Made by a program: the position numbers and the translations under genes. Positions 1 to 64,000 of a DNA stretch of 64,000 nucleotides are shown here, in pieces. Position 1 is the stretch's first letter. Every line of letters starts with the position of its first letter. The DNA is from Fodinibius sediminis (GTDB lineage: Bacteria; Bacteroidota; Rhodothermia; Balneolales; Balneolaceae): positions 186,001 through 250,000 of the forward strand of contig NZ_FXTH01000005.1 of NCBI RefSeq assembly GCF_900182555.1, in the 5' to 3' direction. The notes below the pieces were generated by a model. The model ran no database searches. It was not told the origin of the DNA and saw nothing but the letters and a program-made list of their open reading frames with translations.

Positions 1-2
1 GG

Positions 3-605
3 GAACGACTGCAGAAAAACTTTCACATTCCGCTTAGCCATAAGCTTATGCTGCTTACGGTCGGGCGTAAAGTAAAACGGAAGGGACATGAGTGGTTTAT
101 CAGGGAGGTGATGCCTCAACTCAGCGAACAGGTGGTATATGTTACCGTCGGCGACGGTCCTGAATACGAAAGTATCCTTGAGGCATCCCTGGATACCCCA
201 TTCAGTAACCGCATCTTCTTGCTTGGACGTCAGCCCGATGAAGTACTGCGGCAGGCCTATGCCGCGGCTGATTTGTTCGTGATGCCCAACGTCCCCGTAG
301 AGGGTGATATGGAGGGTTTCGGTATCGTTTTGCTGGAAGCCAACATGGCACGTACTCCAGCTGTAGCAGCTGATCTGGAAGGGATCAAAGATGTAATTGC
401 ACAGGGTAAAAACGGTTACCGCGTGCCCACACTGAATGCGGCGCAATTTGCAGAAACCGTGCAGGAGCTGTTGAATAATGGAGGATTGAAAGAGTTGTCC
501 AATCGGACCAGAAATTATGTAAAGAAACAATTTAATTGGAACTATGTAGCCGGGCAGTATGTAGAATATTTGAAAACGGTTATGAATCACTACAAATTAA
601 CATAA
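3..605 (+). CDS. Glycosyltransferase family 4 (GT-B), 5' end outside window
   Basis: The reading frame is open to the left edge, so only the C-terminal half is present; an internal ATG at 48 is not the real start. The visible part is the nucleotide-sugar-binding Rossmann domain of a retaining GT-B enzyme. It opens with a VGR strand and K-R-KG, has a GDGPE turn, and carries the E-x7-E signature in EGFGIVLLEA followed by TPAVA and a GI-x-DVI segment. Such enzymes move a sugar from a nucleotide donor to a lipid or glycan acceptor at the inner membrane. The acceptor cannot be told. The next gene starts 84 nt later behind its own promoter, so a link to sphingolipid glycosylation is only positional. 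Confidence 0.8.
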   Translation, partial: ERLQKNFHIPLSHKLMLLTVGRKVKRKGHEWFIREVMPQLSEQVVYVTVGDGPEYESILEASLDTPFSNRIFLLGRQPDEVLRQAYAAADLFVMPNVPVEGDMEGFGIVLLEANMARTPAVAADLEGIKDVIAQGKNGYRVPTLNAAQFAETVQELLNNGGLKELSNRTRNYVKKQFNWNYVAGQYVEYLKTVMNHYKLT

Positions 606-617
606 TATTATTCATAA

Positions 618-649
618 TTTGATTGATGAATAATATGGAAGTATATTTG
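618..649 (+). promoter_or_regulatory. Bacteroidota-type promoter for spt
   Basis: TTTG at 618-621, a 20-nt spacer, then TATATTTG at 642-649. This matches the -33 TTTG / -7 TAnnTTTG pattern known for the primary sigma factor of Bacteroidota. Transcription would begin near 655, about 35 nt before the spt start codon. It separates spt from the upstream glycosyltransferase. Confidence 0.55.
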
Positions 650-689
650 CAACGATAAGCACTCATACAAAAGTCGAAAGCAGGAACGA

Positions 690-1934
690 ATGGCTAATTC
701 CAAGTCAGATCTCAAGACCAACGATATTTTCAACAAGGCATACGATTTTACCAAAGCTGACGAGATCAAATCTGAAGGCTTATACCCCTACTTCAAGCCC
801 TTGCAGGCAACGGATGGTACCATTGTAAAGATTGACGGCAAAGATGTGATTATGGCGGGCTCCAATAACTACCTGGGGCTGACCAACGATCCACGAGTCA
901 TTGAGGCGGCGCGCGATGTTATCAAGGTTTATGGTACGGGATGTACTGGATCACGCTACCTGAACGGTACGCTTGACTTGCATCTCGAACTGGAGGAAAA
1001 GCTGGCCGATTTTATGCGCAAGGATTCCTGTGTGCTTTTCAGTACCGGCTATCAGACCAATGAAGGTTCTATACAAACGATTGCCGGCCGCAAAGATATC
1101 ATTTTTTCAGACAAGGACAACCACGCCTGTATTGTCACAGGTACGCTTGTGTCCAATGCGAAGACCATGCGTTACCGCCACAACGACATGGAACAGCTTG
1201 AGAAATTGCTAAACCGGGCGGATGAGCAGGCCGGCAAGCTGATTGTCAGCGACGGGGTCTTTTCCATGTCCGGGACGATTGCCAAGGTTCCGGAACTTGT
1301 TGAACTAAAAGAAAAATTTGGCGCCCGGCTGTACCTCGATGATGCCCACGCGATTGGAGTTATAGGTGAAGGAGGGCGGGGATCTGCATCAACCTTTGGC
1401 ATGATGGATGATGTTGATCTGATCAGCGGTACCTTTTCAAAGTCATTTGCATCCCTGGGGGGCTTTCTGGTCGGCGACAAGGAAGTGATAGAATATATCC
1501 GTCATAACTCACCGGCTCATATTTTCAGTGCTTCCATGCCGCCTGCCAATGTCGCAACTGTCCTGAAGGCGCTGGAGATTCTGAAGGAGGAAACATGGCG
1601 TCTGGATCGGCTGCGCGAGATTTCTGACTATATGCGCAAGGAATTGCGTGCCATGGGTTTTAACGTCTGGAGCAGCGAAACCCCCATCATACCGATTGTG
1701 ATTGGGGAGATGGAAGAATGTTTCAGGTTCTGGCGTGAACTGCTCGAATCGGGTGTTTATGTGAATGCCGTTGTTCCTCCGGCAGTACCCAGGGGTATGT
1801 CGCTGCTGCGCACCAGTTACATGGCAACACATACCGATGAACATCTGGATCGTATTTTAGACGCCTTCCGAAAAGTGGGGATCAGCCAGGGGATCATTGA
1901 CCGGAACGGTCAATCTTTGTTGGAAAGTCAGTAA
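690..1934 (+). CDS. spt: Serine palmitoyltransferase (alpha-oxoamine synthase family)
   Basis: A PLP enzyme of the BioF/KBL/SPT family, 414 aa. The expected reaction is decarboxylative condensation of L-serine with a fatty acyl-CoA or acyl-ACP to 3-ketosphinganine, the first step of sphingolipid synthesis. The glycine-rich stretch after NNYLGL, the PLP-contacting LDDAHAIG (D218, H220) and the Schiff-base lysine K251 in GTFSKSF are all visible. Length and the N-terminal GLYPYF segment fit bacterial SPT better than BioF (about 385 aa), and no biotin genes are nearby. It starts 34 nt after a promoter and is followed 3 nt later by an acyltransferase gene, so the two are probably co-translated. 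AONS or KBL activity cannot be excluded from sequence alone. Confidence 0.8.
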   Translation: MANSKSDLKTNDIFNKAYDFTKADEIKSEGLYPYFKPLQATDGTIVKIDGKDVIMAGSNNYLGLTNDPRVIEAARDVIKVYGTGCTGSRYLNGTLDLHLELEEKLADFMRKDSCVLFSTGYQTNEGSIQTIAGRKDIIFSDKDNHACIVTGTLVSNAKTMRYRHNDMEQLEKLLNRADEQAGKLIVSDGVFSMSGTIAKVPELVELKEKFGARLYLDDAHAIGVIGEGGRGSASTFGMMDDVDLISGTFSKSFASLGGFLVGDKEVIEYIRHNSPAHIFSASMPPANVATVLKALEILKEETWRLDRLREISDYMRKELRAMGFNVWSSETPIIPIVIGEMEECFRFWRELLESGVYVNAVVPPAVPRGMSLLRTSYMATHTDEHLDRILDAFRKVGISQGIIDRNGQSLLESQ

Positions 1935-1937
1935 GCC

Positions 1938-3071
1938 GTGAAAGCTCAACAGCGAACACACAAAATTACGCTTGTCTCCACGGAGCAGGAGCGTAAACAG
2001 TTTCTGGAATTTCCCTATCAGCATTACGCTGGTGATGAACACTGGATTGCTCCGCTCAAGATGGAGCAAAAAAAACTCATCGACGAGGAGAAAAACCCCT
2101 TCTTTGAAAATGGTGAAATCGCTCTTTTCCTGGTCGAATGCGATGACCGTATACAGGGGCGTATCGCCGCCATACGGGATCACCGATACAACGAGCATCA
2201 CGACAACAATACCGGTTTCTTCGGCTTTTTTGAGTGCGTTGAAGACCAGGCTGTAGCCAACTTGTTGCTCAAGGTGGCATCCGATTGGCTGCGGGAACGC
2301 GGGCACACCGATGTGCTTGGTCCCTCCAATCCCAGTATGATGGATGAAGTTGGAATCCTGGTTGACGGATTTGAATACGATCCAAGCATTCTTATGCCTT
2401 ATCACAAGCCGTATTACGACAGGCTTATAAAAAATGCCGGCTTCGAAAAAGCGATGGATCTGTATGCTTTCCGCGTGACGCAGGCTACCGTATCACTGGA
2501 CCGCATGTACCGGGCCGAGGAAGTGGTGCGACGGCGCCTCCCGATGCTGAAGATCAGGGAGATAGATCTGAAGAATATTGACGAGGAAGTAAAGACCGTG
2601 CGACATATTTTCAATAAGGCCTGGTCTGGCAACTGGGGCTTTATCCCTATTTCCAAGAAAGAGCTGGAAGTGCTGGCTAAAGACCTCAAGATGATACTTG
2701 ATCCGAAGGTCGCACACATTGCCGAGATCAGCGGTGAGCCGGTTGCTTTTTCTATTGCACTGCCAGACCTGAACCAGGCGCTGAAGCACCTGGATGGGAC
2801 GCTTTTTCCCACGGGGATATTCAAGCTCCTGTGGCATCGCCGCCATATCAACCGAATTCGCACAGCCCTGATGGGGGTCCTGCCGGAATACCAGGGCAAG
2901 GGGATCGATGCCCTCCTCCACAAAGAAACCATTATCAATGGCAAGCGGGAAGGTTATAAGTCATCCGAATTGAGCTGGGTCCTGGAGTCCAATACGGGAA
3001 TGATACGGGTGGCTGAAAAAATTGGGGCAACCATAGAGAAGACCTACCGCATGTATGAAAAAGAACTGTAG
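1938..3071 (+). CDS. GNAT-like acyltransferase beside spt, candidate bacterial ceramide synthase
   Basis: A 377-aa protein with a GTG start 3 nt after the spt stop. It belongs to a long GNAT-like family marked here by W-IAP near residue 35, NPFFE near residue 55, GR-AA, and a Y-KPYY segment near residue 155, followed by a second GNAT-like half with GVLPEYQGKG, a pyrophosphate-loop-like turn. I recall that the ceramide synthase of Caulobacter is an acyltransferase of this kind encoded near spt. Tight coupling to spt suggests N-acylation of sphinganine, but this is inference. A paralogue lies at 61568-62710. No signal peptide or clear membrane segment is visible, so it is probably cytosolic or peripheral. 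Confidence 0.6.
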   Translation: MKAQQRTHKITLVSTEQERKQFLEFPYQHYAGDEHWIAPLKMEQKKLIDEEKNPFFENGEIALFLVECDDRIQGRIAAIRDHRYNEHHDNNTGFFGFFECVEDQAVANLLLKVASDWLRERGHTDVLGPSNPSMMDEVGILVDGFEYDPSILMPYHKPYYDRLIKNAGFEKAMDLYAFRVTQATVSLDRMYRAEEVVRRRLPMLKIREIDLKNIDEEVKTVRHIFNKAWSGNWGFIPISKKELEVLAKDLKMILDPKVAHIAEISGEPVAFSIALPDLNQALKHLDGTLFPTGIFKLLWHRRHINRIRTALMGVLPEYQGKGIDALLHKETIINGKREGYKSSELSWVLESNTGMIRVAEKIGATIEKTYRMYEKEL

Positions 3072-3246
3072 TTTTCCCCTGCAATTCTTTTTGCCCCCAT
3101 CCCGGAAGACACCCGCCCCAAGTAGGATGCGCCCAGCCTTTTAGGCTCCAAACTTTCCTAAAAAATCACTACCTTTCCTCTTTATCCACAGAGGAGATGT
3201 TTCGCCGCTTAAATGTGAATTAATTGGAATTTAATACACGTGAATT

Positions 3247-4641
3247 ATGAGTGAATACCGAATTGAAAATGATTCAATGGGAGAAGTGAAAGTGCCAAAG
3301 GATGCCTATTACGGTGCCCAGACACAACGGGCTGTGAATAATTTTCCTGTCAGCGGTCTGCGCTTCAGCAGGGACTTTATCAAGGCCCTGGGACTTGTCA
3401 AGCAGCATGCCGCATCAGTGAACGCATCGCTCGGGGAGCTGAATCAAGAGGTGGCAGCTGCTATTGAGAAGGCCGCAGCCGAAGTCAGCGAGGGGAAATT
3501 TGATAATGACTTTGCCGTTGACATTTTTCAAACCGGTTCGGGAACATCAACCAATATGAATGCCAATGAAATTATTGCCAGGAGAGCCAATGAGCTCAAG
3601 GGGAACGATGTGGAAATAACGATTCACCCCAATGATCACGTCAATTACGGTCAGAGTTCCAATGATGTAATTCCCACATCGATCCGTGTAGCCGCGGTGA
3701 TGAGCGTCCGGCAGAATCTGATTCCCGCTCTGAGCCATCTCAAGTCTGCTTTCGAAAAGAAAGGGGCCGAGTATGAGGATGTCGTGAAGACGGGCCGTAC
3801 CCATCTTATGGATGCAATGCCGGTGACGATCAAGCAGGAGTTTGAAGGCTATGCGCGACAGCTTGAATTGGGTATTGAACGGCTGGAGTCGGCCCTGGAA
3901 CGCATGACGGAACTGCCACAGGGGGGGACCGCCGTTGGAACGGGACTCAATACCAACCCGAAATTTGGAACCGAGATCGCCGAGGCTCTTTCAGAGGCGA
4001 CAGGTCATTCTTTCAGAGAAGCAGGCAACCATTTTGAGGCCCAGTCGACCGTAGATGCTCCGGCCGAGTTAAGCGGACAGCTTAAAACCATTGCGACCAG
4101 CCTTATGAAAATTGGCAACGACCTGCGCTGGATGAATTCGGGTCCCAACAGTAGTATTGGGGAAATCAGGCTGGAGGCCCTGCAGCCCGGTTCGTCCATT
4201 ATGCCCGGTAAAATAAACCCGGTTATTGAAGAGTCCGTCACGATGGTTTGCGCCCAGGTTATCGGCAATGATTCTGCTATCACAGTGGCTGCGCAGTCCG
4301 GAAATTTTGAATTGAATGTGATGCTTCCGGTTGTGGCGCATAACCTGCTGGAATCGATCAAGATTCTGGGCAACGCGGCCCGCAACCTGGCGGATCGCTC
4401 TGTTTCACTGTTAAGCGTAAATAGAGAGAAGGTTGCTGATACGGTGGGCCGTAATCCAGTACTGGTTACGGCATTGAATCCAATTATTGGCTATGACAAG
4501 GGATCAAAAATAGCCAAAAAAGCCTATAAAGAAGGCCGTCCCGTAAAAGAAGTGGCCCGCGAGATGACGGACCTTTCTGATGAGGAGCTTGATGAAGCGC
4601 TGGATCCTATTAAGATGACGAAAGGTGGGTTTATGGAATAA
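3247..4641 (+). CDS. fumC: Fumarate hydratase, class II
   Basis: Class II (iron-free) fumarase, 464 aa, which interconverts fumarate and L-malate in the TCA cycle as a cytosolic homotetramer. The family signature GSSIMPGKINPV begins at residue 315, and TGSGTSTNMN and GQSSNDVIPT are also present, all in the expected places. The length is normal for FumC. ATG was chosen at 3247; there is no strong Shine-Dalgarno, as is usual in this lineage. The gap from the previous gene is 175 nt, and the following 2-oxoacid dehydrogenase lies in the same direction, giving a small central-carbon cluster. Aspartase is an alternative within the superfamily but less likely. Confidence 0.95.
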   Translation: MSEYRIENDSMGEVKVPKDAYYGAQTQRAVNNFPVSGLRFSRDFIKALGLVKQHAASVNASLGELNQEVAAAIEKAAAEVSEGKFDNDFAVDIFQTGSGTSTNMNANEIIARRANELKGNDVEITIHPNDHVNYGQSSNDVIPTSIRVAAVMSVRQNLIPALSHLKSAFEKKGAEYEDVVKTGRTHLMDAMPVTIKQEFEGYARQLELGIERLESALERMTELPQGGTAVGTGLNTNPKFGTEIAEALSEATGHSFREAGNHFEAQSTVDAPAELSGQLKTIATSLMKIGNDLRWMNSGPNSSIGEIRLEALQPGSSIMPGKINPVIEESVTMVCAQVIGNDSAITVAAQSGNFELNVMLPVVAHNLLESIKILGNAARNLADRSVSLLSVNREKVADTVGRNPVLVTALNPIIGYDKGSKIAKKAYKEGRPVKEVAREMTDLSDEELDEALDPIKMTKGGFME

Positions 4642-4827
4642 TGACAAAGCCGGCAAGGCTATTTAAATGAGACTCCTGAAGTGATTCCGATGGACATGAA
4701 GAGGAAGCCACATGACCTTCAGCCTGGTCCAGTTATACGGATATATCGCATGCAGCAGGCAGTGAAAAGATGGCTTTCAAAGCTTTGGGATAAAGCCACA
4801 GTCACGAACGAACTGAACAAAGAAAGT

Positions 4828-7281
4828 ATGGCACCTACGGAAACGAAGAAAAGTATAATGCAATCCAATGGCTTTTCCACTGCTGATTTAACGGATGCAG
4901 AGAAGCAGGAGATCCTTGATGATTATAAACTGGCAGTGGTAAGTCGGGAGACTTCATACATAGGGCGGAAAGAGACACTTACCGGTAAAGCGAAGTTCGG
5001 AATTTTCGGAGACGGAAAGGAATTGCCGCAAATTGCAATGGCGAAGTATTTTGAGGAGGGGGATTTTAGATCGGGATACTACCGCGACCAGACCTTCATG
5101 ATGGCTATCGAGCAGGTTACTGTTCAGCAGTTTTTCGCCCAGCTCTATGCCCATGCCGATGTTGAAGCGGACCCGCATTCCGGCGGACGCCAGATGAACG
5201 CTCATTTCAGCACGAGAAGCCTTGACGACAAGGGCCGCTGGAGAGACCTGACCCGCATGAAAAACTCCTCCCCGGACATATCGCCCACAGCGGGCCAGAT
5301 GTCGCGTTTGCTGGGTCTGGCCCAGGCTTCCAAGGTATACCGCAATCACGATACCCTCCTGGATATGGAAAAATTTCAGAAATTTTCCAGGGAAGGACGG
5401 GAGATCGGCTGGGGCACAATTGGTGATGCCAGTACCTCCGAGGGTATTTTCTGGGAGACGATCAATGCAGCGGGCGTCCTGCAGGTACCGATGGTTCTTT
5501 CAGTTTGGGACGACGGTTTTGGCATTTCGGTACCACGGGAATACCAAACTACGAAAGAAAGCATATCAAAAGTACTCGCTGGTTTCCAGCGGACAGAAGA
5601 GGAGGATGGCTTTGAAATACTGAAGGTCAAGGCCTGGGATTACCGGGGGTTATTGCAAACCTATAAAAAGGCCGCCCGCATTGCCCGGGAAGAGCACGTA
5701 CCGGTATTGATTCACGTGCAGGAGGTTACCCAGCCACAGGGGCATTCCACCTCAGGCTCGCACGAACGGTATAAGTCGGATGAACGGCTGCAGTGGGAAG
5801 AGGAACATTGCTGCATCAGTAAAATGCGGAGCTGGCTACTGGATAAGGGTATTGCCACCCCCGAGGAACTTGACCAGCTTGAGGCTGATGCCAAAAGAGA
5901 AGCGGAAAACGGCAAGGAAGCCGCGTGGGAAGCTTATACCTCCGAACTAAAGGAGGAGCGAGATATGGCAAGCCGGTTATTGGACGATCTTATTGCTGAA
6001 AGCAGGCACAAAGGTGTGCTCCGGCAGATACAAAGGCAGATGAAGATGCCGAGGCTGCCACTCCGAAAACACATTTACTCCGCCGTTCGCGAAGCTTGTC
6101 GAACCGTTCGGGATGAGAAGCTCCCGGCGCGGAAGAAGTTGCTGGACTGGCTAAATGAGCATTACAGAGCAAGCCGGGAGCGCTATGACACCCACCTGTA
6201 CAGCGAAGGGGAGCAGTCGCCCTTGCATGTCAAAGAGGTGGAACCGAAATATGCCGCTACATCCAAAAGGGTGGACGGTCGTATTGTACTGCGTGATAAT
6301 TTTGAAAAGATTTTTGAACAGTACCCGGAGACATTGGTTTTCGGCGAAGACACGGGCAAGCTCGGTGACGTCAACAAGGGGTTGGAAAACATGCAGAAGA
6401 AATTCGGTGAACTCCGCGTGCAGGATACCGGCATCCGGGAGGCTACAATTCTGGGGCAGGGCATAGGGATGGCGTTGCGCGGTTTGCGCCCCATTGCGGA
6501 AGTACAGTATTTGGATTATCTCCTCTATTGTCTGCAGGTTCTCAGTGACGATTTGGCAACCATGCGTTATCGAAGTGCAGGGGGACAAAAAGCCCCGGTT
6601 ATTGTTCGTACAAGAGGCCACCGGCTGGAGGGCATCTGGCACACCGGTTCACCGATGGGGCTGATTCTGAATGCTATCCGGGGGATGCACCTATGCGTTC
6701 CCCGCAACCTGACCGAAGCGGCTGGAATGTATAACACTCTGCTGCAGGGCGATGATCCTGCACTGGTTATCGAACCGCTCAACGGCTATCGCCTCAAAGA
6801 GAGGCTTCCCACCAATCTGGGGGAGTTCAGCGTGCCACTGGGGATTCCGGAGGTCGTTGTTGAGGGAACAGACATCACCGTTGTTTCATATGGATCTACT
6901 TTTAATCTCTGTGCGGCCGTACGTCCGGACCTGCAGGAGGCCGGCATCTCGGTTGAGCTTATTGATGTACGCACGCTGCTGCCCTTCGACAGAGAGCATA
7001 TCATTATAGAGTCGCTCAAGAAAACGAATCGGATTCTTTTTGTGGATGAAGATGTGCCGGGCGGCGGGACCGCTTTTATGATGAACAAGGTAATCGAAGA
7101 GCAGGATGGCTATTTCTATCTTGATTCGGAACCCCAGTGCCTGACCTCCAAAGAGCATCGAGGAGCGTATGGTTCGGATGGCGATTATTTCTCGAAACCC
7201 AACAGGGATGATATCTTTGAAGCGGTTTATGCGATTATGAGCGAAGCAAATCCAGGGAAATATCCTCCTATCTACAGCTGA
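4828..7281 (+). CDS. 2-oxoacid dehydrogenase E1, fused alpha and beta subunits
   Basis: A thiamine-diphosphate E1 component in which alpha (about residues 30-430) and beta (about 490-817) are one chain. The alpha half has TGKAKFGIFGDGKE, SGYYRDQT and the ThDP/Mg site GDASTSEG...N. The beta half has VFGEDTGKLGDV and DEDVPGGG near the end. It would decarboxylate a branched-chain or other 2-oxoacid and pass the acyl group to a lipoyl E2; no E2 or E3 gene is in the window. The frame can be read from a GTG at 4681, but I chose the ATG at 4828 because a purine-rich AAAGAAAG precedes it and the extra 49 residues look unlike family N-termini. Substrate specificity is not readable. Confidence 0.85.
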   Translation: MAPTETKKSIMQSNGFSTADLTDAEKQEILDDYKLAVVSRETSYIGRKETLTGKAKFGIFGDGKELPQIAMAKYFEEGDFRSGYYRDQTFMMAIEQVTVQQFFAQLYAHADVEADPHSGGRQMNAHFSTRSLDDKGRWRDLTRMKNSSPDISPTAGQMSRLLGLAQASKVYRNHDTLLDMEKFQKFSREGREIGWGTIGDASTSEGIFWETINAAGVLQVPMVLSVWDDGFGISVPREYQTTKESISKVLAGFQRTEEEDGFEILKVKAWDYRGLLQTYKKAARIAREEHVPVLIHVQEVTQPQGHSTSGSHERYKSDERLQWEEEHCCISKMRSWLLDKGIATPEELDQLEADAKREAENGKEAAWEAYTSELKEERDMASRLLDDLIAESRHKGVLRQIQRQMKMPRLPLRKHIYSAVREACRTVRDEKLPARKKLLDWLNEHYRASRERYDTHLYSEGEQSPLHVKEVEPKYAATSKRVDGRIVLRDNFEKIFEQYPETLVFGEDTGKLGDVNKGLENMQKKFGELRVQDTGIREATILGQGIGMALRGLRPIAEVQYLDYLLYCLQVLSDDLATMRYRSAGGQKAPVIVRTRGHRLEGIWHTGSPMGLILNAIRGMHLCVPRNLTEAAGMYNTLLQGDDPALVIEPLNGYRLKERLPTNLGEFSVPLGIPEVVVEGTDITVVSYGSTFNLCAAVRPDLQEAGISVELIDVRTLLPFDREHIIIESLKKTNRILFVDEDVPGGGTAFMMNKVIEEQDGYFYLDSEPQCLTSKEHRGAYGSDGDYFSKPNRDDIFEAVYAIMSEANPGKYPPIYS

Positions 7282-7400
7282 GTCTCATAGAACATGAAAA
7301 CCCAACATAAATCCGCTGTTTAATTGTCCTCATGTTTTGGTGGACGGGAAGAAAATAATACAGCCTGTTATCTCCTGGTCTTTTGCCAAGCAGTACCAGC

Positions 7401-8306
7401 TCAGATCAGCAGAAGATCCAGGATGACGAATGCCCATATGGCCGGCAGGTAACCGAAAGAGGCAAACATCAGTTTCTTGGCTGATGCCTTATCACGGTCA
7501 CGGGCAAAGATAAGCCCGTAAAAGAGAAATACAAGCGAACTGAGGAGAGCGCCGGAAAGATAGAGCCAGCTGTTCATTCCCACCTGATACAGCCCGTAAC
7601 AGACGGGTACGAGGGCGACAAGACAGGGCAAAATAAGGGCAAGGGCCTTGTAGCCATTGGGATCATTTCGGGGAAGCATCCGGAATCCGGCATTGGAGTA
7701 GTCGTCTTTACAGACCCAGGCGATAGCCATAACATGGGGCACCTGCCATAAAAAGACGATACCGAAGAGTATCCACATGGCCGTACTGCCAAGATGACCA
7801 GTCGCTGCCGCCCAGCCCCCGACAGGAGGGAGGGCACCGGGGATAGCCCCGATGAAGACGTTGAGTACCGAAATACGTTTCATGGGCGTATAGACGCCCA
7901 GGTAGATGAGAGTGGTAACCAGAGAAACGAGTCCCGCCACATAGTTGACAACAGCAATAAGATAAATAAGCCCGGCTAAAATCAATCCAAGTGAAAACAA
8001 GACGCTCTGCTGCGGGCTAATCTTGCTGGAGGGAACGGGTCGCTGTTGGGTACGCTTCATCTTTCCGTCAAGGCGCCATTCCAGAAATTGGTTGTGGGCA
8101 GCCGTACCCGATGCAATGAGCCAGGTGCCGAGAGCAGCATGAAATAAAAGCATGTAATCAATTCCGTTGCCGGAGCCAAGAATAAATCCGATGATCATGC
8201 TGGCTAAAACAGTAAGCGTAATCCCGGGTTTGGTTAATTCATAATAAGCCGAAATCTTTTTTATGTTCAGAAACTTTGAAACCGTAAAATCTGTGCTTAA
8301 CTTCAT
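7401..8306 (-). CDS. ctaB: Protoheme IX farnesyltransferase (heme O synthase)
   Basis: A UbiA-superfamily integral membrane prenyltransferase, 301 aa with about nine hydrophobic segments. It attaches farnesyl to heme B to give heme O. The first conserved loop is present as NQFLEWRLDGKMKRTQQRP with its acidic Mg-binding residues, and the second as the GYKA / DDYSNAGFRMLP region typical of CyoE/CtaB. It is divergent from ctaA (87 nt apart), so the two heme-A steps are probably co-regulated. The product is needed for the a-type hemes of the oxidase encoded at 13.8-17.5 kb. Confidence 0.93.
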   Translation of the reverse strand: MKLSTDFTVSKFLNIKKISAYYELTKPGITLTVLASMIIGFILGSGNGIDYMLLFHAALGTWLIASGTAAHNQFLEWRLDGKMKRTQQRPVPSSKISPQQSVLFSLGLILAGLIYLIAVVNYVAGLVSLVTTLIYLGVYTPMKRISVLNVFIGAIPGALPPVGGWAAATGHLGSTAMWILFGIVFLWQVPHVMAIAWVCKDDYSNAGFRMLPRNDPNGYKALALILPCLVALVPVCYGLYQVGMNSWLYLSGALLSSLVFLFYGLIFARDRDKASAKKLMFASFGYLPAIWAFVILDLLLI

Positions 8307-8331
8307 GCCGAATCTGTAATTTTAGTAGGTC

Positions 8332-8339
8332 TAAAGGTA
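8332..8339 (-). promoter_or_regulatory. Possible -7 element for ctaB
   Basis: Read on the minus strand this is TACCTTTA, one base from the Bacteroidota TAnnTTTG box, 26 nt upstream of the ctaB ATG. No convincing -33 TTTG is seen at the right distance. It lies in the 87-nt space shared with divergent ctaA. Confidence 0.3.
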
Positions 8340-8393
8340 GTAATATTTATTTAAAATTGGTACCCCTGTAAAGAATAGCTTACCAAGATCAGT

Positions 8394-9332
8394 ATGGAAC
8401 TCAATCGGTATCAGAAGGTTGCTTTAACCACGGTGGGAGCAACGATCTTTCTTATTTTTGTTGGCGGACTTGTACGGGCTTCAGGGGCGGGACTCGGCTG
8501 TCCTGATTGGCCAAAGTGTTTTGGGATGTGGATTCCTCCAACCTCGGTTTCCGAGCTTCCGCCGGCGTTCGACGCCAGTCAATTTAATGTATTGAAAACG
8601 TGGACGGAATACATAAACCGGTTGGTCGGGGTTGTCATTGGCCTGCTTATTATGGTCACCTTTGGGCTCTCTTTTCGATACCGCAACACGGAGCCGGCTG
8701 TTTTTTATAGTTCTGCCGCTGCTTTTGTGCTCGTTTTGATTCAGGGATGGCTGGGAGGGCAGGTCGTTATCACAGGGCTAAACGAATGGCTTATCACCCT
8801 GCATATGTTGTTGGCAATGCTCATTATGATGACCCTTATTTTTGCGGTATTCAAAGCCTCTGAGAGGCAGCTGGGAACAAAGCTGTCGCCTTCAATAAGG
8901 CGATGGCTGCTGGGAAGCGGAATGCTGCTGCTTGTCATTACCTTTGTCCAGCTCAGCATGGGTACGCAGGTGCGCGAGGCGGTGGATGTGCTGAAGAACA
9001 TGGCCAGTCCGCCTGCACGGGAGCTGTGGCTCTCACAAGTGGGGTCCATTGATGAAGTGCACCGCTCTTTTTCCTGGGCGGTATTCATCCTGGGGGGAAT
9101 ACTTCTATATCTTGTACGCCGGCAGGCCAGCCACCCGCTGCTGGCCCGAATGGGAAACTGGATTTTTGGTATCATTATTCTTCAGATCGCTACGGGGGTC
9201 GGTCTCTATTATCTTGGGATGCCCCCGGTATATCAGGTAGTGCATTTGGTAGGCGTTGCCATTCTCATTGCACTGGAATTTATGCTGCTGCTGATAGTCG
9301 CTCATGCCGATGAGAAACCTGTTGAGGGGTAG
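8394..9332 (+). CDS. ctaA: Heme A synthase (COX15/CtaA family)
   Basis: An eight-helix membrane protein of 312 aa that oxidises heme O to heme A. The N-terminal half has a GLGCPDWPKCFG loop with the C36/C42 pair that many CtaA proteins share. Histidines in TLHM, DEVHRSF and QVVHLVG fit heme-ligand positions. The first helix pair reads E72-Y-I-N75-R, with Asn where the best-studied CtaA proteins have His; see findings. It is divergent from ctaB. The nitrilase gene converges on it 10 nt downstream. Confidence 0.92.
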   Translation: MELNRYQKVALTTVGATIFLIFVGGLVRASGAGLGCPDWPKCFGMWIPPTSVSELPPAFDASQFNVLKTWTEYINRLVGVVIGLLIMVTFGLSFRYRNTEPAVFYSSAAAFVLVLIQGWLGGQVVITGLNEWLITLHMLLAMLIMMTLIFAVFKASERQLGTKLSPSIRRWLLGSGMLLLVITFVQLSMGTQVREAVDVLKNMASPPARELWLSQVGSIDEVHRSFSWAVFILGGILLYLVRRQASHPLLARMGNWIFGIIILQIATGVGLYYLGMPPVYQVVHLVGVAILIALEFMLLLIVAHADEKPVEG

Positions 9333-9333
9333 G

Positions 9334-9383
9334 AAGCCGGTTCATTTCGATTTTCCCTCTTCGTCCTTCATCCAAACCGGCTT
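9334..9383. terminator. Inverted repeat spanning convergent ctaA and nitrilase ends
   Basis: AAGCCGGTT at 9334-9342 is mirrored by AACCGGCTT at 9375-9383: a perfect 9-bp stem around a 32-nt T-rich loop. It starts just past the ctaA stop and runs into the end of the opposing gene. It could end transcription from either side, but there is no downstream U-run after the stem, so this is weak. Confidence 0.25.
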
Positions 9384-10331
9384 GGTTTCCGACTGATGGT
9401 CCTGCCCGAGGATATCCTGGTACAACTGCGGCCGGCGGGCATTACGGTATCGCCATCCGCCAGACTGTTTTAATTTTTCTCTGGTAATGCGTGCGACAGT
9501 AATTTCATCATCAAAAGATTTTATCTCGGAAAGTACTTCGCCATAGGGATCGAGAATCATGGAATTGCCATTTTTAAGCTGATCACCGTCGTATCCTATC
9601 GGGTTGGTGAAAGCATAGTACACGCCGTTGTCATAGGCGCGGGCGGGCAGCCACCGCATAAGCCATCGCCGGCCCTTGGGTCCGTCAAATTCGAGACGCA
9701 GTGAAACGGGATCGTCTTTTCGGTTTTGCCAAAGGGCATCATCCACGAAGCCTCTGCCGGGCATGGTGGAGGGGGTGCAACCGGTCACATGGGGCGCAAA
9801 GATCACCTCTGCGCCCAACAGGGCCGTCGCACGTACATTTTCGATAATATTATTGTCGTAGCAAATGAGAATGCCGCATTTCCATCCAAGAAGGTCAAAG
9901 ACCACGTATTCGTTGCCCGGTGAGATATGGCCATTGATGAAGGGATGCAGTTTTCTGAATTTGGCCAGTACTTCATCTCCTGAGACCGCAATGTAGGTGT
10001 TGTAGAACATATCATTCTCCTGTTCCACCAGTCCGGCGAGTATAGGGAGATCATATTGTTTTGACAGATCCATTAACTTTTGTGTACTTTTGCCACCGGG
10101 TACTTCTTCTGCCAGTTCATTCATCTCCCCGAGGCCCAGATCCCTGGTAAAAGTATAGGCCGTAATGCACATTTCATGGAAACTGATAAGGTCTGCTCCT
10201 TCCTGTTTGGCCTGACTGGTCAGCTTTTCAATGACAGACAGGTTGTAGGCTTTATCTCCGTCTCTGGGTTGAAACTGGGCAACGGCAATATTGAGATGTT
10301 GGTTTTCTTTGTGGTTGTTCATTGTCATCAT
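9342..10331 (-). CDS. Carbon-nitrogen hydrolase (nitrilase superfamily)
   Basis: A nitrilase-fold amidase of 329 aa. The Glu-Lys-Cys catalytic triad is visible: E in ISFHEMC, K in KFRKLHPF and C in GILICYDN. These enzymes cleave C-N bonds of small amides or carbamoyl compounds in the cytosol. The substrate is unknown; polyamine-pathway amidases and aliphatic amidases are both possible. The start is one of three closely spaced ATGs (10331, 10328, 10322). It follows the LOG-family gene by 24 nt or more, so the two may be co-transcribed. Confidence 0.85.
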   Translation of the reverse strand: MMTMNNHKENQHLNIAVAQFQPRDGDKAYNLSVIEKLTSQAKQEGADLISFHEMCITAYTFTRDLGLGEMNELAEEVPGGKSTQKLMDLSKQYDLPILAGLVEQENDMFYNTYIAVSGDEVLAKFRKLHPFINGHISPGNEYVVFDLLGWKCGILICYDNNIIENVRATALLGAEVIFAPHVTGCTPSTMPGRGFVDDALWQNRKDDPVSLRLEFDGPKGRRWLMRWLPARAYDNGVYYAFTNPIGYDGDQLKNGNSMILDPYGEVLSEIKSFDDEITVARITREKLKQSGGWRYRNARRPQLYQDILGQDHQSETKPVWMKDEEGKSK

Positions 10332-10355
10332 CTGGTTAAGGTCTGAGAATCTTGC

Positions 10356-10940
10356 TTAGGTGCTGTCGCTGCTTATCCACTTTTCAGTATCGGGCGCTTT
10401 GTAATTTTCAAAATTACTGATCAATTCCTCAGGATCTTTTTCTATCATAAGCAAATTGCGGTGCTCGATTTTTACAAACTGTTCGGCAACGGCATGATCC
10501 AGGAATGAGGCCAGCTGATCGTAGTAACCGGATACATTTATCAGGCCTATGGGCTTCCGATGAAGCCCCAGCTGACTCCAGGTTACTATTTCAAAGAGTT
10601 CTTCGAGGGTGCCGAGACCACCGGGAAGGGCAATAAAGGCATCAGAAAGATCTGCCATCTGTGCCTTGCGTTCATGCATGGATGCTACAACATGCAGATC
10701 AGTCAGCTTGTTGTGTGCTACTTCCTTCCTGACCAGGTCTTCAGGGATAATACCTGTCACACGGCCCCCTGCTTCCAGTACACCATCGGCAAGGGCGCCC
10801 ATCACACCCACACTGGCTCCGCCGTAAACCAGTTCAATATCTTTTTGCACGAACAGTTTCGCCAGTTTTCTGGCTCCGTCCCGATAGTATGTTCGTTTTC
10901 CGGGACTTGAACCACAGTAAACACAAATTTTTTCAAGCAT
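10356..10940 (-). CDS. LOG family protein (TIGR00730 type)
   Basis: A Rossmann-like protein of about 194 aa with the family motif PGGLGTLEE and an N-terminal VYCGSSPGKR. Members hydrolyse nucleoside 5'-monophosphates to base and ribose-5-phosphate (cytokinin-riboside phosphoribohydrolase, or PpnN-like nucleosidase). The frame extends upstream to 11018, but those 26 residues lie before the conserved MLEKICVYCGSS start, so I placed the start at 10940. Cytokinin production is not implied, since most bacterial members act on purine or pyrimidine nucleotides. Confidence 0.85.
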   Translation of the reverse strand: MLEKICVYCGSSPGKRTYYRDGARKLAKLFVQKDIELVYGGASVGVMGALADGVLEAGGRVTGIIPEDLVRKEVAHNKLTDLHVVASMHERKAQMADLSDAFIALPGGLGTLEELFEIVTWSQLGLHRKPIGLINVSGYYDQLASFLDHAVAEQFVKIEHRNLLMIEKDPEELISNFENYKAPDTEKWISSDST

Positions 10941-11062
10941 ATGAAACAATAAAGTAATGGTTAATGACACGTGATGCCAAAGCCGGCGTTCCAACTTAAA
11001 AACAGGGAGATACCGCACTGTGCAGGCAGGGTGCTTGCACTCATCTCCGAAGTCTGCTTCCC

Positions 11063-13207
11063 TTACTGTCCCGTCTCGAGGCCTCGACGTTCCAGCAGAT
11101 GCTGCACCTCCGGTTCTTGGCCGCGATAGGCTTTATAGAGTTCCATCGCTTCGCGGCTACCCCCCTGTGAGAGGATGTATTTGCGAAATCGGTCGCCGTT
11201 TTTCTGTTGAAGTCCACCTTGGTTCTGAATATACGCAAAGGCGTCGGCTGCAAGAACTTCGCTCCAGATATAGGCGTAATAACTGGCTGCATAGCCACCG
11301 GCAAAGACATGGGCAAAATAGGGTGATTTATAACGTGGAGGCACAGCTTCCACATCCAGGCCGTATTTTGCAAGGGCCTGCTCCTCGAAAGATTGAACGG
11401 CATCCGGTATTTCCCCCGTCTCGAGCATGTGCCACTCGAGATCCAGCATCGTAGCTGCCAGATATTCCTGGGTATCGAAACCCTGGTTGAAGTCGCGGGC
11501 CGCAATGATTTTATCCAGCAGTTCCTTCGGGATACGCTCTCCGGTTTTGTGGTGAATGGCATAATTCTCAAGAATCCCCGGCTGAATGGCCCAGTCTTCC
11601 TCAAAGGTCGAGGGAAACTCCACGAAGTCGCGTGGCACTGATGTACCGCTCTGGGAAGGGTAGGTGACATCCGAGAAGAGCCCGTGAACCGCATGGCCCA
11701 TTTCATGGAACATGGTGGTCACATTGTCAAAGCTGATGAGGGCGGGCTCACCCTCGGCGGGCTTGGGAATATTCATTACATTCACAATGACCGGCTGCTT
11801 GTGCAGCAGGCGCGACTGTGAAACAAAGGAATTCATCCAGGCCCCGCCCCGCTTGGAGTCGCGCTCAAAGTAATCGGCATAGAAAAGGCCGAGCTGTGAG
11901 CCGTCCTTGTCATAGACATTGAACACGCGGACGTCCGGATGATAGACCGGCAGGTCTTCGCGTTCCTCAAATGTGATACCGAACAGCTTGTGCATGGTGT
12001 AGAAAACACCGTCTTCTAATACGCGGTTCAGTTCAAAATAGGGCCGTACTTCCGACTGGTCGATATTGTATTCGGCCTGGCGTACTTTCTCTGCATAATA
12101 ATTCCAGTCCCACGGCTTAACGTCCCCTTCGATGCCTTCGTTGTGCATCATGCCCTCAATAGCTTCTGCCTCCTTCTCAGTATTGTCGATCACAGGCGGA
12201 ATGAGGTCGGTTAACATAGCAAGAGCCGCATCTGTAGTTTTGGCTGTCTGGGGGTCCAGATTGTAAGCTGCATAATTGGGATAGCCCAGAAGTTCAGCTT
12301 TTTCGGCACGAAGCTGCGCGAGTTCAAGGATAATTGGTCGATTGTCGATACCATTATCCTGGCCAATTCCCCGGTAAGCAGAGGCTTCCCATACTTGCCG
12401 TCGCAGGGAGCGATCGTTTAGATTTTTAAGTATCGGCACCCGGGTGGTATTGGTGATGGTAAGCAAATATTGCCCTTCGTGTCCCCGCTCGGCAGCTGCC
12501 TCCCCGGCAGCTGCGACCCGGTCTTCGCTTAGTCCATCGAGCCTGGTTACATCACGTACCAGCACAGCCCGCTCTTTGGTGATGGCAAGAAGGTTATCCT
12601 GGAATTCAGTGGTCAGCGAAGAGATTCGTTCATTGATTTTGCGCATACGCTCTTTTTCCTCTTCTGTCAGTGCAGCTCCGGCTCGTACAAAATCGCGGTG
12701 GGTATCTTCCAGCAGTTTGAGCGAGGCTGTGTCGAGGTTCAGCTGCTCCCGTCGTTCATAGAGCGTCTTTACCCGGTCAAAGAGTGTTGGATTCAACAGG
12801 ATATTATCAGAGTGAGCTGCCAGTTTTGGTGCCATTTCTTTTTGAATTTCCTGGATCTTCTCATTGGTATGGGCCGAAGTCAGATTATAGAATACCGAAC
12901 TGGTGCGCTGCAGGAGCTGACCGCTCTTTTCCATGGCCACAACGGTATTTTCGAAGGTGGGGGGATCGGGATTGGAGGCAATATCCTTCATCTGTTCGAG
13001 TTCCCGCTGCATGCCAGCCTCAAAAGCGGGTCTGAAGTGTTTAATCTGAATAGCATTGAAGTCGGGAGCTTCAAAGGCAAGGGCGCTGGGAGAAAACAGG
13101 GGATTGTCGTTCATATCTGTTGATTGACTGTTGGTTTTATTACAGGCGGAAACCATCAGGCAGCCTGCTAGAATCAGAGTGTAGAGTGATAGAAATTTCA
13201 TCATCAT
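11063..13207 (-). CDS. M3 family oligopeptidase, lipoprotein
   Basis: A zinc metallopeptidase of the M3 (Dcp / oligopeptidase A) family, 714 aa. The HExxH motif is in TMFHEMGHAVHG, with a downstream Glu in STFEEDW that fits the third zinc ligand. The N-terminus has a short hydrophobic stretch ending in a lipobox (VSAC), so it is predicted to be lipid-anchored in the envelope, cutting short peptides in the periplasm. Starts at 13207, 13204 and 13201 (MMMK) are all possible. A -7 promoter element lies 35-41 nt upstream. It appears to be a single-gene unit separate from the oxidase operon. Confidence 0.92.
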   Translation of the reverse strand: MMMKFLSLYTLILAGCLMVSACNKTNSQSTDMNDNPLFSPSALAFEAPDFNAIQIKHFRPAFEAGMQRELEQMKDIASNPDPPTFENTVVAMEKSGQLLQRTSSVFYNLTSAHTNEKIQEIQKEMAPKLAAHSDNILLNPTLFDRVKTLYERREQLNLDTASLKLLEDTHRDFVRAGAALTEEEKERMRKINERISSLTTEFQDNLLAITKERAVLVRDVTRLDGLSEDRVAAAGEAAAERGHEGQYLLTITNTTRVPILKNLNDRSLRRQVWEASAYRGIGQDNGIDNRPIILELAQLRAEKAELLGYPNYAAYNLDPQTAKTTDAALAMLTDLIPPVIDNTEKEAEAIEGMMHNEGIEGDVKPWDWNYYAEKVRQAEYNIDQSEVRPYFELNRVLEDGVFYTMHKLFGITFEEREDLPVYHPDVRVFNVYDKDGSQLGLFYADYFERDSKRGGAWMNSFVSQSRLLHKQPVIVNVMNIPKPAEGEPALISFDNVTTMFHEMGHAVHGLFSDVTYPSQSGTSVPRDFVEFPSTFEEDWAIQPGILENYAIHHKTGERIPKELLDKIIAARDFNQGFDTQEYLAATMLDLEWHMLETGEIPDAVQSFEEQALAKYGLDVEAVPPRYKSPYFAHVFAGGYAASYYAYIWSEVLAADAFAYIQNQGGLQQKNGDRFRKYILSQGGSREAMELYKAYRGQEPEVQHLLERRGLETGQ

Positions 13208-13241
13208 TAGGTCAAAATGAAGAGTTGTGGGAATCGGTGCT

Positions 13242-13249
13242 CAAAGGTA
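13242..13249 (-). promoter_or_regulatory. -7 promoter element for the M3 peptidase
   Basis: The minus strand reads TACCTTTG, an exact TAnnTTTG box, 35-41 nt before the clustered start codons. Upstream is a TTTTTTTC run rather than a clean TTTG at the ideal distance, so the -33 half is weak. Confidence 0.45.
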
Positions 13250-13730
13250 CGGATTACAGGGAAAAAAATAGTAATGCAGGCGGGGATTTAAAATTTTTAA
13301 AATCAGTGATGGCAGTGACCTATTGCGAAACGGCATCAATGATTTAAGCGGTAAGCTGGATGCCTGCGGCATGGGCATCCGGGATGGCGGGAGGTATTGC
13401 AAGTTTTCGGGGCCTGGAACCTGGACTGAGCATTCCCGCTGATTGATGACACAGGCATCGTAATTCTATGATCGGTTTCAAAAACCTTCCATTGGATCAT
13501 AAACGTCATGAATATTCTGGGGCAATCGAGTTCAGATGTTCGGCGTATCCGATAAATCTATCCGCTTAGTCACCTTGAGGGTGCATATGGTGCGTGTCTT
13601 ATCGGGGTTTCCCAGACTGTATGGAAGGCAATTATCCCAGCTCAGTATTGGGAAGGTCGCCCGGAAAGTTGGGTTGCTCATGACGTAAGCAAGACATAGA
13701 ACAGAAGACCGGCGACAAGGAGGGGGGCAA
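13250..13730. other. Gene-free stretch between M3 peptidase promoter and oxidase operon terminator
   Basis: About 480 nt without a credible coding frame. The only structure I see is a short inverted repeat, GGATGCC ... GGCATCC, around 13359-13380, with no T-run. Base composition resembles the neighbours. It may be decayed coding sequence, but I recognise no protein remnant. Confidence 0.5.
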
Positions 13731-13765
13731 TTAAAAAAGCCGGTTCTTCAAGACAAGAACCGGCT
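13731..13765 (-). terminator. Rho-independent terminator of the act-cox operon
   Basis: A perfect 11-bp inverted repeat, AGCCGGTTCTT (13738-13748) and AAGAACCGGCT (13755-13765), with a 6-nt loop. On the minus strand it is followed by TTTTTT. It lies 30 nt past the last oxidase gene and closes the operon that begins at 27081. Confidence 0.85.
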
Positions 13766-13794
13766 GGTCAAGGTTGCGTAAGTTCAGCTGCTAT

Positions 13795-14097
13795 CTAGAA
13801 ACCAGGTATCACTTCCGGACGGAAAAGAGTATCAAGCAGGGTAAATCCTACCAGTAGTGCCAGGAAGGCGATAGAGGCCAGAAAAAGCATCAGGTTGAAG
13901 CGCTCGTCCCAGTACAGGTTCATAAAGAACAGTGCTACCAGGGATGCCTTGGCAACAGCCACTGCCATGGCTACAATAATGGACCATGGATTAGGAAGGT
14001 GCAGATAGTGAACAACAACGGTGAGTACTGTTAGCACCAGGAGGGCGCCGGCTACACCTAACAGGGTTTTATCGGTCGAAATATGATGTCCGCTCAT
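13795..14097 (-). CDS. Cytochrome c oxidase subunit IV (small membrane subunit)
   Basis: A 100-aa protein with three hydrophobic helices and the HYLHLPNPW and ALFFMNLYWDERFN segments seen in prokaryotic subunit IV (CyoD/CoxF-like) proteins. It is a non-catalytic subunit that packs against subunits I/III of a heme-copper oxidase. It is the last gene of the operon, 24 nt after subunit III, and a strong terminator follows. Confidence 0.88.
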   Translation of the reverse strand: MSGHHISTDKTLLGVAGALLVLTVLTVVVHYLHLPNPWSIIVAMAVAVAKASLVALFFMNLYWDERFNLMLFLASIAFLALLVGFTLLDTLFRPEVIPGF

Positions 14098-14121
14098 AGG
14101 AGAAAAAGTCGTTTTGGGTTA

Positions 14122-14775
14122 TCAATCAATTAGATAGAACAGGGGGAAGAGGAAAATCCAGATGATATCAACCAGGTGCCAGTAAAGGCCGGTGATCTCA
14201 ACCGGGGTGTAGTATTCACTGTCAAAATGCCCCTTCATGGAACGCAGCAGCAGCCAAACCATCAGTCCGATGCCGATCACCACGTGAATGCCGTGCAGGC
14301 CGGTCATCAGATAATACAGACTAAAAAACACATTGGCCTTGGGATGGTCGATGCCATCAAAGGCATAGAATTCGCCCGGAAAGATTCCCAGGTGAAATTT
14401 GTGGGTCCATTCGAAATACTTGATTACCATAAAGATTGCTGCCAGTGCAATGGTGATGCCCAGGTTTATGGCAATATTTCGTTTCTGGTTGAGCTGGGCC
14501 GACTTGATAGCCATGGCGACAGTGAGACTACTGCCGATAAGCACGATGGTGTTGACACCGCCCCAGAGGGTGTTGAGTTCTTCTGAGGCCATTACAAAGA
14601 GTTCCGGGTACCACAGGCGATAAACAATGTAGGCGGCAAAGAGTCCGCCGAAAAAGAGGATCTCCGTTACCAGGAATACCCACATCCCCATTTTGGCAGC
14701 GTCGAACTGTTGCTCCGCATCCACAAAATGATGCTGGAAGAATTGTGAATGCGTGGAGGTTGAATGATTTGCCAT
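14122..14775 (-). CDS. ctaE: Cytochrome c oxidase subunit III
   Basis: 217 aa with about five membrane helices. Family features include FLVTEILFFGGLFAAY near the first helix, GLHGIHVVIG, and the C-terminal YWHLVDIIWIFLFPLFYL. Subunit III stabilises subunit I and the proton-uptake path. It is shorter than the seven-helix mitochondrial type and lacks the first two helices, as in many caa3/bo3 oxidases. It lies between subunit I and subunit IV. Confidence 0.93.
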   Translation of the reverse strand: MANHSTSTHSQFFQHHFVDAEQQFDAAKMGMWVFLVTEILFFGGLFAAYIVYRLWYPELFVMASEELNTLWGGVNTIVLIGSSLTVAMAIKSAQLNQKRNIAINLGITIALAAIFMVIKYFEWTHKFHLGIFPGEFYAFDGIDHPKANVFFSLYYLMTGLHGIHVVIGIGLMVWLLLRSMKGHFDSEYYTPVEITGLYWHLVDIIWIFLFPLFYLID

Positions 14776-14812
14776 AATTCAGATTCTGCTGTTTTTATAA
14801 TTTTAAACTGAG

Positions 14813-16549
14813 TTATTCCGCTTTGGTTGGTTCCTGGCTGCTGACTTCGGCCTCATGCTGGGGCGCATGTCCGTGCCCGTTTTCAGCAAGTCCCAGCTGA
14901 AATTCATCCATCGGTTTGTGATAGTCGTACGGACCGTTGATAATCACCGGTGTGTGATGGAAGTTATGCAGTGGCGGCAGAGAGTTTACTTGCCATTCCA
15001 GCGCCCGGCTGCCCCAGGGATTGGGCTCTGCTTTCTTACCTTTATAGAGCGACCTGATGAGATAGTAGAAGATCATCATGAAACCGATTCCCAGAATGTA
15101 GGAACCGACGGTAGAAATCTGGTGGTAAATCTGGAACTGCTCGATGTAGTTGAAATAACGACGGGGCATACCCAGCGAACCCATGACAAACTGGGGCAGG
15201 AAAGTTACATTGAATCCAATAAAGATTGTCACACAGGAAATCTTGGCCATGGTTTCGTTGTACATACGTCCTGTCATTTTGGGCCACCAGTAGTGTACGC
15301 CAGCCAGAAAAGCCATTACCATACCACCGACCATCACAAAGTGGAAGTGAGCTACAACGTAGTAGGTATCGTGCAAGTGCACATTCAAGGCGATAGAACC
15401 CAGTACAATTCCGGTTAATCCTCCCACAAGGAAAAGGAAGAAAAATCCAAAGATGTAAAGCAGTGGGGAGGCCACCCTGATGGATCCCTTGTAGAGTGTG
15501 GCTGTCCAGTTAAACATCTTGATTCCGGTGGGAATACCGACCAGGAACGTCAGGAATGAGAAGACCATGGAAGCCAGCGAGGCCTGCCCGGAAACGAACA
15601 TATGGTGTCCCCAAACCAGGAAACCGATGAAGGCAATGGCCAGTGAGGAGAGGGCAATGGCCCAGTAGCCGAAAATATGCTTCTTGGAGAAGGTTGAGAT
15701 AACCTCCGAGACTATACCAAAACCGGGTACAATCATGATATATACGGCCGGGTGGCTGTAGAACCAGAAGAAGTGCTGATAGAGCACCGGGTCACCACCG
15801 AGTGCGGGATCAAAAATGCCAATTCCAAGAATACGCTCCATGCCAACGAGAGCCAGTGTGATGGCCAATACAGGCGTGGCCAGAATCTGGATGATGCTGG
15901 TTGCATAGAGGCTCCAGCAGAAAAGAGAGAGCTTGTCCCAGCTGAGGCCGGGCGCCCGCATTTTATGGATGGTCGTAATAAAGTTCACACCCGTAAGGAT
16001 GGAGGAAAACCCAATTACAAAAACACCAAAGGTCATAATGGTAACTGCCCCGCCGGTTGTCGACGAGTAGGGAGTATAGAACGTCCAGCCTGTATCAATT
16101 CCTCCGTTGACAATGGAGATCAGGGCAATGAGTGCCCCGGCAACATAGAGGTAATAGCTTAGCAGGTTCAGCCTGGGAAAGGCTACATCCTTGGCACCCA
16201 GCTGCAGCGGCAGGAAAAAGTTGCCCAGTGCGGCGGGAACCGAAGGCACCAGGAAGAGAAATACCATAATAGCCCCGTGAAGGGTGAAGATCTGGTTGTA
16301 GGTATTGGCCTCGATAAAGGTCTTGGCGGGGGTCCAGAGTTCGGTGCGGACCAGCAGGGCCATAATGCCTCCTACAAAAAAGAAGAAGGTGACGGAGGCC
16401 AGGTACATGAGGCCGATCTTCTTGTGGTCAACCGTGGTTAACCAGGCCCATAATCCGGTCTCTTCATTTAGGTAATGTTGATCAGGATCAGATTCCGGTT
16501 CATATCGTTGAACCTGAATTTTTTTAAGGTTTGTTTCTGCAGTAGCCAT
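14813..16549 (-). CDS. ctaD: Cytochrome c oxidase subunit I, A2-type heme-copper oxidase
   Basis: The 578-aa catalytic subunit with about twelve helices, carrying heme a and the heme a3-CuB centre. Heme and CuB histidines are in [10 protein letters not shown], the helix VI YSHPAVY (H266, Y270 His-Tyr pair), WGHHMF and HFHFVM. Helix VI has YSHPAVY (264-270) in place of the E-containing GHPEVY of A1 oxidases. This is the hallmark of A2-type enzymes such as the Rhodothermus caa3 oxidase, where Tyr-Ser replaces the D-channel Glu. It ends with a disordered Glu/His-rich tail. It is separated from subunit II by one nucleotide. Confidence 0.96.
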
Positions 16550-16550
16550 A

Positions 16551-17501
16551 TTAGTTCAGTGTTTTTATGTATTCTATAATAGCATTGATCTGGTCGTCGT
16601 TGAGCTGTCCCTGATAGGTGTTCATTACATCGGGATAGCCTTCCACGACTTTGGCGCTGGGCTCGAGGATCGACTCGCGGAGATAATTTTCATCGACGGT
16701 GACCGTCGATCCGTCGGTCAGTGTTTCCTCACTTTCAAAGACACCCTGCCAGGTCGGACCGGTCATGCTGGTGCCGTCTGTGGAGTGGCAGGTGGTACAG
16801 GCCCATTCCGTAGCCAGTTGTTCTCCCCATTCGGCGGGGGCAAGATCTTCCGGTTTGGAGCCACCGCCGGCATTATCTGCAAGCCAGCTGTCAAACTCTT
16901 CTTCTTCGTGAACAATAACCTGGGCAGTCATATCGGAGTGGGAGGTACCGCAGTATTCGGTACAGAATACGATTGACTCACCGGTCTCCTTGGCCGTAAA
17001 CCAGAGTTCGGTATAGCGCCCGGGTACCACGTCCTGCTTGATGCGGTAATCCGGAACATAAAAGGAGTGGATGACGTCGTTGGAACTCATGATCAGCTTG
17101 ACAGGGCGCCCGGCGGGAACATGCAGCTCCCCATTGGTTCTTGCACCATTTTCGTAGGTAAACTGCCAGATCCACTTCTGCCCGGTCACGTTAATCTCAT
17201 AGGCGTCATCCGGAGCCACTCGCTGTTCCATGAATACCTGGTAACCCCATCCAAATACAATGAGAACCATGATGAGGGGAATAACGGACCAGGTAACCTC
17301 CAGTTTGTTGTTATGGGTGATGAGGGGGGTAACTTCATCCTCCGACTTGCGCCGGTATTTATATACAAAGTAGATAAGTACGCCTATGAGTCCTATGGTG
17401 AGGACCAGGCCGCTCAGGTGAACAAACCAAAAAAGAGTGTCTGTCTGGTGGGCCAGCGTTGATTTCGCCGGGGGTAGTAGTAGATCGTTAAGCGCTTCCA
17501 T
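16551..17501 (-). CDS. ctaC: Cytochrome c oxidase subunit II fused to cytochrome c (caa3 type)
   Basis: 316 aa. Two N-terminal membrane helices (about residues 22-45 and 70-92) are followed by the CuA cupredoxin domain with ligands C180, C184, H188 and M191 in [14 protein letters not shown]-terminal class I cytochrome c domain has heme site C235-T-T-C-H239 and a likely axial Met in PDVM. The fused heme makes this a caa3 oxidase taking electrons straight from the ACIII cytochromes. The start overlaps the SCO gene by 14 nt. The c-domain is strikingly like the C-terminal domain of the ActE homologue in this same operon. Confidence 0.95.
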
Positions 17502-18336
17502 TCGGTTTTTTTATTTGCTTTTCATTAGTAGAATATCGGTATCGTACCCACATAAAGCCAAGAAATATAGCCAGAATTATCATGGTAGCAAAGCCGCCAA
17601 CCTTCATAATTCGCCAGGCAACGGGGGTATAGGAGTTGGAATCCGCGTCGTACTGGTAGCAGTAGAGCAGTACCTGTTCAGCAGTGCTGCCTATTTTGCC
17701 GTCTGCCGCCTCGTAAAGTGCATTCCGCATGTTAAATTCGTCGAACTTAAGGCCGTAGAGATACCGCGTTATTGTTCCATCGGGACTTAAAAACATGATG
17801 GCCGCCCCATGGGCATACTGACCGTTTTCCAATTTTTTGAAATCATAGCCCACGGCCTCGGTCAGTGTTCTGATACTTTCTTTGTTGCCGGTCAGAAAAT
17901 GCCATCCATTTTCAGCACCTTCCCTGTCCAGCCTGTTCAAAAATCGATTTTTGTTCTCAGCAGCCAGCTTGGGGCCCTCCTCAGAATCGAAACTGAAAGT
18001 GATAATATTATAGTCGGTAGCCGGGCTCCATTTCAGGTCTTTCACTCCTTTGAAAATGGCCTCTTTAATCATAGAGCAAAGCTGAGGACATTCATAATAG
18101 ACCGGGTTTAACAGCACCGGCTTGTCATCCTCAAAAAGTTCCCCCAGAAGTATTGAATCACCTTCGGCAGTAGCAAACTTCAGGTCTAACGGTATTTTCT
18201 GTCCCAGCTGTTCCGTGACTCCTATATTTTGCAGGTCTTTCGGTTTCTGCTGGTTAAGCTGTGCTGCGGAGTCTACAGGTTGTAGGAGAAAGCCTAAAAG
18301 CAATAGCACTACAGCTAATGGTCCTACATAACGCAT
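17488..18336 (-). CDS. SCO1/SenC-family copper chaperone
   Basis: A thioredoxin-fold protein that delivers copper to CuA of subunit II. The copper-binding Cys pair is in YYECPQLC and the distal His in YAHGAAIMFL. The start was set to ATG 18336 because it begins a proper signal peptide (MRYVGP then a leucine-rich stretch); a GTG frame extends to 18372. There is also a C-terminal membrane helix (GGFATMIILAIFLGF), so the thiol domain would face the periplasm held at its C-end. Its place directly before subunit II fits its job. Confidence 0.92.
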   Translation of the reverse strand: MRYVGPLAVVLLLLGFLLQPVDSAAQLNQQKPKDLQNIGVTEQLGQKIPLDLKFATAEGDSILLGELFEDDKPVLLNPVYYECPQLCSMIKEAIFKGVKDLKWSPATDYNIITFSFDSEEGPKLAAENKNRFLNRLDREGAENGWHFLTGNKESIRTLTEAVGYDFKKLENGQYAHGAAIMFLSPDGTITRYLYGLKFDEFNMRNALYEAADGKIGSTAEQVLLYCYQYDADSNSYTPVAWRIMKVGGFATMIILAIFLGFMWVRYRYSTNEKQIKKPNGSA

Positions 18337-18446
18337 ATGTTTGTAATCGTTACTATGATACTCTGCAAACACCCTTTATAAGGGCCGTCTTTGACCGCAG
18401 GGCGAGGTTGGATAGAGCCTCATTTATGTTGCAGTAACCCGGTTAG

Positions 18447-19001
18447 TTATTCCGCATCGACAGCCATTTCACTAATGACGCTGTCGATGGGCATTCTATA
18501 GGTGCCTTCTTCAAGATTAATGACACCAAAAGTTGATAATTTCTCTTCTGCCTCCTTCTTGAGCTCGTTGGCTTGGTAGTACTCACCGCTCTGGGCCGAC
18601 ACACGGTTTTGCAGCGAGCTCTTGTTGGTCTGATACATCTCAAACAGTGCCTGTACAAAAACCAGCACCAGGATAATCCCCAGCACACTCCAGAAGATCA
18701 GGCGTTTGTAGTTCAGATGGTCGAACATCACCCCGTGTTCCAGGGAACTGGCCACTTCTTCATCACTGACATCCAGTTCAACATTTTCCGATTCTTTTTC
18801 GGTCTGTCCGGAAGCTTCAGCGGCTTTTTGGAAAACGTCTTCGCCGCCTTTTTCAAGCTCGGTGGCCCACATTAGAATGATTGAAACGGGGACATCGTAT
18901 TCCTTTGAGAGAGACTCAAGATTCTGTTTGGACTGGTCCAACGCTTTTTGAGCCACCTCTTTTTTGAACTCTGGAGTATAGTTTTTCTCTTCGCTTGTCA
19001 T
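18447..19001 (-). CDS. Membrane protein with N-terminal transposase-type HTH, in the oxidase operon
   Basis: A 184-aa protein of unknown function. Residues 8-57 read like the helix-turn-helix of IS3-type OrfA transposases (PF01527-like): YTPEFKKEVAQKAL, then LSKEYDVP and W-x-TELEKG. A low-complexity acidic linker (60-90) follows, then one strong membrane helix at about 101-121 and a 60-residue tail predicted to be periplasmic. It lies between actF and SCO, co-directional, inside the respiratory operon. It is not a transposase: no catalytic domain and no inverted repeats are present. It may be a membrane-tethered regulator or a structural piece of the supercomplex. No published function is known to me. 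Confidence 0.75.
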   Translation of the reverse strand: MTSEEKNYTPEFKKEVAQKALDQSKQNLESLSKEYDVPVSIILMWATELEKGGEDVFQKAAEASGQTEKESENVELDVSDEEVASSLEHGVMFDHLNYKRLIFWSVLGIILVLVFVQALFEMYQTNKSSLQNRVSAQSGEYYQANELKKEAEEKLSTFGVINLEEGTYRMPIDSVISEMAVDAE

Positions 19002-19066
19002 AATTCAAAAAACTTGTAGTCGCAGCGGGCAGACCCTTACTGCTTTCAACGTATTAGTTGGTGCTG

Positions 19067-20251
19067 TTAGTGTTTATTGATTGAATCTCCCAATCGCGGA
19101 TCATTAACAGGGATCATTTTCTCCTGTTTGAACTTGCGGAAGAATAATCCCATGAAGATGCCTCCCAATCCGACAAAACTGGTCAGGGTCATCCAGTTGA
19201 AGTGGAAGCCGTGGTGATCAAGTACCGGCATCACAATCCAGTATAACTCAACAAGATGAGAGGCCAGAATCAGCACGGAAATAGTTCCGACAATTTTGAA
19301 ATTCGACTTGGCACGCTTTGGAAGCAAGACCACAAAGGGAATAACAAAGCGTCCAAAGAGGTAAAAATAGGCTAAATACTCGTAGCCGCCGTTAAGACGT
19401 TCCAAAAACCAAACGGTCTCTTCAGGAATGTTGGCGTAATAAATAAGGAGAAACTGGCTGAATGCGATATAGGCGTAGAATACAGTGAACCCGAACAGCT
19501 GAACACCCAGGTCATAAATATGTCCTTTTTTGATGGTATTGGTAAGCAGGCCCTTTTTCCACAGAAAGAGCACCATCAGGATGAGTACTGCAAAAAGCAC
19601 CTGAAAACTCATGGCGAAGTAATAAACTCCGAAGATGGTGGAATACCAGTGAGGATCGAGACTCATCAACCAATCGAAAGAAGCGAAAGCGAGCGTAATG
19701 CCAAAAAGAAAGAGGCCGGGCCCGCTGGTTCTTCGAAGCAGGGTCTGAAGTCCCCAGTCACCGGTTTTGTCCATCTCTACCGATTTGGTGTACAGTCGGT
19801 AGCCGAGGAAGCTCCAAAGGGCAAAATAGATAACCTGCCGGATGATAAAAAAGCTGGTGTCAAGGTAAGGCGACTTGCCCTGCAGAACCGGGTCATGGGT
19901 TACCGCATCGGCGTGGGTCCAGTGATACAGTGAGTGCATGCCCAGGAGTACGGGAATCAGGAAAAGGCCCCATATCCAGAGGTTGGAGGAAATAGTTTCA
20001 GGGATACGCCGGATGGCAACACTCCAGTGCGAGCGAGTGAGATGCTGAATCAATACAAAGAATAAGCTGGCCAGGGCAATGCTGGAAAAGAAGGCAAAGT
20101 TAACCAGGTAGGAGAAGAAAAACTGGTCGTGTTCCAGGAAATATCCTATGCCACTGGCTATTAAACCTACTACACCCACTCCAAACAGCGATTTGGTGAC
20201 ATTAAGGTCTGAGGGAAACTCCAGCGTATCGGTTAATTTAGGCTTGCTCAT
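19067..20251 (-). CDS. actF: Alternative complex III subunit ActF
   Basis: An NrfD-like integral membrane protein, 394 aa with about ten helices, homologous to ActC but shorter. In ACIII it is the second quinol-site membrane subunit, with HWTHADAVTHDPVL and SFDWLMSLDPHWYS loops typical of this subunit. Menaquinol oxidation is shared with ActC. It follows actE by 48 nt in the operon. Confidence 0.92.
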   Translation of the reverse strand: MSKPKLTDTLEFPSDLNVTKSLFGVGVVGLIASGIGYFLEHDQFFFSYLVNFAFFSSIALASLFFVLIQHLTRSHWSVAIRRIPETISSNLWIWGLFLIPVLLGMHSLYHWTHADAVTHDPVLQGKSPYLDTSFFIIRQVIYFALWSFLGYRLYTKSVEMDKTGDWGLQTLLRRTSGPGLFLFGITLAFASFDWLMSLDPHWYSTIFGVYYFAMSFQVLFAVLILMVLFLWKKGLLTNTIKKGHIYDLGVQLFGFTVFYAYIAFSQFLLIYYANIPEETVWFLERLNGGYEYLAYFYLFGRFVIPFVVLLPKRAKSNFKIVGTISVLILASHLVELYWIVMPVLDHHGFHFNWMTLTSFVGLGGIFMGLFFRKFKQEKMIPVNDPRLGDSINKH

Positions 20252-20299
20252 AGATTAAACCAATCGTTTATAGACGTTATATACGTTATGTAATTTCAA

Positions 20300-21301
20300 T
20301 TATTCAGCGTTCTCGCTCAGCGATTTTATGTATTCAATGAGAGAATTAATATCGCTGTCACTCAGATGGTCATAGGGTACCATAGAGGGGGGGAACCCTT
20401 CAGCAATCTTAGCGGAAGGATTCACAATGGATTCACGCAGGTACTCCTCATCGGCGGTAACCGTGGATCCATCATCCAGTGTCCGTTCGGATCCGAATAG
20501 GTTTTGCCAGGTGGGACCAACCATCTTGGCTCCATCCGTGGAATGGCAGGCGTTACAGGCATTCTCTGCGGCAACGGTCTTTCCTCGCTCGGCCGAGACC
20601 TCGCCACCTGCATCCTGCTGTGACGCCGCTTGTTTTTCGGCTACCGCCTGCTGTTGCTTATACTCTTCCTGCAGGGAGGACAGGTCAACATCATATTGCT
20701 GAACGTTATCTTCCGTGGCGTTCTGGCTTTGCTGAAGTGCCCGAACATAAGACACAATCGCCCACCGGTCTCTAACAGGTATCTGTTGCGCATAAGAGGG
20801 CATGTTACGGATACCATTGGCAATTACAGAATAGAGATAACCGTCGTTAACCTCGCGCAGACGGTCAATGTGAAAGCTTGGGGCCGGTACATACCCATAG
20901 TTGTTGGCCATGATGATGCCCTGTCCGTCGCCTGCCAAGCCATGGCAGGGGGTGCAGAAGACTTCATAACGATCCTTGCCCCGGTATAAAAATGATTTTG
21001 TAAGTTTAACAGGTGCATCAGCAACAAAACTGCTGTCTGTATTTATCCCCTGGTAGTAGACCGTATCTTTTTTCAGATTTCCCCGGGCAACCGTCCCTTC
21101 CACCGGCTGACGCATAGCACGATTGTCGGCAAAGAATGCGTTGCGCTCCTGCGGCTCAAACCGCTCCTGCTGGTCCATGTCCATAATGGGATGGACCGGG
21201 GGCTTTTCTGAAATTTGTCCGCGACATGAGGAGAGGACCACTGGCAGAGCAATAGCCGCTAAATATAAATACTTGGTAGCTTTCATCGGATTATTAGGCA
21301 A
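20300..21301 (-). CDS. actE: Alternative complex III subunit ActE, unusual two-heme form
   Basis: A 333-aa lipoprotein (lipobox LSSC; the start at 21301 may be replaced by M6 at 21286). It carries two c-type heme sites: C116-T-P-C-H120, the usual ActE heme, and C249-N-A-C-H253 in a C-terminal domain joined by a Gln/Ala-rich linker (about residues 205-235). ActE as described is monoheme and about 200 aa, so the second domain is an addition. It closely resembles the cytochrome c domain of oxidase subunit II 3.5 kb away, down to PTWQ, DGSTVT and YLRESI. It probably extends the electron wire from ACIII to the oxidase. Confidence 0.9.
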   Translation of the reverse strand: MPNNPMKATKYLYLAAIALPVVLSSCRGQISEKPPVHPIMDMDQQERFEPQERNAFFADNRAMRQPVEGTVARGNLKKDTVYYQGINTDSSFVADAPVKLTKSFLYRGKDRYEVFCTPCHGLAGDGQGIIMANNYGYVPAPSFHIDRLREVNDGYLYSVIANGIRNMPSYAQQIPVRDRWAIVSYVRALQQSQNATEDNVQQYDVDLSSLQEEYKQQQAVAEKQAASQQDAGGEVSAERGKTVAAENACNACHSTDGAKMVGPTWQNLFGSERTLDDGSTVTADEEYLRESIVNPSAKIAEGFPPSMVPYDHLSDSDINSLIEYIKSLSENAE

Positions 21302-21321
21302 ACTAAAGATTGTTTTATGAT

Positions 21322-21870
21322 TTATTCCGAGTCGTAAACGGTTTCAATGTGTGTGGCTCCGCTATCCCGAAACAGCTTGGTAACTTTTTCTTCGGCAAAA
21401 AGGTCATCAGAAGCTTCGATACAGACGAAGAAACCGTCGTCGGTTGCCTTCTCAAAGCGATCAACACCAAAAAGCGGATTGTTCAAGCGGGGCAGTTTAT
21501 TCAGGAAGAGCATCCCGAACACGGTTGCACCGGCTGCAAGCAGTACCGTAAGTTCAAAGCCTATGGGCACATAAATGGGAATGTTGATAAAAGGTTTTCC
21601 ACTGATATTCATGGGATATTCATAGCCCATGACCCACACCATGAGGGTGACGGCCCCGATAAGGCCCGTCAGAGCCCCCCCGAGGACAATCCATCCCAGA
21701 GGCGATTCTTTAATGCCCATTGCTTTTTCCATTCCATGAATGGGAAAGGGGGCATAGGTATCAAAATCTTTGTATCCGGACTTTTTAACTGAAGTAGCCG
21801 CATCAACAAGCTCTTTGGGATTACGGAACTCAGCTAATACACCGTAAATATTGTTGTTTTCTGTTTCCAT
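21322..21870 (-). CDS. actD: Alternative complex III subunit ActD (DUF3341)
   Basis: 182 aa with a soluble N-terminal domain (VLAEFRNPKELVDAA) and two central membrane helices (about 60-80 and 98-120), the ActD pattern. It carries no cofactor and contacts ActC and ActB at the membrane surface. HGMEKAMG precedes the first helix, as in other members. It is 12 nt downstream of actC. Confidence 0.92.
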   Translation of the reverse strand: METENNNIYGVLAEFRNPKELVDAATSVKKSGYKDFDTYAPFPIHGMEKAMGIKESPLGWIVLGGALTGLIGAVTLMVWVMGYEYPMNISGKPFINIPIYVPIGFELTVLLAAGATVFGMLFLNKLPRLNNPLFGVDRFEKATDDGFFVCIEASDDLFAEEKVTKLFRDSGATHIETVYDSE

Positions 21871-21882
21871 GGTTATTTGTCG

Positions 21883-23313
21883 CTAAACAGTTTGCTCTTG
21901 TTGTACTACTGCAGGTTCAGTTTTGGTTAGGTCAAAATCATTATCTTCATCGTAATTATGCGGGTCGGCCTGCGGCATCACTCCCTTGACCTCTGCAATG
22001 GCTACCATGGGCAGGAAGCGCAGGAAAAGGAGGAAGAAGGTGAAAAAGAGTCCGAAGGTTCCTATGTATGTCAGAATGTCCCATAACGTGGGTGAATAGT
22101 AATCCCATGCAGAGGGCATGAAGTCGGTGGCCAGTGAAGCAACCGAAATCATAAAACGTTCGAACCACATGCCGATGTTTACGATAATGGAGATCACAAA
22201 GGTGATGGCCACATTGCGCCGAATCTTTTTAAACCACAAGAACTGCGGCGTGACCACGTTACAAAACATCAAAATCCAGAAACCCCAGGCGTAGGGACCT
22301 ACCACATAGAGCCAGAAAATGCCCTGTTCATAGATATAGCCACTGTACCAGGCTACAAAGCCTTCCATCAGGTAGGCAAAGGCCACCAGGTTACCGGTGA
22401 TCATCATCACCAGGTTCATTTTTTCCATAATGTCGATATTCATGATGTCCTCAAGCCCGTAGATCTTGCGTGCAATCAGCATGAGGGTCAATACCATGGC
22501 AAAACCGGAATAAATAGCACCGGCAACAAAATAGGGTGGGAATATGGTGCTGTGCCAGCCTGGGATAACGGAAACAGCAAAGTCAAAAGATACGATGGTG
22601 TGCACAGAAAGTACCAGCGGAGTTGCAAGGCCGGCCAGTATCATATAAGCTTTCTCATAATTCCACCAGTTGCGGAAACTGCCGGTCCAGCCCAGCGAAG
22701 CGATGCCATAAGAGATTTTGGCCGCTTTGCTCTTGGCCTTGTCGCGCAGGGTGGCAAAGTCGGGAATGAGACCTACATACCAGAACAGCAGTGAAACCGT
22801 GAAATAGGTACTTACTGCAAAAACGTCCCACAGCAGCGGGCTTGAGAAGTTGGGCCAGGCAGCCATCTGGTTGGGAATGGGGAAAACCCAGTAGATTACC
22901 CAGATACGGCCTACGTGGATAGCCGGGAAAATACCGGCACACATTACGGCAAAAATCGTCATCGCTTCGGCAAACCTGTTGATAGCCGTTCGCCATCCCT
23001 GCCTGAAAAGGAATAGAATAGCAGAGATAAGCGTACCGGCGTGACCAATACCGACCCACCAGACAAAGTTAATGATGGCCCAGCCCCATCCTGCAGGGTT
23101 GTTCAGTCCCCAGATGCCGGTCCCATCCCAAATGAGATAGCCGATAGCTCCAAGGAGAACAATAAGAAGGATGTTGGCAAGTCCAAATGCCAGGTACCAC
23201 AATTTAGGGGTAGGAGAAAGAGGCGTCTTAGTAATAAGATCGGTAATACTCCCAAAGGTATGGTCACCTTTTACAAGTTTTGGCTCTGGTACGTATTGAT
23301 AATCTGTGCTCAT
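21883..23313 (-). CDS. actC: Alternative complex III subunit ActC (NrfD family)
   Basis: 476 aa with about ten membrane helices; the main quinol-binding membrane subunit. NrfD-family features are present, including [22 protein letters not shown], and the histidine in that segment sits where quinol is bound in ACIII structures. It passes electrons to the iron-sulfur clusters of ActB. It is 17 nt downstream of actB. Confidence 0.95.
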
Positions 23314-23330
23314 CGTAAAATTATTGAAAA

Positions 23331-26300
23331 TTAGGCCAATTTGGGATTGGGATTACGAATTTGGGCAAGATACGACGTTCGGGGACGCGTATTAACCTCT
23401 TCAAGTAGCAGGTAGTTGCGGTTATTTCTCTTGGTCTGAACAACCTGGCTGTCGGGATCGGTAAGATCGCCGAAATAGATGGCGTCTGCAGGACAGGCTT
23501 GCTGACAGGCCGTTTCTACCGAGCCGTCGACGGGCTTTTTACTCTGCCCGTTCGTTGCAATGCTTCGCTGAATCTTGGCGCGATTTACACGCTGCACGCA
23601 GTACGTGCATTTTTCCATCACCCCGCGGAAGCGGACGGTTACTTCCGGATTCATGGCCATCTGTACAATCTCCGGATCGTCGCCGCTGGTCAAAAATTCC
23701 TTGGTATAATTGAAGAAGTTGAATCGACGGACCTTGTACGGGCAGTTGTTGGCGCAGTAACGGGTTCCGATACAGCGATTGTAGGTCATCTGGTTCATGC
23801 CATCATCACTGTGAGTGGTTGCTGCAACCGGGCAGACCTGCTCGCAGGGGGCCAGTTCACAGTGCATGCAGGGCACCGGCTGGTGAAGAGCCTTGGGATC
23901 GTTGACATCACCGTCGAAATAGCGGTCATTACGTATCCAGTGCATTTCACGGCCCCGGCTTACCTCGCGCTTCCCGATGACGGGAATATTGTTCTCCGCA
24001 TTACAGGCCATGGTGCAGACCCCGCAGCCCGTACAGGCATTCAGGTCGATGGTCATACCCCATTGCGGCTCCTCCTCGGGATATTCCTGTTCATCGATGG
24101 CATCAAAAATGGATAGCGGGTCGCTGTCACCGGTTGTTTCCTCGGCATAGGCGACGCCCGGCATTTCAGCATCGTATGAAGATTCATAAGTTGAGAAGTC
24201 AGGATTCTCTCGGTACTCCTGCAAGGTAGCATAGCGAAGGAGTGAGCGGCCTTCCATGGTGTTGTGGTCCTGGGTACAGGCAATTTCATACATTTTACCT
24301 GTCTTCTCCACGGAAATACCGTCTGCAAAATGCATGTTGTTTGTCGTGCGGAGGGGATATGTGTCAACCCCCATCTTATTGGCAACACGTCCAAATCCTT
24401 CGCGTCCGTACCCGACGGTGACGGTAATGCTGTCATCGGCATGGCCGGGCTGAACCCAGGCTGGAATTTCAATCGTGGTGCCGTCGACAGTTACGGATAG
24501 CACTTCTACTTCCGATTCCCCCAGTCCCGCCGCTTTGATACCAAGTTCGTCAGCAGTTTTCTTGCTCATCAGCGCCACATTGTCCCAGGTAATCTTGGTC
24601 ATGGGCTTGGGCAACTCCTGAAGCCAGCCGTTATTGGCATAACGACCGTCAAAGACGGTGGAGTCGGCCCGAATGACAAGCTCCAGGCCCTCAGAGGGAC
24701 TGGCATTGCTGGCAAAGTCAGCCGCAGCCGTATTAAAATCATTTGAAATGCTTACTGAAACAACGGGAAAGGTTTCATTGCCGGCTATCCCATCGTGGAG
24801 GGCCTGTTTCCATTCAGACTGAAAGTCGGAGGAATAATAGGCCTGCCAGGTCTGCTGTACGAGCTCATAGCCGTCACTCTGCTGGCCGGTTAGGATGGTA
24901 TCTAAAAATTCAATTTCACTGATCCCCGAATACAGCGGCTCAATTTGAGGCTGGATGATGGAAGGTGTCCCGGTATAGGAGGAACCATCGCCCCATGCCT
25001 CCAGGAAGTGGGCACGGTTGAGGTGCCAGTTCGCCAGTTTCGAGGTTTCATCATAATAATCGGAGAGATGGATAACCTGACCTGCCTGCGAAAGGGCATC
25101 GGCAAAATTCAAGTCGGCCGGCGCCGTAAACGCTGGGTTGGTGCCAACCAGAACGACCGTATCAATAGTTCCGTTATTTAGCTCTTCGACCAGGTTGACG
25201 AATGCCTCCTGGTCATTTTGATCGCTGAAATGCGGAACTTCATGATAGGTAACGGATTGTCCGGTATTGCCGAGGGCGGTATTGATGGCCGCCACTGTAG
25301 CATGCAGTTCCGGCTGGTGATCGCGGCCCACGGTGAGAACCGACTCTCCGCGATTTTCAAGAAGTTCCTCTGCCAGGACGGGAATCCATTCGTGATCAGA
25401 AAATCTGTTACTGACACCGCTGAACGCCGAGAGTCCGCTGACAGAATTGGATAACTCGGCAGCAAGGGCATATATAAAGAGGCCGATATCGCCTGATTTG
25501 AGGCGCAGGCGGTTATCGGCATTGGATCCGGTCAGTGAGAAGGTGCTTTCAATGGCATAAAAGCGCGACATGCCGTCTTCGGGCGATTCAATATCGCGCC
25601 CTTCTGTAAATCGGCGGGTGTTTTCCACGCTGTTCTTGTCCGCAGCCGGGTTTAGGAAGTCATCATCAAAAGCGACAATGACATTGGCCTGGTCAAACTG
25701 ATTAAAGGTGCGCAAGCGCTGGTCGAACGCAATATTGGCTCCCTCGAGGGCATTGTCTTCCCCGAAAGGCTCATAAGTGACCCACTGAGCATTTGGGAAC
25801 TGGCTAAGAGCCTCTTCCCGCAGCTTATTAAAGGTGGGGGAAGAGTTCGCTTCCGAGATGAAGGCAACATTCTGTTCGGTGTCAGAAAAATGATTGCTGC
25901 AAAATTTGGTAAAAGCACTGACCGAGGAGCGTTCCCCATCCTTTCGTACGTACCGGGAACGATCGGGATCATACATATTCAGTATCGATGCCTGCCCGAA
26001 AATGCTGGTATTGCCGCTACTGGCCGGGTGTAAATGATTTCCTTCTATCTTACCCGGACGTCCTTCATGGTTTTCAACGACAATGCCGGTCAAGGCATCC
26101 TGAAACGGCATGGCGGAAGCGTAATACAACGGTTTCCCGGGGGTCACCTCTTCCGGCATGTCGGAGTACGGCATGATCTTCTGAACGGGGCGCCGACATG
26201 CTGCAAAGCCAGCCAGGGCAATAGAAGCCCCCATCACGCGCAGGAAGCTGCGCCGCGATACCTGGTCGTTGAGTTCAGTAGCATTTTCGGGAAATTCGCG

Positions 26301-26384
26301 CTCGACGAACTTTTGGTACTCCTCATTTTTTGCAAGTTCGCCCAGGCTTTTCCAGTAATTGGGACTTTTGACTTCTTCGCTCAT
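23331..26384 (-). CDS. actB: Alternative complex III iron-sulfur subunit ActB
   Basis: 1017 aa. A Tat-like signal ([10 protein letters not shown] at about 44-53) leads to a molybdopterin-oxidoreductase-like domain (about 60-750) that in ACIII has lost its metal cofactor. The C-terminal ferredoxin-like domain (about 770-1000) has cysteine sets for four clusters: [37 protein letters not shown] and KCTYC...CQQAC. It sits on the periplasmic face and relays electrons from ActC to the cytochromes. The usual ActB length is about 1000 aa, so it is intact. Confidence 0.95.
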
Positions 26385-26433
26385 TCGGTTACGATTGCGT
26401 TAATTCAAGTTCGTTCGGTTTTATTATACCTTA

Positions 26434-27081
26434 TTAATAGTGACAGCTTTGACAATTGGTCGGAGGATTGATGTTTTTCTCTGAAACCAACTCAAGCCCC
26501 TTTTCGATCTGGTTCTCAATGTCATAGCCCATGGTCGTTACTTCTTCAACAGGGCGTACGAACTGTTCGGGGTTCCGGTGACAATCGAGGCACCAGCTCA
26601 TGCTGAGAGGTTCAATCTGCTGAACAACATCCATTTTGTCTACGCGTCCGTGGCAGCTTTCACAGCCTACTCCAACGTTTACGTGGGCCGCGTGATTGAA
26701 ATAAGCATAATCAGGAAGGTTGTGCACCCGGATCCACTCGATAGGCTCTCCGGATTCCCAGCTTTCACGAATTTTTTTAATTTCTTCTGGTTTTTTTGAA
26801 TCAATCTGAGCATGGCAGTTCATGCATGTTTCGGTGGCAGGGACATTGGCATGCTTCGAATCGAAAGTATTGGTGTGGCAATACTCGCAATCAATATCGA
26901 GTTCGCCGGCATGAAACTTATGACTGTACTGAATTGGTTGCTCCGGGGCATAGCCAACATCTGTATACTCCGGGGAAAAATAATACCAGACACCGGCTAC
27001 GGTTGCGGTTGCAAAAATGATGAGCCCAAGCAATAGTTGGCGCGGAACTTCGTTTGCCCATTTAGGAAAAATCTGAGCCAT
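26434..27081 (-). CDS. actA: Alternative complex III pentaheme cytochrome c ActA
   Basis: 215 aa with one N-terminal membrane anchor (about 14-34) and five CxxCH heme sites: CEYCH, CMNCH, CESCH, CLDCH and CQSCH. It is the first gene of the minus-strand act-cox operon and the electron hub of ACIII, passing electrons from ActB to ActE or straight to the oxidase. Several free His residues in the HKFHAGE and FNHAAHV stretches could be the distal ligands. It starts 49 nt before actB. Confidence 0.95.
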   Translation of the reverse strand: MAQIFPKWANEVPRQLLLGLIIFATATVAGVWYYFSPEYTDVGYAPEQPIQYSHKFHAGELDIDCEYCHTNTFDSKHANVPATETCMNCHAQIDSKKPEEIKKIRESWESGEPIEWIRVHNLPDYAYFNHAAHVNVGVGCESCHGRVDKMDVVQQIEPLSMSWCLDCHRNPEQFVRPVEEVTTMGYDIENQIEKGLELVSEKNINPPTNCQSCHY

Positions 27082-27448
27082 AGGTCACATGTAATTTAGC
27101 GTTGCTTATTTGGCAAATGTTCGTAACAAAAGTTTCGGCATGAAGGTATGGAAAATCCAAGTCTTTTAGAACCCGCAAAAATACCTTCGCCTATATTTAA
27201 ATCTATTCTAAATAGAGGGACGGGGCGCTTTTGCGCCGTTCCCAAAATAGGGGCTAATATAAAATCAATTTTTCAAAAATGCTTAACCAAAAGGCCGACT
27301 TGTTTGCATAACCGCTGTAATATTGACAGGCGACGAACCTGCTCCTGATGCAGGGGGCGCCCACAAAAACTTGTGAAACAGACTCTAATTATAGTGCTAT
27401 TCTTTGTACCTTGGGTTTTTCGAAAAATTAATCTGACCTCTTGTATTG
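27082..27448. other. Divergent intergenic region with leader of the act-cox operon
   Basis: A 367-nt region between actA (minus) and the DUF420 gene (plus). It holds a minus-strand TATTTTTG (27176-27183), an exact TAnnTTTG box that would give an 85-90-nt leader, but I see no -33 partner. A GC-rich imperfect hairpin around 27213-27240 (GCGC-TTTT-GCGC core) is further upstream. On the plus side TTTG at 27403-27406 follows TATTC with a spacing one base too long. I recognise no riboswitch. Confidence 0.4.
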
Positions 27449-28012
27449 ATGAGTCCCGACGAACCGTTTACGCTTGACCTGTTAAAAGATATCAGCATCT
27501 CCAAAGCCATCGGGGTTATACTACTGATAAGTGGCACGGCCCTCGGCTTTTTATTCTGGCTGATCTATTTCAAGGGGGGAGCGGATTACACCTCCGGCCT
27601 GGTCACCAGCCTCCCGGCACTGAATGCCCTGCTGAACAGTGCAAGTACCATTCTTTTGCTGTTTGGATATCAGGCTATCAGGCAAAGGAAGTTCAGCCGG
27701 CATATGAAGTTTAATCTGACGGCTTTCATAACTTCCACTTTCTTTCTGATCAGTTATGTGATCTATCACTATTTTCATGGCAGCACCCCTTTTACAGGTG
27801 AAGGGATTATACGGCCGTTCTATTTTTTTATACTGATCTCTCATATCATCCTTTCCGCCCTGGTTATGCCGTTGATATTGACCAGTTTTTACCTGGCGTT
27901 TTCTGGAAAGCTGAAGCTGCACCGAAAGGTTTCCAAAGTTACCCTGCCGGTATGGCTTTATGTGTCGGTGACGGGCGTGATGATCTTCTTTTTGCTCCGG
28001 GCATACCAATAG
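27449..28012 (+). CDS. DUF420 membrane protein (YozB/CtaM-like)
   Basis: 187 aa with five hydrophobic helices. Histidines are spread through the helices (KFSRHMKFN, YHYFHGS, ISHIIL, LHRKVSK), as in the DUF420 family. Some members (CtaM of Staphylococcus) are needed to mature heme-A-containing oxidases. The start was set at ATG 27449, next to a TTG at 27446. Its position divergent from the act-cox operon supports an oxidase assembly role, by inference. Confidence 0.82.
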   Translation: MSPDEPFTLDLLKDISISKAIGVILLISGTALGFLFWLIYFKGGADYTSGLVTSLPALNALLNSASTILLLFGYQAIRQRKFSRHMKFNLTAFITSTFFLISYVIYHYFHGSTPFTGEGIIRPFYFFILISHIILSALVMPLILTSFYLAFSGKLKLHRKVSKVTLPVWLYVSVTGVMIFFLLRAYQ

Positions 28013-28055
28013 ATTCCGGAAGTTTCGGAGGGGAGTACGGCAGTGGTCTTAGGGG

Positions 28056-30464
28056 CTATACCAAGGCTCTTTTTTGAGCATCCTTCATCATCATACTATG
28101 GAAATTCCGTTCTTTATTTCCGGCTTTGGGCGTGCGGAGCCTGTAAGAGCCGTCCGACTGCATTTCCCAGGCCAGGCGGTTGTCTTCAAGGGCCTTTTGA
28201 AGGATATAGGCAATACGGTTTTTTAATTCGGGCAGGGTAATGGGGATCAGGGCTTCTACGCGTTCATTGAGGTTCCGATAGCGCCAGTCGCCGCTGCCAA
28301 TATAGATTTTAGGCTCCCCGTCATTGCCAAAGTAGTAGATCCGGTCGTGCTCCAGGAATCGCCCGATAATGCTGATAAGCCGGATATTGTCGCTGTAGCC
28401 GGGCAGCTGTGGACGAATACGGGCATGTCCCCGGACAATCAGATCTATTGTAACACCGGCCCTGGAAGCCTGGTATAGCTTTTGGATAATCTCCACGTCG
28501 TCCAGGGCATTCATTTTAGCGATAATACGACCGTTGCCGCCAGAACGGGCAATGGCAATTTCTTTTTCGATGAGGGCATAGAACCCTTTTCGCAAATCGT
28601 TTGGAGCAACCAATAGCTTGCGGTACTGCTGGTCGGGAGCATAGCCGGTGAGGTAATGAAAGAGATTGGTGATGTCATAGCCGATGTCAGGATCACTGGT
28701 CAGGATGCCGAGGTCTGTGTAAACCTCGGCTGTTTGGATATGGTAATTGCCGGTCCCGATATGACAGTAGGTGGCATACTCATCGCCTTCGCGCCGCACG
28801 ATGAGGGCAACTTTGGCGTGGGTCTTGAGTCCTACCAGTCCATAGGCTACATGCACACCGGCATTTTCAAGCATTTTTCCCCATTCAATGTTGCTGGCTT
28901 CGTCAAATCGCGCTTTGACTTCTACAAGTACGGCTACCTGTTTTCCTTTTTCGGCAGCGCGAATCAGCGCTTTCACAATTGGAGAGTTTTCGGAGGTGCG
29001 GTACAGGGTTTGCTTGATGGCCAGTACATCGGGGTCATCAGCTGCTTCCTCGATAAGGCGGCGGACACTGGCGGAGAAAGACTCATAGGGATGATGGACC
29101 AGAATATCGCCTTTTCTGATGATATCAAAGATTGTTTGTTCAGCTTCAGTCTCACCCTCATGATGAAGGGGTTCCGGCACTACGGGATTCCACTTTTCGT
29201 AGCGAAGCCCGGGCAGATTCTTATCAGCAATGGGATGGAGCCCTGTTAGATCCAGTAACCCCTCCACTTTCACAATATCATTGGACTCCAGTTTCAGCTC
29301 ATTTTTCAGCAGGTTGAGGACCTCGGAGTCAACGTTTTCTTCAATTTCCATGCGTACGATTTCAGCAAACCGTCGTTCGCGGAGTTCTTCTGAAATTAGG
29401 GAGAGCAGGTCTTCGGCTTCTTCTTCATTGCGTCGTAGGTCGGCATTGCGCGTAATGCGAAACATACAGGTGCTTTCAATCTGCATGCCGGGAAAAAGCT
29501 TGTGGGCATTCCGGCGGATGATTTCCTCGATAGGGACATACTGAAATGCCGCTTGTGAGCTCTCTACGGGAAACCATCGCTGTTGATTGGATGGTATCTT
29601 CAGCCGTGCAAAATTAAAGGCATCCCGTTCTGGCTTTTTGAGCTTGATAGCCAGAGACAGGCTCAGGTTTGAAATAAAGGGAAAAGGATGACCGGGATCC
29701 ACGGCCAGGGGGGTGAGGGTTGGATATATATGGTCATCAAAATAGTTGTTCAGCTTCTGCTGCTGCTGTTTACTGAGCGTATCATAGGTTGCGACTTTGA
29801 GAGAGGCTTCTTTCTCCAATGCCGCCTGCAGGCTGTGGTTCCACACTTCAGATATCTTCTGCTGCATGATGGTAGTCTGTTGCTGAACCAGCTGAAGCTG
29901 TCTTACAGGAGTACGGCCGTCCGGGCTCAAGCCATAGACTCCCGCTGCTTCCTGGCGTTTGAGCCCGCCTACTCGTTTTTGGATAAATTCATCGAGGTTA
30001 CCTGACGCAATGGCAACAAAGCGGACTTTTTCAAGCAGGGGGGTGCGTGGGTCTATAGCCTGGTAGAGAACCCGCCAGTTAAAGTCAAGCCAGCCCAGTT
30101 CCTGGTTGAGGTAGAGGGCCGGATGATCGAGCGGGGCGTGGTCCGGAATATCCTGGGCCCGAACGGCATGGGGAAGCATGGACGGTTCCGGAACGTGGGG
30201 GTGCCGGCTGTCATTGGTACCGTTATCCTTTATGGTCCAGGCCTGCTCGTCCACATTCCAGAAGATGGATGAATCCTTTAATTTTCTGAAGACTTTTTTA
30301 ATCGGTTCAGAAAATGTACGGCTTCCCTTGGAATTGAGCTTGATGTATTCGCTGCCAAAGTGGGTTTCAATCCCCGCAACGGCTTCGGAGCGGTTCAGCT
30401 TCCTTTTCGTTTTAATTTCATTGATCAGCCAGACAGCAATTTTCTGGGGAGTAGGTTCAGTCAC
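28056..30464 (-). CDS. ppk1: Polyphosphate kinase 1 with N-terminal winged-helix-like extension
   Basis: 802 aa, whereas PPK1 is usually about 690-720. The PPK part (about 115-802) polymerises the gamma-phosphate of ATP into polyphosphate; the phospho-accepting His is H568 in YCHIGTGNYH, with a second His in GHARIRPQL. The first 80 or so residues (IAVWLINEIKTK, AVAGIETHFG, W-VDEQAWTI) resemble the small DUF6953 family, which looks like a winged helix. I did not expect this fusion, and it could let PPK bind nucleic acid or a partner. It converges with the DUF420 gene and is not in an operon with a polyphosphatase. Confidence 0.93.
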   Translation of the reverse strand: MTEPTPQKIAVWLINEIKTKRKLNRSEAVAGIETHFGSEYIKLNSKGSRTFSEPIKKVFRKLKDSSIFWNVDEQAWTIKDNGTNDSRHPHVPEPSMLPHAVRAQDIPDHAPLDHPALYLNQELGWLDFNWRVLYQAIDPRTPLLEKVRFVAIASGNLDEFIQKRVGGLKRQEAAGVYGLSPDGRTPVRQLQLVQQQTTIMQQKISEVWNHSLQAALEKEASLKVATYDTLSKQQQQKLNNYFDDHIYPTLTPLAVDPGHPFPFISNLSLSLAIKLKKPERDAFNFARLKIPSNQQRWFPVESSQAAFQYVPIEEIIRRNAHKLFPGMQIESTCMFRITRNADLRRNEEEAEDLLSLISEELRERRFAEIVRMEIEENVDSEVLNLLKNELKLESNDIVKVEGLLDLTGLHPIADKNLPGLRYEKWNPVVPEPLHHEGETEAEQTIFDIIRKGDILVHHPYESFSASVRRLIEEAADDPDVLAIKQTLYRTSENSPIVKALIRAAEKGKQVAVLVEVKARFDEASNIEWGKMLENAGVHVAYGLVGLKTHAKVALIVRREGDEYATYCHIGTGNYHIQTAEVYTDLGILTSDPDIGYDITNLFHYLTGYAPDQQYRKLLVAPNDLRKGFYALIEKEIAIARSGGNGRIIAKMNALDDVEIIQKLYQASRAGVTIDLIVRGHARIRPQLPGYSDNIRLISIIGRFLEHDRIYYFGNDGEPKIYIGSGDWRYRNLNERVEALIPITLPELKNRIAYILQKALEDNRLAWEMQSDGSYRLRTPKAGNKERNFHSMMMKDAQKRALV

Positions 30465-30576
30465 GATGCATCCTTTATATCATTGATGGTTCGACAGATA
30501 AATATAGAAGAAAAAAAGAGCAGATGGGCTGCAAAACAGAAAATTAATGCACGCGCAACATGGGAAGGGAATAGCA

Positions 30577-30597
30577 GATCCCGCAGGGGGCGGGATC
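30577..30597 (-). terminator. Hairpin downstream of the UPF0173 hydrolase
   Basis: A perfect 8-bp inverted repeat, GATCCCGC / GCGGGATC, with a 5-nt loop, starting 27 nt past the stop of the upstream minus-strand gene. There is no U-tract after it on the minus strand, so it could be a terminator of the weak type or simply protect the 3' end. Confidence 0.4.
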
Positions 30598-30623
30598 CAC
30601 TGTGAAATTGGTTGGGTGATTCC

Positions 30624-31331
30624 TTACTCCAGAAAATTTTCTCCGGCCTCGGGAATCCAGACTTCGGTATCGGTGGATTCTTCCGTATGGGCCTTGAACT
30701 CGTCGGGGTCGCCGCTCAGAACGGGGAATGTCCCGTAGTGGATCGGCACGGCATAGTCAGCCTGGATAAGGTCGCATGCCATAGCGGCCTCATCAGGTCC
30801 CATAGTATAATAGTCGCCCATCGGAACAGCGATAATATCCGGCTCATAGAGTTCGCCATAAAGTTCTAAATCATAGAATATGTTGGTATCACCGAGGTGG
30901 TAGAAGGTGAGGTCGTCGTCGAAAGCGATAACCAGTCCGCCGGGCTCGCCGGCATAATCGCCCTGGAAGGAAGAGCTGTGGTTGGCAGAGACCATGGTAA
31001 CAGAAAAATCATCAAATGAGACTGTTCCTCCCTTGTTGAACTCAACAGCCTGATCTTCGGAGAGTCCGTGTTTGCTGACGAGCAGTCGCGAGAGTTCAAC
31101 CATGGATGCAACGGTGCAGCCCGTTCGCTCAGCAATGTCGAGGGTGTCACCCACATGATCTTCATGTCCGTGGGTCAATAAGATATAGTCGACGTCCTCC
31201 TGCTGCTTGTGATCTTCCGGGGTAGAGGGGTTCTGGGATAGAAAAGGATCAACCAGGATTGTTTTACCGGCCGGACTCACCAGCTTGAAAGCGGAGTGTC
31301 CCAGCCAGTATGCTTGAACTGCTGTTTCCAT
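30624..31331 (-). CDS. UPF0173 metal-dependent hydrolase (metallo-beta-lactamase fold)
   Basis: 235 aa, the normal length for the YtkL/UPF0173 family. The metal site HxHxDH is LTHGHEDHVGD, with further metal ligands in SANHSS and GDTN. It is a soluble cytoplasmic hydrolase with unknown substrate. It is followed by a hairpin and then ppk1 in the same direction. Confidence 0.92.
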   Translation of the reverse strand: METAVQAYWLGHSAFKLVSPAGKTILVDPFLSQNPSTPEDHKQQEDVDYILLTHGHEDHVGDTLDIAERTGCTVASMVELSRLLVSKHGLSEDQAVEFNKGGTVSFDDFSVTMVSANHSSSFQGDYAGEPGGLVIAFDDDLTFYHLGDTNIFYDLELYGELYEPDIIAVPMGDYYTMGPDEAAMACDLIQADYAVPIHYGTFPVLSGDPDEFKAHTEESTDTEVWIPEAGENFLE

Positions 31332-31555
31332 AAAGACTTTTTTTTAAATTAAGAATGCATTCCAATGTAAATCGTATTTAATATTAATAAAAAGTATTTA
31401 AAATTTGATAGTTCCATTGCGGCTGTCATTTGGGAATGACGCTACAGGATGGTATTGTTGGATTGGCTGCTGATGGAGAAAGAAGTATTGGAAGGCAGGC
31501 AAGGAAGGGGTATTTTAATTTTTGGTTAACGGACCGGCAATAAAAAAGCCATTGG

Positions 31556-32896
31556 ATGAAAAAAACGAGTCTTTCAGGACGCATACGTAAAGATTTTTTT
31601 GACATCAGGCGGCATGAGTGGCCCACAGCACTGCTTATGTCCACCTTTTTTTTTATGGTCATTGCCACGTTCTGGATTCTGAAGCCAATGAAGCGGGGAC
31701 TGCTGGTCGGTTATTATCAGAGCGCTCCTCTCCAGCTGCTGGGAACTACCTTCAGCGGGGCCGAAGTAGAGCAGCTTGCCAAGGTCCTGAACATGATTGT
31801 CGTATATGGAGTGGTTGTGCTCTTTACTGTGCTCGCCCGAAAGTTTTCGCGCCAGAATATGAATCTCATTCTGTGTCTATTGTTCAGCGGACTTTTTGTT
31901 CTTTTTGCCAATCTGTTGCAAGCCCCTACTGCAGGCACGAGCTGGTCGTTCTATATACTGGGGGATATGTTTAATTCAGCGCTCCTCACTTTTTTCTGGG
32001 CTTTTTCAAACGATATTTTTACCTCAGACCAGGCCAAACGGACATACGGTATTGTCGGTCTCGGAGGCATTATCGGGGGGATTGTTGGTTCAACGGTTGT
32101 TGCCGGCTTTGTAGGGGAATGGGGTCGTTCTACATTGCTCTACCTCTGCCTTGTTCCCATGGCTGCGATGATAGTGATAGGCTATATTGTTGATGCCCGA
32201 GAGGAGGAAACCAACGGTGATGAGGATGACGGCTGTGGTGGAGAAAAAAAATGCAATGCAGTTTTTGAAGGTGCCCGGCTGGTCTTCAATTCCAGATACC
32301 TTTTGGCTATTGTCGGGTTGATCGGACTGTATGAGGTTGTTTCCAATATCGTGGATTTTCAGCTTTCTGCAACCATTGCAAGCCAGGTAGCGGGTGATCT
32401 GAACAAGGATGTCTATTTTGGTTATGTGGGGCAGGTTACCAGTTTGGTATCTCTGCTGGTTCAGCTGCTGTTAACCAGTTTTATTATGAAACGGTACGGG
32501 GTTGGGATTGCATTGCTTTTTTTACCTGTGGCCATTACACTGGGAACGATAGGATTCCTCTTTATTCCCAGCCTTTTGTTTGCAACCATCATGTCTGCCA
32601 GTGACAACAGTCTGAACTATTCCATAAACCAGTCGGCCAAAGAAGCCCTGTATACCCCAACCAGCAAGCATGTCAAGTACAAAGCGAAGGCGTTTATTGA
32701 TATGTTTGTTCAGCGGTCGGCCAAAGTACTGGCTGTAGCTCTGAACCTCACTGTCGCTGCCTTTGTCGGGATTTCCAATGTGCGATGGCTCTCAGTGGTA
32801 AGCCTGGTTATCCTGGTATTCTGGATACTCATTGTGCGTTATGCCGGCCTAGAATTTAAAGAACGTGCCTCTAGTGAAGAAATAACTGTCGGCTAA
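31556..32896 (+). CDS. NTT-like (ATP/ADP translocase family) membrane carrier
   Basis: 446 aa with about twelve helices. It resembles the NTT/Npt1 nucleotide transporter family of the major facilitator type, with an N-terminal DIRRHEWPTALLM and LKPMKRGL (the LKP-x-R motif near helix 1 is shared with its neighbour) and SDNSLNYSINQSAKEALYTP before the last third. Free-living bacteria carry NTT-like proteins for which no ATP exchange has been shown. A cysteine-rich loop (about 223-237) is unusual. It is the first gene of a plus-strand cluster; the second carrier starts 72 nt later. The transported substrate is unknown. Confidence 0.8.
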   Translation: MKKTSLSGRIRKDFFDIRRHEWPTALLMSTFFFMVIATFWILKPMKRGLLVGYYQSAPLQLLGTTFSGAEVEQLAKVLNMIVVYGVVVLFTVLARKFSRQNMNLILCLLFSGLFVLFANLLQAPTAGTSWSFYILGDMFNSALLTFFWAFSNDIFTSDQAKRTYGIVGLGGIIGGIVGSTVVAGFVGEWGRSTLLYLCLVPMAAMIVIGYIVDAREEETNGDEDDGCGGEKKCNAVFEGARLVFNSRYLLAIVGLIGLYEVVSNIVDFQLSATIASQVAGDLNKDVYFGYVGQVTSLVSLLVQLLLTSFIMKRYGVGIALLFLPVAITLGTIGFLFIPSLLFATIMSASDNSLNYSINQSAKEALYTPTSKHVKYKAKAFIDMFVQRSAKVLAVALNLTVAAFVGISNVRWLSVVSLVILVFWILIVRYAGLEFKERASSEEITVG

Positions 32897-32968
32897 CCAG
32901 ATACTCATGACCCTGATGATCGGAATAAATCTTCCTAAGCTCACGATAAAGGTCTGGGGTGGGATACG

Positions 32969-35722
32969 GTGAAAAAAGCTATTGCGTATTTTTATGATGT
33001 GAGACAGGGTGAATGGAGCTCCGTGGGCTTGATGTTTTTTCTTCACTTCACGCTGATGTTGACCCTGTACCTGCTCAAGCCGGCTCGTGACAGCTTGTTT
33101 CTGTCTGAACTGGGTCCCCGTCAGCTCCCTTTTGTGTACCTTCTGCTGGCCGGTGTCGCCATACCTGTCACCCTCTACATCTCCCGGATGGCCCAAAAGT
33201 ACAATACCAAACAGCTGCTAGAGCTATCCCTCCTGTTCTATATGGGCAATTTGCTGGTTCTCCGGCTGCTATTCAGTCTCCATACGCAATGGGTTTATCT
33301 GCTGTTTTATATCTGGGTAGGCATCTTCGGAATCCTTGTCATTTCCCAGTTCTGGTTGTATGCAAATGCTTTATTCGATGCGGCCCAGTCGAAACGCCTG
33401 TTTCCTCTTTTGAATTTGGGGGCCATAACGGGAGCTATAGCTGGCAGTGAGGGCGGGAGCCTTCTGGTTTGGCTGGCCGGCTTAACGACCGAGAATCTGC
33501 TTTATCTGAGTATCGGAGCACTCGGTATCTGCTGGATTCTGGCCAATAATACCCGGCCGGCTTTTCCGGACAGGGAAAAAGCTACCGGCGAGAACGAGCA
33601 GGAGATCGATTCCGGGCGCAAAGTGTTGAAAAGCGTGTTTAAATCACGATACCAGCTGCTTGTAGCGGGCATCATCGGCATGGCGATGCTGGTAAGCACC
33701 CTGGTTGACTATCAGTTTAAAACACTGGCTACAGCTTCTTTCCCGGATACGGAAGCACTCACTACTTTTATGGGTAGTTTCTACGGGGGCATGAGTATCG
33801 CATCGCTGCTGGTCCAGGTATTGCTTTCCACACAAATTATTAAACGCACGGGGATTGGAGGTGCGGTTTTGTCACGGCCCATCGGACTGCTAGTCGGCGG
33901 AATTCTTTTTCTCCTTGAACCTGTCCTGGCTGCGGCTGTACTCTTGCAGGGGGTTGATCGGGCCAGCCGCTATTCAATAGATAAAACCGGGCGAGAGCTG
34001 TTGTTCCTTCCGCTGCCTCAGGAAACCAAGCAAAAAACCAAGGTCTTTATTGATACCTTTGTCAACAGGTTTTTCAGGGGGATGGCCGGGGTACTGCTTC
34101 TGCTTTTTATCTACGTCATGGAATTAACCCTGCGGCAAATGACCTATGCCGTAATCATTGCGCTCGGCATCTGGATTGTACTGGGATTATGGGCAAGAAA
34201 GGCCTATGTAGAGCAGTTTCGGAATTCCCTGCGCAAGCGGTATATGGATATTGACAAGATTACCCTGAACCTGGACGAAAGCGTTGCTTACAGGGCGGTC
34301 CGGGAGATGCTGAAAAGCGGAGAAGAAACCCGTATCGTATACGGTCTTGGTTTGCTGGAGGGCAGCCAGCCGGAACGGCTGAGCGAGGAGCTGGGAGAAC
34401 TGCTGACACACCGCTACAGTGAAATACGACTCAGGGCTCTGAAACTTTTGTCGAAGGTCGAGTCGGACGACATGTCATCTGAGGTCGAGCCCATGCTGCA
34501 GGATCCAGAGCCCAGTATACGGCTCGAAGCCGTGTATTACCTGTGCGGACACAGTAAGAAGAATTCAAAAGATGCACTGCGGTACTATCTGGAGAATGAG
34601 GATGAGACCCTGAAAGCGGCCGCCCTGGGCTGCATGCATCAGCATGGCATGGATAACGGCTTGAAGACGGAAGAGGAATTCATAGACAAGGTATTATCCG
34701 CCAAAGAACAGTATTCCGTTGTGGTACGGGCCCAGATTGCTCAAATGCTTGGTTATCTCCCCAAGACGTCTAAATCACTTGGTTACTTGTCCGAACTTAT
34801 TCATGATGATGATCCCCTTGTTGTTCGCAAAGCATTGACAAGTATTGAAAGGCTGCAGAGCGATCTTCTTTTGGATGAGCTGTTTGAGCTGTTAAAGCAT
34901 CCCGACTTCGTAGTAGAAGTACAGCAGGTACTGGCATCCTACGGATCCGGTTATTTTTCACTGTTCAAGGAAAAATTTTGCGAGCAAACAGTTGATTTTG
35001 ATGTACGGAGAAAAGTCCCGGGTATTTTTACAAAGATCCATACCCAGCAATCTGCGGATGCGCTGTTTGATATGCTGGAACAGCCCAACCCTGCCCTTCG
35101 TTATCATGTTATCAAGGCGTTGAATAAGTTGAAAAAGAAGGCTGACGGCCTTGGTTTCAACGAACAGCGCATTCGCGGGGTTCTGAAGGAGGAAGCCTGT
35201 GAATATTTTAAATTACTTTCGATTAAAATGGTTCAGCCTGCCGACAGGCCTCAGGCTATTTTACTGACAGCGCTGAAAGAGAAGATGGAGCAGACCAGGG
35301 AACGACTGTTTCGCCTGGCGGCACTGTTGCACAACCAGCAGGATATTTATGGTTCCTACCTGGCACTGACGAGCAGCGACAGGGCGGCCCGGGCTGCCTC
35401 TATTGAGTTTATGGATAATATTTTAGCACAGGAGGAAAAAAAATATATCTTTCCTGTCATTGACAGTCCCTCCGAACAGAGCATGCTGCAGGCCGGGCGC
35501 CGTCTTTTTCACTTGCCTGTTGCTACCTACGAGGAGGGGATGATGGAATTGCTTACCGGGAATGACATCTGGCTTAAGGCATGTGCTATCTACAGCGTGT
35601 CTCCATCGTGCCCCCGGCCGCTTCAGGAAGAAGTGCGCCAGTCAATTGCGGCTGATGCTTCTTCCCATCCGCTTATCAGGGAAACAGCTGAATATGTAAT
35701 TAACCGAAACTGGAAAGCTTAG
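32969..35722 (+). CDS. NTT-like carrier fused to a C-terminal HEAT-repeat domain
   Basis: 917 aa from a GTG start. Residues 1 to about 415 form a twelve-helix NTT/MFS-like domain that parallels the preceding protein (DVRQGEWSS, LLKPARDSLF, RYSIDKTGRELLFLPLP). Residues about 435-917 form a long helical-repeat domain of HEAT type, for example HRYSEIRLRALKLLSKV, PEPSIRLEAVYYL and DDPLVVRKALTSIERL. The repeats are predicted to lie in the cytoplasm as a scaffold. NTT-like proteins with HEAT tails are known in free-living bacteria without a settled role. A cyclic-nucleotide-binding-domain gene begins 2 nt after the stop, so the two products probably work together. Confidence 0.82.
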   Translation: MKKAIAYFYDVRQGEWSSVGLMFFLHFTLMLTLYLLKPARDSLFLSELGPRQLPFVYLLLAGVAIPVTLYISRMAQKYNTKQLLELSLLFYMGNLLVLRLLFSLHTQWVYLLFYIWVGIFGILVISQFWLYANALFDAAQSKRLFPLLNLGAITGAIAGSEGGSLLVWLAGLTTENLLYLSIGALGICWILANNTRPAFPDREKATGENEQEIDSGRKVLKSVFKSRYQLLVAGIIGMAMLVSTLVDYQFKTLATASFPDTEALTTFMGSFYGGMSIASLLVQVLLSTQIIKRTGIGGAVLSRPIGLLVGGILFLLEPVLAAAVLLQGVDRASRYSIDKTGRELLFLPLPQETKQKTKVFIDTFVNRFFRGMAGVLLLLFIYVMELTLRQMTYAVIIALGIWIVLGLWARKAYVEQFRNSLRKRYMDIDKITLNLDESVAYRAVREMLKSGEETRIVYGLGLLEGSQPERLSEELGELLTHRYSEIRLRALKLLSKVESDDMSSEVEPMLQDPEPSIRLEAVYYLCGHSKKNSKDALRYYLENEDETLKAAALGCMHQHGMDNGLKTEEEFIDKVLSAKEQYSVVVRAQIAQMLGYLPKTSKSLGYLSELIHDDDPLVVRKALTSIERLQSDLLLDELFELLKHPDFVVEVQQVLASYGSGYFSLFKEKFCEQTVDFDVRRKVPGIFTKIHTQQSADALFDMLEQPNPALRYHVIKALNKLKKKADGLGFNEQRIRGVLKEEACEYFKLLSIKMVQPADRPQAILLTALKEKMEQTRERLFRLAALLHNQQDIYGSYLALTSSDRAARAASIEFMDNILAQEEKKYIFPVIDSPSEQSMLQAGRRLFHLPVATYEEGMMELLTGNDIWLKACAIYSVSPSCPRPLQEEVRQSIAADASSHPLIRETAEYVINRNWKA

Positions 35723-35724
35723 TT

Positions 35725-36156
35725 ATGGAAACGACCATAGAGAAAGTCATTTATCTCCAGCGAATTGAGATGTTTGCGGATATCCCCACGGAACAGCTTG
35801 CTCATGTCGCGGGTATCGCCTGGGGTGTTCGCTTTGATGCCGGTGAGGTCATCTATTCCGAAGGTGATCCGTCGGATGCTCTTTATCTGCTCGTTGACGG
35901 GGATATAAAAGTAACGCGAGAAGGAAAGGTGACACGTAAAATTGAGGTCGGGGAAGCATTCGGGATCTGGGGTTTTTTTGACCGCAACCCCAGATTGTTT
36001 ACAAGCGAGGTGCTCAAAGAGAGTTATCTGCTAAAGATACAAAGCGATGACTTCTACGACCTGATTGAGGACCGGGTGCGTCTGAGCAGGGGGCTGATTA
36101 AATATCTGGTTGGTAAAATACGTCAGCTGATCGAAGAAACAGATATCCTCATATAG
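35725..36156 (+). CDS. Cyclic nucleotide-binding domain protein (stand-alone cNMP domain)
   Basis: 143 aa: a CAP-type beta-roll and little else. Recognisable are IPTEQLAHVAG, AGEVIYSEGDPSDALYLLVDGDIKV and the phosphate-binding cassette region GEAFGIWGFFDRNPRLF. The cassette keeps the G-E pair and an Arg, but the residues after the Arg differ from the usual R-S-A, so the ligand may not be cAMP. No DNA-binding domain is present, so it is not a CRP-type regulator. Start codon 2 nt after the HEAT-fused carrier: likely a ligand-sensing subunit of it. Confidence 0.85.
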   Translation: METTIEKVIYLQRIEMFADIPTEQLAHVAGIAWGVRFDAGEVIYSEGDPSDALYLLVDGDIKVTREGKVTRKIEVGEAFGIWGFFDRNPRLFTSEVLKESYLLKIQSDDFYDLIEDRVRLSRGLIKYLVGKIRQLIEETDILI

Positions 36157-36202
36157 GATGGAACGCTCTGGTCAAATCTATTGTCACTAATTAATTATAG
36201 AA

Positions 36203-39200
36203 ATGACCCCAACCGTATCGTTTATGATGAATGACAGAAATGCATTAACCATGGGCAGGAGCTTATTTCTTGCAGCTGTTCTCATGATGCTGCAGGCCTG
36301 CAATGCCTCCCGGCCGTTCTATAAGTCGCCTGTTGAGGATTACCGGGCAGCTCCCGAAAAAGATGTTGAGTACTCGCTGTTCCTGATCGGTGACGTGGGG
36401 GAACCCGAGCAGCCGAGAGCTGCGGATGTGCTGCAGACCCTGCAATATCAGCTGCTGCAGGCAAGCGACAGCAGCTCGGTTGTCTTTCTAGGGGATAATA
36501 TCTACCCGGATGGGCTGCCCCCGGACCCCCGGCATAAGGAACGTATCTCCTCTGAAAATAAACTGAAACCGGCTCTGGATATATTGAATAATTACCGGGG
36601 ACAGGCCTATTTTTTGCCGGGCAATCATGATTGGTGGGGCTACGGCATTGAAGGGCTGCGCGCCCAGGAAGATTTTGTTGAGAACTTTGGCTCTGCAAGG
36701 GTTGAATTTACTCCAGATGAGGGGTGTCCCGGACCAAGTGGGTTCACGCTGGGCAAGAACTGGTACATGGTTGTTTTAGACTCGGAATGGTGGATCAACC
36801 AGAGTTTAGAACTGGGACCTGCTGCAGATAGCTGCGGGCAGCAGAGCCGGGCCGAAGTCATTGACCAGACGGCCACCCTGATTGATGCCAATGCTGACAA
36901 ACACATCCTGGTTGCTTTTCACCATCCTCTGTACAGCAATGGCAGCCACGGGGGCTTTTATCCGTTGCGTGATCACCTTTTCCCCCTGACGAATGTTGTT
37001 GATAATCTCTATGTACCGCTTCCGATTGTGGGATCACTTTATCCGCTCAGTCGCAAGCTGGGCCTGTCGCGCCAGGATATTCCCAACAGGCAGTACCAGG
37101 CGTTTAAGCAGGAAATTTTGGAAGCCGCCGAAGATGTCGAAAATGTATTTTTTGCCAGTGGACATGATCATCAGCTGGCTTTTTACATCAAGGACAAGCC
37201 AACGGCGGACAAGGAAGGACAGGATTTTTTTATCCTGAGCGGCTCGGGAAGCAAGAATTCTTATGCGCGGGGACGAAATGGGGCTGAGTTCGTCTATTCC
37301 CGCCGCGGTTTTGCCAAGCTCCTTACGTACAAGGACGGATCCGTGGCCGTAGAATTCTGGGTGCCCGAAGAAAACAATCAGGAAGGACGATTGGTTTACA
37401 GAAAAGAACTCATTGAACCCCAGCGAGGTACCGACTTCCCGGCTGGTCCTTCGGGAGCACAGCCTGACTCTGAAAGTCAGATGGATTCTACTGTGACCAT
37501 TGCCGCAGGGCCACTTTACGAGGCTGGGGATGCCAAGCGTTTTATTTGGGGCGACCACTATCGGGATGCATGGACTACGCCTGTCGAGGTACCAGTCCTC
37601 AACTTTCAAACTGAAAAGGGGGGACTGGAAGTCTTGGCCAGGACGGGAGGGGTACAGACAGTTACCATCATTGCTGAAGATCCGACGGGCCGCAGGTATG
37701 TCATGCGGTCGGTACAGAAGGATCCGAAACGATCATTGCCGGAAATTCTACAGGAAACCTTTATTACAGACATTGCACAGGATCAGACCTCGGCTACACA
37801 TCCCTACGGCAGCATGGTGGCATCATCACTGGCCTCCGCTGCGGGAGTCTACCACACTACCCCGGAGTTGAGGTATATCCCCGGCCACACCGGGTTTGAC
37901 ATTGAGGCGGGCGACAGGAACGGAACCCTCGTCACCGTGGAGGAATTTGTGAGTAAGGAATGGTTTAACCAAACCTATGGCAGGAATGCCGTGGACATGG
38001 TGGGCTCCCACGAACTCTGGGGGAGGCTGCGGGCAGGAAGTTCAGCTACCATTGATGAGCGGCAGCTGGTGCGTTCCCGTATTTTTGATATGTTCATCGG
38101 CGACTGGGATCGTCATGAAAAACAGTGGTTTTGGGCAGAAACAACCACCGATTCGACAGCTGCATACCAGCCGATCCCCATTGACCGTGATAATGCATTT
38201 TATAAAAGTGACGGGGTTATCCTGGGACTGGCCCGGTTGTGGGCCTTCCCCAAGTTTCAATATTTTGGCGAGGACATACAAAATATCAAAGGCATCAATC
38301 TGAATGCCCAGTATTTTGACCGCTGGTTCATCAACAAGCTGGACCGACAGGAGTGGATCGGTATTGCCCGACAGATGCAGGAAGCACTCACAGATTCGGT
38401 GATAACACAGTCGGTTGAGCAGTGGCCCGATCCTATTGCTGAGCTCAATGGTCCGACCTTTGTAAGAAAACTCAAGGCACGAAGAGACAAGCTTACCGAC
38501 TTTGCACGACGGTATTATGACCTGCTCATCCGGCAGATAAATGTCTTTGGCAGTGATGAACCAGAAGAGTTCATGGTTGAACATCTGCCGCAGGGAGAAA
38601 CCCTCGTAAGCCTGTATCGACAAGAGGAGGGTAAGTCACGGCAGTTAGTATATTATCGAAAAATAAAAGCAGCGGAAACCAGCGAGGTGCGACTGTATGG
38701 ATTTGGCGGAGAGGATCGTTTTGAGGTAAGCGGACAAGGGGGGCAGGTGAAGGTCCGGATCATTGGAGGCGATGGAAAGGATGTCATTGCAGACAGCTCG
38801 GAGCCGGCAGGATCGGCTAAGCGAACCTGGGTATATGATACAAAAGCGGGCAGTCTGATTGAAACAGAGAAGTCGGTCAAGAATAAAACCTCCTCAACAC
38901 CGCGGGTGAACCGGTATGACAAGCGGGGGTTTCAGTACAATTTTACTGGTCCTTTGTTCACAACGGGCTACAATGACAATGACGGGCTCTTCCTGGGGGG
39001 CGGCGTGCTCATAAGAAGGCAGGGGTTTCGAAAAAAACCCTTTGCCTCGCGACATCGTATCCGGGCGAAGACAGCCATGCGAACAACCGCTTTCAGCGTA
39101 AGCTATGATGGTATCTTCACAGATGTCGTGGGGCCCTACAATATTGAAATCGATGCCGAGGTACTGGCCCCCAATTATTCAGCCAATTATTTTGGGCAGG

Positions 39201-39991
39201 GCAATGAGACGGAAAAAGAGAGCGACAACGATACGTTCTACGGCTACCGGATGGATACCATTGATTTCGGAATTGGTCTTTCCAACGAAATTGTCGAGCT
39301 ATTGACAATTCGTACAGCATTCGGATTAGAATATTACCGGCCTTTTGAGATGGAAACCCGATTTGTGGCTTCCGAGGACGCAGGACTGGCCAATTCCGTT
39401 TTTAATGCACACTATCTTGCTACGGTTGGTGCCGGTTTTACCATCAACACGGTGGATAGCGAAATCTTTCCCAGATACGGAATGGTATTGGATTTCAGCT
39501 ATGACTGGAAGATCGGGTTGAACGATCGCAGCGACACTTATGGGCGCATCAGCTCGGAAGGCACCATCTATTATACCTTCGAAGAAATTACTACAACCCT
39601 CGCCTCACGGATTGGTTTTTCTACCAATATCGGCAGCTATCAGTTTTTCGAGGCCAATACGCTGGGGGGACAATCATTTTCAGGCGAAACCAACAATCTG
39701 CGGGGTTTTCTGCGGGACCGCTTTTCGGGGCGCTCAGCGATTTTTCATAATACCGAACTCCGGACTAAGCTGCTGAATATCCAGTCGTATGTTCTGCCTG
39801 CGACCATGGGTATTTTAGCTTATGTAGATGAAGGGCGGGTATGGTTCAATGATGAACATTCAAGGAAATGGCATGTCAATTATGGTGGAGGGCTCTGGAT
39901 TAGTCCCCTGAACAGAATAGTATTAACGGGTGGACTTGCTTTTTCCAAAGAGGAAACCCTGCTGACCCTGACACTCGGCTTCCCGTTTTAG
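36203..39991 (+). CDS. Giant lipoprotein: metallophosphoesterase + kinase-like segment + outer-membrane barrel
   Basis: 1262 aa. Starts at 36203, 36227 or 36251 are possible; all precede a lipobox (LQAC, C33). Residues about 55-400 are a calcineurin-like metallophosphoesterase with all metal motifs: LIGDVGEP, LGDNIYPDG, GNHDWWG, HHPLYSNG and SGHDH. Residues about 440-800 are not phosphoesterase: FIGDWDRHEKQW (D634-H638) and PIDRDNAF (D661-N664) look like the catalytic loop and metal loop of Fam20C/HipA/PI-kinase-like enzymes, with YVMRSVQK (499-506) a candidate ATP-Lys strand. Residues about 930-1262 are beta-strand rich and end in Phe, as a BamA/TamA-like barrel does. It is 46 nt after the cNMP gene. 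Confidence 0.8.
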   Translation: MTPTVSFMMNDRNALTMGRSLFLAAVLMMLQACNASRPFYKSPVEDYRAAPEKDVEYSLFLIGDVGEPEQPRAADVLQTLQYQLLQASDSSSVVFLGDNIYPDGLPPDPRHKERISSENKLKPALDILNNYRGQAYFLPGNHDWWGYGIEGLRAQEDFVENFGSARVEFTPDEGCPGPSGFTLGKNWYMVVLDSEWWINQSLELGPAADSCGQQSRAEVIDQTATLIDANADKHILVAFHHPLYSNGSHGGFYPLRDHLFPLTNVVDNLYVPLPIVGSLYPLSRKLGLSRQDIPNRQYQAFKQEILEAAEDVENVFFASGHDHQLAFYIKDKPTADKEGQDFFILSGSGSKNSYARGRNGAEFVYSRRGFAKLLTYKDGSVAVEFWVPEENNQEGRLVYRKELIEPQRGTDFPAGPSGAQPDSESQMDSTVTIAAGPLYEAGDAKRFIWGDHYRDAWTTPVEVPVLNFQTEKGGLEVLARTGGVQTVTIIAEDPTGRRYVMRSVQKDPKRSLPEILQETFITDIAQDQTSATHPYGSMVASSLASAAGVYHTTPELRYIPGHTGFDIEAGDRNGTLVTVEEFVSKEWFNQTYGRNAVDMVGSHELWGRLRAGSSATIDERQLVRSRIFDMFIGDWDRHEKQWFWAETTTDSTAAYQPIPIDRDNAFYKSDGVILGLARLWAFPKFQYFGEDIQNIKGINLNAQYFDRWFINKLDRQEWIGIARQMQEALTDSVITQSVEQWPDPIAELNGPTFVRKLKARRDKLTDFARRYYDLLIRQINVFGSDEPEEFMVEHLPQGETLVSLYRQEEGKSRQLVYYRKIKAAETSEVRLYGFGGEDRFEVSGQGGQVKVRIIGGDGKDVIADSSEPAGSAKRTWVYDTKAGSLIETEKSVKNKTSSTPRVNRYDKRGFQYNFTGPLFTTGYNDNDGLFLGGGVLIRRQGFRKKPFASRHRIRAKTAMRTTAFSVSYDGIFTDVVGPYNIEIDAEVLAPNYSANYFGQGNETEKESDNDTFYGYRMDTIDFGIGLSNEIVELLTIRTAFGLEYYRPFEMETRFVASEDAGLANSVFNAHYLATVGAGFTINTVDSEIFPRYGMVLDFSYDWKIGLNDRSDTYGRISSEGTIYYTFEEITTTLASRIGFSTNIGSYQFFEANTLGGQSFSGETNNLRGFLRDRFSGRSAIFHNTELRTKLLNIQSYVLPATMGILAYVDEGRVWFNDEHSRKWHVNYGGGLWISPLNRIVLTGGLAFSKEETLLTLTLGFPF

Positions 39992-40425
39992 CGATTTTCG
40001 CATAGTCCCGTTGTGGATGTTACTGTTTCATCACATCTGGGAGGGTTTCCCGTGGCGCTGAGAACAATTCCGAAAAAAACAGGACCACTACTTGAATGAA
40101 AGTATCGAGATCAGTATTTATGGATTCAGGGACCCGCACCAAGAACCGTTGAAAGGGGAAAAGTTGCCTTGATATTCCTTGGTGGCATTCTGGCCCGAAA
40201 GATCTAACACCTTCGGCCAGAAAGTTTAAAATATCCTAAATATTTGAACCGTTGAAGCGATGATTATGTTAGATCGAAATGAAATTCAAAGGTGCGAGTC
40301 TGAGAAACTGTTTGCAGGTCATCGTCTTATCGTCGGCAATGCTGGTACAGCGTCCTGATATTTTTGTCGTCTCTCTGATAGCTTATCTTAATAAATTAAT
40401 CCCAAACTATAACTGAGGATCACTT
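39992..40425. other. Gene-free stretch between the barrel lipoprotein and yciO-like gene
   Basis: 434 nt without a credible coding frame on either strand. It contains one clear hairpin at 40188-40222, listed separately. No promoter match stands out before the next gene. Otherwise I see nothing in it. Confidence 0.5.
40188..40222 (+). terminator. Hairpin in the 3' region of the NTT/phosphoesterase cluster
   Basis: TTCTGGCC (40188-40195) and GGCCAGAA (40215-40222) pair perfectly, and the stem can be extended inward by GAA/TTC past a bulged C. It is about 200 nt past the last stop. The following bases (AGTTTAAAATAT) are A/T-rich but not a U-run, so termination is uncertain. Confidence 0.35.
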
Positions 40426-41097
40426 ATGGCAGAACGAATTAAACTGCATCCCAAGACACCCCATGTAAAACGTCTTTTTGAAATTGCAGATATGATAAAG
40501 GAGGGAGCGGTGGTGCTGTTTCCGACGGATAGCCAGTACGCGATAGGCTGTGATTACAAAAATAAAAAGGGCATTGAACAAATACGAAAAATACGGAAAT
40601 TGGGGAAGGATGACCACTTGACGATTTTGTGCGATTCTCTTTCAGGTATTTCCCAGTTTGCCCATATCTCGGATCATAATTTTAAACTCATCAAGCGCCT
40701 GATTCCAGGGCCCTACACCTTTATTCTGCCGGCAACCAAGGAGGTACCCAAGCTGTTGGTGCATCCCAAGAAAAAAACGGTGGGAATACGCGTACCCGAC
40801 TATCCTATTGCCGCAGGATTGGTCCGGGAGGTGGGGAACCCTCTGCTTGCCATCACTGCCAAGAAGCCTGAAATGGATAAGCATGCACTTGATACTTATG
40901 AACGGGAACCTTTTTTAAGAGAATTTGAAAAATTGGTGGATGTTATTATTGATAACCAGCAGGAATTGCCCTCGCGGGAAACCTCTATTCTGGATATGAC
41001 TGATGATAACACAAAGCTTCTGCGCAGGGGATTGGGAATGGATTCCCTTGAGGAAGTGTTTCGCATGCAGCGGGAACCATTGGAAACCACAAGCTAA
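40426..41097 (+). CDS. YciO/Sua5/YrdC-domain protein
   Basis: 223 aa of the YrdC-like fold. It resembles the YciO branch more than TsaC: it starts with an HPKTPHVKR segment and has LFPTDSQYAIGC, KLGKDDHLTILC, PGPYTFILPATKEVP and KKTVGIRVPDYPIA. TsaC/Sua5 makes threonylcarbamoyl-AMP for the tRNA t6A modification; YciO's own role is less certain. It is the first of three tightly packed genes, 4 nt before pfkA. Confidence 0.85.
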   Translation: MAERIKLHPKTPHVKRLFEIADMIKEGAVVLFPTDSQYAIGCDYKNKKGIEQIRKIRKLGKDDHLTILCDSLSGISQFAHISDHNFKLIKRLIPGPYTFILPATKEVPKLLVHPKKKTVGIRVPDYPIAAGLVREVGNPLLAITAKKPEMDKHALDTYEREPFLREFEKLVDVIIDNQQELPSRETSILDMTDDNTKLLRRGLGMDSLEEVFRMQREPLETTS

Positions 41098-41101
41098 GAT
41101 T

Positions 41102-42178
41102 ATGAAAGTAGCGATTAATACCGGCGGCGGCGATGCCCCTGGATTGAATGCGGCTATACGTGCTGCAACGCTGGCAGCTCTGAAGCGCGGATGGGAAGTC
41201 CTGGGTATTAAAAATGGCTATGGTTCTATCTATACCGATGAGCCGTTCATCAAACTGGATGCACGGGCTGTTCAGGGAATTACCCTGCAGGGAGGGACTA
41301 TTCTCGGAACGGCGAATCGGGGAAATCCTTTTGAGATGCCCTGTAAAAAAGACGATGGAAGCTGGGGGACCAAAGATGTTTCGGATCACCTGGTCCAAAC
41401 GTTTGAGGAACACGGCATCGATGCCCTTATTGCGATCGGTGGAGATGGGTCAATGAATATTGCCAGCCGGCTTATCAAGAAGGGCATTAACATTGTAGGC
41501 GTACCCAAAACAATTGACAACGATATTTACGGATGTGATATAACACTGGGCTTTGATACGGCTATTGATATTGCCACCGAGGCCATCGATCGCATCACTA
41601 CCACAGCGGAGTCGCACCAGCGGCTGATGGTGGTTGAGGTGATGGGGCGGTATGCCGGCTGGATTGCCTTATACGCGGGTATCGCTTCTTCCGCCGATGT
41701 AGTCCTTATCCCGGAGATTCCGTTCAGTTATGAATCGATTGTCGAAAAAATAAAGGAGCGGGAATCAAGAGGGCGCCACTATACCATGATTGTGGTAGCT
41801 GAAGGTGCCAAAGAGCAGGATGGCGAGTTGGTGACCAAAGGGAAGGCTGTGGGACAGGAGGTGCAGCTGGGAGGCATCGCCGAGCGTGTTGCTGATGAGC
41901 TGAGTGAGCGAACGGGCAAGGAATCCCGTTCCGTTGTGCTGGGCCACTTGCAGCGGGGCGGATCTCCTTCGACCTACGACCGGCTGATCTCGCTGCGTTT
42001 TGGTGCTGCGGCTGTCCGCTGTATCCAGGAGCGCGACTTCAACAAACTGGTGGTACTGCAGGATAACAAGCTGAAGCGCATTCCGATCACCAGTATTGCC
42101 AACAAGATGAAATCGGTTTCGCTGGACAGTGATACCGTACAAACTGCAAGAGACATAGGTATTTGCCTGGGTGACTAA
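41102..42178 (+). CDS. pfkA: 6-phosphofructokinase, G/K substrate signature
   Basis: 358 aa from ATG 41102 (the frame extends to 41003 but overlaps the previous gene; MKVAINTGGGDAPGLNAAIR is the normal start). It phosphorylates fructose-6-phosphate to the 1,6-bisphosphate. Key residues: G116 in IGGDGS, at the place of E. coli G104, where PPi-dependent enzymes have Asp; and K136 in PKTIDND, at the place of G124, where PPi enzymes have Lys. G/K enzymes of the mixed group III that have been studied use ATP. MGRYAGWIAL and LGHLQRGGSP (substrate site) are intact. The next gene starts at the very next base after the stop. Confidence 0.93.
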   Translation: MKVAINTGGGDAPGLNAAIRAATLAALKRGWEVLGIKNGYGSIYTDEPFIKLDARAVQGITLQGGTILGTANRGNPFEMPCKKDDGSWGTKDVSDHLVQTFEEHGIDALIAIGGDGSMNIASRLIKKGINIVGVPKTIDNDIYGCDITLGFDTAIDIATEAIDRITTTAESHQRLMVVEVMGRYAGWIALYAGIASSADVVLIPEIPFSYESIVEKIKERESRGRHYTMIVVAEGAKEQDGELVTKGKAVGQEVQLGGIAERVADELSERTGKESRSVVLGHLQRGGSPSTYDRLISLRFGAAAVRCIQERDFNKLVVLQDNKLKRIPITSIANKMKSVSLDSDTVQTARDIGICLGD

Positions 42179-42589
42179 ATGGGATTGTTTGATTCAATTA
42201 AAGGGGCCTTCTCCGGGCCGGAGCCGGCTGACTGCTGGCATGTCTTGGAGAAGCCGGAAGAAGTATCCGATGTTGCTGAGGCTTCCCGGACCTCGCCGCA
42301 GCTGATATACAAGCACAGTTACCGGTGTGCCACCTGTTTGTTCGCCAGACAGCGAATCGAGGATATTGCCGATGACATTCGGAAAAAAGCTACCCTGCAT
42401 TTTGTGGATGTGCTTGCCCGTCGGCCGGTCTCAGACCGTATCACAGAGATGCTGGCAGTGCGCCATGAATCTCCCCAGCTGCTCCTGCTCTATCGGGGAA
42501 AGGTCGTCTGGCACGCCTCTCACGGGGCCATTAAGGCCGATGCTGTTCTTTCTGAACTCAAGAAGCTGGATGTGCCAGTGGACACCTAG
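42179..42589 (+). CDS. YtxJ-like bacilliredoxin (DUF2847), CxxC form
   Basis: 136 aa of thioredoxin-like fold. It has the YtxJ pattern: PQLIYKHSYRC, then LHFVDVLARRPVS and a cis-Pro region SPQLLLLYRGKVVWHASHG. YtxJ is a monothiol bacilliredoxin that removes bacillithiol from oxidised proteins; typical members have one active Cys. Here the site is C50-A-T-C53, a dithiol. ATG directly abuts the pfkA stop, so it is translated from the same message. This hints at bacillithiol use in the organism. Confidence 0.8.
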   Translation: MGLFDSIKGAFSGPEPADCWHVLEKPEEVSDVAEASRTSPQLIYKHSYRCATCLFARQRIEDIADDIRKKATLHFVDVLARRPVSDRITEMLAVRHESPQLLLLYRGKVVWHASHGAIKADAVLSELKKLDVPVDT

Positions 42590-42638
42590 CTACCCTTGCT
42601 ATCACTAAATGAAGAGACTGGCCTTCATTCAAGGTAGC
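42589..42638. terminator. Extended inverted repeat between convergent ytxJ-like and mtnA genes
   Basis: Two nested inverted repeats: GCTACCCTTG (42589-42598) with CAAGGTAGC (42630-42638), and AATGAAG (42608-42614) with CTTCATT (42623-42629). The right arms are contiguous and include the mtnA stop codon. It could act on transcripts from both directions. There is no U-run. Confidence 0.4.
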
Positions 42639-43680
42639 GGCTAAAATTTTCATCAAAGGGGGGCTCTACAATCCCTTTTTCCGTTATAAAGCCTGTGATA
42701 TACCGGTGGGGGGTAATATCAAAAGCCGGATTGTAGGCTTCTGCCTTCTTGGGTGCTACTTCCGAACCATTGAAATGGGTAATCTCTTCTGCTTCGCGTT
42801 CCTCAATGGGAATCGCATCGCCGTTACCCAGGTCCATATCAATGGTGGAAAAGGGAGCGGCGACATAAAAGGGAAGGTTGTTTTCCCTGGCCAGTACCGC
42901 CAGGGGATAGGTACCTATTTTATTGGCAGTATCACCATTTGCGGCCACCCGGTCGGCTCCAACCATCACAAGATCCACTTTTCCTTGCTGCATCAGAGAC
43001 CCCGCCGTGGAATCGGTGATCAGTTTCATGGGAATTTCGGCATTCATGAGCTCCCAGGCCGTCAGCCGTGACCCTTGCAACAGGGGGCGGGTTTCATCAA
43101 CCCACACCTGGATGTCCTTTTCTGCCTCGTGGGCATGATAGATGACGGACAGGGCCGTGCCGTACCGTCCGGTTGCCAGGCTCCCGGTATTGCAGTGGGT
43201 GAGAATCCGGGCATCCTTTTCTACGAGTTCGTTTCCATGTTCTCCAATTTTTTTGCACGTACGTTTGTCCTCATCGTGGATCGTCTTGGCCGTTTTAAGG
43301 ACAATGTTCTTGATGTCGGAAATTTCTTTGTCCTTGTGCGCCTCAATCGTTGTTTTCAGCCGCTCGAGGGCCCAGTGCAGGTTTACAGCGGTGGGACGGG
43401 CCGATTCCAGGTATTCCGCTACGCGTTCTACCTCAATGAAAAAACTTTGGAACGAGTTTTCGGTCAGTTCTTTGATGCCCAGGTAAAATCCATAAGCCGC
43501 AGCTATTCCAATGGCGGGGGCGCCGCGTACCCGCAATTTTTTAATAGCTTCCCACATTCGACCGACATCCCGGATATCACTGTAAACTTCGCGGCCGGGC
43601 AAATATGTTTGGTCAAGAATTCGAACATGGTCGTCGCGCCATTCTATCGACTGTATAGCCGTATCAATATCGTTATCCAT
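42625..43680 (-). CDS. mtnA: S-methyl-5-thioribose-1-phosphate isomerase
   Basis: 351 aa of the eIF2B-like sugar isomerase family. It converts methylthioribose-1-phosphate to methylthioribulose-1-phosphate in methionine salvage. The catalytic Cys is in ILTHCNTGSLAT and the Asp in VGADRVAANGDTANKIGTY, and RVRGAPAIGIAAAYG is intact. No other mtn genes lie in the window. It is 87 nt downstream of ggt in the same direction but may have its own promoter. Confidence 0.95.
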   Translation of the reverse strand: MDNDIDTAIQSIEWRDDHVRILDQTYLPGREVYSDIRDVGRMWEAIKKLRVRGAPAIGIAAAYGFYLGIKELTENSFQSFFIEVERVAEYLESARPTAVNLHWALERLKTTIEAHKDKEISDIKNIVLKTAKTIHDEDKRTCKKIGEHGNELVEKDARILTHCNTGSLATGRYGTALSVIYHAHEAEKDIQVWVDETRPLLQGSRLTAWELMNAEIPMKLITDSTAGSLMQQGKVDLVMVGADRVAANGDTANKIGTYPLAVLARENNLPFYVAAPFSTIDMDLGNGDAIPIEEREAEEITHFNGSEVAPKKAEAYNPAFDITPHRYITGFITEKGIVEPPFDENFSRYLE

Positions 43681-43767
43681 AAATCCTCAGTTACCCCTGT
43701 AGCAAATAAATTTAGAATGTACCCCAATGGTATAACAATTCCGTAAAGAAATAAAATTTCTTTGCAG

Positions 43768-45471
43768 TTAAAAACCAGCGGCCGCCCCGTCGCTTCGGGG
43801 GTCAGCTGCTCCATATTTGAGGCCCGCTTCATCAATAAAGATGGTATGTGCCCGTCCCAGGTTATCAGATGAGCCCAGTGCGTGGCCCCGTTTTTTTAAT
43901 TGTTTTTTGGTATCGGCGCTGAGTCCAAACTGTTCATAGTAGAGGGTATCAGGCATCCACTGGTGATGAAAACGCGGGGCCGATACCGCTTGGCCCGGCT
44001 CCATGTTGAAAACGGCCCTGTTCAAAAAGTTGTGGAGGGTCGCAGTGATAATGCGCGGTCCACCCGCGGCTCCGAGTACCATGCGTGTGGAGTCGTTTTT
44101 GGTTACGATGGTGGGTGACATACTGCTGAGCATTCGCTTGGCGGGTTCTATGGCATTGGCTTTGCCCTGAATGAGTCCAAACATGTTCGGTTCTCCAGGC
44201 TCCGCTGTAAAGTCGTCCATTTCATTGTTGAGGAAAAAGCCCGCCCCGCTCACGGCCACCTTGCTTCCGAAAGAGCCATTGAGTGTGGTGGTAACAGCCA
44301 CCGCATTACCCTTCTGATCAATGATGGAGTAGTGGGTCGTTTCAGAGGATTCAGGGAAGGGAATATCCCCTTGGTTTATCTGATCGCTGGCTGAAGCTTT
44401 TTCGGGGTTGAACGTTTCCATGCGCCGCTCGTTATAGGAGGGAGCCAGGAGCTTTCGCTGCGGAATATCGACAAAGTCGGGGTCTCCCAGAAAATGCGCC
44501 CGGTCGGCAAAGGCACGGCGCATGGTTTCGGTAACGAGATGAATATACGCTGCCGAATTAAAGCCCATCTCCCGCAGCTCGTAGGATTTCAGCATCTCCA
44601 GTATTTGGGCTATGGCGATGCTTCCGCTGCTCGGAGGGGGCATAATGAACAGGTCATACCCCATGAAGGAGGCTTTCACGGGATTCCGCCAGACACTTTT
44701 GTAGTTTTTAAGATCCTTGTGCGACATAATTCCGCCTTGCTGCTGTATTTCCCGAACAAGCAGGTCGGCTGTCGTTCCTTCATAGAATCCAGCCCGTCCA
44801 TGGTCCGCGATACGCTGTAAGGTACGGGCCAGATCGGCCTGCTGGAACAGCTCGCCCTCCTGCCAGTCTTCGTTATGTTCGGGGATAAAGTAATTGGTTG
44901 ATCCCCGGTAGTTCCTGAACTGTTTGGCGTAATGATTCAGGTATTGTGCCTGTTTGTACGAGAGTCGATATCCCTGCTGAGCCAGCTCAATGGCCGGCTC
45001 GACAAGTTCTTTGAAGGGAAGACTTCCATATTTCCGGTGAGCGTTGACCATACCATCAACAACACCGGGCACTCCCGAGGCGAGCCCGCCCGTGCGGCTG
45101 AGTTTAGGCACATATTCGCCTTCGCGCAGGTACATGTCGGCATCGGCCTCCAGCGGGGCCTGTTCGCGAAAGTCAAGGGCGACATTGGTTCCGTCGGAGA
45201 GGTGAAGAACCATGAATCCTCCTCCCCCGATATTCCCGGCGCGGGGGAGGGTTACAGCCAGGGCAAACTGAACGGCGATGGCAGCATCCACGGCATTGCC
45301 ACCCTGCTGTAGAATTTTGCTTCCTACCTGCGAGGCCTGTTCTTCAGCAGTCACAACCACAGCGTGTTCGTAGGACTTCGACCAGCTTGTCTGGCCTGAA
45401 CTTTCCAAGGGCAGAAAGAATAAGAGAAATAATGAAAAGACGAATCTGGAAAATCGGTAAATAAGTGGCAT
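43768..45471 (-). CDS. ggt: Gamma-glutamyltransferase
   Basis: 567 aa with an N-terminal signal peptide (RFSRFVFSLFLLFFLPLESSGQ), so periplasmic. It is an Ntn-hydrolase that self-cleaves before T378 (SETTHYS) to give large and small subunits; the new N-terminal Thr then removes gamma-glutamyl groups from glutathione-like peptides. GGGFMVLHL near the N-terminus, SSMSPTIV, and GAAGGPRIITATL in the small subunit are present. Length is typical. With a YtxJ-like protein nearby, low-molecular-weight thiol turnover is a possible theme, not proven. Confidence 0.94.
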   Translation of the reverse strand: MPLIYRFSRFVFSLFLLFFLPLESSGQTSWSKSYEHAVVVTAEEQASQVGSKILQQGGNAVDAAIAVQFALAVTLPRAGNIGGGGFMVLHLSDGTNVALDFREQAPLEADADMYLREGEYVPKLSRTGGLASGVPGVVDGMVNAHRKYGSLPFKELVEPAIELAQQGYRLSYKQAQYLNHYAKQFRNYRGSTNYFIPEHNEDWQEGELFQQADLARTLQRIADHGRAGFYEGTTADLLVREIQQQGGIMSHKDLKNYKSVWRNPVKASFMGYDLFIMPPPSSGSIAIAQILEMLKSYELREMGFNSAAYIHLVTETMRRAFADRAHFLGDPDFVDIPQRKLLAPSYNERRMETFNPEKASASDQINQGDIPFPESSETTHYSIIDQKGNAVAVTTTLNGSFGSKVAVSGAGFFLNNEMDDFTAEPGEPNMFGLIQGKANAIEPAKRMLSSMSPTIVTKNDSTRMVLGAAGGPRIITATLHNFLNRAVFNMEPGQAVSAPRFHHQWMPDTLYYEQFGLSADTKKQLKKRGHALGSSDNLGRAHTIFIDEAGLKYGAADPRSDGAAAGF

Positions 45472-45600
45472 GCCGTTATAAATGAGTTGTGAATTTCAGC
45501 ATTAGCGAAAATAATACATTACCTCTGACAGGCTGTGCAAACAGCCCGGAATTCACGAGGGATGAAAGATATATAAAGCAGATTATAGTAAGAAATTATT

Positions 45601-45706
45601 TCAATGGGGGGATTGGTAAACAGGAATCAGAGCCCGGAGGATGCTCCGGCATGCTGCAGTAGGCTGTTGCAATGGGAGCAGGGACCTCGTGATCAGCCTG
45701 TACAGT
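45601..45706. other. Non-coding tail after the kinase remnant
   Basis: Downstream of the 62-aa frame on the minus strand there is no continuation of a kinase domain. A perfect 6-bp hairpin, CCGGAG-GATG-CTCCGG, lies near 45636-45651. No other feature is seen up to the ggt start. Confidence 0.35.
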
Positions 45707-45895
45707 TTATTCCTCTTCAAGATAACCAGTGCGCTGCGCATCATGAATGGAACGAACCAGCAGCCGAATCTCGAAGAAGAGGACTGGATCGTCTCCGCAT
45801 GCCTCCTCGAGATATTTTTCCTGTTCATTCAGGCTGTCGAATGCTAGTGCGCGATCGAGTATTTTTTCAATTTTTTGCCAGTGGCTGCGTTGCAT
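45707..45895 (-). pseudogene. Truncated N-terminal module of a Ser/Thr protein kinase
   Basis: A 62-aa frame with a decent ribosome-binding site (GAGAGGGG before ATG). Its sequence (W-KIEKILDRAL, EACGDDPVLFFEI, LLVRS, TGYLEEE) matches the short helical module that precedes the kinase domain in many Rhodothermota-type Ser/Thr kinases. The frame stops just where the kinase domain should begin, so I read it as the remains of a deleted or decayed kinase gene. A real small protein is the alternative. A duplicated 18-bp element sits upstream. Confidence 0.55.
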
Positions 45896-45931
45896 GCCCC
45901 TCTCTTCACGTCTATACGCTTATCCTTCCTT

Positions 45932-45967
45932 TTATATAGTATATGCGTATTATATAGTATATGCGTA
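45932..45967. repeat. Perfect 18-bp tandem duplication
   Basis: The unit TTATATAGTATATGCGTA occurs twice back to back (45932-45949 and 45950-45967). On the minus strand each copy contains TATACTATATAA, and the junction makes TATATAAT, so it may be a doubled promoter core for the 62-aa remnant. It lies between that remnant and the end of xerD. Confidence 0.9.
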
Positions 45968-46014
45968 ACCTTCGGTAAAAAGAGGTCATTTGGTTTAAGA
46001 GGCAAGCTGTGGGG

Positions 46015-46923
46015 TCATCCCCTGGGATGGAATTCTTTGTGCACCTGGTGCAGCAGCGTTCGATCAACGTGGGTATAAATCTCAGTGGTGATGATGGAAG
46101 AGTGCCCCAACATCTCTTGTACGGCACGCAGGTCAGCCCCTCCTTCCAGAAGATGCGTCGCAAAGGAATGTCGGAAAATATGTGGATAGACATTTTTTTT
46201 AATGCCGGCTCGTTCGGCGGCATCATTTACGATGTTCCAGATACTCATGCGTGAGAGCGGATTCCCTCGCTGGCTCAGAAAGATCTTGTTCTTTGCCTTC
46301 TGGGGATCGTTGTTGCTTTGAAATTTCGGCCGGACGGTTTCAATGTAATGTTCAATGGCTGATTGTGCGATCTCTCCCACCGGAACCAGGCGCTCCTTGT
46401 TTCCCTTGCCTATCACGCGAATAAATCCGATTTCGAAGTACAGGTTATCGAGCTCAAGGTTGGTGAGCTCACTTACCCGCATGCCAGTGGCATAGAGCGT
46501 CTCCAGAATGGCCGCATTGCGAATGCCGGCATCGCTTTCGCGGCTGGGAATGTCAATGAGAGCAGCTACTTCGTCCGGATTCAACACCTCGGGAAGGTTC
46601 TTGGCTCTCTTGGGCAGTTCAATGAGCTCGGCCGGATTCGCCTCAGCGAGGTCTTCCACAACGGCAAACTCGTGGAAGCCCCGGATACTCGATATGTTGC
46701 GGGCAATGGAACTCGCCGAGAGATCCATGGCTGAGAGCTCTTCAAGATACTGTTCGATATGCTGGAGGGTTATGCCGTTGAGCTTATGGATACGCAGATC
46801 CTCAGCTACAAACTGCAGGTAGCGCTCCAAATCATTTTTGTAGGAAAAAACGGAATTTTCTGACAGGTTTTTTTCCAGCTTAATAAATTGCAGGTACCGC
46901 TGTAGCTCTTGCTGATAATGCAT
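46015..46923 (-). CDS. xerD: Tyrosine recombinase XerD/XerC type
   Basis: 302 aa, the normal Xer length. An N-terminal SAM-like core-binding domain is followed by the catalytic domain with R in ATGMRVSEL, K in GKGNKERLVP, H-x-x-R in FRHSFATHLLEGG, the second H in LGHSS, and the nucleophile Y in TEIYTHV. It resolves chromosome dimers at dif with a partner. It starts 6 nt after pgpH ends and is the last gene of the rodZ-ligA-pgpH-xerD set. No mobile-element context is seen, so a housekeeping role is favoured over an integrase. Confidence 0.92.
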   Translation of the reverse strand: MHYQQELQRYLQFIKLEKNLSENSVFSYKNDLERYLQFVAEDLRIHKLNGITLQHIEQYLEELSAMDLSASSIARNISSIRGFHEFAVVEDLAEANPAELIELPKRAKNLPEVLNPDEVAALIDIPSRESDAGIRNAAILETLYATGMRVSELTNLELDNLYFEIGFIRVIGKGNKERLVPVGEIAQSAIEHYIETVRPKFQSNNDPQKAKNKIFLSQRGNPLSRMSIWNIVNDAAERAGIKKNVYPHIFRHSFATHLLEGGADLRAVQEMLGHSSIITTEIYTHVDRTLLHQVHKEFHPRG

Positions 46924-46929
46924 CCGGTC

Positions 46930-49395
46930 TCAGGAATTGTAATATTTATCTACCGGCGGGGAAGACTCGGACTCTTTTTCCTCCTGTTCTTCAGTCGGCG
47001 ATGGTGCCGGGGCAGCCTGGGAATCCCGCTTGGACTCTTTGGCTTTGGAAGGTTCCTCTTTCTGTTTTGATTCTTTGTCTTCCGGGTATTCGACACGGCT
47101 GTGATAAATGCCCACCAGAATGTTCAGGAAAGTCTCTTTGATCGCTGTCAGATCCTGGAAGGTAAGCGGGGTGTTGCTGAGCTGTCCTTCATTGACGCGG
47201 GCATCAATCATTTTGTCGATGAGATTCTCGATTTTCTGGTAGTTCGGATCTTTCATGGCGCGTGATGAGGCTTCCACACAATCGGCCAGGAGGAGGATGC
47301 CTGTTTCCTTGGTTTGTGGCAGCGGACCGTCATATCGGAAGTCTTCTTCCCGGATCTCCTTTTTGTCAGCGTCGGCCTGCTCTTTTGCCTTGTCCCAGAA
47401 AAACTTGATAAGAGAGGTGCCGTGATGTGTTTCAATGAAATCGATGACTACCTCAGGCAGCTTATGCTCCCGGGCTATCTTCACGCCGTTCGATACGTGG
47501 GCTTTGATGACAAGGGCACTCATGCGGGGTTTCAGTTTGTCATGCTCGTTACCCTCAGTCTGATTTTCCGTAAAATAGCCGGGGTTCTCCATTTTTCCGA
47601 TATCATGGTAGAGCCCGCCTACCCTGCAAAGAAGGCTGTTGGCCCCGATAGCCCCGGCGGCCGCTTCTGCCAGGTTGGAAACCTGCAGACTGTGATGGAA
47701 AGTACCGGGGGCGTCTGTCATGAGCTTTTTGAGCAGGGGGAGGTTGGTGTCACTGAGCTCCAGCAAAGTGAAATCGGTGGTAACCTTAAAAGCTTTTTCA
47801 AAAAGCAGGATAAGCGGGTATGTGAAGAGTATGAAAATTGCATTGATGGCCACAAAGAAAAGCTCGTTCCCAAGGGTGCTCCATCCATTGAAGGAGGTCA
47901 TGCTGAAAGCCAGGATCACAACGGTATAGGAAAGGAAAACAATGCCGGGGGTGGTAAAGAAGAATTGCGAGCGTTTTTTAATATCCCGCACAGAAAAAAG
48001 GCCCAGGCTGCAGGCAACAGTTGTTGCAGTGACATATTCAAAGTTATTGCCGTCGATCAGTCCGGTAATCAGCGCCAGGGTAATGGTGGCCAGCAGTCCG
48101 ACCCGCGAGTCAAAAATAATGGTCAGGATGATGGGAGCGATGGCTACCGGCACGATGTATGATGAGATGCTCTCGAGCTCGTACACAATGGAACTCCCAA
48201 CAGCAATGATTGCCATGGCGAGGAGCACCAGCAGGAGCATGGAGTTATTCATGAAAATATGCCGCCGGTAGAGGAAAAGGTAGAAGAAAAAGATGGTGAC
48301 AATGGCTATGACAGCGAGAATATCTCCCCCGTATCGCAGCCAGCGTTCTACATCGCTGGCATTCTGGACCCGGGCATCGGCCAGGCTTTGAAGCATGTTG
48401 AGTTTTTGTTCGGTCACGATGTCGCCCCGGCGAATGATAACCTGTCCCTGTGCCACGGCCCCCTTGCTCAGTGAAATACTCGAGAGCGCTTTGTTGATGT
48501 GAGCCTGGGTTTCCTTTTCATCAAAAATAATGTTAGGCTGGATGACCTGGTTGAAAAGCTGGGAGGCCACCTCGCTCATCTCCTCATTGAACGTATTCGA
48601 AAACTGATGTTGGGCGTATTCCTTCGCTTCACTGAGATCCCGGAGGGTTGCCATATTCCGGGTTCGTTCGGTATACTCTTTCAGGTCGCGGACGATAATT
48701 TCTTCACTGGAAAAATTGTTTTTTACAACATTTATGATACCGTCATTGAACAGTTCAGCGGTAATGTTTTCAAGCTGGCTTTTCAGGTAGGCACCGATGA
48801 ATTCGTTAACCGGTGCCGATTTGGTATTGGCCGGCTGATTGATAATTTCTGTCTGCCGGTAATTTTCCAGCAGCGTGTTCCAGGCCCTGTTTGTCAGCTG
48901 AACGGGGCTGTTGTTCCTGAAACGTACAAATCGAAGACTGTCTTTTGAAGCTGACTCTGCATTCGACTGCCGGGCCTTCTGCCATTGCTCATAGCTGTTT
49001 AATACCGGCTGGAGTTTTTGAAACAGGGAGTCTATGTTGCTTTGGGAGCGAATTTCGGCATCATGGTTAACATTATAAATTGGTGGGGTTGATGTCCTGA
49101 TCTCCTCCCGCTCCTGTTCTATGGTTTCCTGATCTTTTTGGATGGGAAAGGTGAACGGTGCCGTCAGATTATCGGCTCTCCAGGGTTCGCCCACGCGGTA
49201 GTTGACAGGTTCCTGGTAGGAAGTATGGGGAACGGATGCCGCAAGGATAACAAGGAATCCGGCAATAATCAGTATGCGCACATAGATATTGTTGCGCAGG
49301 GAGGAGGCTTGTTCCTGCTTTTTTTTCTTTTCTCCGATTACGGGTGCTCCCTTGTCTTTCTTTGGAGCCAGTCCCAACTTTTCGAGAATACTCAT
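46930..49395 (-). CDS. PgpH-type HD phosphodiesterase (7TMR-HDED / 7TM / HD)
   Basis: 821 aa. One N-terminal helix (about 35-55), a large extracytoplasmic 7TMR-HDED domain (about 70-350), seven membrane helices (about 360-560), then an HD domain with HHSLQV and GGLYHDIGKM, and a Lys/Glu/Ser-rich tail. PgpH-type enzymes degrade cyclic di-AMP, linking it to osmotic and cell-wall control. The HD metal residues are present. It is 138 nt after ligA. Confidence 0.92.
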   Translation of the reverse strand: MSILEKLGLAPKKDKGAPVIGEKKKKQEQASSLRNNIYVRILIIAGFLVILAASVPHTSYQEPVNYRVGEPWRADNLTAPFTFPIQKDQETIEQEREEIRTSTPPIYNVNHDAEIRSQSNIDSLFQKLQPVLNSYEQWQKARQSNAESASKDSLRFVRFRNNSPVQLTNRAWNTLLENYRQTEIINQPANTKSAPVNEFIGAYLKSQLENITAELFNDGIINVVKNNFSSEEIIVRDLKEYTERTRNMATLRDLSEAKEYAQHQFSNTFNEEMSEVASQLFNQVIQPNIIFDEKETQAHINKALSSISLSKGAVAQGQVIIRRGDIVTEQKLNMLQSLADARVQNASDVERWLRYGGDILAVIAIVTIFFFYLFLYRRHIFMNNSMLLLVLLAMAIIAVGSSIVYELESISSYIVPVAIAPIILTIIFDSRVGLLATITLALITGLIDGNNFEYVTATTVACSLGLFSVRDIKKRSQFFFTTPGIVFLSYTVVILAFSMTSFNGWSTLGNELFFVAINAIFILFTYPLILLFEKAFKVTTDFTLLELSDTNLPLLKKLMTDAPGTFHHSLQVSNLAEAAAGAIGANSLLCRVGGLYHDIGKMENPGYFTENQTEGNEHDKLKPRMSALVIKAHVSNGVKIAREHKLPEVVIDFIETHHGTSLIKFFWDKAKEQADADKKEIREEDFRYDGPLPQTKETGILLLADCVEASSRAMKDPNYQKIENLIDKMIDARVNEGQLSNTPLTFQDLTAIKETFLNILVGIYHSRVEYPEDKESKQKEEPSKAKESKRDSQAAPAPSPTEEQEEKESESSPPVDKYYNS

Positions 49396-49533
49396 AATGT
49401 CAGTTTAATCGACCTTCCGAACAAAAGCAGTCCGGCAAGATATTTATATGTGTTCACAAGATACTCCGATTAACAAATTATACCAACCGGCAATTATTAC
49501 AGCCCGAGAGGCATGATTGTTCAGGATATCCAG

Positions 49534-51537
49534 TTATAATGGTTCATCGATTAATTCCAAAAATGCATCCTGGTCAAGAATGGAGACCTCGCGCTCCTGA
49601 GCCTTCTCATATTTGCTCCCGGGCGATTCGCCGGCCAGCAGATAATCCGTATTCCCACTAACCGAGGACGTAACCTTGCCCCCGTGTTTTTCAATCAGAG
49701 CGGTCGCTTCCTTTCGGGTCAACCCGGGCAGTGCTCCCGTGAGTACAAAGGTTTTGCCATTCAGTTTCTGGGAGGTCTGCTCCTTTTCACCCATCTTAAA
49801 CGTCAAACCTGCAGCTTTTAGTTTATCAAGCATTTTCAGATTCGACTCATCGCTAAAAAAGGTGGTTACCGATTGGGCAATGGTGGGACCAATGTCTTCT
49901 ACTTCGGCTATGGTTTCTTCACCGGCATCTGCCAGGGCCTCCATGGTCTGAAAGGCACGGGCGAGATCTCGTGCCACTGTTTTTCCCACGAACCGAATGC
50001 CGAGAGCGTAAATCAGGCGGTCTAAAGGCTGATCTTTGCTATCCTGAATTGCGGAAATCAGATTCTGGGCACTTTTTTCTGCCATTCGCTGCAAAGGGAG
50101 CAGTTCTTCTTTCGCGAGGTCATACAGGTCTGCATAATTTTGGATCAGCTCCTCGGAGACCAGCTGGTCTACTACGGCTTCACCCAGCCCGTCAATATCC
50201 ATGGCATCGCGGGAAGCAAAATGAGTGATGCGCTGTCGAACCTGGGGCGGGCACTCGGCATTGGTGCACCGCCAGTCAACATCGTTACCCAGTTTCGTCA
50301 GTTTGTGTCCACAGGCTGGACAGTCTTCGGGCATTTTAAAGGGGGACGAACGATTCTCTCGGCCGGGATTGACAACACTTACCACCTGGGGGATGATCTC
50401 GCCCGCCTTCTCAACAACAACCCGGTCTCCCTCCCTGATATCTTTGCGGTGGATTTCATCTTCGTTGTGCAGAGAGGCCCTTTTGACAGTAGTGCCGGCC
50501 AACGCTACAGCCCTAAGGTGGGCAACGGGAGTGATCTTGCCCAGCCGTCCAACCTGCAGCTTAATTTTCTCCAGCGTAGTGGTAGCCTGCTCCGCTTCAA
50601 ATTTGAAGGCAATAGCCCAACGCGGGGCCTTGGATGTAGTGCCCAGCTCAGATCGATATTTATCTTCGTTCACCTTGATAACCACCCCGTCCGTTTCGTA
50701 GGGTAGCTCGTGCCGAAACTCTTGCCAATCATCGATCTGCTGGTGTATATTGTCAATATTGGAACACTTGCGGTAGTGTTCACATACCGGGAGACCATAG
50801 TCCTGGAGCAGCTGCATCTTTTCCAGCTGTGTAAGCCCTCCCCTCTCTTCCTCAAACAGCAGGTCAAAACTGAAGAACCGAATCGGCCTTCGGGCCACTT
50901 CCCGGGGATCCTGCATTTTCAGTGATCCTGCGGTTAAATTACGGGGGTTGGCAAACGTATTGAGCCCCTGCTGTTCGCGATGTTCGTTCATGCGGGCAAA
51001 GGCTTCCCGCTCCATATAGGCCTCGCCCCGCACTTCCACAACCTCCGGGTAGTCGCCATCCAAAGAAAGAGGGATATCCCGCACTGTTTTCAGGTTTCGG
51101 GTAATATTATCGCCCCGCTGGCCATCACCACGCGTGGCTCCCAGTACCAGTTCTCCCTCTTCATAGCGGAGACGGATGGCCGCTCCGTCAAATTTCAATT
51201 CAGACATATAGCTAAAATCGGTATGGTCCAGTCGGTCCCGGACCCGACGGTCAAAATCGTTGAGCTCATCCTCGTTGTAGGTATTGTCGAGACTGAGCAT
51301 GGGCACCGGGTGCTGCACAGTTTCGAACTCGCTGCTTGGCTCGCCTCCCACGCGTTGGGTGGGAGAAGTGGGATCGTGAAGGCCAAACTCTTCTTCAAGG
51401 CGCTCCAGCTCAGCAAGATAGCGGTCAAATTTTTTATCCGAGATGAAGGGCTGGGCATCCTGGTAGTAGGCTTTGTTCGCTTTGTCAAGCAGTTCACGGA
51501 GTTCCTTGACGCGATTCTGGGCCTGTTTCTTGTCCAT
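49534..51537 (-). CDS. ligA: NAD-dependent DNA ligase
   Basis: 667 aa. In order: Ia domain, adenylation domain with the lysine motif ELKFDGAA, OB fold, a four-Cys zinc finger (CPACG ... CTNAEC), helix-hairpin-helix repeats and a C-terminal BRCT domain (LNGKTFVLTGALPGLTRKEA). It seals nicks in replication and repair. ATG 51537 was chosen over a TTG at 51549 because MDKKQAQNRVKELR matches the family start. It lies directly after the RodZ-like gene. Confidence 0.96.
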   Translation of the reverse strand: MDKKQAQNRVKELRELLDKANKAYYQDAQPFISDKKFDRYLAELERLEEEFGLHDPTSPTQRVGGEPSSEFETVQHPVPMLSLDNTYNEDELNDFDRRVRDRLDHTDFSYMSELKFDGAAIRLRYEEGELVLGATRGDGQRGDNITRNLKTVRDIPLSLDGDYPEVVEVRGEAYMEREAFARMNEHREQQGLNTFANPRNLTAGSLKMQDPREVARRPIRFFSFDLLFEEERGGLTQLEKMQLLQDYGLPVCEHYRKCSNIDNIHQQIDDWQEFRHELPYETDGVVIKVNEDKYRSELGTTSKAPRWAIAFKFEAEQATTTLEKIKLQVGRLGKITPVAHLRAVALAGTTVKRASLHNEDEIHRKDIREGDRVVVEKAGEIIPQVVSVVNPGRENRSSPFKMPEDCPACGHKLTKLGNDVDWRCTNAECPPQVRQRITHFASRDAMDIDGLGEAVVDQLVSEELIQNYADLYDLAKEELLPLQRMAEKSAQNLISAIQDSKDQPLDRLIYALGIRFVGKTVARDLARAFQTMEALADAGEETIAEVEDIGPTIAQSVTTFFSDESNLKMLDKLKAAGLTFKMGEKEQTSQKLNGKTFVLTGALPGLTRKEATALIEKHGGKVTSSVSGNTDYLLAGESPGSKYEKAQEREVSILDQDAFLELIDEPL

Positions 51538-51555
51538 GGTGTAAATCAAACAAAG

Positions 51556-52593
51556 TTAATATTGCAGGGTATGAATGACGGAGGGAGGCGGTACATCGAT
51601 ATTGAGAGTGTCGGGCGGCGGTTGCAGCCACTTTGAATCTCCTTCAAAGAAAGAGCGATGTATCTCGATACGATTGGTCTCGGGATTTAGAAAACGTTCC
51701 CTGAAATCAGAGATCACCCGGCCATTCATCAGCAAGATGATATTTCCCTCGCCGTTGCGGAAATGAAAGTCATTGACGAAATCAAAGCGGATGGCTTCCC
51801 CGGTTTCTATCCAGTAGGGATTGAGTTCATCGAGAATATCAGTATATACCCGTACCGGTTCGAGCTTACCGTAGGCTGCATAGAGCACGATGGAAAGGGT
51901 ATCCGGAAGGGTTTCTCTCGGCCCGGTAAACTGTGGGGAGGTTTGCCGCAGTGCACTGTCCCCGTCAAACGCCGTACCCGTGTCGAGGTCAGGTGAATCT
52001 GCAGGAGTCGTGGTTTGTGCTGGAGATTCTTGCGGTGTGGTCTTGCCGGCCGATGGTCCTTCTCCCCTGAGATAGTACCAGTAGCCCCAAAAAGCAGCGA
52101 CAGCCAGAACGATGACAACAGACGCAATAATCCAGCGGTTGGATCGGGCCGTCCGGGTGGGCTGGAACTGCCGCCCCATATTGGCCCAGTCAACCTTGCT
52201 GACTTCCTGCGATTTTAGAAGCGGGTTTTCGGTCTCTTCATGGGCAACTTCTTCCTTTGCCTCTCCTTTGGCTGACGGCTCATCCTCCTTTGAGTTGGCT
52301 TCTTCGGGCATCTTCTGGCGCTGTTCCTCCTCAATAAGGGAGCCCGAGTAACTGCCTTTTTCAACTTTATTGAGGGCGTGCACTATCTTTCGCTCTTCAA
52401 TAGACAGTGCTTTGGCATAGCTGCGAACATAACTCCGAATATAGGTGGGATTGCTGCCAATATCTGAAAAGATGGTATCATCTTCAATGGAAGCTAAAAC
52501 CGCTTTCGGGATTTTGGTGGATCGGTAAATCTCCTCGAGACTTATCCCCCGGCTTTTCCTGATGGTCGCCAGATCATTTCCAAGTGATGGCAT
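51556..52593 (-). CDS. RodZ-like HTH membrane protein (HTH_25 / DUF4115)
   Basis: 345 aa: a Cro/RodZ-type HTH (about 6-70, IRKSRGISLEEIYRSTKIPK), an acidic linker, one membrane helix (about 152-172) and a periplasmic DUF4115-like beta domain at the C-terminus. RodZ proteins link MreB to the elongasome and set cell shape; the lineage includes rods. It starts a minus-strand run with ligA. The upstream space toward comF holds two palindromes. Confidence 0.85.
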   Translation of the reverse strand: MPSLGNDLATIRKSRGISLEEIYRSTKIPKAVLASIEDDTIFSDIGSNPTYIRSYVRSYAKALSIEERKIVHALNKVEKGSYSGSLIEEEQRQKMPEEANSKEDEPSAKGEAKEEVAHEETENPLLKSQEVSKVDWANMGRQFQPTRTARSNRWIIASVVIVLAVAAFWGYWYYLRGEGPSAGKTTPQESPAQTTTPADSPDLDTGTAFDGDSALRQTSPQFTGPRETLPDTLSIVLYAAYGKLEPVRVYTDILDELNPYWIETGEAIRFDFVNDFHFRNGEGNIILLMNGRVISDFRERFLNPETNRIEIHRSFFEGDSKWLQPPPDTLNIDVPPPSVIHTLQY

Positions 52594-52659
52594 AGAAGAT
52601 TCCTGTTTGGTGTCATAAAGAGGCCGTTATGTAAACGCTAAATCTAAGCAAATATCATG

Positions 52660-52683
52660 GTGGGCAAAAATTTTTTGACCCAC
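52660..52683. promoter_or_regulatory. 24-bp near-perfect palindrome between rodZ-like gene and comF
   Basis: GTGGG-CAAAAA / TTTTTTGA-CCCAC: outer GTGGG/CCCAC arms around an A-tract/T-tract core. It is about 65-90 nt from both divergent starts, where an operator would sit. It could instead be a bidirectional terminator-like stem, but neither gene ends here. Confidence 0.4.
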
Positions 52684-52687
52684 TAAA

Positions 52688-52695
52688 TATATTTG
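52688..52695 (+). promoter_or_regulatory. -7 element for comF
   Basis: TATATTTG is an exact TAnnTTTG box on the plus strand, about 52 nt before the comF ATG. No TTTG is found at the ideal -33 distance; the nearest is inside the palindrome, too close. Confidence 0.35.
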
Positions 52696-52717
52696 TAAGG
52701 ATAATGTGTTATCGGGG

Positions 52718-52731
52718 TCTTACTAGTAAGA
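52718..52731. promoter_or_regulatory. Perfect 14-bp palindrome upstream of comF
   Basis: TCTTACTAGTAAGA reads the same on both strands. It lies 17 nt before the comF ATG and just downstream of the predicted transcription start, a place where a repressor would block expression or where the leader could form a hairpin-like stem. Confidence 0.4.
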
Positions 52732-52747
52732 ACAAATTACTTATGGG

Positions 52748-53461
52748 ATGAAAGAGCTGATCAGAAATATGATAAAAGGGGTATCCGACATCGTTTTCCC
52801 CCGGGTCTGTGTCTGTTGCGGCAGGGAGAATACCGAGTGCCAGCGCCAGTTGTGCTCCTTTTGCCTCCAGGAGCGTTTTGCGGATGCCAATCCCCAAAAC
52901 AACCGTATTTCCAGCGATATCCTACTGCCTGCCGGAGTTATAGCCCAGCATGCGATGTGGACCTTCGACAAGGGAGGGGAGCTGCAGGACCTGATGCATT
53001 TGCTGAAATACGAACGGCTGACCACCATAGGCCTGGACCTGGGTCGCAAGCTGGGTGAACGGGTCCGCAAGCATCCGTTTCTGGAGAAAAAACTGAGCCG
53101 TCGGACGTCTGTCATTCTTCCGGTGCCACTGCACTATCTGAAATACCGGTATCGCGGGTTTAACCAGGCTTTTAAAATAGCGCGGGGCTTTCAGCAGGTC
53201 TGGACAGACCTGGCTCTTTGTGAGCGAACATGTGTAGTGAGACGGAAGAACACACGCACGCAAACCGGTTTCTCCCTGGAAAAGAGACTAAAGAATATGA
53301 AAAATGCCTTCAGGCTCAATGACCCGTCACAGCTGGCCGGACAGCTGGTGGTGATCATTGATGATGTGTTTACGACCGGGGCGACCACTTTTGAGCTTGC
53401 ACAAACCGTTTTGAAGGCTGAAGCTCATGCCGTTGTGATCCTGACAGTTGCACAGGCATAA
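52748..53461 (+). CDS. comF: ComF-family amidophosphoribosyltransferase
   Basis: 237 aa. An N-terminal zinc-finger-like Cys set (CVCCGREN ... C ... C) is followed by a phosphoribosyltransferase fold; PRPP motif VVIIDDVFTTGATT is near the C-terminus, and the YRGFNQA segment is typical. ComF proteins help natural DNA uptake in some bacteria, and many non-competent species keep one. The start codon is the in-frame ATG after a short leader with two palindromes. Confidence 0.92.
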   Translation: MKELIRNMIKGVSDIVFPRVCVCCGRENTECQRQLCSFCLQERFADANPQNNRISSDILLPAGVIAQHAMWTFDKGGELQDLMHLLKYERLTTIGLDLGRKLGERVRKHPFLEKKLSRRTSVILPVPLHYLKYRYRGFNQAFKIARGFQQVWTDLALCERTCVVRRKNTRTQTGFSLEKRLKNMKNAFRLNDPSQLAGQLVVIIDDVFTTGATTFELAQTVLKAEAHAVVILTVAQA

Positions 53462-53511
53462 TTTTTGGTATATAATTCATTTTTTCCAAAAAGAAGGATA
53501 TTTTTAGACTT

Positions 53512-54147
53512 ATGAATAAATACACTTCACGACCTCAGAATTTATATCTTGAAACCCAGCTCGGGATTGTTACCCGTACCGGCGACTGGTTCCATACGAC
53601 CTCCGATCATATTGAACAGTTTGTGCCGGGCCTACTCAAGGAGCGCTCCCTGGATCATCTTGTAGAGGAGGCGGTAGCCTGGGTGCGGAGTGCCGACAGC
53701 CTGGCGCTTACGTTGCTGCTTGTGCTTTTGATTTATATTCACCCGGTTTTTGCTGCGGTTATTGCCATTACATTCCATTTTTTCTGGTATCGTTTTAAAA
53801 GTGGCTTTGTGACGATCTACATGGGAAAGCTGCTCAAGATGATGAACAAAGATGGATATCTGCTGATCACATCCCTGGTAATCATCAGTCTTGTCGGTAT
53901 GAATGGACAATACCTGGCTGCCGGAGTGGGCCTGGTCTTTTTCTTTCTCATGAAGCTGGGATTGCTTAAACGTCTGTGGGACAAAATTGATGAGGATAAG
54001 GCCGGGGAGCTTTCACTCAACGATCGTGTTTTTAAGATGATATTACTGAAATATGCCATGCATTTTAATAAAGCTCCTTCAGAGGTACAGAGCATGGAGA
54101 AGAAATTCAAGGAACTGGCATTGAACAGAAAGCAAGGTACAAGCTGA
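53512..54147 (+). CDS. Hypothetical membrane protein
   Basis: 211 aa, no family recognised. A soluble N-terminal part (1-60) is followed by hydrophobic segments at about 62-95 and 113-150, the first long enough for two helices or a re-entrant loop. The tail is basic and soluble (FKELALNRKQGTS). The start ATG at 53512 is 50 nt after comF, and the histidine phosphatase begins 1 nt after its stop, so translation is probably coupled. It likely sits in the inner membrane; nothing more can be said. Confidence 0.75.
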   Translation: MNKYTSRPQNLYLETQLGIVTRTGDWFHTTSDHIEQFVPGLLKERSLDHLVEEAVAWVRSADSLALTLLLVLLIYIHPVFAAVIAITFHFFWYRFKSGFVTIYMGKLLKMMNKDGYLLITSLVIISLVGMNGQYLAAGVGLVFFFLMKLGLLKRLWDKIDEDKAGELSLNDRVFKMILLKYAMHFNKAPSEVQSMEKKFKELALNRKQGTS

Positions 54148-54148
54148 A

Positions 54149-54793
54149 GTGAGTTTGACAAATGTGTTTTTGGTGCGTCACGGAGAGACGGAATACAACC
54201 GTCGTAATCAGATTCAGGGAAGGGGGATTGATGCTCCGCTCAACAATAGGGGGCGGCAGCAGGCCAGGGCCGTGGCGCAGCATCTGAAAGAGCAGGAGTT
54301 GCACCATATTTTTAGCAGCAGCCTGAAAAGATCCCGGGAGACAGCGGAATGTATAGCACAGGCCTGCAGCCTGACTGTTGAGCCTCACGGCGAGCTTGAT
54401 GAAATGGATTTCGGCGTGTTGGAAGGCCGGTCCATCACGGAGATAGAGACTGAGCTGCAGCAGCTGCAGCATCACTGGAAGTCCGGAAACGTGGATTTTG
54501 CCTTCGAAAGAGCCGAGAGTCCCCGGATTGTGCTGAAGCGGGCTGCAACGCGGGCGGAGCAGATTATCCGTGAGCGTACAAACAGTAATATGCTTTTTGT
54601 GCTGCACGGTCGTCTGATACGTATACTGCTGGCCCACTGGCTGAAGCGTGGACTTTCGTCGATGCACCAGATTGCCCACAGTAATGCATCACTCTACCAC
54701 CTGCAGTGGGATGGTGAGCAGTTTGAGGCCGTGTACCTCAACAACACGGATCATCTGCAGGATGACCAGCACCAGGCAAATGTTGGAAGCTGA
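54149..54793 (+). CDS. Histidine phosphatase family protein (GpmB/CobC-like)
   Basis: 214 aa from a GTG start directly after the previous gene. The phospho-accepting His is in FLVRHGETEYNRR, with a second Arg in SSLKRSRETAE, Glu in EMDFGVLEG and the C-terminal His in VLHGRLIR. The family covers phosphoglycerate mutases, alpha-ribazole phosphatases and broad phosphatases. The last motif reads LHGRLIR rather than the common VTHGGVIR. No cobalamin genes are nearby, so a general phosphatase is likely. Confidence 0.9.
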   Translation: MSLTNVFLVRHGETEYNRRNQIQGRGIDAPLNNRGRQQARAVAQHLKEQELHHIFSSSLKRSRETAECIAQACSLTVEPHGELDEMDFGVLEGRSITEIETELQQLQHHWKSGNVDFAFERAESPRIVLKRAATRAEQIIRERTNSNMLFVLHGRLIRILLAHWLKRGLSSMHQIAHSNASLYHLQWDGEQFEAVYLNNTDHLQDDQHQANVGS

Positions 54794-54885
54794 AGGAAGA
54801 AAGTGGCGACTGGTTCGAGAGGTGAGTAATGCAGGTCATATCCGGACGCTGAACAGTAGTGAAACAAAAAGAGTAGAAGACAGTT

Positions 54886-55575
54886 ATGAGTGAGAAAGTT
54901 CGCAGCATGTTTGCTGACATAGCCGATGACTATGATCGGGTCAACTCCATTCTTTCGTTTGGGGTGCACCATGCCTGGCGCAGCCGAACAGTTCAGCTAA
55001 GTGGTGCTCGTGAGGGCGATCATGTGTTGGATTGTGCCACCGGCACGGGAGATCTGGCGCTGGAGTTTAAAGAAAAAGTGGGGGAACAAGGCTATGTACT
55101 TGGTACAGATTTCTGCCAGGAGATGATTGAGCACGCCCCCGAAAAAGCGCAAACAAATGGCCTCGCCGTTGATTTCGAGGTGGCCGATGCGATGAATCTG
55201 CCCTACGAGAACGACCGTTTTGATATTGCAAGCATTGCTTTTGGTATTCGAAACGTGGATGATCCGGTCAAAGCTCTGAAAGAGATGGGACGCGTCGTCA
55301 AAGCCGGCGGAAAGGTAGTGGTGCTGGAATTTGGCCAGCCCAAAGGGCTCTTGAAGTATCCCTATGAGCTCTATAGCCAATATATCATGCCTGCAGTAGG
55401 GGGATGGATCAGCGGTAATCGCGAAGCCTATACCTATCTGCCGCGTACGAGTGCAGAATTTCCGGCAGGCGATAAGTTTGTTGCACTGATGAAAGAATCG
55501 GGCGTCTTTGGGTCACAGAGCTATGAGAAGCTAACCGGTGGTATCGCATATATTTATGTGGGTACCGTTCGATAA
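54886..55575 (+). CDS. menG: Demethylmenaquinone methyltransferase (MenG/UbiE)
   Basis: 229 aa SAM-dependent methyltransferase. It has VRSMFADIADDYDRVNSILS at the N-terminus, the SAM motif LDCATGTGDLAL, and FGIRNVDD, all characteristic of UbiE/MenG. It makes menaquinone, the quinol that ACIII in this window would oxidise. The start follows the phosphatase by 92 nt. fabZ follows 50 nt later. Confidence 0.94.
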   Translation: MSEKVRSMFADIADDYDRVNSILSFGVHHAWRSRTVQLSGAREGDHVLDCATGTGDLALEFKEKVGEQGYVLGTDFCQEMIEHAPEKAQTNGLAVDFEVADAMNLPYENDRFDIASIAFGIRNVDDPVKALKEMGRVVKAGGKVVVLEFGQPKGLLKYPYELYSQYIMPAVGGWISGNREAYTYLPRTSAEFPAGDKFVALMKESGVFGSQSYEKLTGGIAYIYVGTVR

Positions 55576-55625
55576 ATAATGTATATTAACCATTCATTTT
55601 TTATTACCAATAAACCTCTTTTGAC

Positions 55626-56072
55626 ATGTCATTAATGGAAATTGAAGCCATCAAAAAGGTACTGCCTCACCGTTATCCCTTTTTACTGGTTGACCGAGTG
55701 CTGGAACTGGAAGAGAAACGGATCCTGGCACTTAAAAATGTTACGGCCAACGAAGATTTTTTTAATGGTCATTTTCCCGGTAAGCCGCTGATGCCGGGTG
55801 TGCTGCAGGTCGAAGCCCTGGCACAAACCGGGTGTATTATGCTCACTGAAAAGCATATTGAAGATCCTGACAACAGTCTCATTGTATTCACCAATATCAA
55901 CCAGGCAAAGTTCCGTAAATCAGTGGTTCCCGGCGATCAGCTTATGATGGAAGTGTTTCTGACGAACCGGCGACGCAATTTTACGACCATGGAAGGAACG
56001 GCCCGTGTAGATGGCAAGGTAGTCTGCGAGCTGGAAGCGACCTCTGCAATTGTTCCAAAGAAAGACGAATGA
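55626..56072 (+). CDS. fabZ: 3-hydroxyacyl-ACP dehydratase FabZ
   Basis: 148 aa hot-dog protein. Catalytic His in [12 protein letters not shown] (about residue 49) and Glu in QVEALAQ (about 63). It dehydrates 3-hydroxyacyl-ACP in fatty-acid elongation. It is stand-alone here, unlike the LpxC-FabZ fusion of many Bacteroidota; a fused copy may exist elsewhere. It overlaps panB by 4 nt. Confidence 0.95.
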
Positions 56073-56896
56073 GCACCCAATCCTCTACAGATCGTCCTGC
56101 TAAAATAACAACGCAGACTATCGTTGATATGAAGGCGGAAGGACGAAAGATCAGCATGCTTACGGCCTATGATTATACGATGGCCCGAATTATCGATCAG
56201 GCCGGCATCGATGTAATCCTGGTGGGCGATTCGGCCAGCAACGTGATGGCCGGTTTTGAAACGACGGTGCCGATGACCCTGGATCAGATGATTTATCACG
56301 CCTCCTGTGTGGTTCGCGGCGTTGAAACAGCCCTGGTTATTGCGGATCTGCCTTTTATGAGCTACCAGGTAACCTCCAAAGAGGCCCTCATCAGTGCCGG
56401 CCGCATGATGAAAGAGGCCGGTGTGCACGGGGTGAAACTGGAGGGAGGCAAGCCGGTTATTAAAACGATTTCGAAGATTGTTGAGGCGGGGATCCCGGTG
56501 ATGGGACATCTCGGCCTTACCCCGCAGAGCATCTACAAGTTCGGGACGTACAAAGTGCGGGCAACCGAAGACGAGGAGGCTCGCCAGCTTCTTGAAGACG
56601 CCCGCCGGCTGGAAGAGGCCGGATGCTTCTCTATTGTGTTGGAGAAGATTCCGGCAAAGCTTGCCAGGAGAGTGACGGAGGAGATCTCCATCCCCACGAT
56701 TGGCATCGGTGCGGGTGCTCAGTGCGACGGGCAGGTACTGGTGGTGCACGATATGCTGGGACTGAATAAGGAGTTTAATCCCCGTTTCCTGCGTCGATAC
56801 GCTGACATGCATGCCGATATGACTGATGCTGTTCAATCGTATATCCGTGATGTAAAATCGGGCGATTTCCCCAGCGAGGATGAACAATACGGCTGA
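56069..56896 (+). CDS. panB: 3-methyl-2-oxobutanoate hydroxymethyltransferase
   Basis: 275 aa ketopantoate hydroxymethyltransferase, the first step of pantothenate (vitamin B5) synthesis. [23 protein letters not shown] and GVKLEGG (metal and substrate site), then GHLGLTPQS, are the family marks. The start overlaps fabZ by 4 nt (ATGA), so translation is coupled. coaBC, which acts later in CoA synthesis, is 6 kb away. Confidence 0.95.
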
Positions 56897-56995
56897 TTGG
56901 GCAAGAGGAACAGGCAGAAAAGCGAGGGACAAAATGTTTCCCTTCTGCCTGTAGTCAAGGGTTTGAATTATAGTTATAACGACAGGTCAAAGAAT

Positions 56996-57760
56996 ATGAG
57001 TAATGCTGAACACCCCGTAATCCTGGTTTGCAATGATGACGGAATCTTTGCCCCGGGTATCCGTGCCCTGGCCGAGGTGGCCGATGAATTTGGAGAGGTC
57101 GAAATTATAGCTCCCGACCGGCAGCAGAGTGCGGCCGGGCATGCGGTAACGGTAGATACTCCCCTGCGATCGCGTTCATTCCAGATTGATGGTCGATTCC
57201 ACGGCCAGGCCGTATCTGGCACGCCGGCTGATGCCGTAAAGCTGGCACACGATCAGCTGATGAAACATAAACCCGACCTCGTGGTCAGCGGTATCAACCA
57301 CGGCAGCAACGCCGGGGTCAATATTTTATATTCCGGAACAGTGAGCGCTGCCACGGAGGGGACCATCCTGGGCTATCCTTCGATTGCTGTAAGCTGTACG
57401 GATTTTGACGAAGATGCCGATCTCAGCGGTGCCAAGGAGGCTGCACGGAAGGTAATCCGCTACGTACTGAATATGGGTCTTCCCAGGGGCGTAACATTGA
57501 ATCTGAATGTGCCGTCGGGGGAACTTAAAGGCATTAAATGGGCCCGTCAGGCCGACAGCCGCTATGTGGAGGAGTTCGAGGGGCGTGTGGATCCCAATAA
57601 CCGCTCCTACTACTGGCTTACCGGACGGCTCGAGCTGCTGGATGAAGGGGAAGACCTTGATATTAGCGTACTCAAAAAAGGGTATGCCTCCCTCACACCC
57701 ATCCAGTACGATATGACTGACTACAACCTGCTCAAGGATGTGGACGATATTGAGCTGTAA
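56996..57760 (+). CDS. surE: 5'/3'-nucleotidase SurE
   Basis: 254 aa from ATG 56996. The frame can be read back to a TTG at 56897, but the first conserved strand, ILVCNDDGIFAPG, starts shortly after the chosen Met. The metal residues NDD and the later SGINHGSN segment are intact. SurE dephosphorylates nucleoside 5'- and 3'-monophosphates in stationary phase and is often near protein-repair methyltransferase or rpoS; neither is seen here. Confidence 0.94.
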   Translation: MSNAEHPVILVCNDDGIFAPGIRALAEVADEFGEVEIIAPDRQQSAAGHAVTVDTPLRSRSFQIDGRFHGQAVSGTPADAVKLAHDQLMKHKPDLVVSGINHGSNAGVNILYSGTVSAATEGTILGYPSIAVSCTDFDEDADLSGAKEAARKVIRYVLNMGLPRGVTLNLNVPSGELKGIKWARQADSRYVEEFEGRVDPNNRSYYWLTGRLELLDEGEDLDISVLKKGYASLTPIQYDMTDYNLLKDVDDIEL

Positions 57761-57820
57761 TGCGGGCCGGTTATTATTCACCCCAATAACGGATAACAAC
57801 CGTGGACAATCATCTGCAGG

Positions 57821-58600
57821 TCATGGTTTTTTCTGTTTCCGCGCAGCGTCACGTCGTTCCAGCCATGGAAACCGCATGGGCTTGTCACGGATCGACGGGG
57901 GAAGTTCTGCCTCGAGGATGATGGCCCGCCGCGGACGGTCGGTTTTATTCGGACCCGCATAATGAAGCGTATATCCGCCATGGAACGTAGCACCGCCCGG
58001 AGGCAGGGGACAGGGGACGGCCTTGCCCTTGATTTTTTCGCACTCCTCGGGGACGAGCTCCAGCCCCTGCACGCGGGGATCATTGTTAATGCTTTGATGC
58101 GGAAGAATGTCCATTAAATGGCTTCTGGGGATAAACTGCATGCAGCCATTGTCTACAAACACCTCCTGCAGTGGAACCCACACACTTATTTTATTATGCA
58201 GCTTGACCGGATCCCAGTAGGCTGCATCCTGGTGCCATGGTGTTTCGGCTCCATGCCGCGGGGGCTTGTTGATGGCGTGGAAAAAAGTGGCTTCCACAGG
58301 TTCCCCGAACAACTGGCTCAAAGCGGCCGATGCATTTTTCAGGAGCTCTGAATTATTCAATTCGGGAGCATACTTGGCAGGATTCATAATCTGGGGCAGT
58401 GAAGCTTCTTCTGCCTCACCCGGCCCGGCCAGATCAAACTGGTCGCCCTCTTTGCGGCCGGCTTCACTGGAAAACAGAGTATCGAAGATTTCACGAATAA
58501 AAGCGACATCCTCTCGGCTGGTCAGTTGATCGATTGCCAGGTAGCCGTTGTCATTGAAAAAGGCAAGCTGTTCTTTCCCGAGTATATTTTTCTTTGGCAT
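57821..58600 (-). CDS. Phytanoyl-CoA dioxygenase (PhyH) family protein
   Basis: 259 aa Fe(II)/2-oxoglutarate oxygenase. The HxD of the iron site is in PWHQDAAYW, the distal His in GYTLHYAGPN, and the 2-oxoglutarate Arg follows in RPRRAIIL. Members hydroxylate varied small molecules; ectoine hydroxylase and phytanoyl-CoA hydroxylase are both in the family. The length is a bit short for ectoine hydroxylase and no ect genes are nearby, so the substrate is unknown. It is divergent from an AraC regulator 90 nt away that may control it. Confidence 0.88.
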   Translation of the reverse strand: MPKKNILGKEQLAFFNDNGYLAIDQLTSREDVAFIREIFDTLFSSEAGRKEGDQFDLAGPGEAEEASLPQIMNPAKYAPELNNSELLKNASAALSQLFGEPVEATFFHAINKPPRHGAETPWHQDAAYWDPVKLHNKISVWVPLQEVFVDNGCMQFIPRSHLMDILPHQSINNDPRVQGLELVPEECEKIKGKAVPCPLPPGGATFHGGYTLHYAGPNKTDRPRRAIILEAELPPSIRDKPMRFPWLERRDAARKQKKP

Positions 58601-58624
58601 AGCGGTGTGTTTCGGTAACTGTCA

Positions 58625-58659
58625 TTGTTCTTTTAGATCTGTAATATATATAATGTTTG
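58625..58659 (+). promoter_or_regulatory. Possible araC promoter in the PhyH-AraC divergent space
   Basis: TTG at 58625, a 23-nt gap, then TAATGTTTG at 58651-58659, which has one extra base inside the TAnnTTTG box. The 90-nt region is very A/T-rich. The match is loose. Confidence 0.3.
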
Positions 58660-58690
58660 ATATAATGGTCTTTTAAATTTGTATTGCAAA

Positions 58691-59566
58691 ATGATTTCAA
58701 ACGAAAATTCCCGGGGACCCATGTCAGCCCACCGTGTCGTCATTGATTTTAGCTCTTCCGGTTTGTCAAATTTTATCAAACTGGGCCGTTACAACTATAG
58801 CCGGGCCCGGGATGGACTGGCTCCGCATGCACATACCGATCAGATCGAAATCTGCTATTTGGCGAGGGGCAAGCAGATTTATTATGTGCAAGGGGAGGAA
58901 TACCGATTATCCGGCAATGATGTATTTATAACCTTCCCGGGGGAGGTCCACAGTACAGGCGGCTTTCCAGAAGAAAAGGGGGTGCTTTACTGGATGATAT
59001 TCCGGATCCCGGAGGAGGAAGCCGGTTTTCTGCATTACCGGGGGGCAAGGGCAAGACGAATCGTGAAAGAACTACAGAATATGACGTCAAGGCATTTTGA
59101 GGGGACTACGGATCTTCAGCAATACCTTGATATAGTGATTGCATGCTGGGAGGATGATCATGACATCATGGATGAGATTGTTGCCGGTCATAATGTGCTG
59201 GCTTTTCTGCTGGCGATCATCCGCTGTTCCCGTAATAAAACACAAAATAAGAAGTCTGTTGCCATTCAGAAGGCGATTTCGCACGTGGAGCAGAATTGGG
59301 GTGAACCCGTGGAGGTTGAGGACTTGGCCAGAGCAGCGGGCCTGTCGACCAGTTGGTTTAAGGTAAAGTTTAAAAAGGAGACAGGCATTACACCCGCTGA
59401 CTATGTGATGCGCCATAAGATTGAAAGGGCGAAGGAGTATCTCGCCACCACGGAGATGAATATTACCGATGTGGCGTTTTCCCTCGCATTTTCTTCTTCA
59501 CAGTATTTTGCAACGGTTTTCAAGCGGTACACAGGCTGCACACCTACTGAGTACAGAGCAAGCTGA
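58691..59566 (+). CDS. AraC-family transcriptional regulator
   Basis: About 291 aa. The N-terminal half is a cupin-type ligand domain (APHAHTDQIEICYLARG and GNDVFITFPGEVHS). The C-terminal half holds two HTH motifs (VEDLARAAGLSTSWFKVKFK and ITDVAFSLAFSSSQYFATVF). It is divergent from the PhyH gene and probably controls it in response to a small metabolite, often a sugar. The start was set at ATG 58691 rather than TTG 58679; an ATG at 58721 is also possible. Confidence 0.9.
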   Translation: MISNENSRGPMSAHRVVIDFSSSGLSNFIKLGRYNYSRARDGLAPHAHTDQIEICYLARGKQIYYVQGEEYRLSGNDVFITFPGEVHSTGGFPEEKGVLYWMIFRIPEEEAGFLHYRGARARRIVKELQNMTSRHFEGTTDLQQYLDIVIACWEDDHDIMDEIVAGHNVLAFLLAIIRCSRNKTQNKKSVAIQKAISHVEQNWGEPVEVEDLARAAGLSTSWFKVKFKKETGITPADYVMRHKIERAKEYLATTEMNITDVAFSLAFSSSQYFATVFKRYTGCTPTEYRAS

Positions 59567-59591
59567 CGGCTGAAGTTCAGTGGGATCCGTA

Positions 59592-60452
59592 TTAATGTCC
59601 CTGGGCTTCCAGCATTTCAATCACCTCCCGCCAGAAAGACCGAAAAATCGCTTCACGGTCGTTTTTGACGCTCACATGCATCTGCTCAAGGTGGGAAAGG
59701 GTGGAGGTCTTAATATGCTGGCCCCATTTGGAGCTCTCGACGGATACCATGCCGTCATTGATGCCCTCCTGATCGTAGATGTGGTTATTCTGGTAGCGGC
59801 TGATGACACGTATGGGAACCGGGGTGCCCTTGCCCACAGCAGAACTGTAGGAATAGTAGGGGATATCCGTGGCATCACTGATATTGGGATTGAACTCTTC
59901 AGTGATGTAGCGCCGGGTGAGCTGGACAGCCGATCCCACGGAATCGCTTTTGGTCTTGGGATAAACACGGTCGCCCATCCAGTCTAAAAAATCAGCCAGT
60001 TTGTCGCGGATGGCATCCGGCGTGCTCAGTGTGAGTTCGGCCAGGGAGGTTCCGTGATGAGGCGTGGAAATGGTAGTCAGAGAGGCTACTTTGGGTGCAA
60101 TGGCCAGTTCCGAGAGGGCATAACGCATGTCCAGTCCGCCCATGCTGTGGGCAATGATGTTTACCTTGTCATAGGGCTGTTTGTCCGTAAGTTCGTGGAT
60201 GGAATGGACCCATTCCTTGGCGCGTGTTTCTATTTTGGCATAGGGGACGATATTGGGAGCAAAAGCCGGGACATTATGAGAGCGCAAAAGCATGGCAACA
60301 TCATAAAGCGGAGAAGGTTTGACCAGCGAAGCAATGGCTCCGTAGCCATGACAGAGCAGCACCGGGTGTTTCAGGTGAATAGCTTTTGGCTCTGGAAATT
60401 CCTGTAATTTCAGTTTATGCAGCCAGCGATCGGCATCAAATTGCTCAAGCAT
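59592..60452 (-). CDS. Alpha/beta-hydrolase lipase/esterase
   Basis: 286 aa. The nucleophile Ser is in IIAHSMGGLDMRY (AHSMG form of GxSxG), the oxyanion loop is HGYGA, and an Asp/His pair can be placed in NDGMVSVESS and LSHLEQM. It is of the triacylglycerol-lipase type related to Burkholderia/Pseudomonas lipases. I see no signal peptide, so it may act in the cytosol. It starts 8 nt after the deacetylase-like gene ends, so they are likely co-transcribed. Confidence 0.85.
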   Translation of the reverse strand: MLEQFDADRWLHKLKLQEFPEPKAIHLKHPVLLCHGYGAIASLVKPSPLYDVAMLLRSHNVPAFAPNIVPYAKIETRAKEWVHSIHELTDKQPYDKVNIIAHSMGGLDMRYALSELAIAPKVASLTTISTPHHGTSLAELTLSTPDAIRDKLADFLDWMGDRVYPKTKSDSVGSAVQLTRRYITEEFNPNISDATDIPYYSYSSAVGKGTPVPIRVISRYQNNHIYDQEGINDGMVSVESSKWGQHIKTSTLSHLEQMHVSVKNDREAIFRSFWREVIEMLEAQGH

Positions 60453-60460
60453 ATCTGGAT

Positions 60461-61426
60461 CTAAAATGTGATTTTTGGCGGCGGGATGAGTTCAACACCG
60501 GCTTTTTTAAGTTCAGGTAATTTTTCATCGAGCCAGCGCAGGGTTGTTTCATTTCCCATAATGATTGCCAGGGGGTACGAGGGACTTGCTTTAAGTTTGT
60601 CCAATTTTGACAAAAAAGAAGCTTTACCCAGCTCTTCATGAAGAATAAAAGCGTCGCGGGCATCCACATAGGTCAGATCGGTCTGGCTGACGATGTTTTC
60701 AGAATCGGCGGAACTGCTGCCATTGCTGAGCAGCAGGTGGGCACTGGGTAAAATGTCTTCAAACTGCTTGAGCCGGCGCAGGGCCAGGGAGGGATGCTTT
60801 CGTATCAAATCTTCGTTTTCTTCATTTTGCAGCCAATAGAGAAGGCGTCGGTAGCGCCCGGAAAGCGACTTTTGAAGTTCATTGGCCTGCATGGGGTGTT
60901 CCACCGACAGTACTATGGGAATTGGTTCGCCAAAGCTGGTCAGCATGGTTGTAAGTTCTTCGTCTGGAAAATCATTCAGGGCAACAATGATACTGGCATG
61001 GTCCCGCCGGTAAACAAGGTCCTGATTGGTATTTAACGTAATAGTTCGGACGATAGTACCCTCATACCGCAGATGAATCTGCATCTTCTGATCGGGAAAT
61101 GTAACCAGCGCAGGAGTGGAAATGCCCAGCGGGTGAAAGGTTCGGTTCAGCTCAGCATGCAGCTGAGTCTTGGAGAATCCGGGCGGCAAATCAACCTTGT
61201 ATATTTTACGGCTGAAGCTGGAGTCAATGTCGATGGACACCTGGTTGACCTGATTACTGCTGATACTGAAGTTGGCCAGTTCATATTCGATGAGTGAGTC
61301 TGCCTCGGCCAGGGACTGAAGCTGCCGGGAGGGCGTTTTGGACGATACTACGAGCATAGAACCGCTTATGATACAGGAGATTAGCAGTAACAGGGCGATG
61401 ACCCTTTTTTTCTTTTGTTCCTTCAA
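60461..61426 (-). CDS. Degenerate divergent polysaccharide deacetylase-like protein
   Basis: 321 aa with an N-terminal anchor (about 8-27). The middle and end follow the divergent polysaccharide deacetylase (YibQ/DUF610) plan: ASIIVALNDFPDE where that family has its first Asp strand, PIPIVLSVEHP, LTYVDARD, and the closing TLRWLDEKLPELKKAGVELIPP. The metal-binding Asp-His-His set is not obvious, so it may be inactive or a binder. The call rests on order of motifs, not on a clear catalytic site. The lipase gene follows by 8 nt. Confidence 0.5.
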   Translation of the reverse strand: MKEQKKKRVIALLLLISCIISGSMLVVSSKTPSRQLQSLAEADSLIEYELANFSISSNQVNQVSIDIDSSFSRKIYKVDLPPGFSKTQLHAELNRTFHPLGISTPALVTFPDQKMQIHLRYEGTIVRTITLNTNQDLVYRRDHASIIVALNDFPDEELTTMLTSFGEPIPIVLSVEHPMQANELQKSLSGRYRRLLYWLQNEENEDLIRKHPSLALRRLKQFEDILPSAHLLLSNGSSSADSENIVSQTDLTYVDARDAFILHEELGKASFLSKLDKLKASPSYPLAIIMGNETTLRWLDEKLPELKKAGVELIPPPKITF

Positions 61427-61567
61427 ATCAGATGCAGATATTAAACGTAGAATTGATGCTGGTTAAAAATAAAAGTAAACGATGTATGAACTTAAATTAA
61501 ATGTCGTGGTATGAAGCCGAAGAATCTATTAACAAGCACAAAATAACAGTTTTACATCGTAGATGAT

Positions 61568-62710
61568 ATGAGTTACGATTTTGAATGTGTTGAAAGCAGG
61601 GAACAGGTAAAAGCCTTTCATCAGCTTCCATTTCGAATATATGAAGATTATCCGAACTGGGCACCGCCCTTTCAATTTGAAATAGAAAATATCTTTAACA
61701 GGGAACAGAATCCGTTCTTCGAGAAGGGACAGTGTGAGCGCTATCTGGTACGAAATAAAGGTCGCGTTGTGGCACGTTTTGCTGTTATGAACAATCCGCC
61801 CAGGGATGAGGTACTGGAACCAACCATGGGTGGAATAGGATTCCTCGAACTGGAGAATGATCAGCAGCTTGCCCGTTCAATTATCGATTTTGCCGAGGCC
61901 TGGCACTACGACCACGGGTACCGGGCAATGCGGGGGCCTGTTAATTTTGGCGAGAATGATACCTACTGGGGGTTGCTGGTTGAGAATTATGATGAACCTC
62001 CCATCTACGGGATGTTTTATCACCCGCCCTACTACAAACAGTTGCTTGAGCATACCGGAGCCGAGAAGCTGGATGATCACTGGAGCTACAAACGGAACTT
62101 TGACCAGCCTGTGCCTGAACGCATGAAAAGAATAACAGATCGCATTGAAGGGCGGGCCAATGTTTCGCTCCGTCCGATAGACATGAACGAGATTCATCGC
62201 GATGCCGAGTATATCCGCGAAATCTACAATGAGGCCTGGAGTAGCCAGGATATTGACCAGCGCGAGGAGGAATTTACGGAGCTGACCCGGGATACGGTCC
62301 GCCAGATGGTCAAAAAGCTAAAGCCGGTAATGATTCCCGAAAGCGTGCTTATTGCCTTTGTTGACGATGAGCCCGCCTCCTTTATTGTATGTGTGCCTGA
62401 TCTCAACGAGATTTCCAAAGAGACCGGCGGCCGGCTCCGGTGGTGGCACTACCCGAAGCTCCTGTGGTTTAAACGGCGCGCCAAGCACCTGCGGTCGCTG
62501 GTTTACGGCACCAAGCCCAAATTCAGAAAGATGGGGCTGGAAGCTCTGACCTTCACCCGCGGCATTCAGTTTACCAAAGAAGCGGCTCCCAGCCTGGAAT
62601 ACCTTGAAGGGGCCTGGGTAAGTGAAAAGAACTGGCTGATGCAGCGAAGCCTGGAAGCACTCGGATGCCATCATCACAAGACCCATCGCACTTACAAATG
62701 GGAGTTTTAG
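61568..62710 (+). CDS. GNAT-like acyltransferase, paralogue of the spt neighbour
   Basis: 380 aa. It shares with the gene at 1938-3071 the N-terminal W-APPF, QNPFFEKGQ, ARFAVMNN and HPPYYKQL segments and the general length. Its C-terminal half keeps the YGTKPKFRKMGLEAL turn, the counterpart of the second gene's GVLPEYQGKG. No membrane segment is visible. It is transcribed alone, divergent from the deacetylase-like gene and converging on coaBC. It might acylate a different amine or lipid from the copy beside spt; no direct evidence. Confidence 0.75.
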   Translation: MSYDFECVESREQVKAFHQLPFRIYEDYPNWAPPFQFEIENIFNREQNPFFEKGQCERYLVRNKGRVVARFAVMNNPPRDEVLEPTMGGIGFLELENDQQLARSIIDFAEAWHYDHGYRAMRGPVNFGENDTYWGLLVENYDEPPIYGMFYHPPYYKQLLEHTGAEKLDDHWSYKRNFDQPVPERMKRITDRIEGRANVSLRPIDMNEIHRDAEYIREIYNEAWSSQDIDQREEEFTELTRDTVRQMVKKLKPVMIPESVLIAFVDDEPASFIVCVPDLNEISKETGGRLRWWHYPKLLWFKRRAKHLRSLVYGTKPKFRKMGLEALTFTRGIQFTKEAAPSLEYLEGAWVSEKNWLMQRSLEALGCHHHKTHRTYKWEF

Positions 62711-62721
62711 ACTTTTCGGCT

Positions 62722-62736
62722 GACGGTTGAACCGTC
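62722..62736. terminator. Short hairpin between convergent GNAT-like gene and coaBC
   Basis: GACGGTT and AACCGTC are paired around a single G (effectively a 5-bp stem with a 5-nt loop), 12 nt past the acyltransferase stop. There is no U-run. It may mark the end of that transcript. Confidence 0.25.
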
Positions 62737-62774
62737 CTTAACAAATGGGAAAGAGGTATACACGTTGATTGTAA

Positions 62775-63974
62775 TCAGCTGCTAAAAATCCGATCCAGCA
62801 CTTTCCGGGCAACGACTTTTTTTGGTCCGGAGTAGGTTTCCTGCACGGCATCACCCAGCAGAGTGACGGTATTGGTATCGGTTCCAAAGCCGGACTTATC
62901 GTCGGCAATGGAATTGGCGATGATCCAGTCGGCCTTTTTTCGGGTTCTTTTTTCCCCGGCATGTTCAATCAATTTTTCTGTTTCCATGGCAAAGCCTATA
63001 AGGGTCTGTCCCTTTTTTTTGTGTTCTCCGAGCCATGAAAGAATATCGGGCGTGCGCCGAAGTTTGAGGCTGGGTGCCTTTCCGTTTTTTTTGATCTTGC
63101 TTGTAGCATGCGTTTCGGGTGTGAAATCAGCTACGGCCGCCGCCATGATGATGATATCAGCGCTGGATTGCTTTTGCACTTCTTTAAAAAGATCATCTGT
63201 AGAGGTGATCTGGATGGCATTCATCTTGTTGGGCGCGGGAATTTGAATGGGGCCGTGGACAAGGGTCACCTCACCGCCCAGATCCCGTGCAGCCTCGGCC
63301 ATGGCGATACCCATTTTGCCGGAGCTGGGATTGGAGATATAACGAACCGGGTCGATAAACTCCCGGGTGGGGCCGGCTGTTACCACAACCTTTTTGCCTG
63401 CCAGGGGGCCGACGGAACGTTGTTGCCCGAGAACAGACCGGCATTCATCCAGTATCGTTTCAGTTTCGGGCAGGCGTCCTTTTCCCTGCAGCCCGCTGGC
63501 GAGGTATCCCTGTTGAGGTTCAAGAATATGATAGCCATCCTCCTTCAGGGTCTGAAGGTTGCGCTGTACGGCCGGCGACTGATACATCTCGCCGTCCATG
63601 GTTGGGCAGATCAGCATCGGGCACCGGGCTGAAAGGACCGTAGCCGTCAGCATATTGTCGGAATATCCACCGGCTATTTTAGCCAGCGTATTAGCGGTAC
63701 AGGGGGCTATGACAAAAAGGTCGCCCCATTCACCCCAGGAGATATGGCGGGTCCAGCTGTCTTCTGTTGAAGGAACATCCGGAAAGATATCAACGGCAAC
63801 AGCATGTTTGGAAAGAGAAGAGAAGGTCTCGGTACCCACAAATTGACGGGCCCCCTGTGTCATGGTGACCCGCACCTGTGCACCGGACTGTTGGAAGGCA
63901 CGTAAAAGAAAAGCAGCCTTGTAAGCTGCAATTCCCCCGGTAACACCCAGAATGATCCGTTTCCCGGACAACAT
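62775..63974 (-). CDS. coaBC: Bifunctional phosphopantothenoylcysteine decarboxylase/ligase
   Basis: 399 aa. The N-terminal CoaC flavoprotein domain has GVTGGIAAYKA, ISWGEWGDLFVIAPCTANT, and the PTMDGEMY active-site region (a variant of PxMN). The C-terminal CoaB ligase has VVVTAGPTREFIDPVRYISNPSSGKMG, AAAVADFTP and the Lys pair in KIKKNGK. Together they convert 4'-phosphopantothenate to 4'-phosphopantetheine for CoA. It directly follows the end of another minus-strand gene. Confidence 0.95.
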   Translation of the reverse strand: MLSGKRIILGVTGGIAAYKAAFLLRAFQQSGAQVRVTMTQGARQFVGTETFSSLSKHAVAVDIFPDVPSTEDSWTRHISWGEWGDLFVIAPCTANTLAKIAGGYSDNMLTATVLSARCPMLICPTMDGEMYQSPAVQRNLQTLKEDGYHILEPQQGYLASGLQGKGRLPETETILDECRSVLGQQRSVGPLAGKKVVVTAGPTREFIDPVRYISNPSSGKMGIAMAEAARDLGGEVTLVHGPIQIPAPNKMNAIQITSTDDLFKEVQKQSSADIIIMAAAVADFTPETHATSKIKKNGKAPSLKLRRTPDILSWLGEHKKKGQTLIGFAMETEKLIEHAGEKRTRKKADWIIANSIADDKSGFGTDTNTVTLLGDAVQETYSGPKKVVARKVLDRIFSS

Positions 63975-63977
63975 CTG

Positions 63978-64000
63978 TTATTCTTCGTCTTGTGGATATC
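63978..64000 (-). CDS. 3' end of an upstream minus-strand gene
   Basis: The last codons of a frame open to the right edge, ending YPQDEE and TAA, only 3 nt before the coaBC ATG. In related genomes the omega subunit of RNA polymerase often precedes coaBC, so that is a guess. Too little is visible to name it. Confidence 0.35.

Follow-up and report, generated by a model that had tools for sequence, protein, structure and literature searches.

What could two NTT-type carriers, a cyclic-nucleotide-binding fold and a putative outer-membrane enzyme do together? This question is raised by a run of four genes in Fodinibius sediminis, which we analysed within a stretch of 64,000 nucleotides (hereafter the window). 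The ORF listing of the window contains four co-directional ORFs separated by gaps of 72, 2 and 46 nt. Together with the Pfam matches, it reproduced the coordinates, gaps, strand and all four gene identities of an initial annotation, confirming that the four-gene observation is real and correctly placed. The interpretation offered there is partly supported: a recurring module and the parts of the fourth gene are upheld, and nucleotide sensing is weakened. Since promoter-like sites (8 versus 10.9 in shuffles) and terminator-like sites (10 versus 9.8) occur at chance level, our operon call is based on spacing and conservation only.

Two candidate carriers and a cyclic-nucleotide-binding fold

Gene 1 (31556–32896, plus strand) encodes a stand-alone NTT (TLC, PF03219) carrier of 446 aa, and gene 2 (32969–35722, plus strand, GTG start) an NTT-HEAT carrier of 917 aa, in which the NTT domain occupies residues ~1-430 and HEAT repeats residues ~431-917 (HEAT_2, E 1.3e-21). 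Both exceeded the curated Pfam cut-off of 21 bits for PF03219, gene 1 with 79.8 bits (E 2.4e-22) and gene 2 with 83.7 bits (E 1.6e-23). As the initial annotation had proposed, they are paralogues (28% identity, 416 columns) sharing D-[IV]-R-x-x-EW and LKP motifs. Gene 1 also matches two solved ADP/ATP carriers with E about 1e-12. The scores of 73.1 (gene 1) and 62.4 bits (gene 2) did not reach the TIGR00769 (NTP/NDP exchange transporter) cut-off of 387.2 bits, and both carriers are related to this group rather than members of it. Together with ten other single NTTs from three families (f1, f12 and f19 in all), gene 1 forms a supported clade of 11. The NTT-HEAT proteins form a clade of six (support 100/100), and a cNBD gene lies directly downstream in 6/6. 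At one position, the solved carriers have Glu, gene 1 Asp and gene 2 Gly, and in the same comparison gene 2 has Arg in place of a Lys; we take these positions to matter. Judged by homology to ATP/ADP exchangers, genes 1 and 2 are candidate nucleotide carriers.

Gene 3 (35725–36156, plus strand) encodes a stand-alone cyclic-nucleotide-binding-fold protein (cNBD) of 143 aa, matching cNMP_binding PF00027 in Pfam with 58.1 bits against a curated cut-off of 27.5 (E 8.6e-16). The canonical cyclic-nucleotide cassette carries a Glu and an Arg. In gene 3 the Glu is Ile and Arg90 is retained; in 6/6 close copies (L226 read by eye) I, V or A replaces the Glu and the Arg is retained; the distant copy L223 keeps the Glu. 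With the cassette Glu missing in 6/6 close copies, canonical cAMP sensing by gene 3 is unsupported, and the earlier suggestion that the cluster senses a nucleotide is weakened.

Domains of the putative outer-membrane enzyme

Gene 4 (36203–39991, plus strand, 1262 aa; MPP-KIN-OMP) had been read as a protein with phosphoesterase, kinase-like and barrel parts, and all three are borne out. Behind a lipobox, a purple-acid-type phosphoesterase domain (residues ~57-405; 36371–37417, plus strand; Metallophos PF00149, E 3.8e-6) is followed by a predicted PI4KII/CotH-like kinase domain (residues ~461-776; 37583–38530, plus strand) and an Omp85-type barrel (residues ~905-1262, Pfam match 991-1252; 38915–39988, plus strand; PF01103, E 6.8e-13). 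Pfam gave no POTRA match in gene 4. The strict lipobox pattern is found in 19/52 full-length named homologues.

Purple acid phosphatases carry the motif blocks D / GDxxY / GNH(D/E) / VxxH / GHxH. Gene 4 has all five (D64, GDNIY 97-101, GNHD 140-143, VAFHH 237-241 and GHDH 320-323). Each of the listed residues is kept in 27-30 of 31 rows of the alignment, and the Tyr of GDxxY is present in 29/31. The structure match was pig purple acid phosphatase (7ov2/1ute, E 4.6e-14), and these features together point to a phosphoesterase of the purple-acid type. A model of the phosphatase and kinase as two domains reached a pTM of 0.59.

The kinase-like middle of gene 4 has no Pfam match over cut-off, and no kinase family appeared among the Pfam matches of eight family members up to E 1. 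The AF2 model of this domain (pLDDT 88.8, pTM 0.90) was matched by Foldseek to CtkA (E 1.5e-6), PI4KIIalpha (2.2e-6), CotH (1.7e-5) and HipA (2.5e-5). Among the families on the VIA list, to which that result is confined, PI4KIIbeta (Z 15.6, rmsd 4.7, 258 aligned) was tied with CotH (Z 15.5, 4.2, 255). CtkA, CotH and HipA are protein kinases. We are confident that the middle of gene 4 is predicted to adopt a PI4KII/CotH/CtkA/HipA-type kinase fold. In the window protein the residues concerned are R502, K506, D527, E580, D634-x-D636-R637 and D661-R-D663; D636 is found in 45/50 rows and all others in 50/50. They fit a nucleotide-binding Lys, a catalytic Asp and a metal Asp, as placed by sequence rather than by active-site superposition. 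Patterns covering residues 628-645 had served to find the loci, which accounts for part of the conservation in that stretch; outside it lie K506, D527, E580, D661 and D663. The kinase profile matches 145/395 genomes of the phylum, and the kinase-barrel family is widespread there and unannotated.

Linkage of the carriers with barrel and kinase-like units

A barrel/kinase-like unit is located in the same cluster at 21/25 window-type NTT loci, which come from 19 genomes in families f1, f12 and f19, compared to 0/32 of the other NTT loci. This unit is either the fused MPP-KIN-OMP protein or its split form, a barrel and a lipoprotein from separate genes. Loci were scored on all ORFs, with L071 and L215 counted in; L232 is a window-type locus that lacks the unit. 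The initial annotation had made its case depend on homologues lying adjacent in related genomes and had proposed a search for conserved order. Clustering does recur, and the exact four-gene order is confined to the window and genome G013; elsewhere parts are split or genes missing. Flanking families differ among the window, G013, G106 and G101, none being shared in our clustering. Fused and split forms both exist, and at L226 the MPP gene overlaps the KIN-OMP gene by 4 nt. Taken together, these data support that the four genes belong to a module recurring in three families.

At 12/21 clustered loci only the split form (F3-F2) is present. The split-form lipoprotein F2 (about 560 aa) has no Pfam match, and a scan of viral contigs contained no relative of it; PDB profile searches returned designed Armadillo repeats and a methyltransferase at E 0.86. 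Compared to the kinase profile by hhalign, F2 gave P 0.0036, 0.015 with larger alignments and 0.6 in global mode. One low-threshold alignment matched two motifs in the right order, NDTDRR to GDWDRH and YLIKF to YVMRS, a motif pairing with the kinase domain that is suggestive only. With P up to 0.6 and motifs alone, F2 is not established as a proven kinase-domain homologue.

In the reverse direction, NTT, window-type cNBD and F2 genes were found at 0/80 named kinase-barrel loci in the flanks examined, some of which were ended by contig ends. For the flanks covered, we reject the kinase-barrel protein as a general NTT partner. The polyphosphate kinase 1 gene (PPK1; 28056–30464, minus strand, outside the operon) is the second commonest recurrent neighbour of MPP-KIN-OMP (27/80 named loci), and lies within about 11 kb in 5/10 family members with both genes, window included.

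Possible functions and relation to known systems

Our preferred reading, held tentatively and at somewhat less than even confidence, is an envelope phosphorylation module, in which the NTT carriers would supply a donor to an outer-membrane kinase opposed by a phosphatase. From the computed domains, kinase and phosphatase folds, conserved key residues, lipobox of the window protein and recurring cluster, we infer transport direction and substrate, periplasmic placement, enzyme activity, target and HEAT/cNBD regulation as follows. The plain and the HEAT-scaffolded NTT would move a nucleotide phosphoryl donor across the inner membrane between cytoplasm and periplasm, most likely ATP in exchange for ADP, with the cNBD-fold protein as a possible partner or regulator of the NTT-HEAT carrier. 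The periplasmic donor would feed the outer-membrane-anchored kinase domain, which may phosphorylate a substrate in the periplasm or the outer membrane. The phosphoesterase, being part of the same polypeptide, would remove the phosphate or clean up nucleotides, and barrel and lipid anchor would tether both enzymes to the outer membrane. We favour this reading because of the kinase fold, its conserved key residues and the purple-acid phosphatase match, because both carriers are TLC homologues above the Pfam cut-off, and because of the linkage contrast, the differing flanks and the fused and split forms. Against it count the TIGR00769 scores of both NTTs, far below cut-off, the degenerate cNBD ligand site, the few homologues with a strict lipobox, the F2-only loci, where F2 is kinase-like by motifs alone, and the occurrence of KIN-OMP mostly without NTT. 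The stricter version, a dedicated periplasmic phosphorylation system in which ATP/ADP-type carriers supply ATP to the anchored kinase and its opposing phosphatase, is doubtful.

Scavenging, in which the phosphatase strips nucleotides or organic phosphates, the NTTs import nucleotides or phosphate esters and the kinase is regulatory or acts on the imported product, seems rather unlikely. It would fit the purple-acid-type phosphatase and the frequent PPK1 neighbour, but does not need a conserved kinase active site, and the f12/f19 split loci L206, L207 and L209-L212 have barrel, F2 and NTT with no phosphoesterase match in the 20 kb covered. Still less probable is a modification of outer-membrane lipid or glycan, with a PI4KII-like kinase acting on a headgroup or glycan, the phosphatase reversing this, and the NTTs moving a lipid or sugar-phosphate precursor instead of a nucleotide. 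PI4KII, the top VIA match in a tie with CotH, is indeed a lipid kinase, and the lipobox and barrel of gene 4 as well as the Gly and Arg substitutions in gene 2 would agree with this reading; fold likeness does not show the substrate, however, and CtkA, CotH and HipA share the fold.

We consider it very unlikely that the outer-membrane protein takes phosphate from polyphosphate made by PPK1, or acts on it as a substrate, with the NTT linkage secondary in this lineage. Besides the frequency of this neighbour, G007 has both PPK1 and MPP-KIN-OMP at the window-syntenic site and G011 neither (its PPK1 being on another contig). But PPK1 is on the other strand in 18/27 loci, often 1-2 kb downstream, and therefore does not form one operon with MPP-KIN-OMP and may reflect old synteny; 53/80 loci lack it in the flank examined. 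An ordinary neighbourhood of envelope genes kept together by descent without joint function would suit the many loci in one family and the rarity of the exact order, but is most improbable given 21/25 versus 0/32 loci in three families, differing flanks, overlapping genes and fusion/fission.

To our knowledge, the periplasm of bacteria is generally considered to contain no ATP. Where a kinase at the outer membrane would obtain its phosphate is therefore a question, and the recurring cluster with ATP/ADP-type carriers makes it testable. If true, the dedicated periplasmic phosphorylation system would be a bacterial counterpart of eukaryotic secretory-pathway kinases and their lumenal ATP supply. 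The cluster also suggests what NTT-HEAT proteins might do, and it draws attention to a kinase domain outside the Pfam families whose profile matches over a third of the sampled phylum genomes.

NTT-HEAT proteins with a cNBD gene several nt downstream have been described from free-living hosts, with an operon suggested and their functions called unknown (Major, Embley & Williams 2017, PMC5381601). The window has this arrangement, with HEAT repeats (PF13646/PF02985) C-terminal to the NTT domain and a cNBD gene after 2 nt. The main text of that paper contains 'outer membrane', 'kinase', 'phosphoesterase' and 'Omp85' 0 times and thus draws no link to an outer-membrane kinase-phosphatase. The claim that the combination is undescribed therefore holds for the kinase-barrel link, of which we found no description, and not for NTT-HEAT with an adjacent cNBD. 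Among the matches listed for open-licence PMC titles and abstract starts, none describes the kinase-barrel protein or its NTT link, and 'kinase' and 'metallophos' occur 0 times in the available text of PMC12045153, PMC12611786 and PMC12578637.

In its domain make-up gene 4 resembles the Omp85 'Metallo' subfamily, which combines PF00149 with an Omp85 barrel (Heinz & Lithgow 2014, PMC4104836). The main text of that paper names the domain a metalloprotease and contains 'kinase' 0 times, whereas gene 4 has a putative purple-acid-type phosphoesterase followed by a predicted kinase domain. PlpD likewise joins an enzyme to an Omp85-type barrel, but as described there it has POTRA and a patatin lipase released outside, unlike gene 4 with its other enzymes. 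With the PI4KII/CotH/CtkA/HipA superfamily, gene 4 has in common the predicted fold and the conserved Lys, DxDR and DxD; it differs in its identity of about 9-14%, and in the position of its kinase, which has a phosphatase on one side and an outer-membrane barrel on the other. New here are the confidently predicted kinase fold of gene 4, hidden from Pfam, and the clustering of window-type NTT carriers with barrel/kinase-like units.

Gene neighbourhoods of the NTT carriers

The initial annotation described four co-directional genes, and we confirmed four plus-strand ORFs in the 4.43-Mb genome of F. sediminis (G000; the window spans C5:186001-250000): NTT (31556-32896), NTT-HEAT (32969-35722), cNBD (35725-36156) and MPP-KIN-OMP (36203-39991), separated by 72, 2 and 46 nt. 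Pfam matched TLC/NTT in genes 1 and 2, HEAT repeats in gene 2, a cNMP-binding domain in gene 3, and Metallophos and Omp85 in gene 4. The two carriers share 28% identity (416 columns). Promoter and terminator scans of the cluster gave no excess, with matches at chance level.

For the window and 62 other loci, every ORF was scored against the profile of each part. An NTT domain was counted in 57 scored loci, which cover the NTT match list down into its weak rows. Carriers grouping with the window's own NTT or NTT-HEAT ("window-type") occupy 25 loci from 19 genomes, which are not independent of one another; 24 were assigned by the tree, and L232, a stand-alone NTT of family f12 outside the tree, by score and host. 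At 21 of these 25 loci the same cluster contains either the kinase-barrel part of gene 4 (KIN-OMP) or its putative split form (F3-F2), and this unit is found at none of the 32 other NTT loci scored, the loci having been sorted into types only after their neighbours had been seen. If L213 and L214, two of the 32 and long-branch sisters of the single-NTT clade, are included, the count is 21/27. The window-type loci without the unit are L069, L208, L227 (where a contig end cuts it) and L232. KIN-OMP accounts for six of the 21 clustered loci (the window, L057, L070, L072, L073 and L226), two of which also have F2.

The split form consists of an Omp85-type barrel protein of ~430 aa (F3) and a lipoprotein of ~560 aa with the motifs NDxDRRxxN and DFG/DMG (F2), a candidate kinase; the two adjoin NTT or NTT-HEAT, in some loci together with a stand-alone phosphoesterase. 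F2 profile matches occur in 14 of 395 genomes of the phylum. Twelve genomes hold a close copy (E below 1e-200), which adjoins NTT or NTT-HEAT in 11; the exception is G021, whose NTT-HEAT belongs to another clade. G252 and G393 have divergent F2 copies only, without the NDTDRR motif. Divergent F2 copies lacking this motif (L119, L120 and L122-L124) may be pseudo-enzymes.

Elsewhere in the window's genome, another NTT-HEAT gene is accompanied by the F3 barrel and F2 lipoprotein of the split form (G000:C4:194167-200131; L061:6164-12128), and neither cNBD nor phosphoesterase was matched there in the 20 kb fetched. An NTT of G008 is split over overlapping ORFs (L063:3653-5153), as if frameshifted. 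A different NTT-HEAT clade (L067, L068, L216, L218-L220) repeatedly adjoins an opposite-strand gene pair of ~415-440 and 970-985 aa.

Six carriers form the NTT-HEAT clade to which the window's own belongs (support 100/100): those of the window, G013, G004, G106, G101 and G079. In all six, a cNBD gene lies directly downstream of NTT-HEAT (gaps 1-19 nt), and a phosphoesterase is present as a gene or a domain; KIN-OMP is found in five. A conserved four-gene order stood only in part: NTT, NTT-HEAT, cNBD and MPP-KIN-OMP follow exactly in the window and G013, the latter with two copies of MPP-KIN-OMP, and the other members deviate. MPP and KIN-OMP are separate genes with a 4 nt overlap in G079, and in G101 the fused gene (L073:6865-10649) is broken over overlapping ORFs, as if frameshifted. 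At sites syntenic with the window, G007 has NTT and MPP-KIN-OMP, and the NTT of G011 stands with neither partner. Flank clustering (ORFs of at least 90 aa, regions up to 20 kb) found no family shared among the window, G013, G106 and G101; one each is shared by G004/G101, G004/the C12 locus of G007, and G101/G001.

The predicted enzyme domains of gene 4

Structure prediction for residues 421-900 of gene 4, based on an alignment that included 49 homologues of named genomes (A4; 49 of 80 loci), gave pLDDT 88.8 and pTM 0.90. The top Foldseek matches were H. pylori CtkA (E 1.5e-6), PI4KIIalpha (2.2e-6), CotH (1.7e-5) and HipA (2.5e-5). In VIA-align, PI4KIIbeta (Z 15.6; rmsd 4.7, 258 aligned) and CotH (15.5; 4.2, 255) tied, followed by CtkA (13.9) and HipA (11.2). 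A profile search of PDB sequences returned CtkA as the sole match (weak, E 0.081), and Pfam matched no kinase family in 8 members. R502, K506, D527, E580, D634, R637, D661 and D663 are present in 50/50 alignment rows and D636 in 45/50, conservation across residues 628-645 being partly selected because the loci were picked by patterns over this stretch. A match to the kinase-domain profile is present in 145 of the 395 phylum genomes sampled; the ORFs listed, classed by length alone, are mostly ~1240 aa or 850-960 aa, some ~550.

A model of phosphoesterase plus kinase (31 rows; pLDDT 84.1, pTM 0.59) had pig purple acid phosphatase as its best match (E 4.6e-14). In 27-30 of 31 rows the phosphoesterase retains its metal-ligand motifs, among them the Tyr following GDN, a mark of purple acid phosphatases. 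Both enzyme folds, like the recurring module, are computed results.

The window's gene 4 protein matches the strict lipobox pattern. In the neighbourhoods studied, so do 4/8 fused proteins (the window's included), 0/2 KIN-OMP ORFs, 8/9 stand-alone phosphoesterases, 17/20 F2 and 2/18 F3 ORFs, and among full-length named homologues only 19/52; several of the non-matching ORFs are truncated or carry a Cys slightly outside the pattern. Lipidation is predicted for some of these proteins, not for all.

Possible nucleotide supply and functions

Two solved ADP/ATP carriers can be aligned with gene 1 (E ~1e-12). At positions important in plant NTT1, compared by eye, gene 1 carries two Lys and, at two further sites, Asp replacing Glu; gene 2 has Arg instead of one Lys and Gly instead of one acid. 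Both proteins score far under the TIGR00769 cut-off. In cNBD, the cassette Glu is replaced by I, V or A in 6/6 close copies, with the Arg retained. Therefore, classical cAMP binding is doubtful.

We tentatively prefer a mechanism in which the NTT carriers would bring the nucleotide that fuels periplasmic phosphorylation; transport, activity, orientation and substrate are what we infer for the module. Rival readings are scavenging, lipid modification and a link to polyphosphate. As to the last, a domain search placed a polyphosphate kinase 1 (PPK1) with an N-terminal DUF6953 domain on the minus strand of the window (28056-30464), and PPK1 neighbours 27 of the 80 named kinase-barrel loci examined (best 80 of 574). 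Ten of 12 family genomes searched have both PPK1 and MPP-KIN-OMP, within ~11 kb of each other in five (G000, G007, G059, G072, G016), 177 kb apart in G029, and on separate contigs in G013, G101, G106 and G021.

The flanks of these 80 loci (best 80 of 574) contained no match to NTT, the window's cNBD or F2, which speaks against a universal pairing of carrier and kinase. NTT may therefore be a lineage-specific acquisition; alternatively, another donor or external ATP may be used in other lineages. A Pycsar effector-like ORF family (HD plus PycTM, domains from one member) lies near 44 of the best 80 of 574 (L126-L205). Three relatives that lack the link to NTT have a family of cyclase-like TPR proteins encoded after MPP-KIN-OMP (L074:10257-12215, L075:5405-7372, L076:12612-14570; domains scanned in L074 only).

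Major et al. (2017, PMC5381601) already report NTT-HEAT proteins, in some cases with a cNBD gene several nucleotides downstream, propose an operon and include free-living bacteria among the hosts. Likewise, Heinz & Lithgow (2014, PMC4104836) describe a "Metallo" Omp85 subfamily carrying PF00149, interpreted there as metalloprotease. Neither the gene 2-3 pair nor the combination of phosphoesterase and barrel is therefore new. Among the matches listed from open-licence PMC literature, we found no description of the gene 4 kinase domain. What is new here is that two described kinds of protein are joined through a kinase domain.
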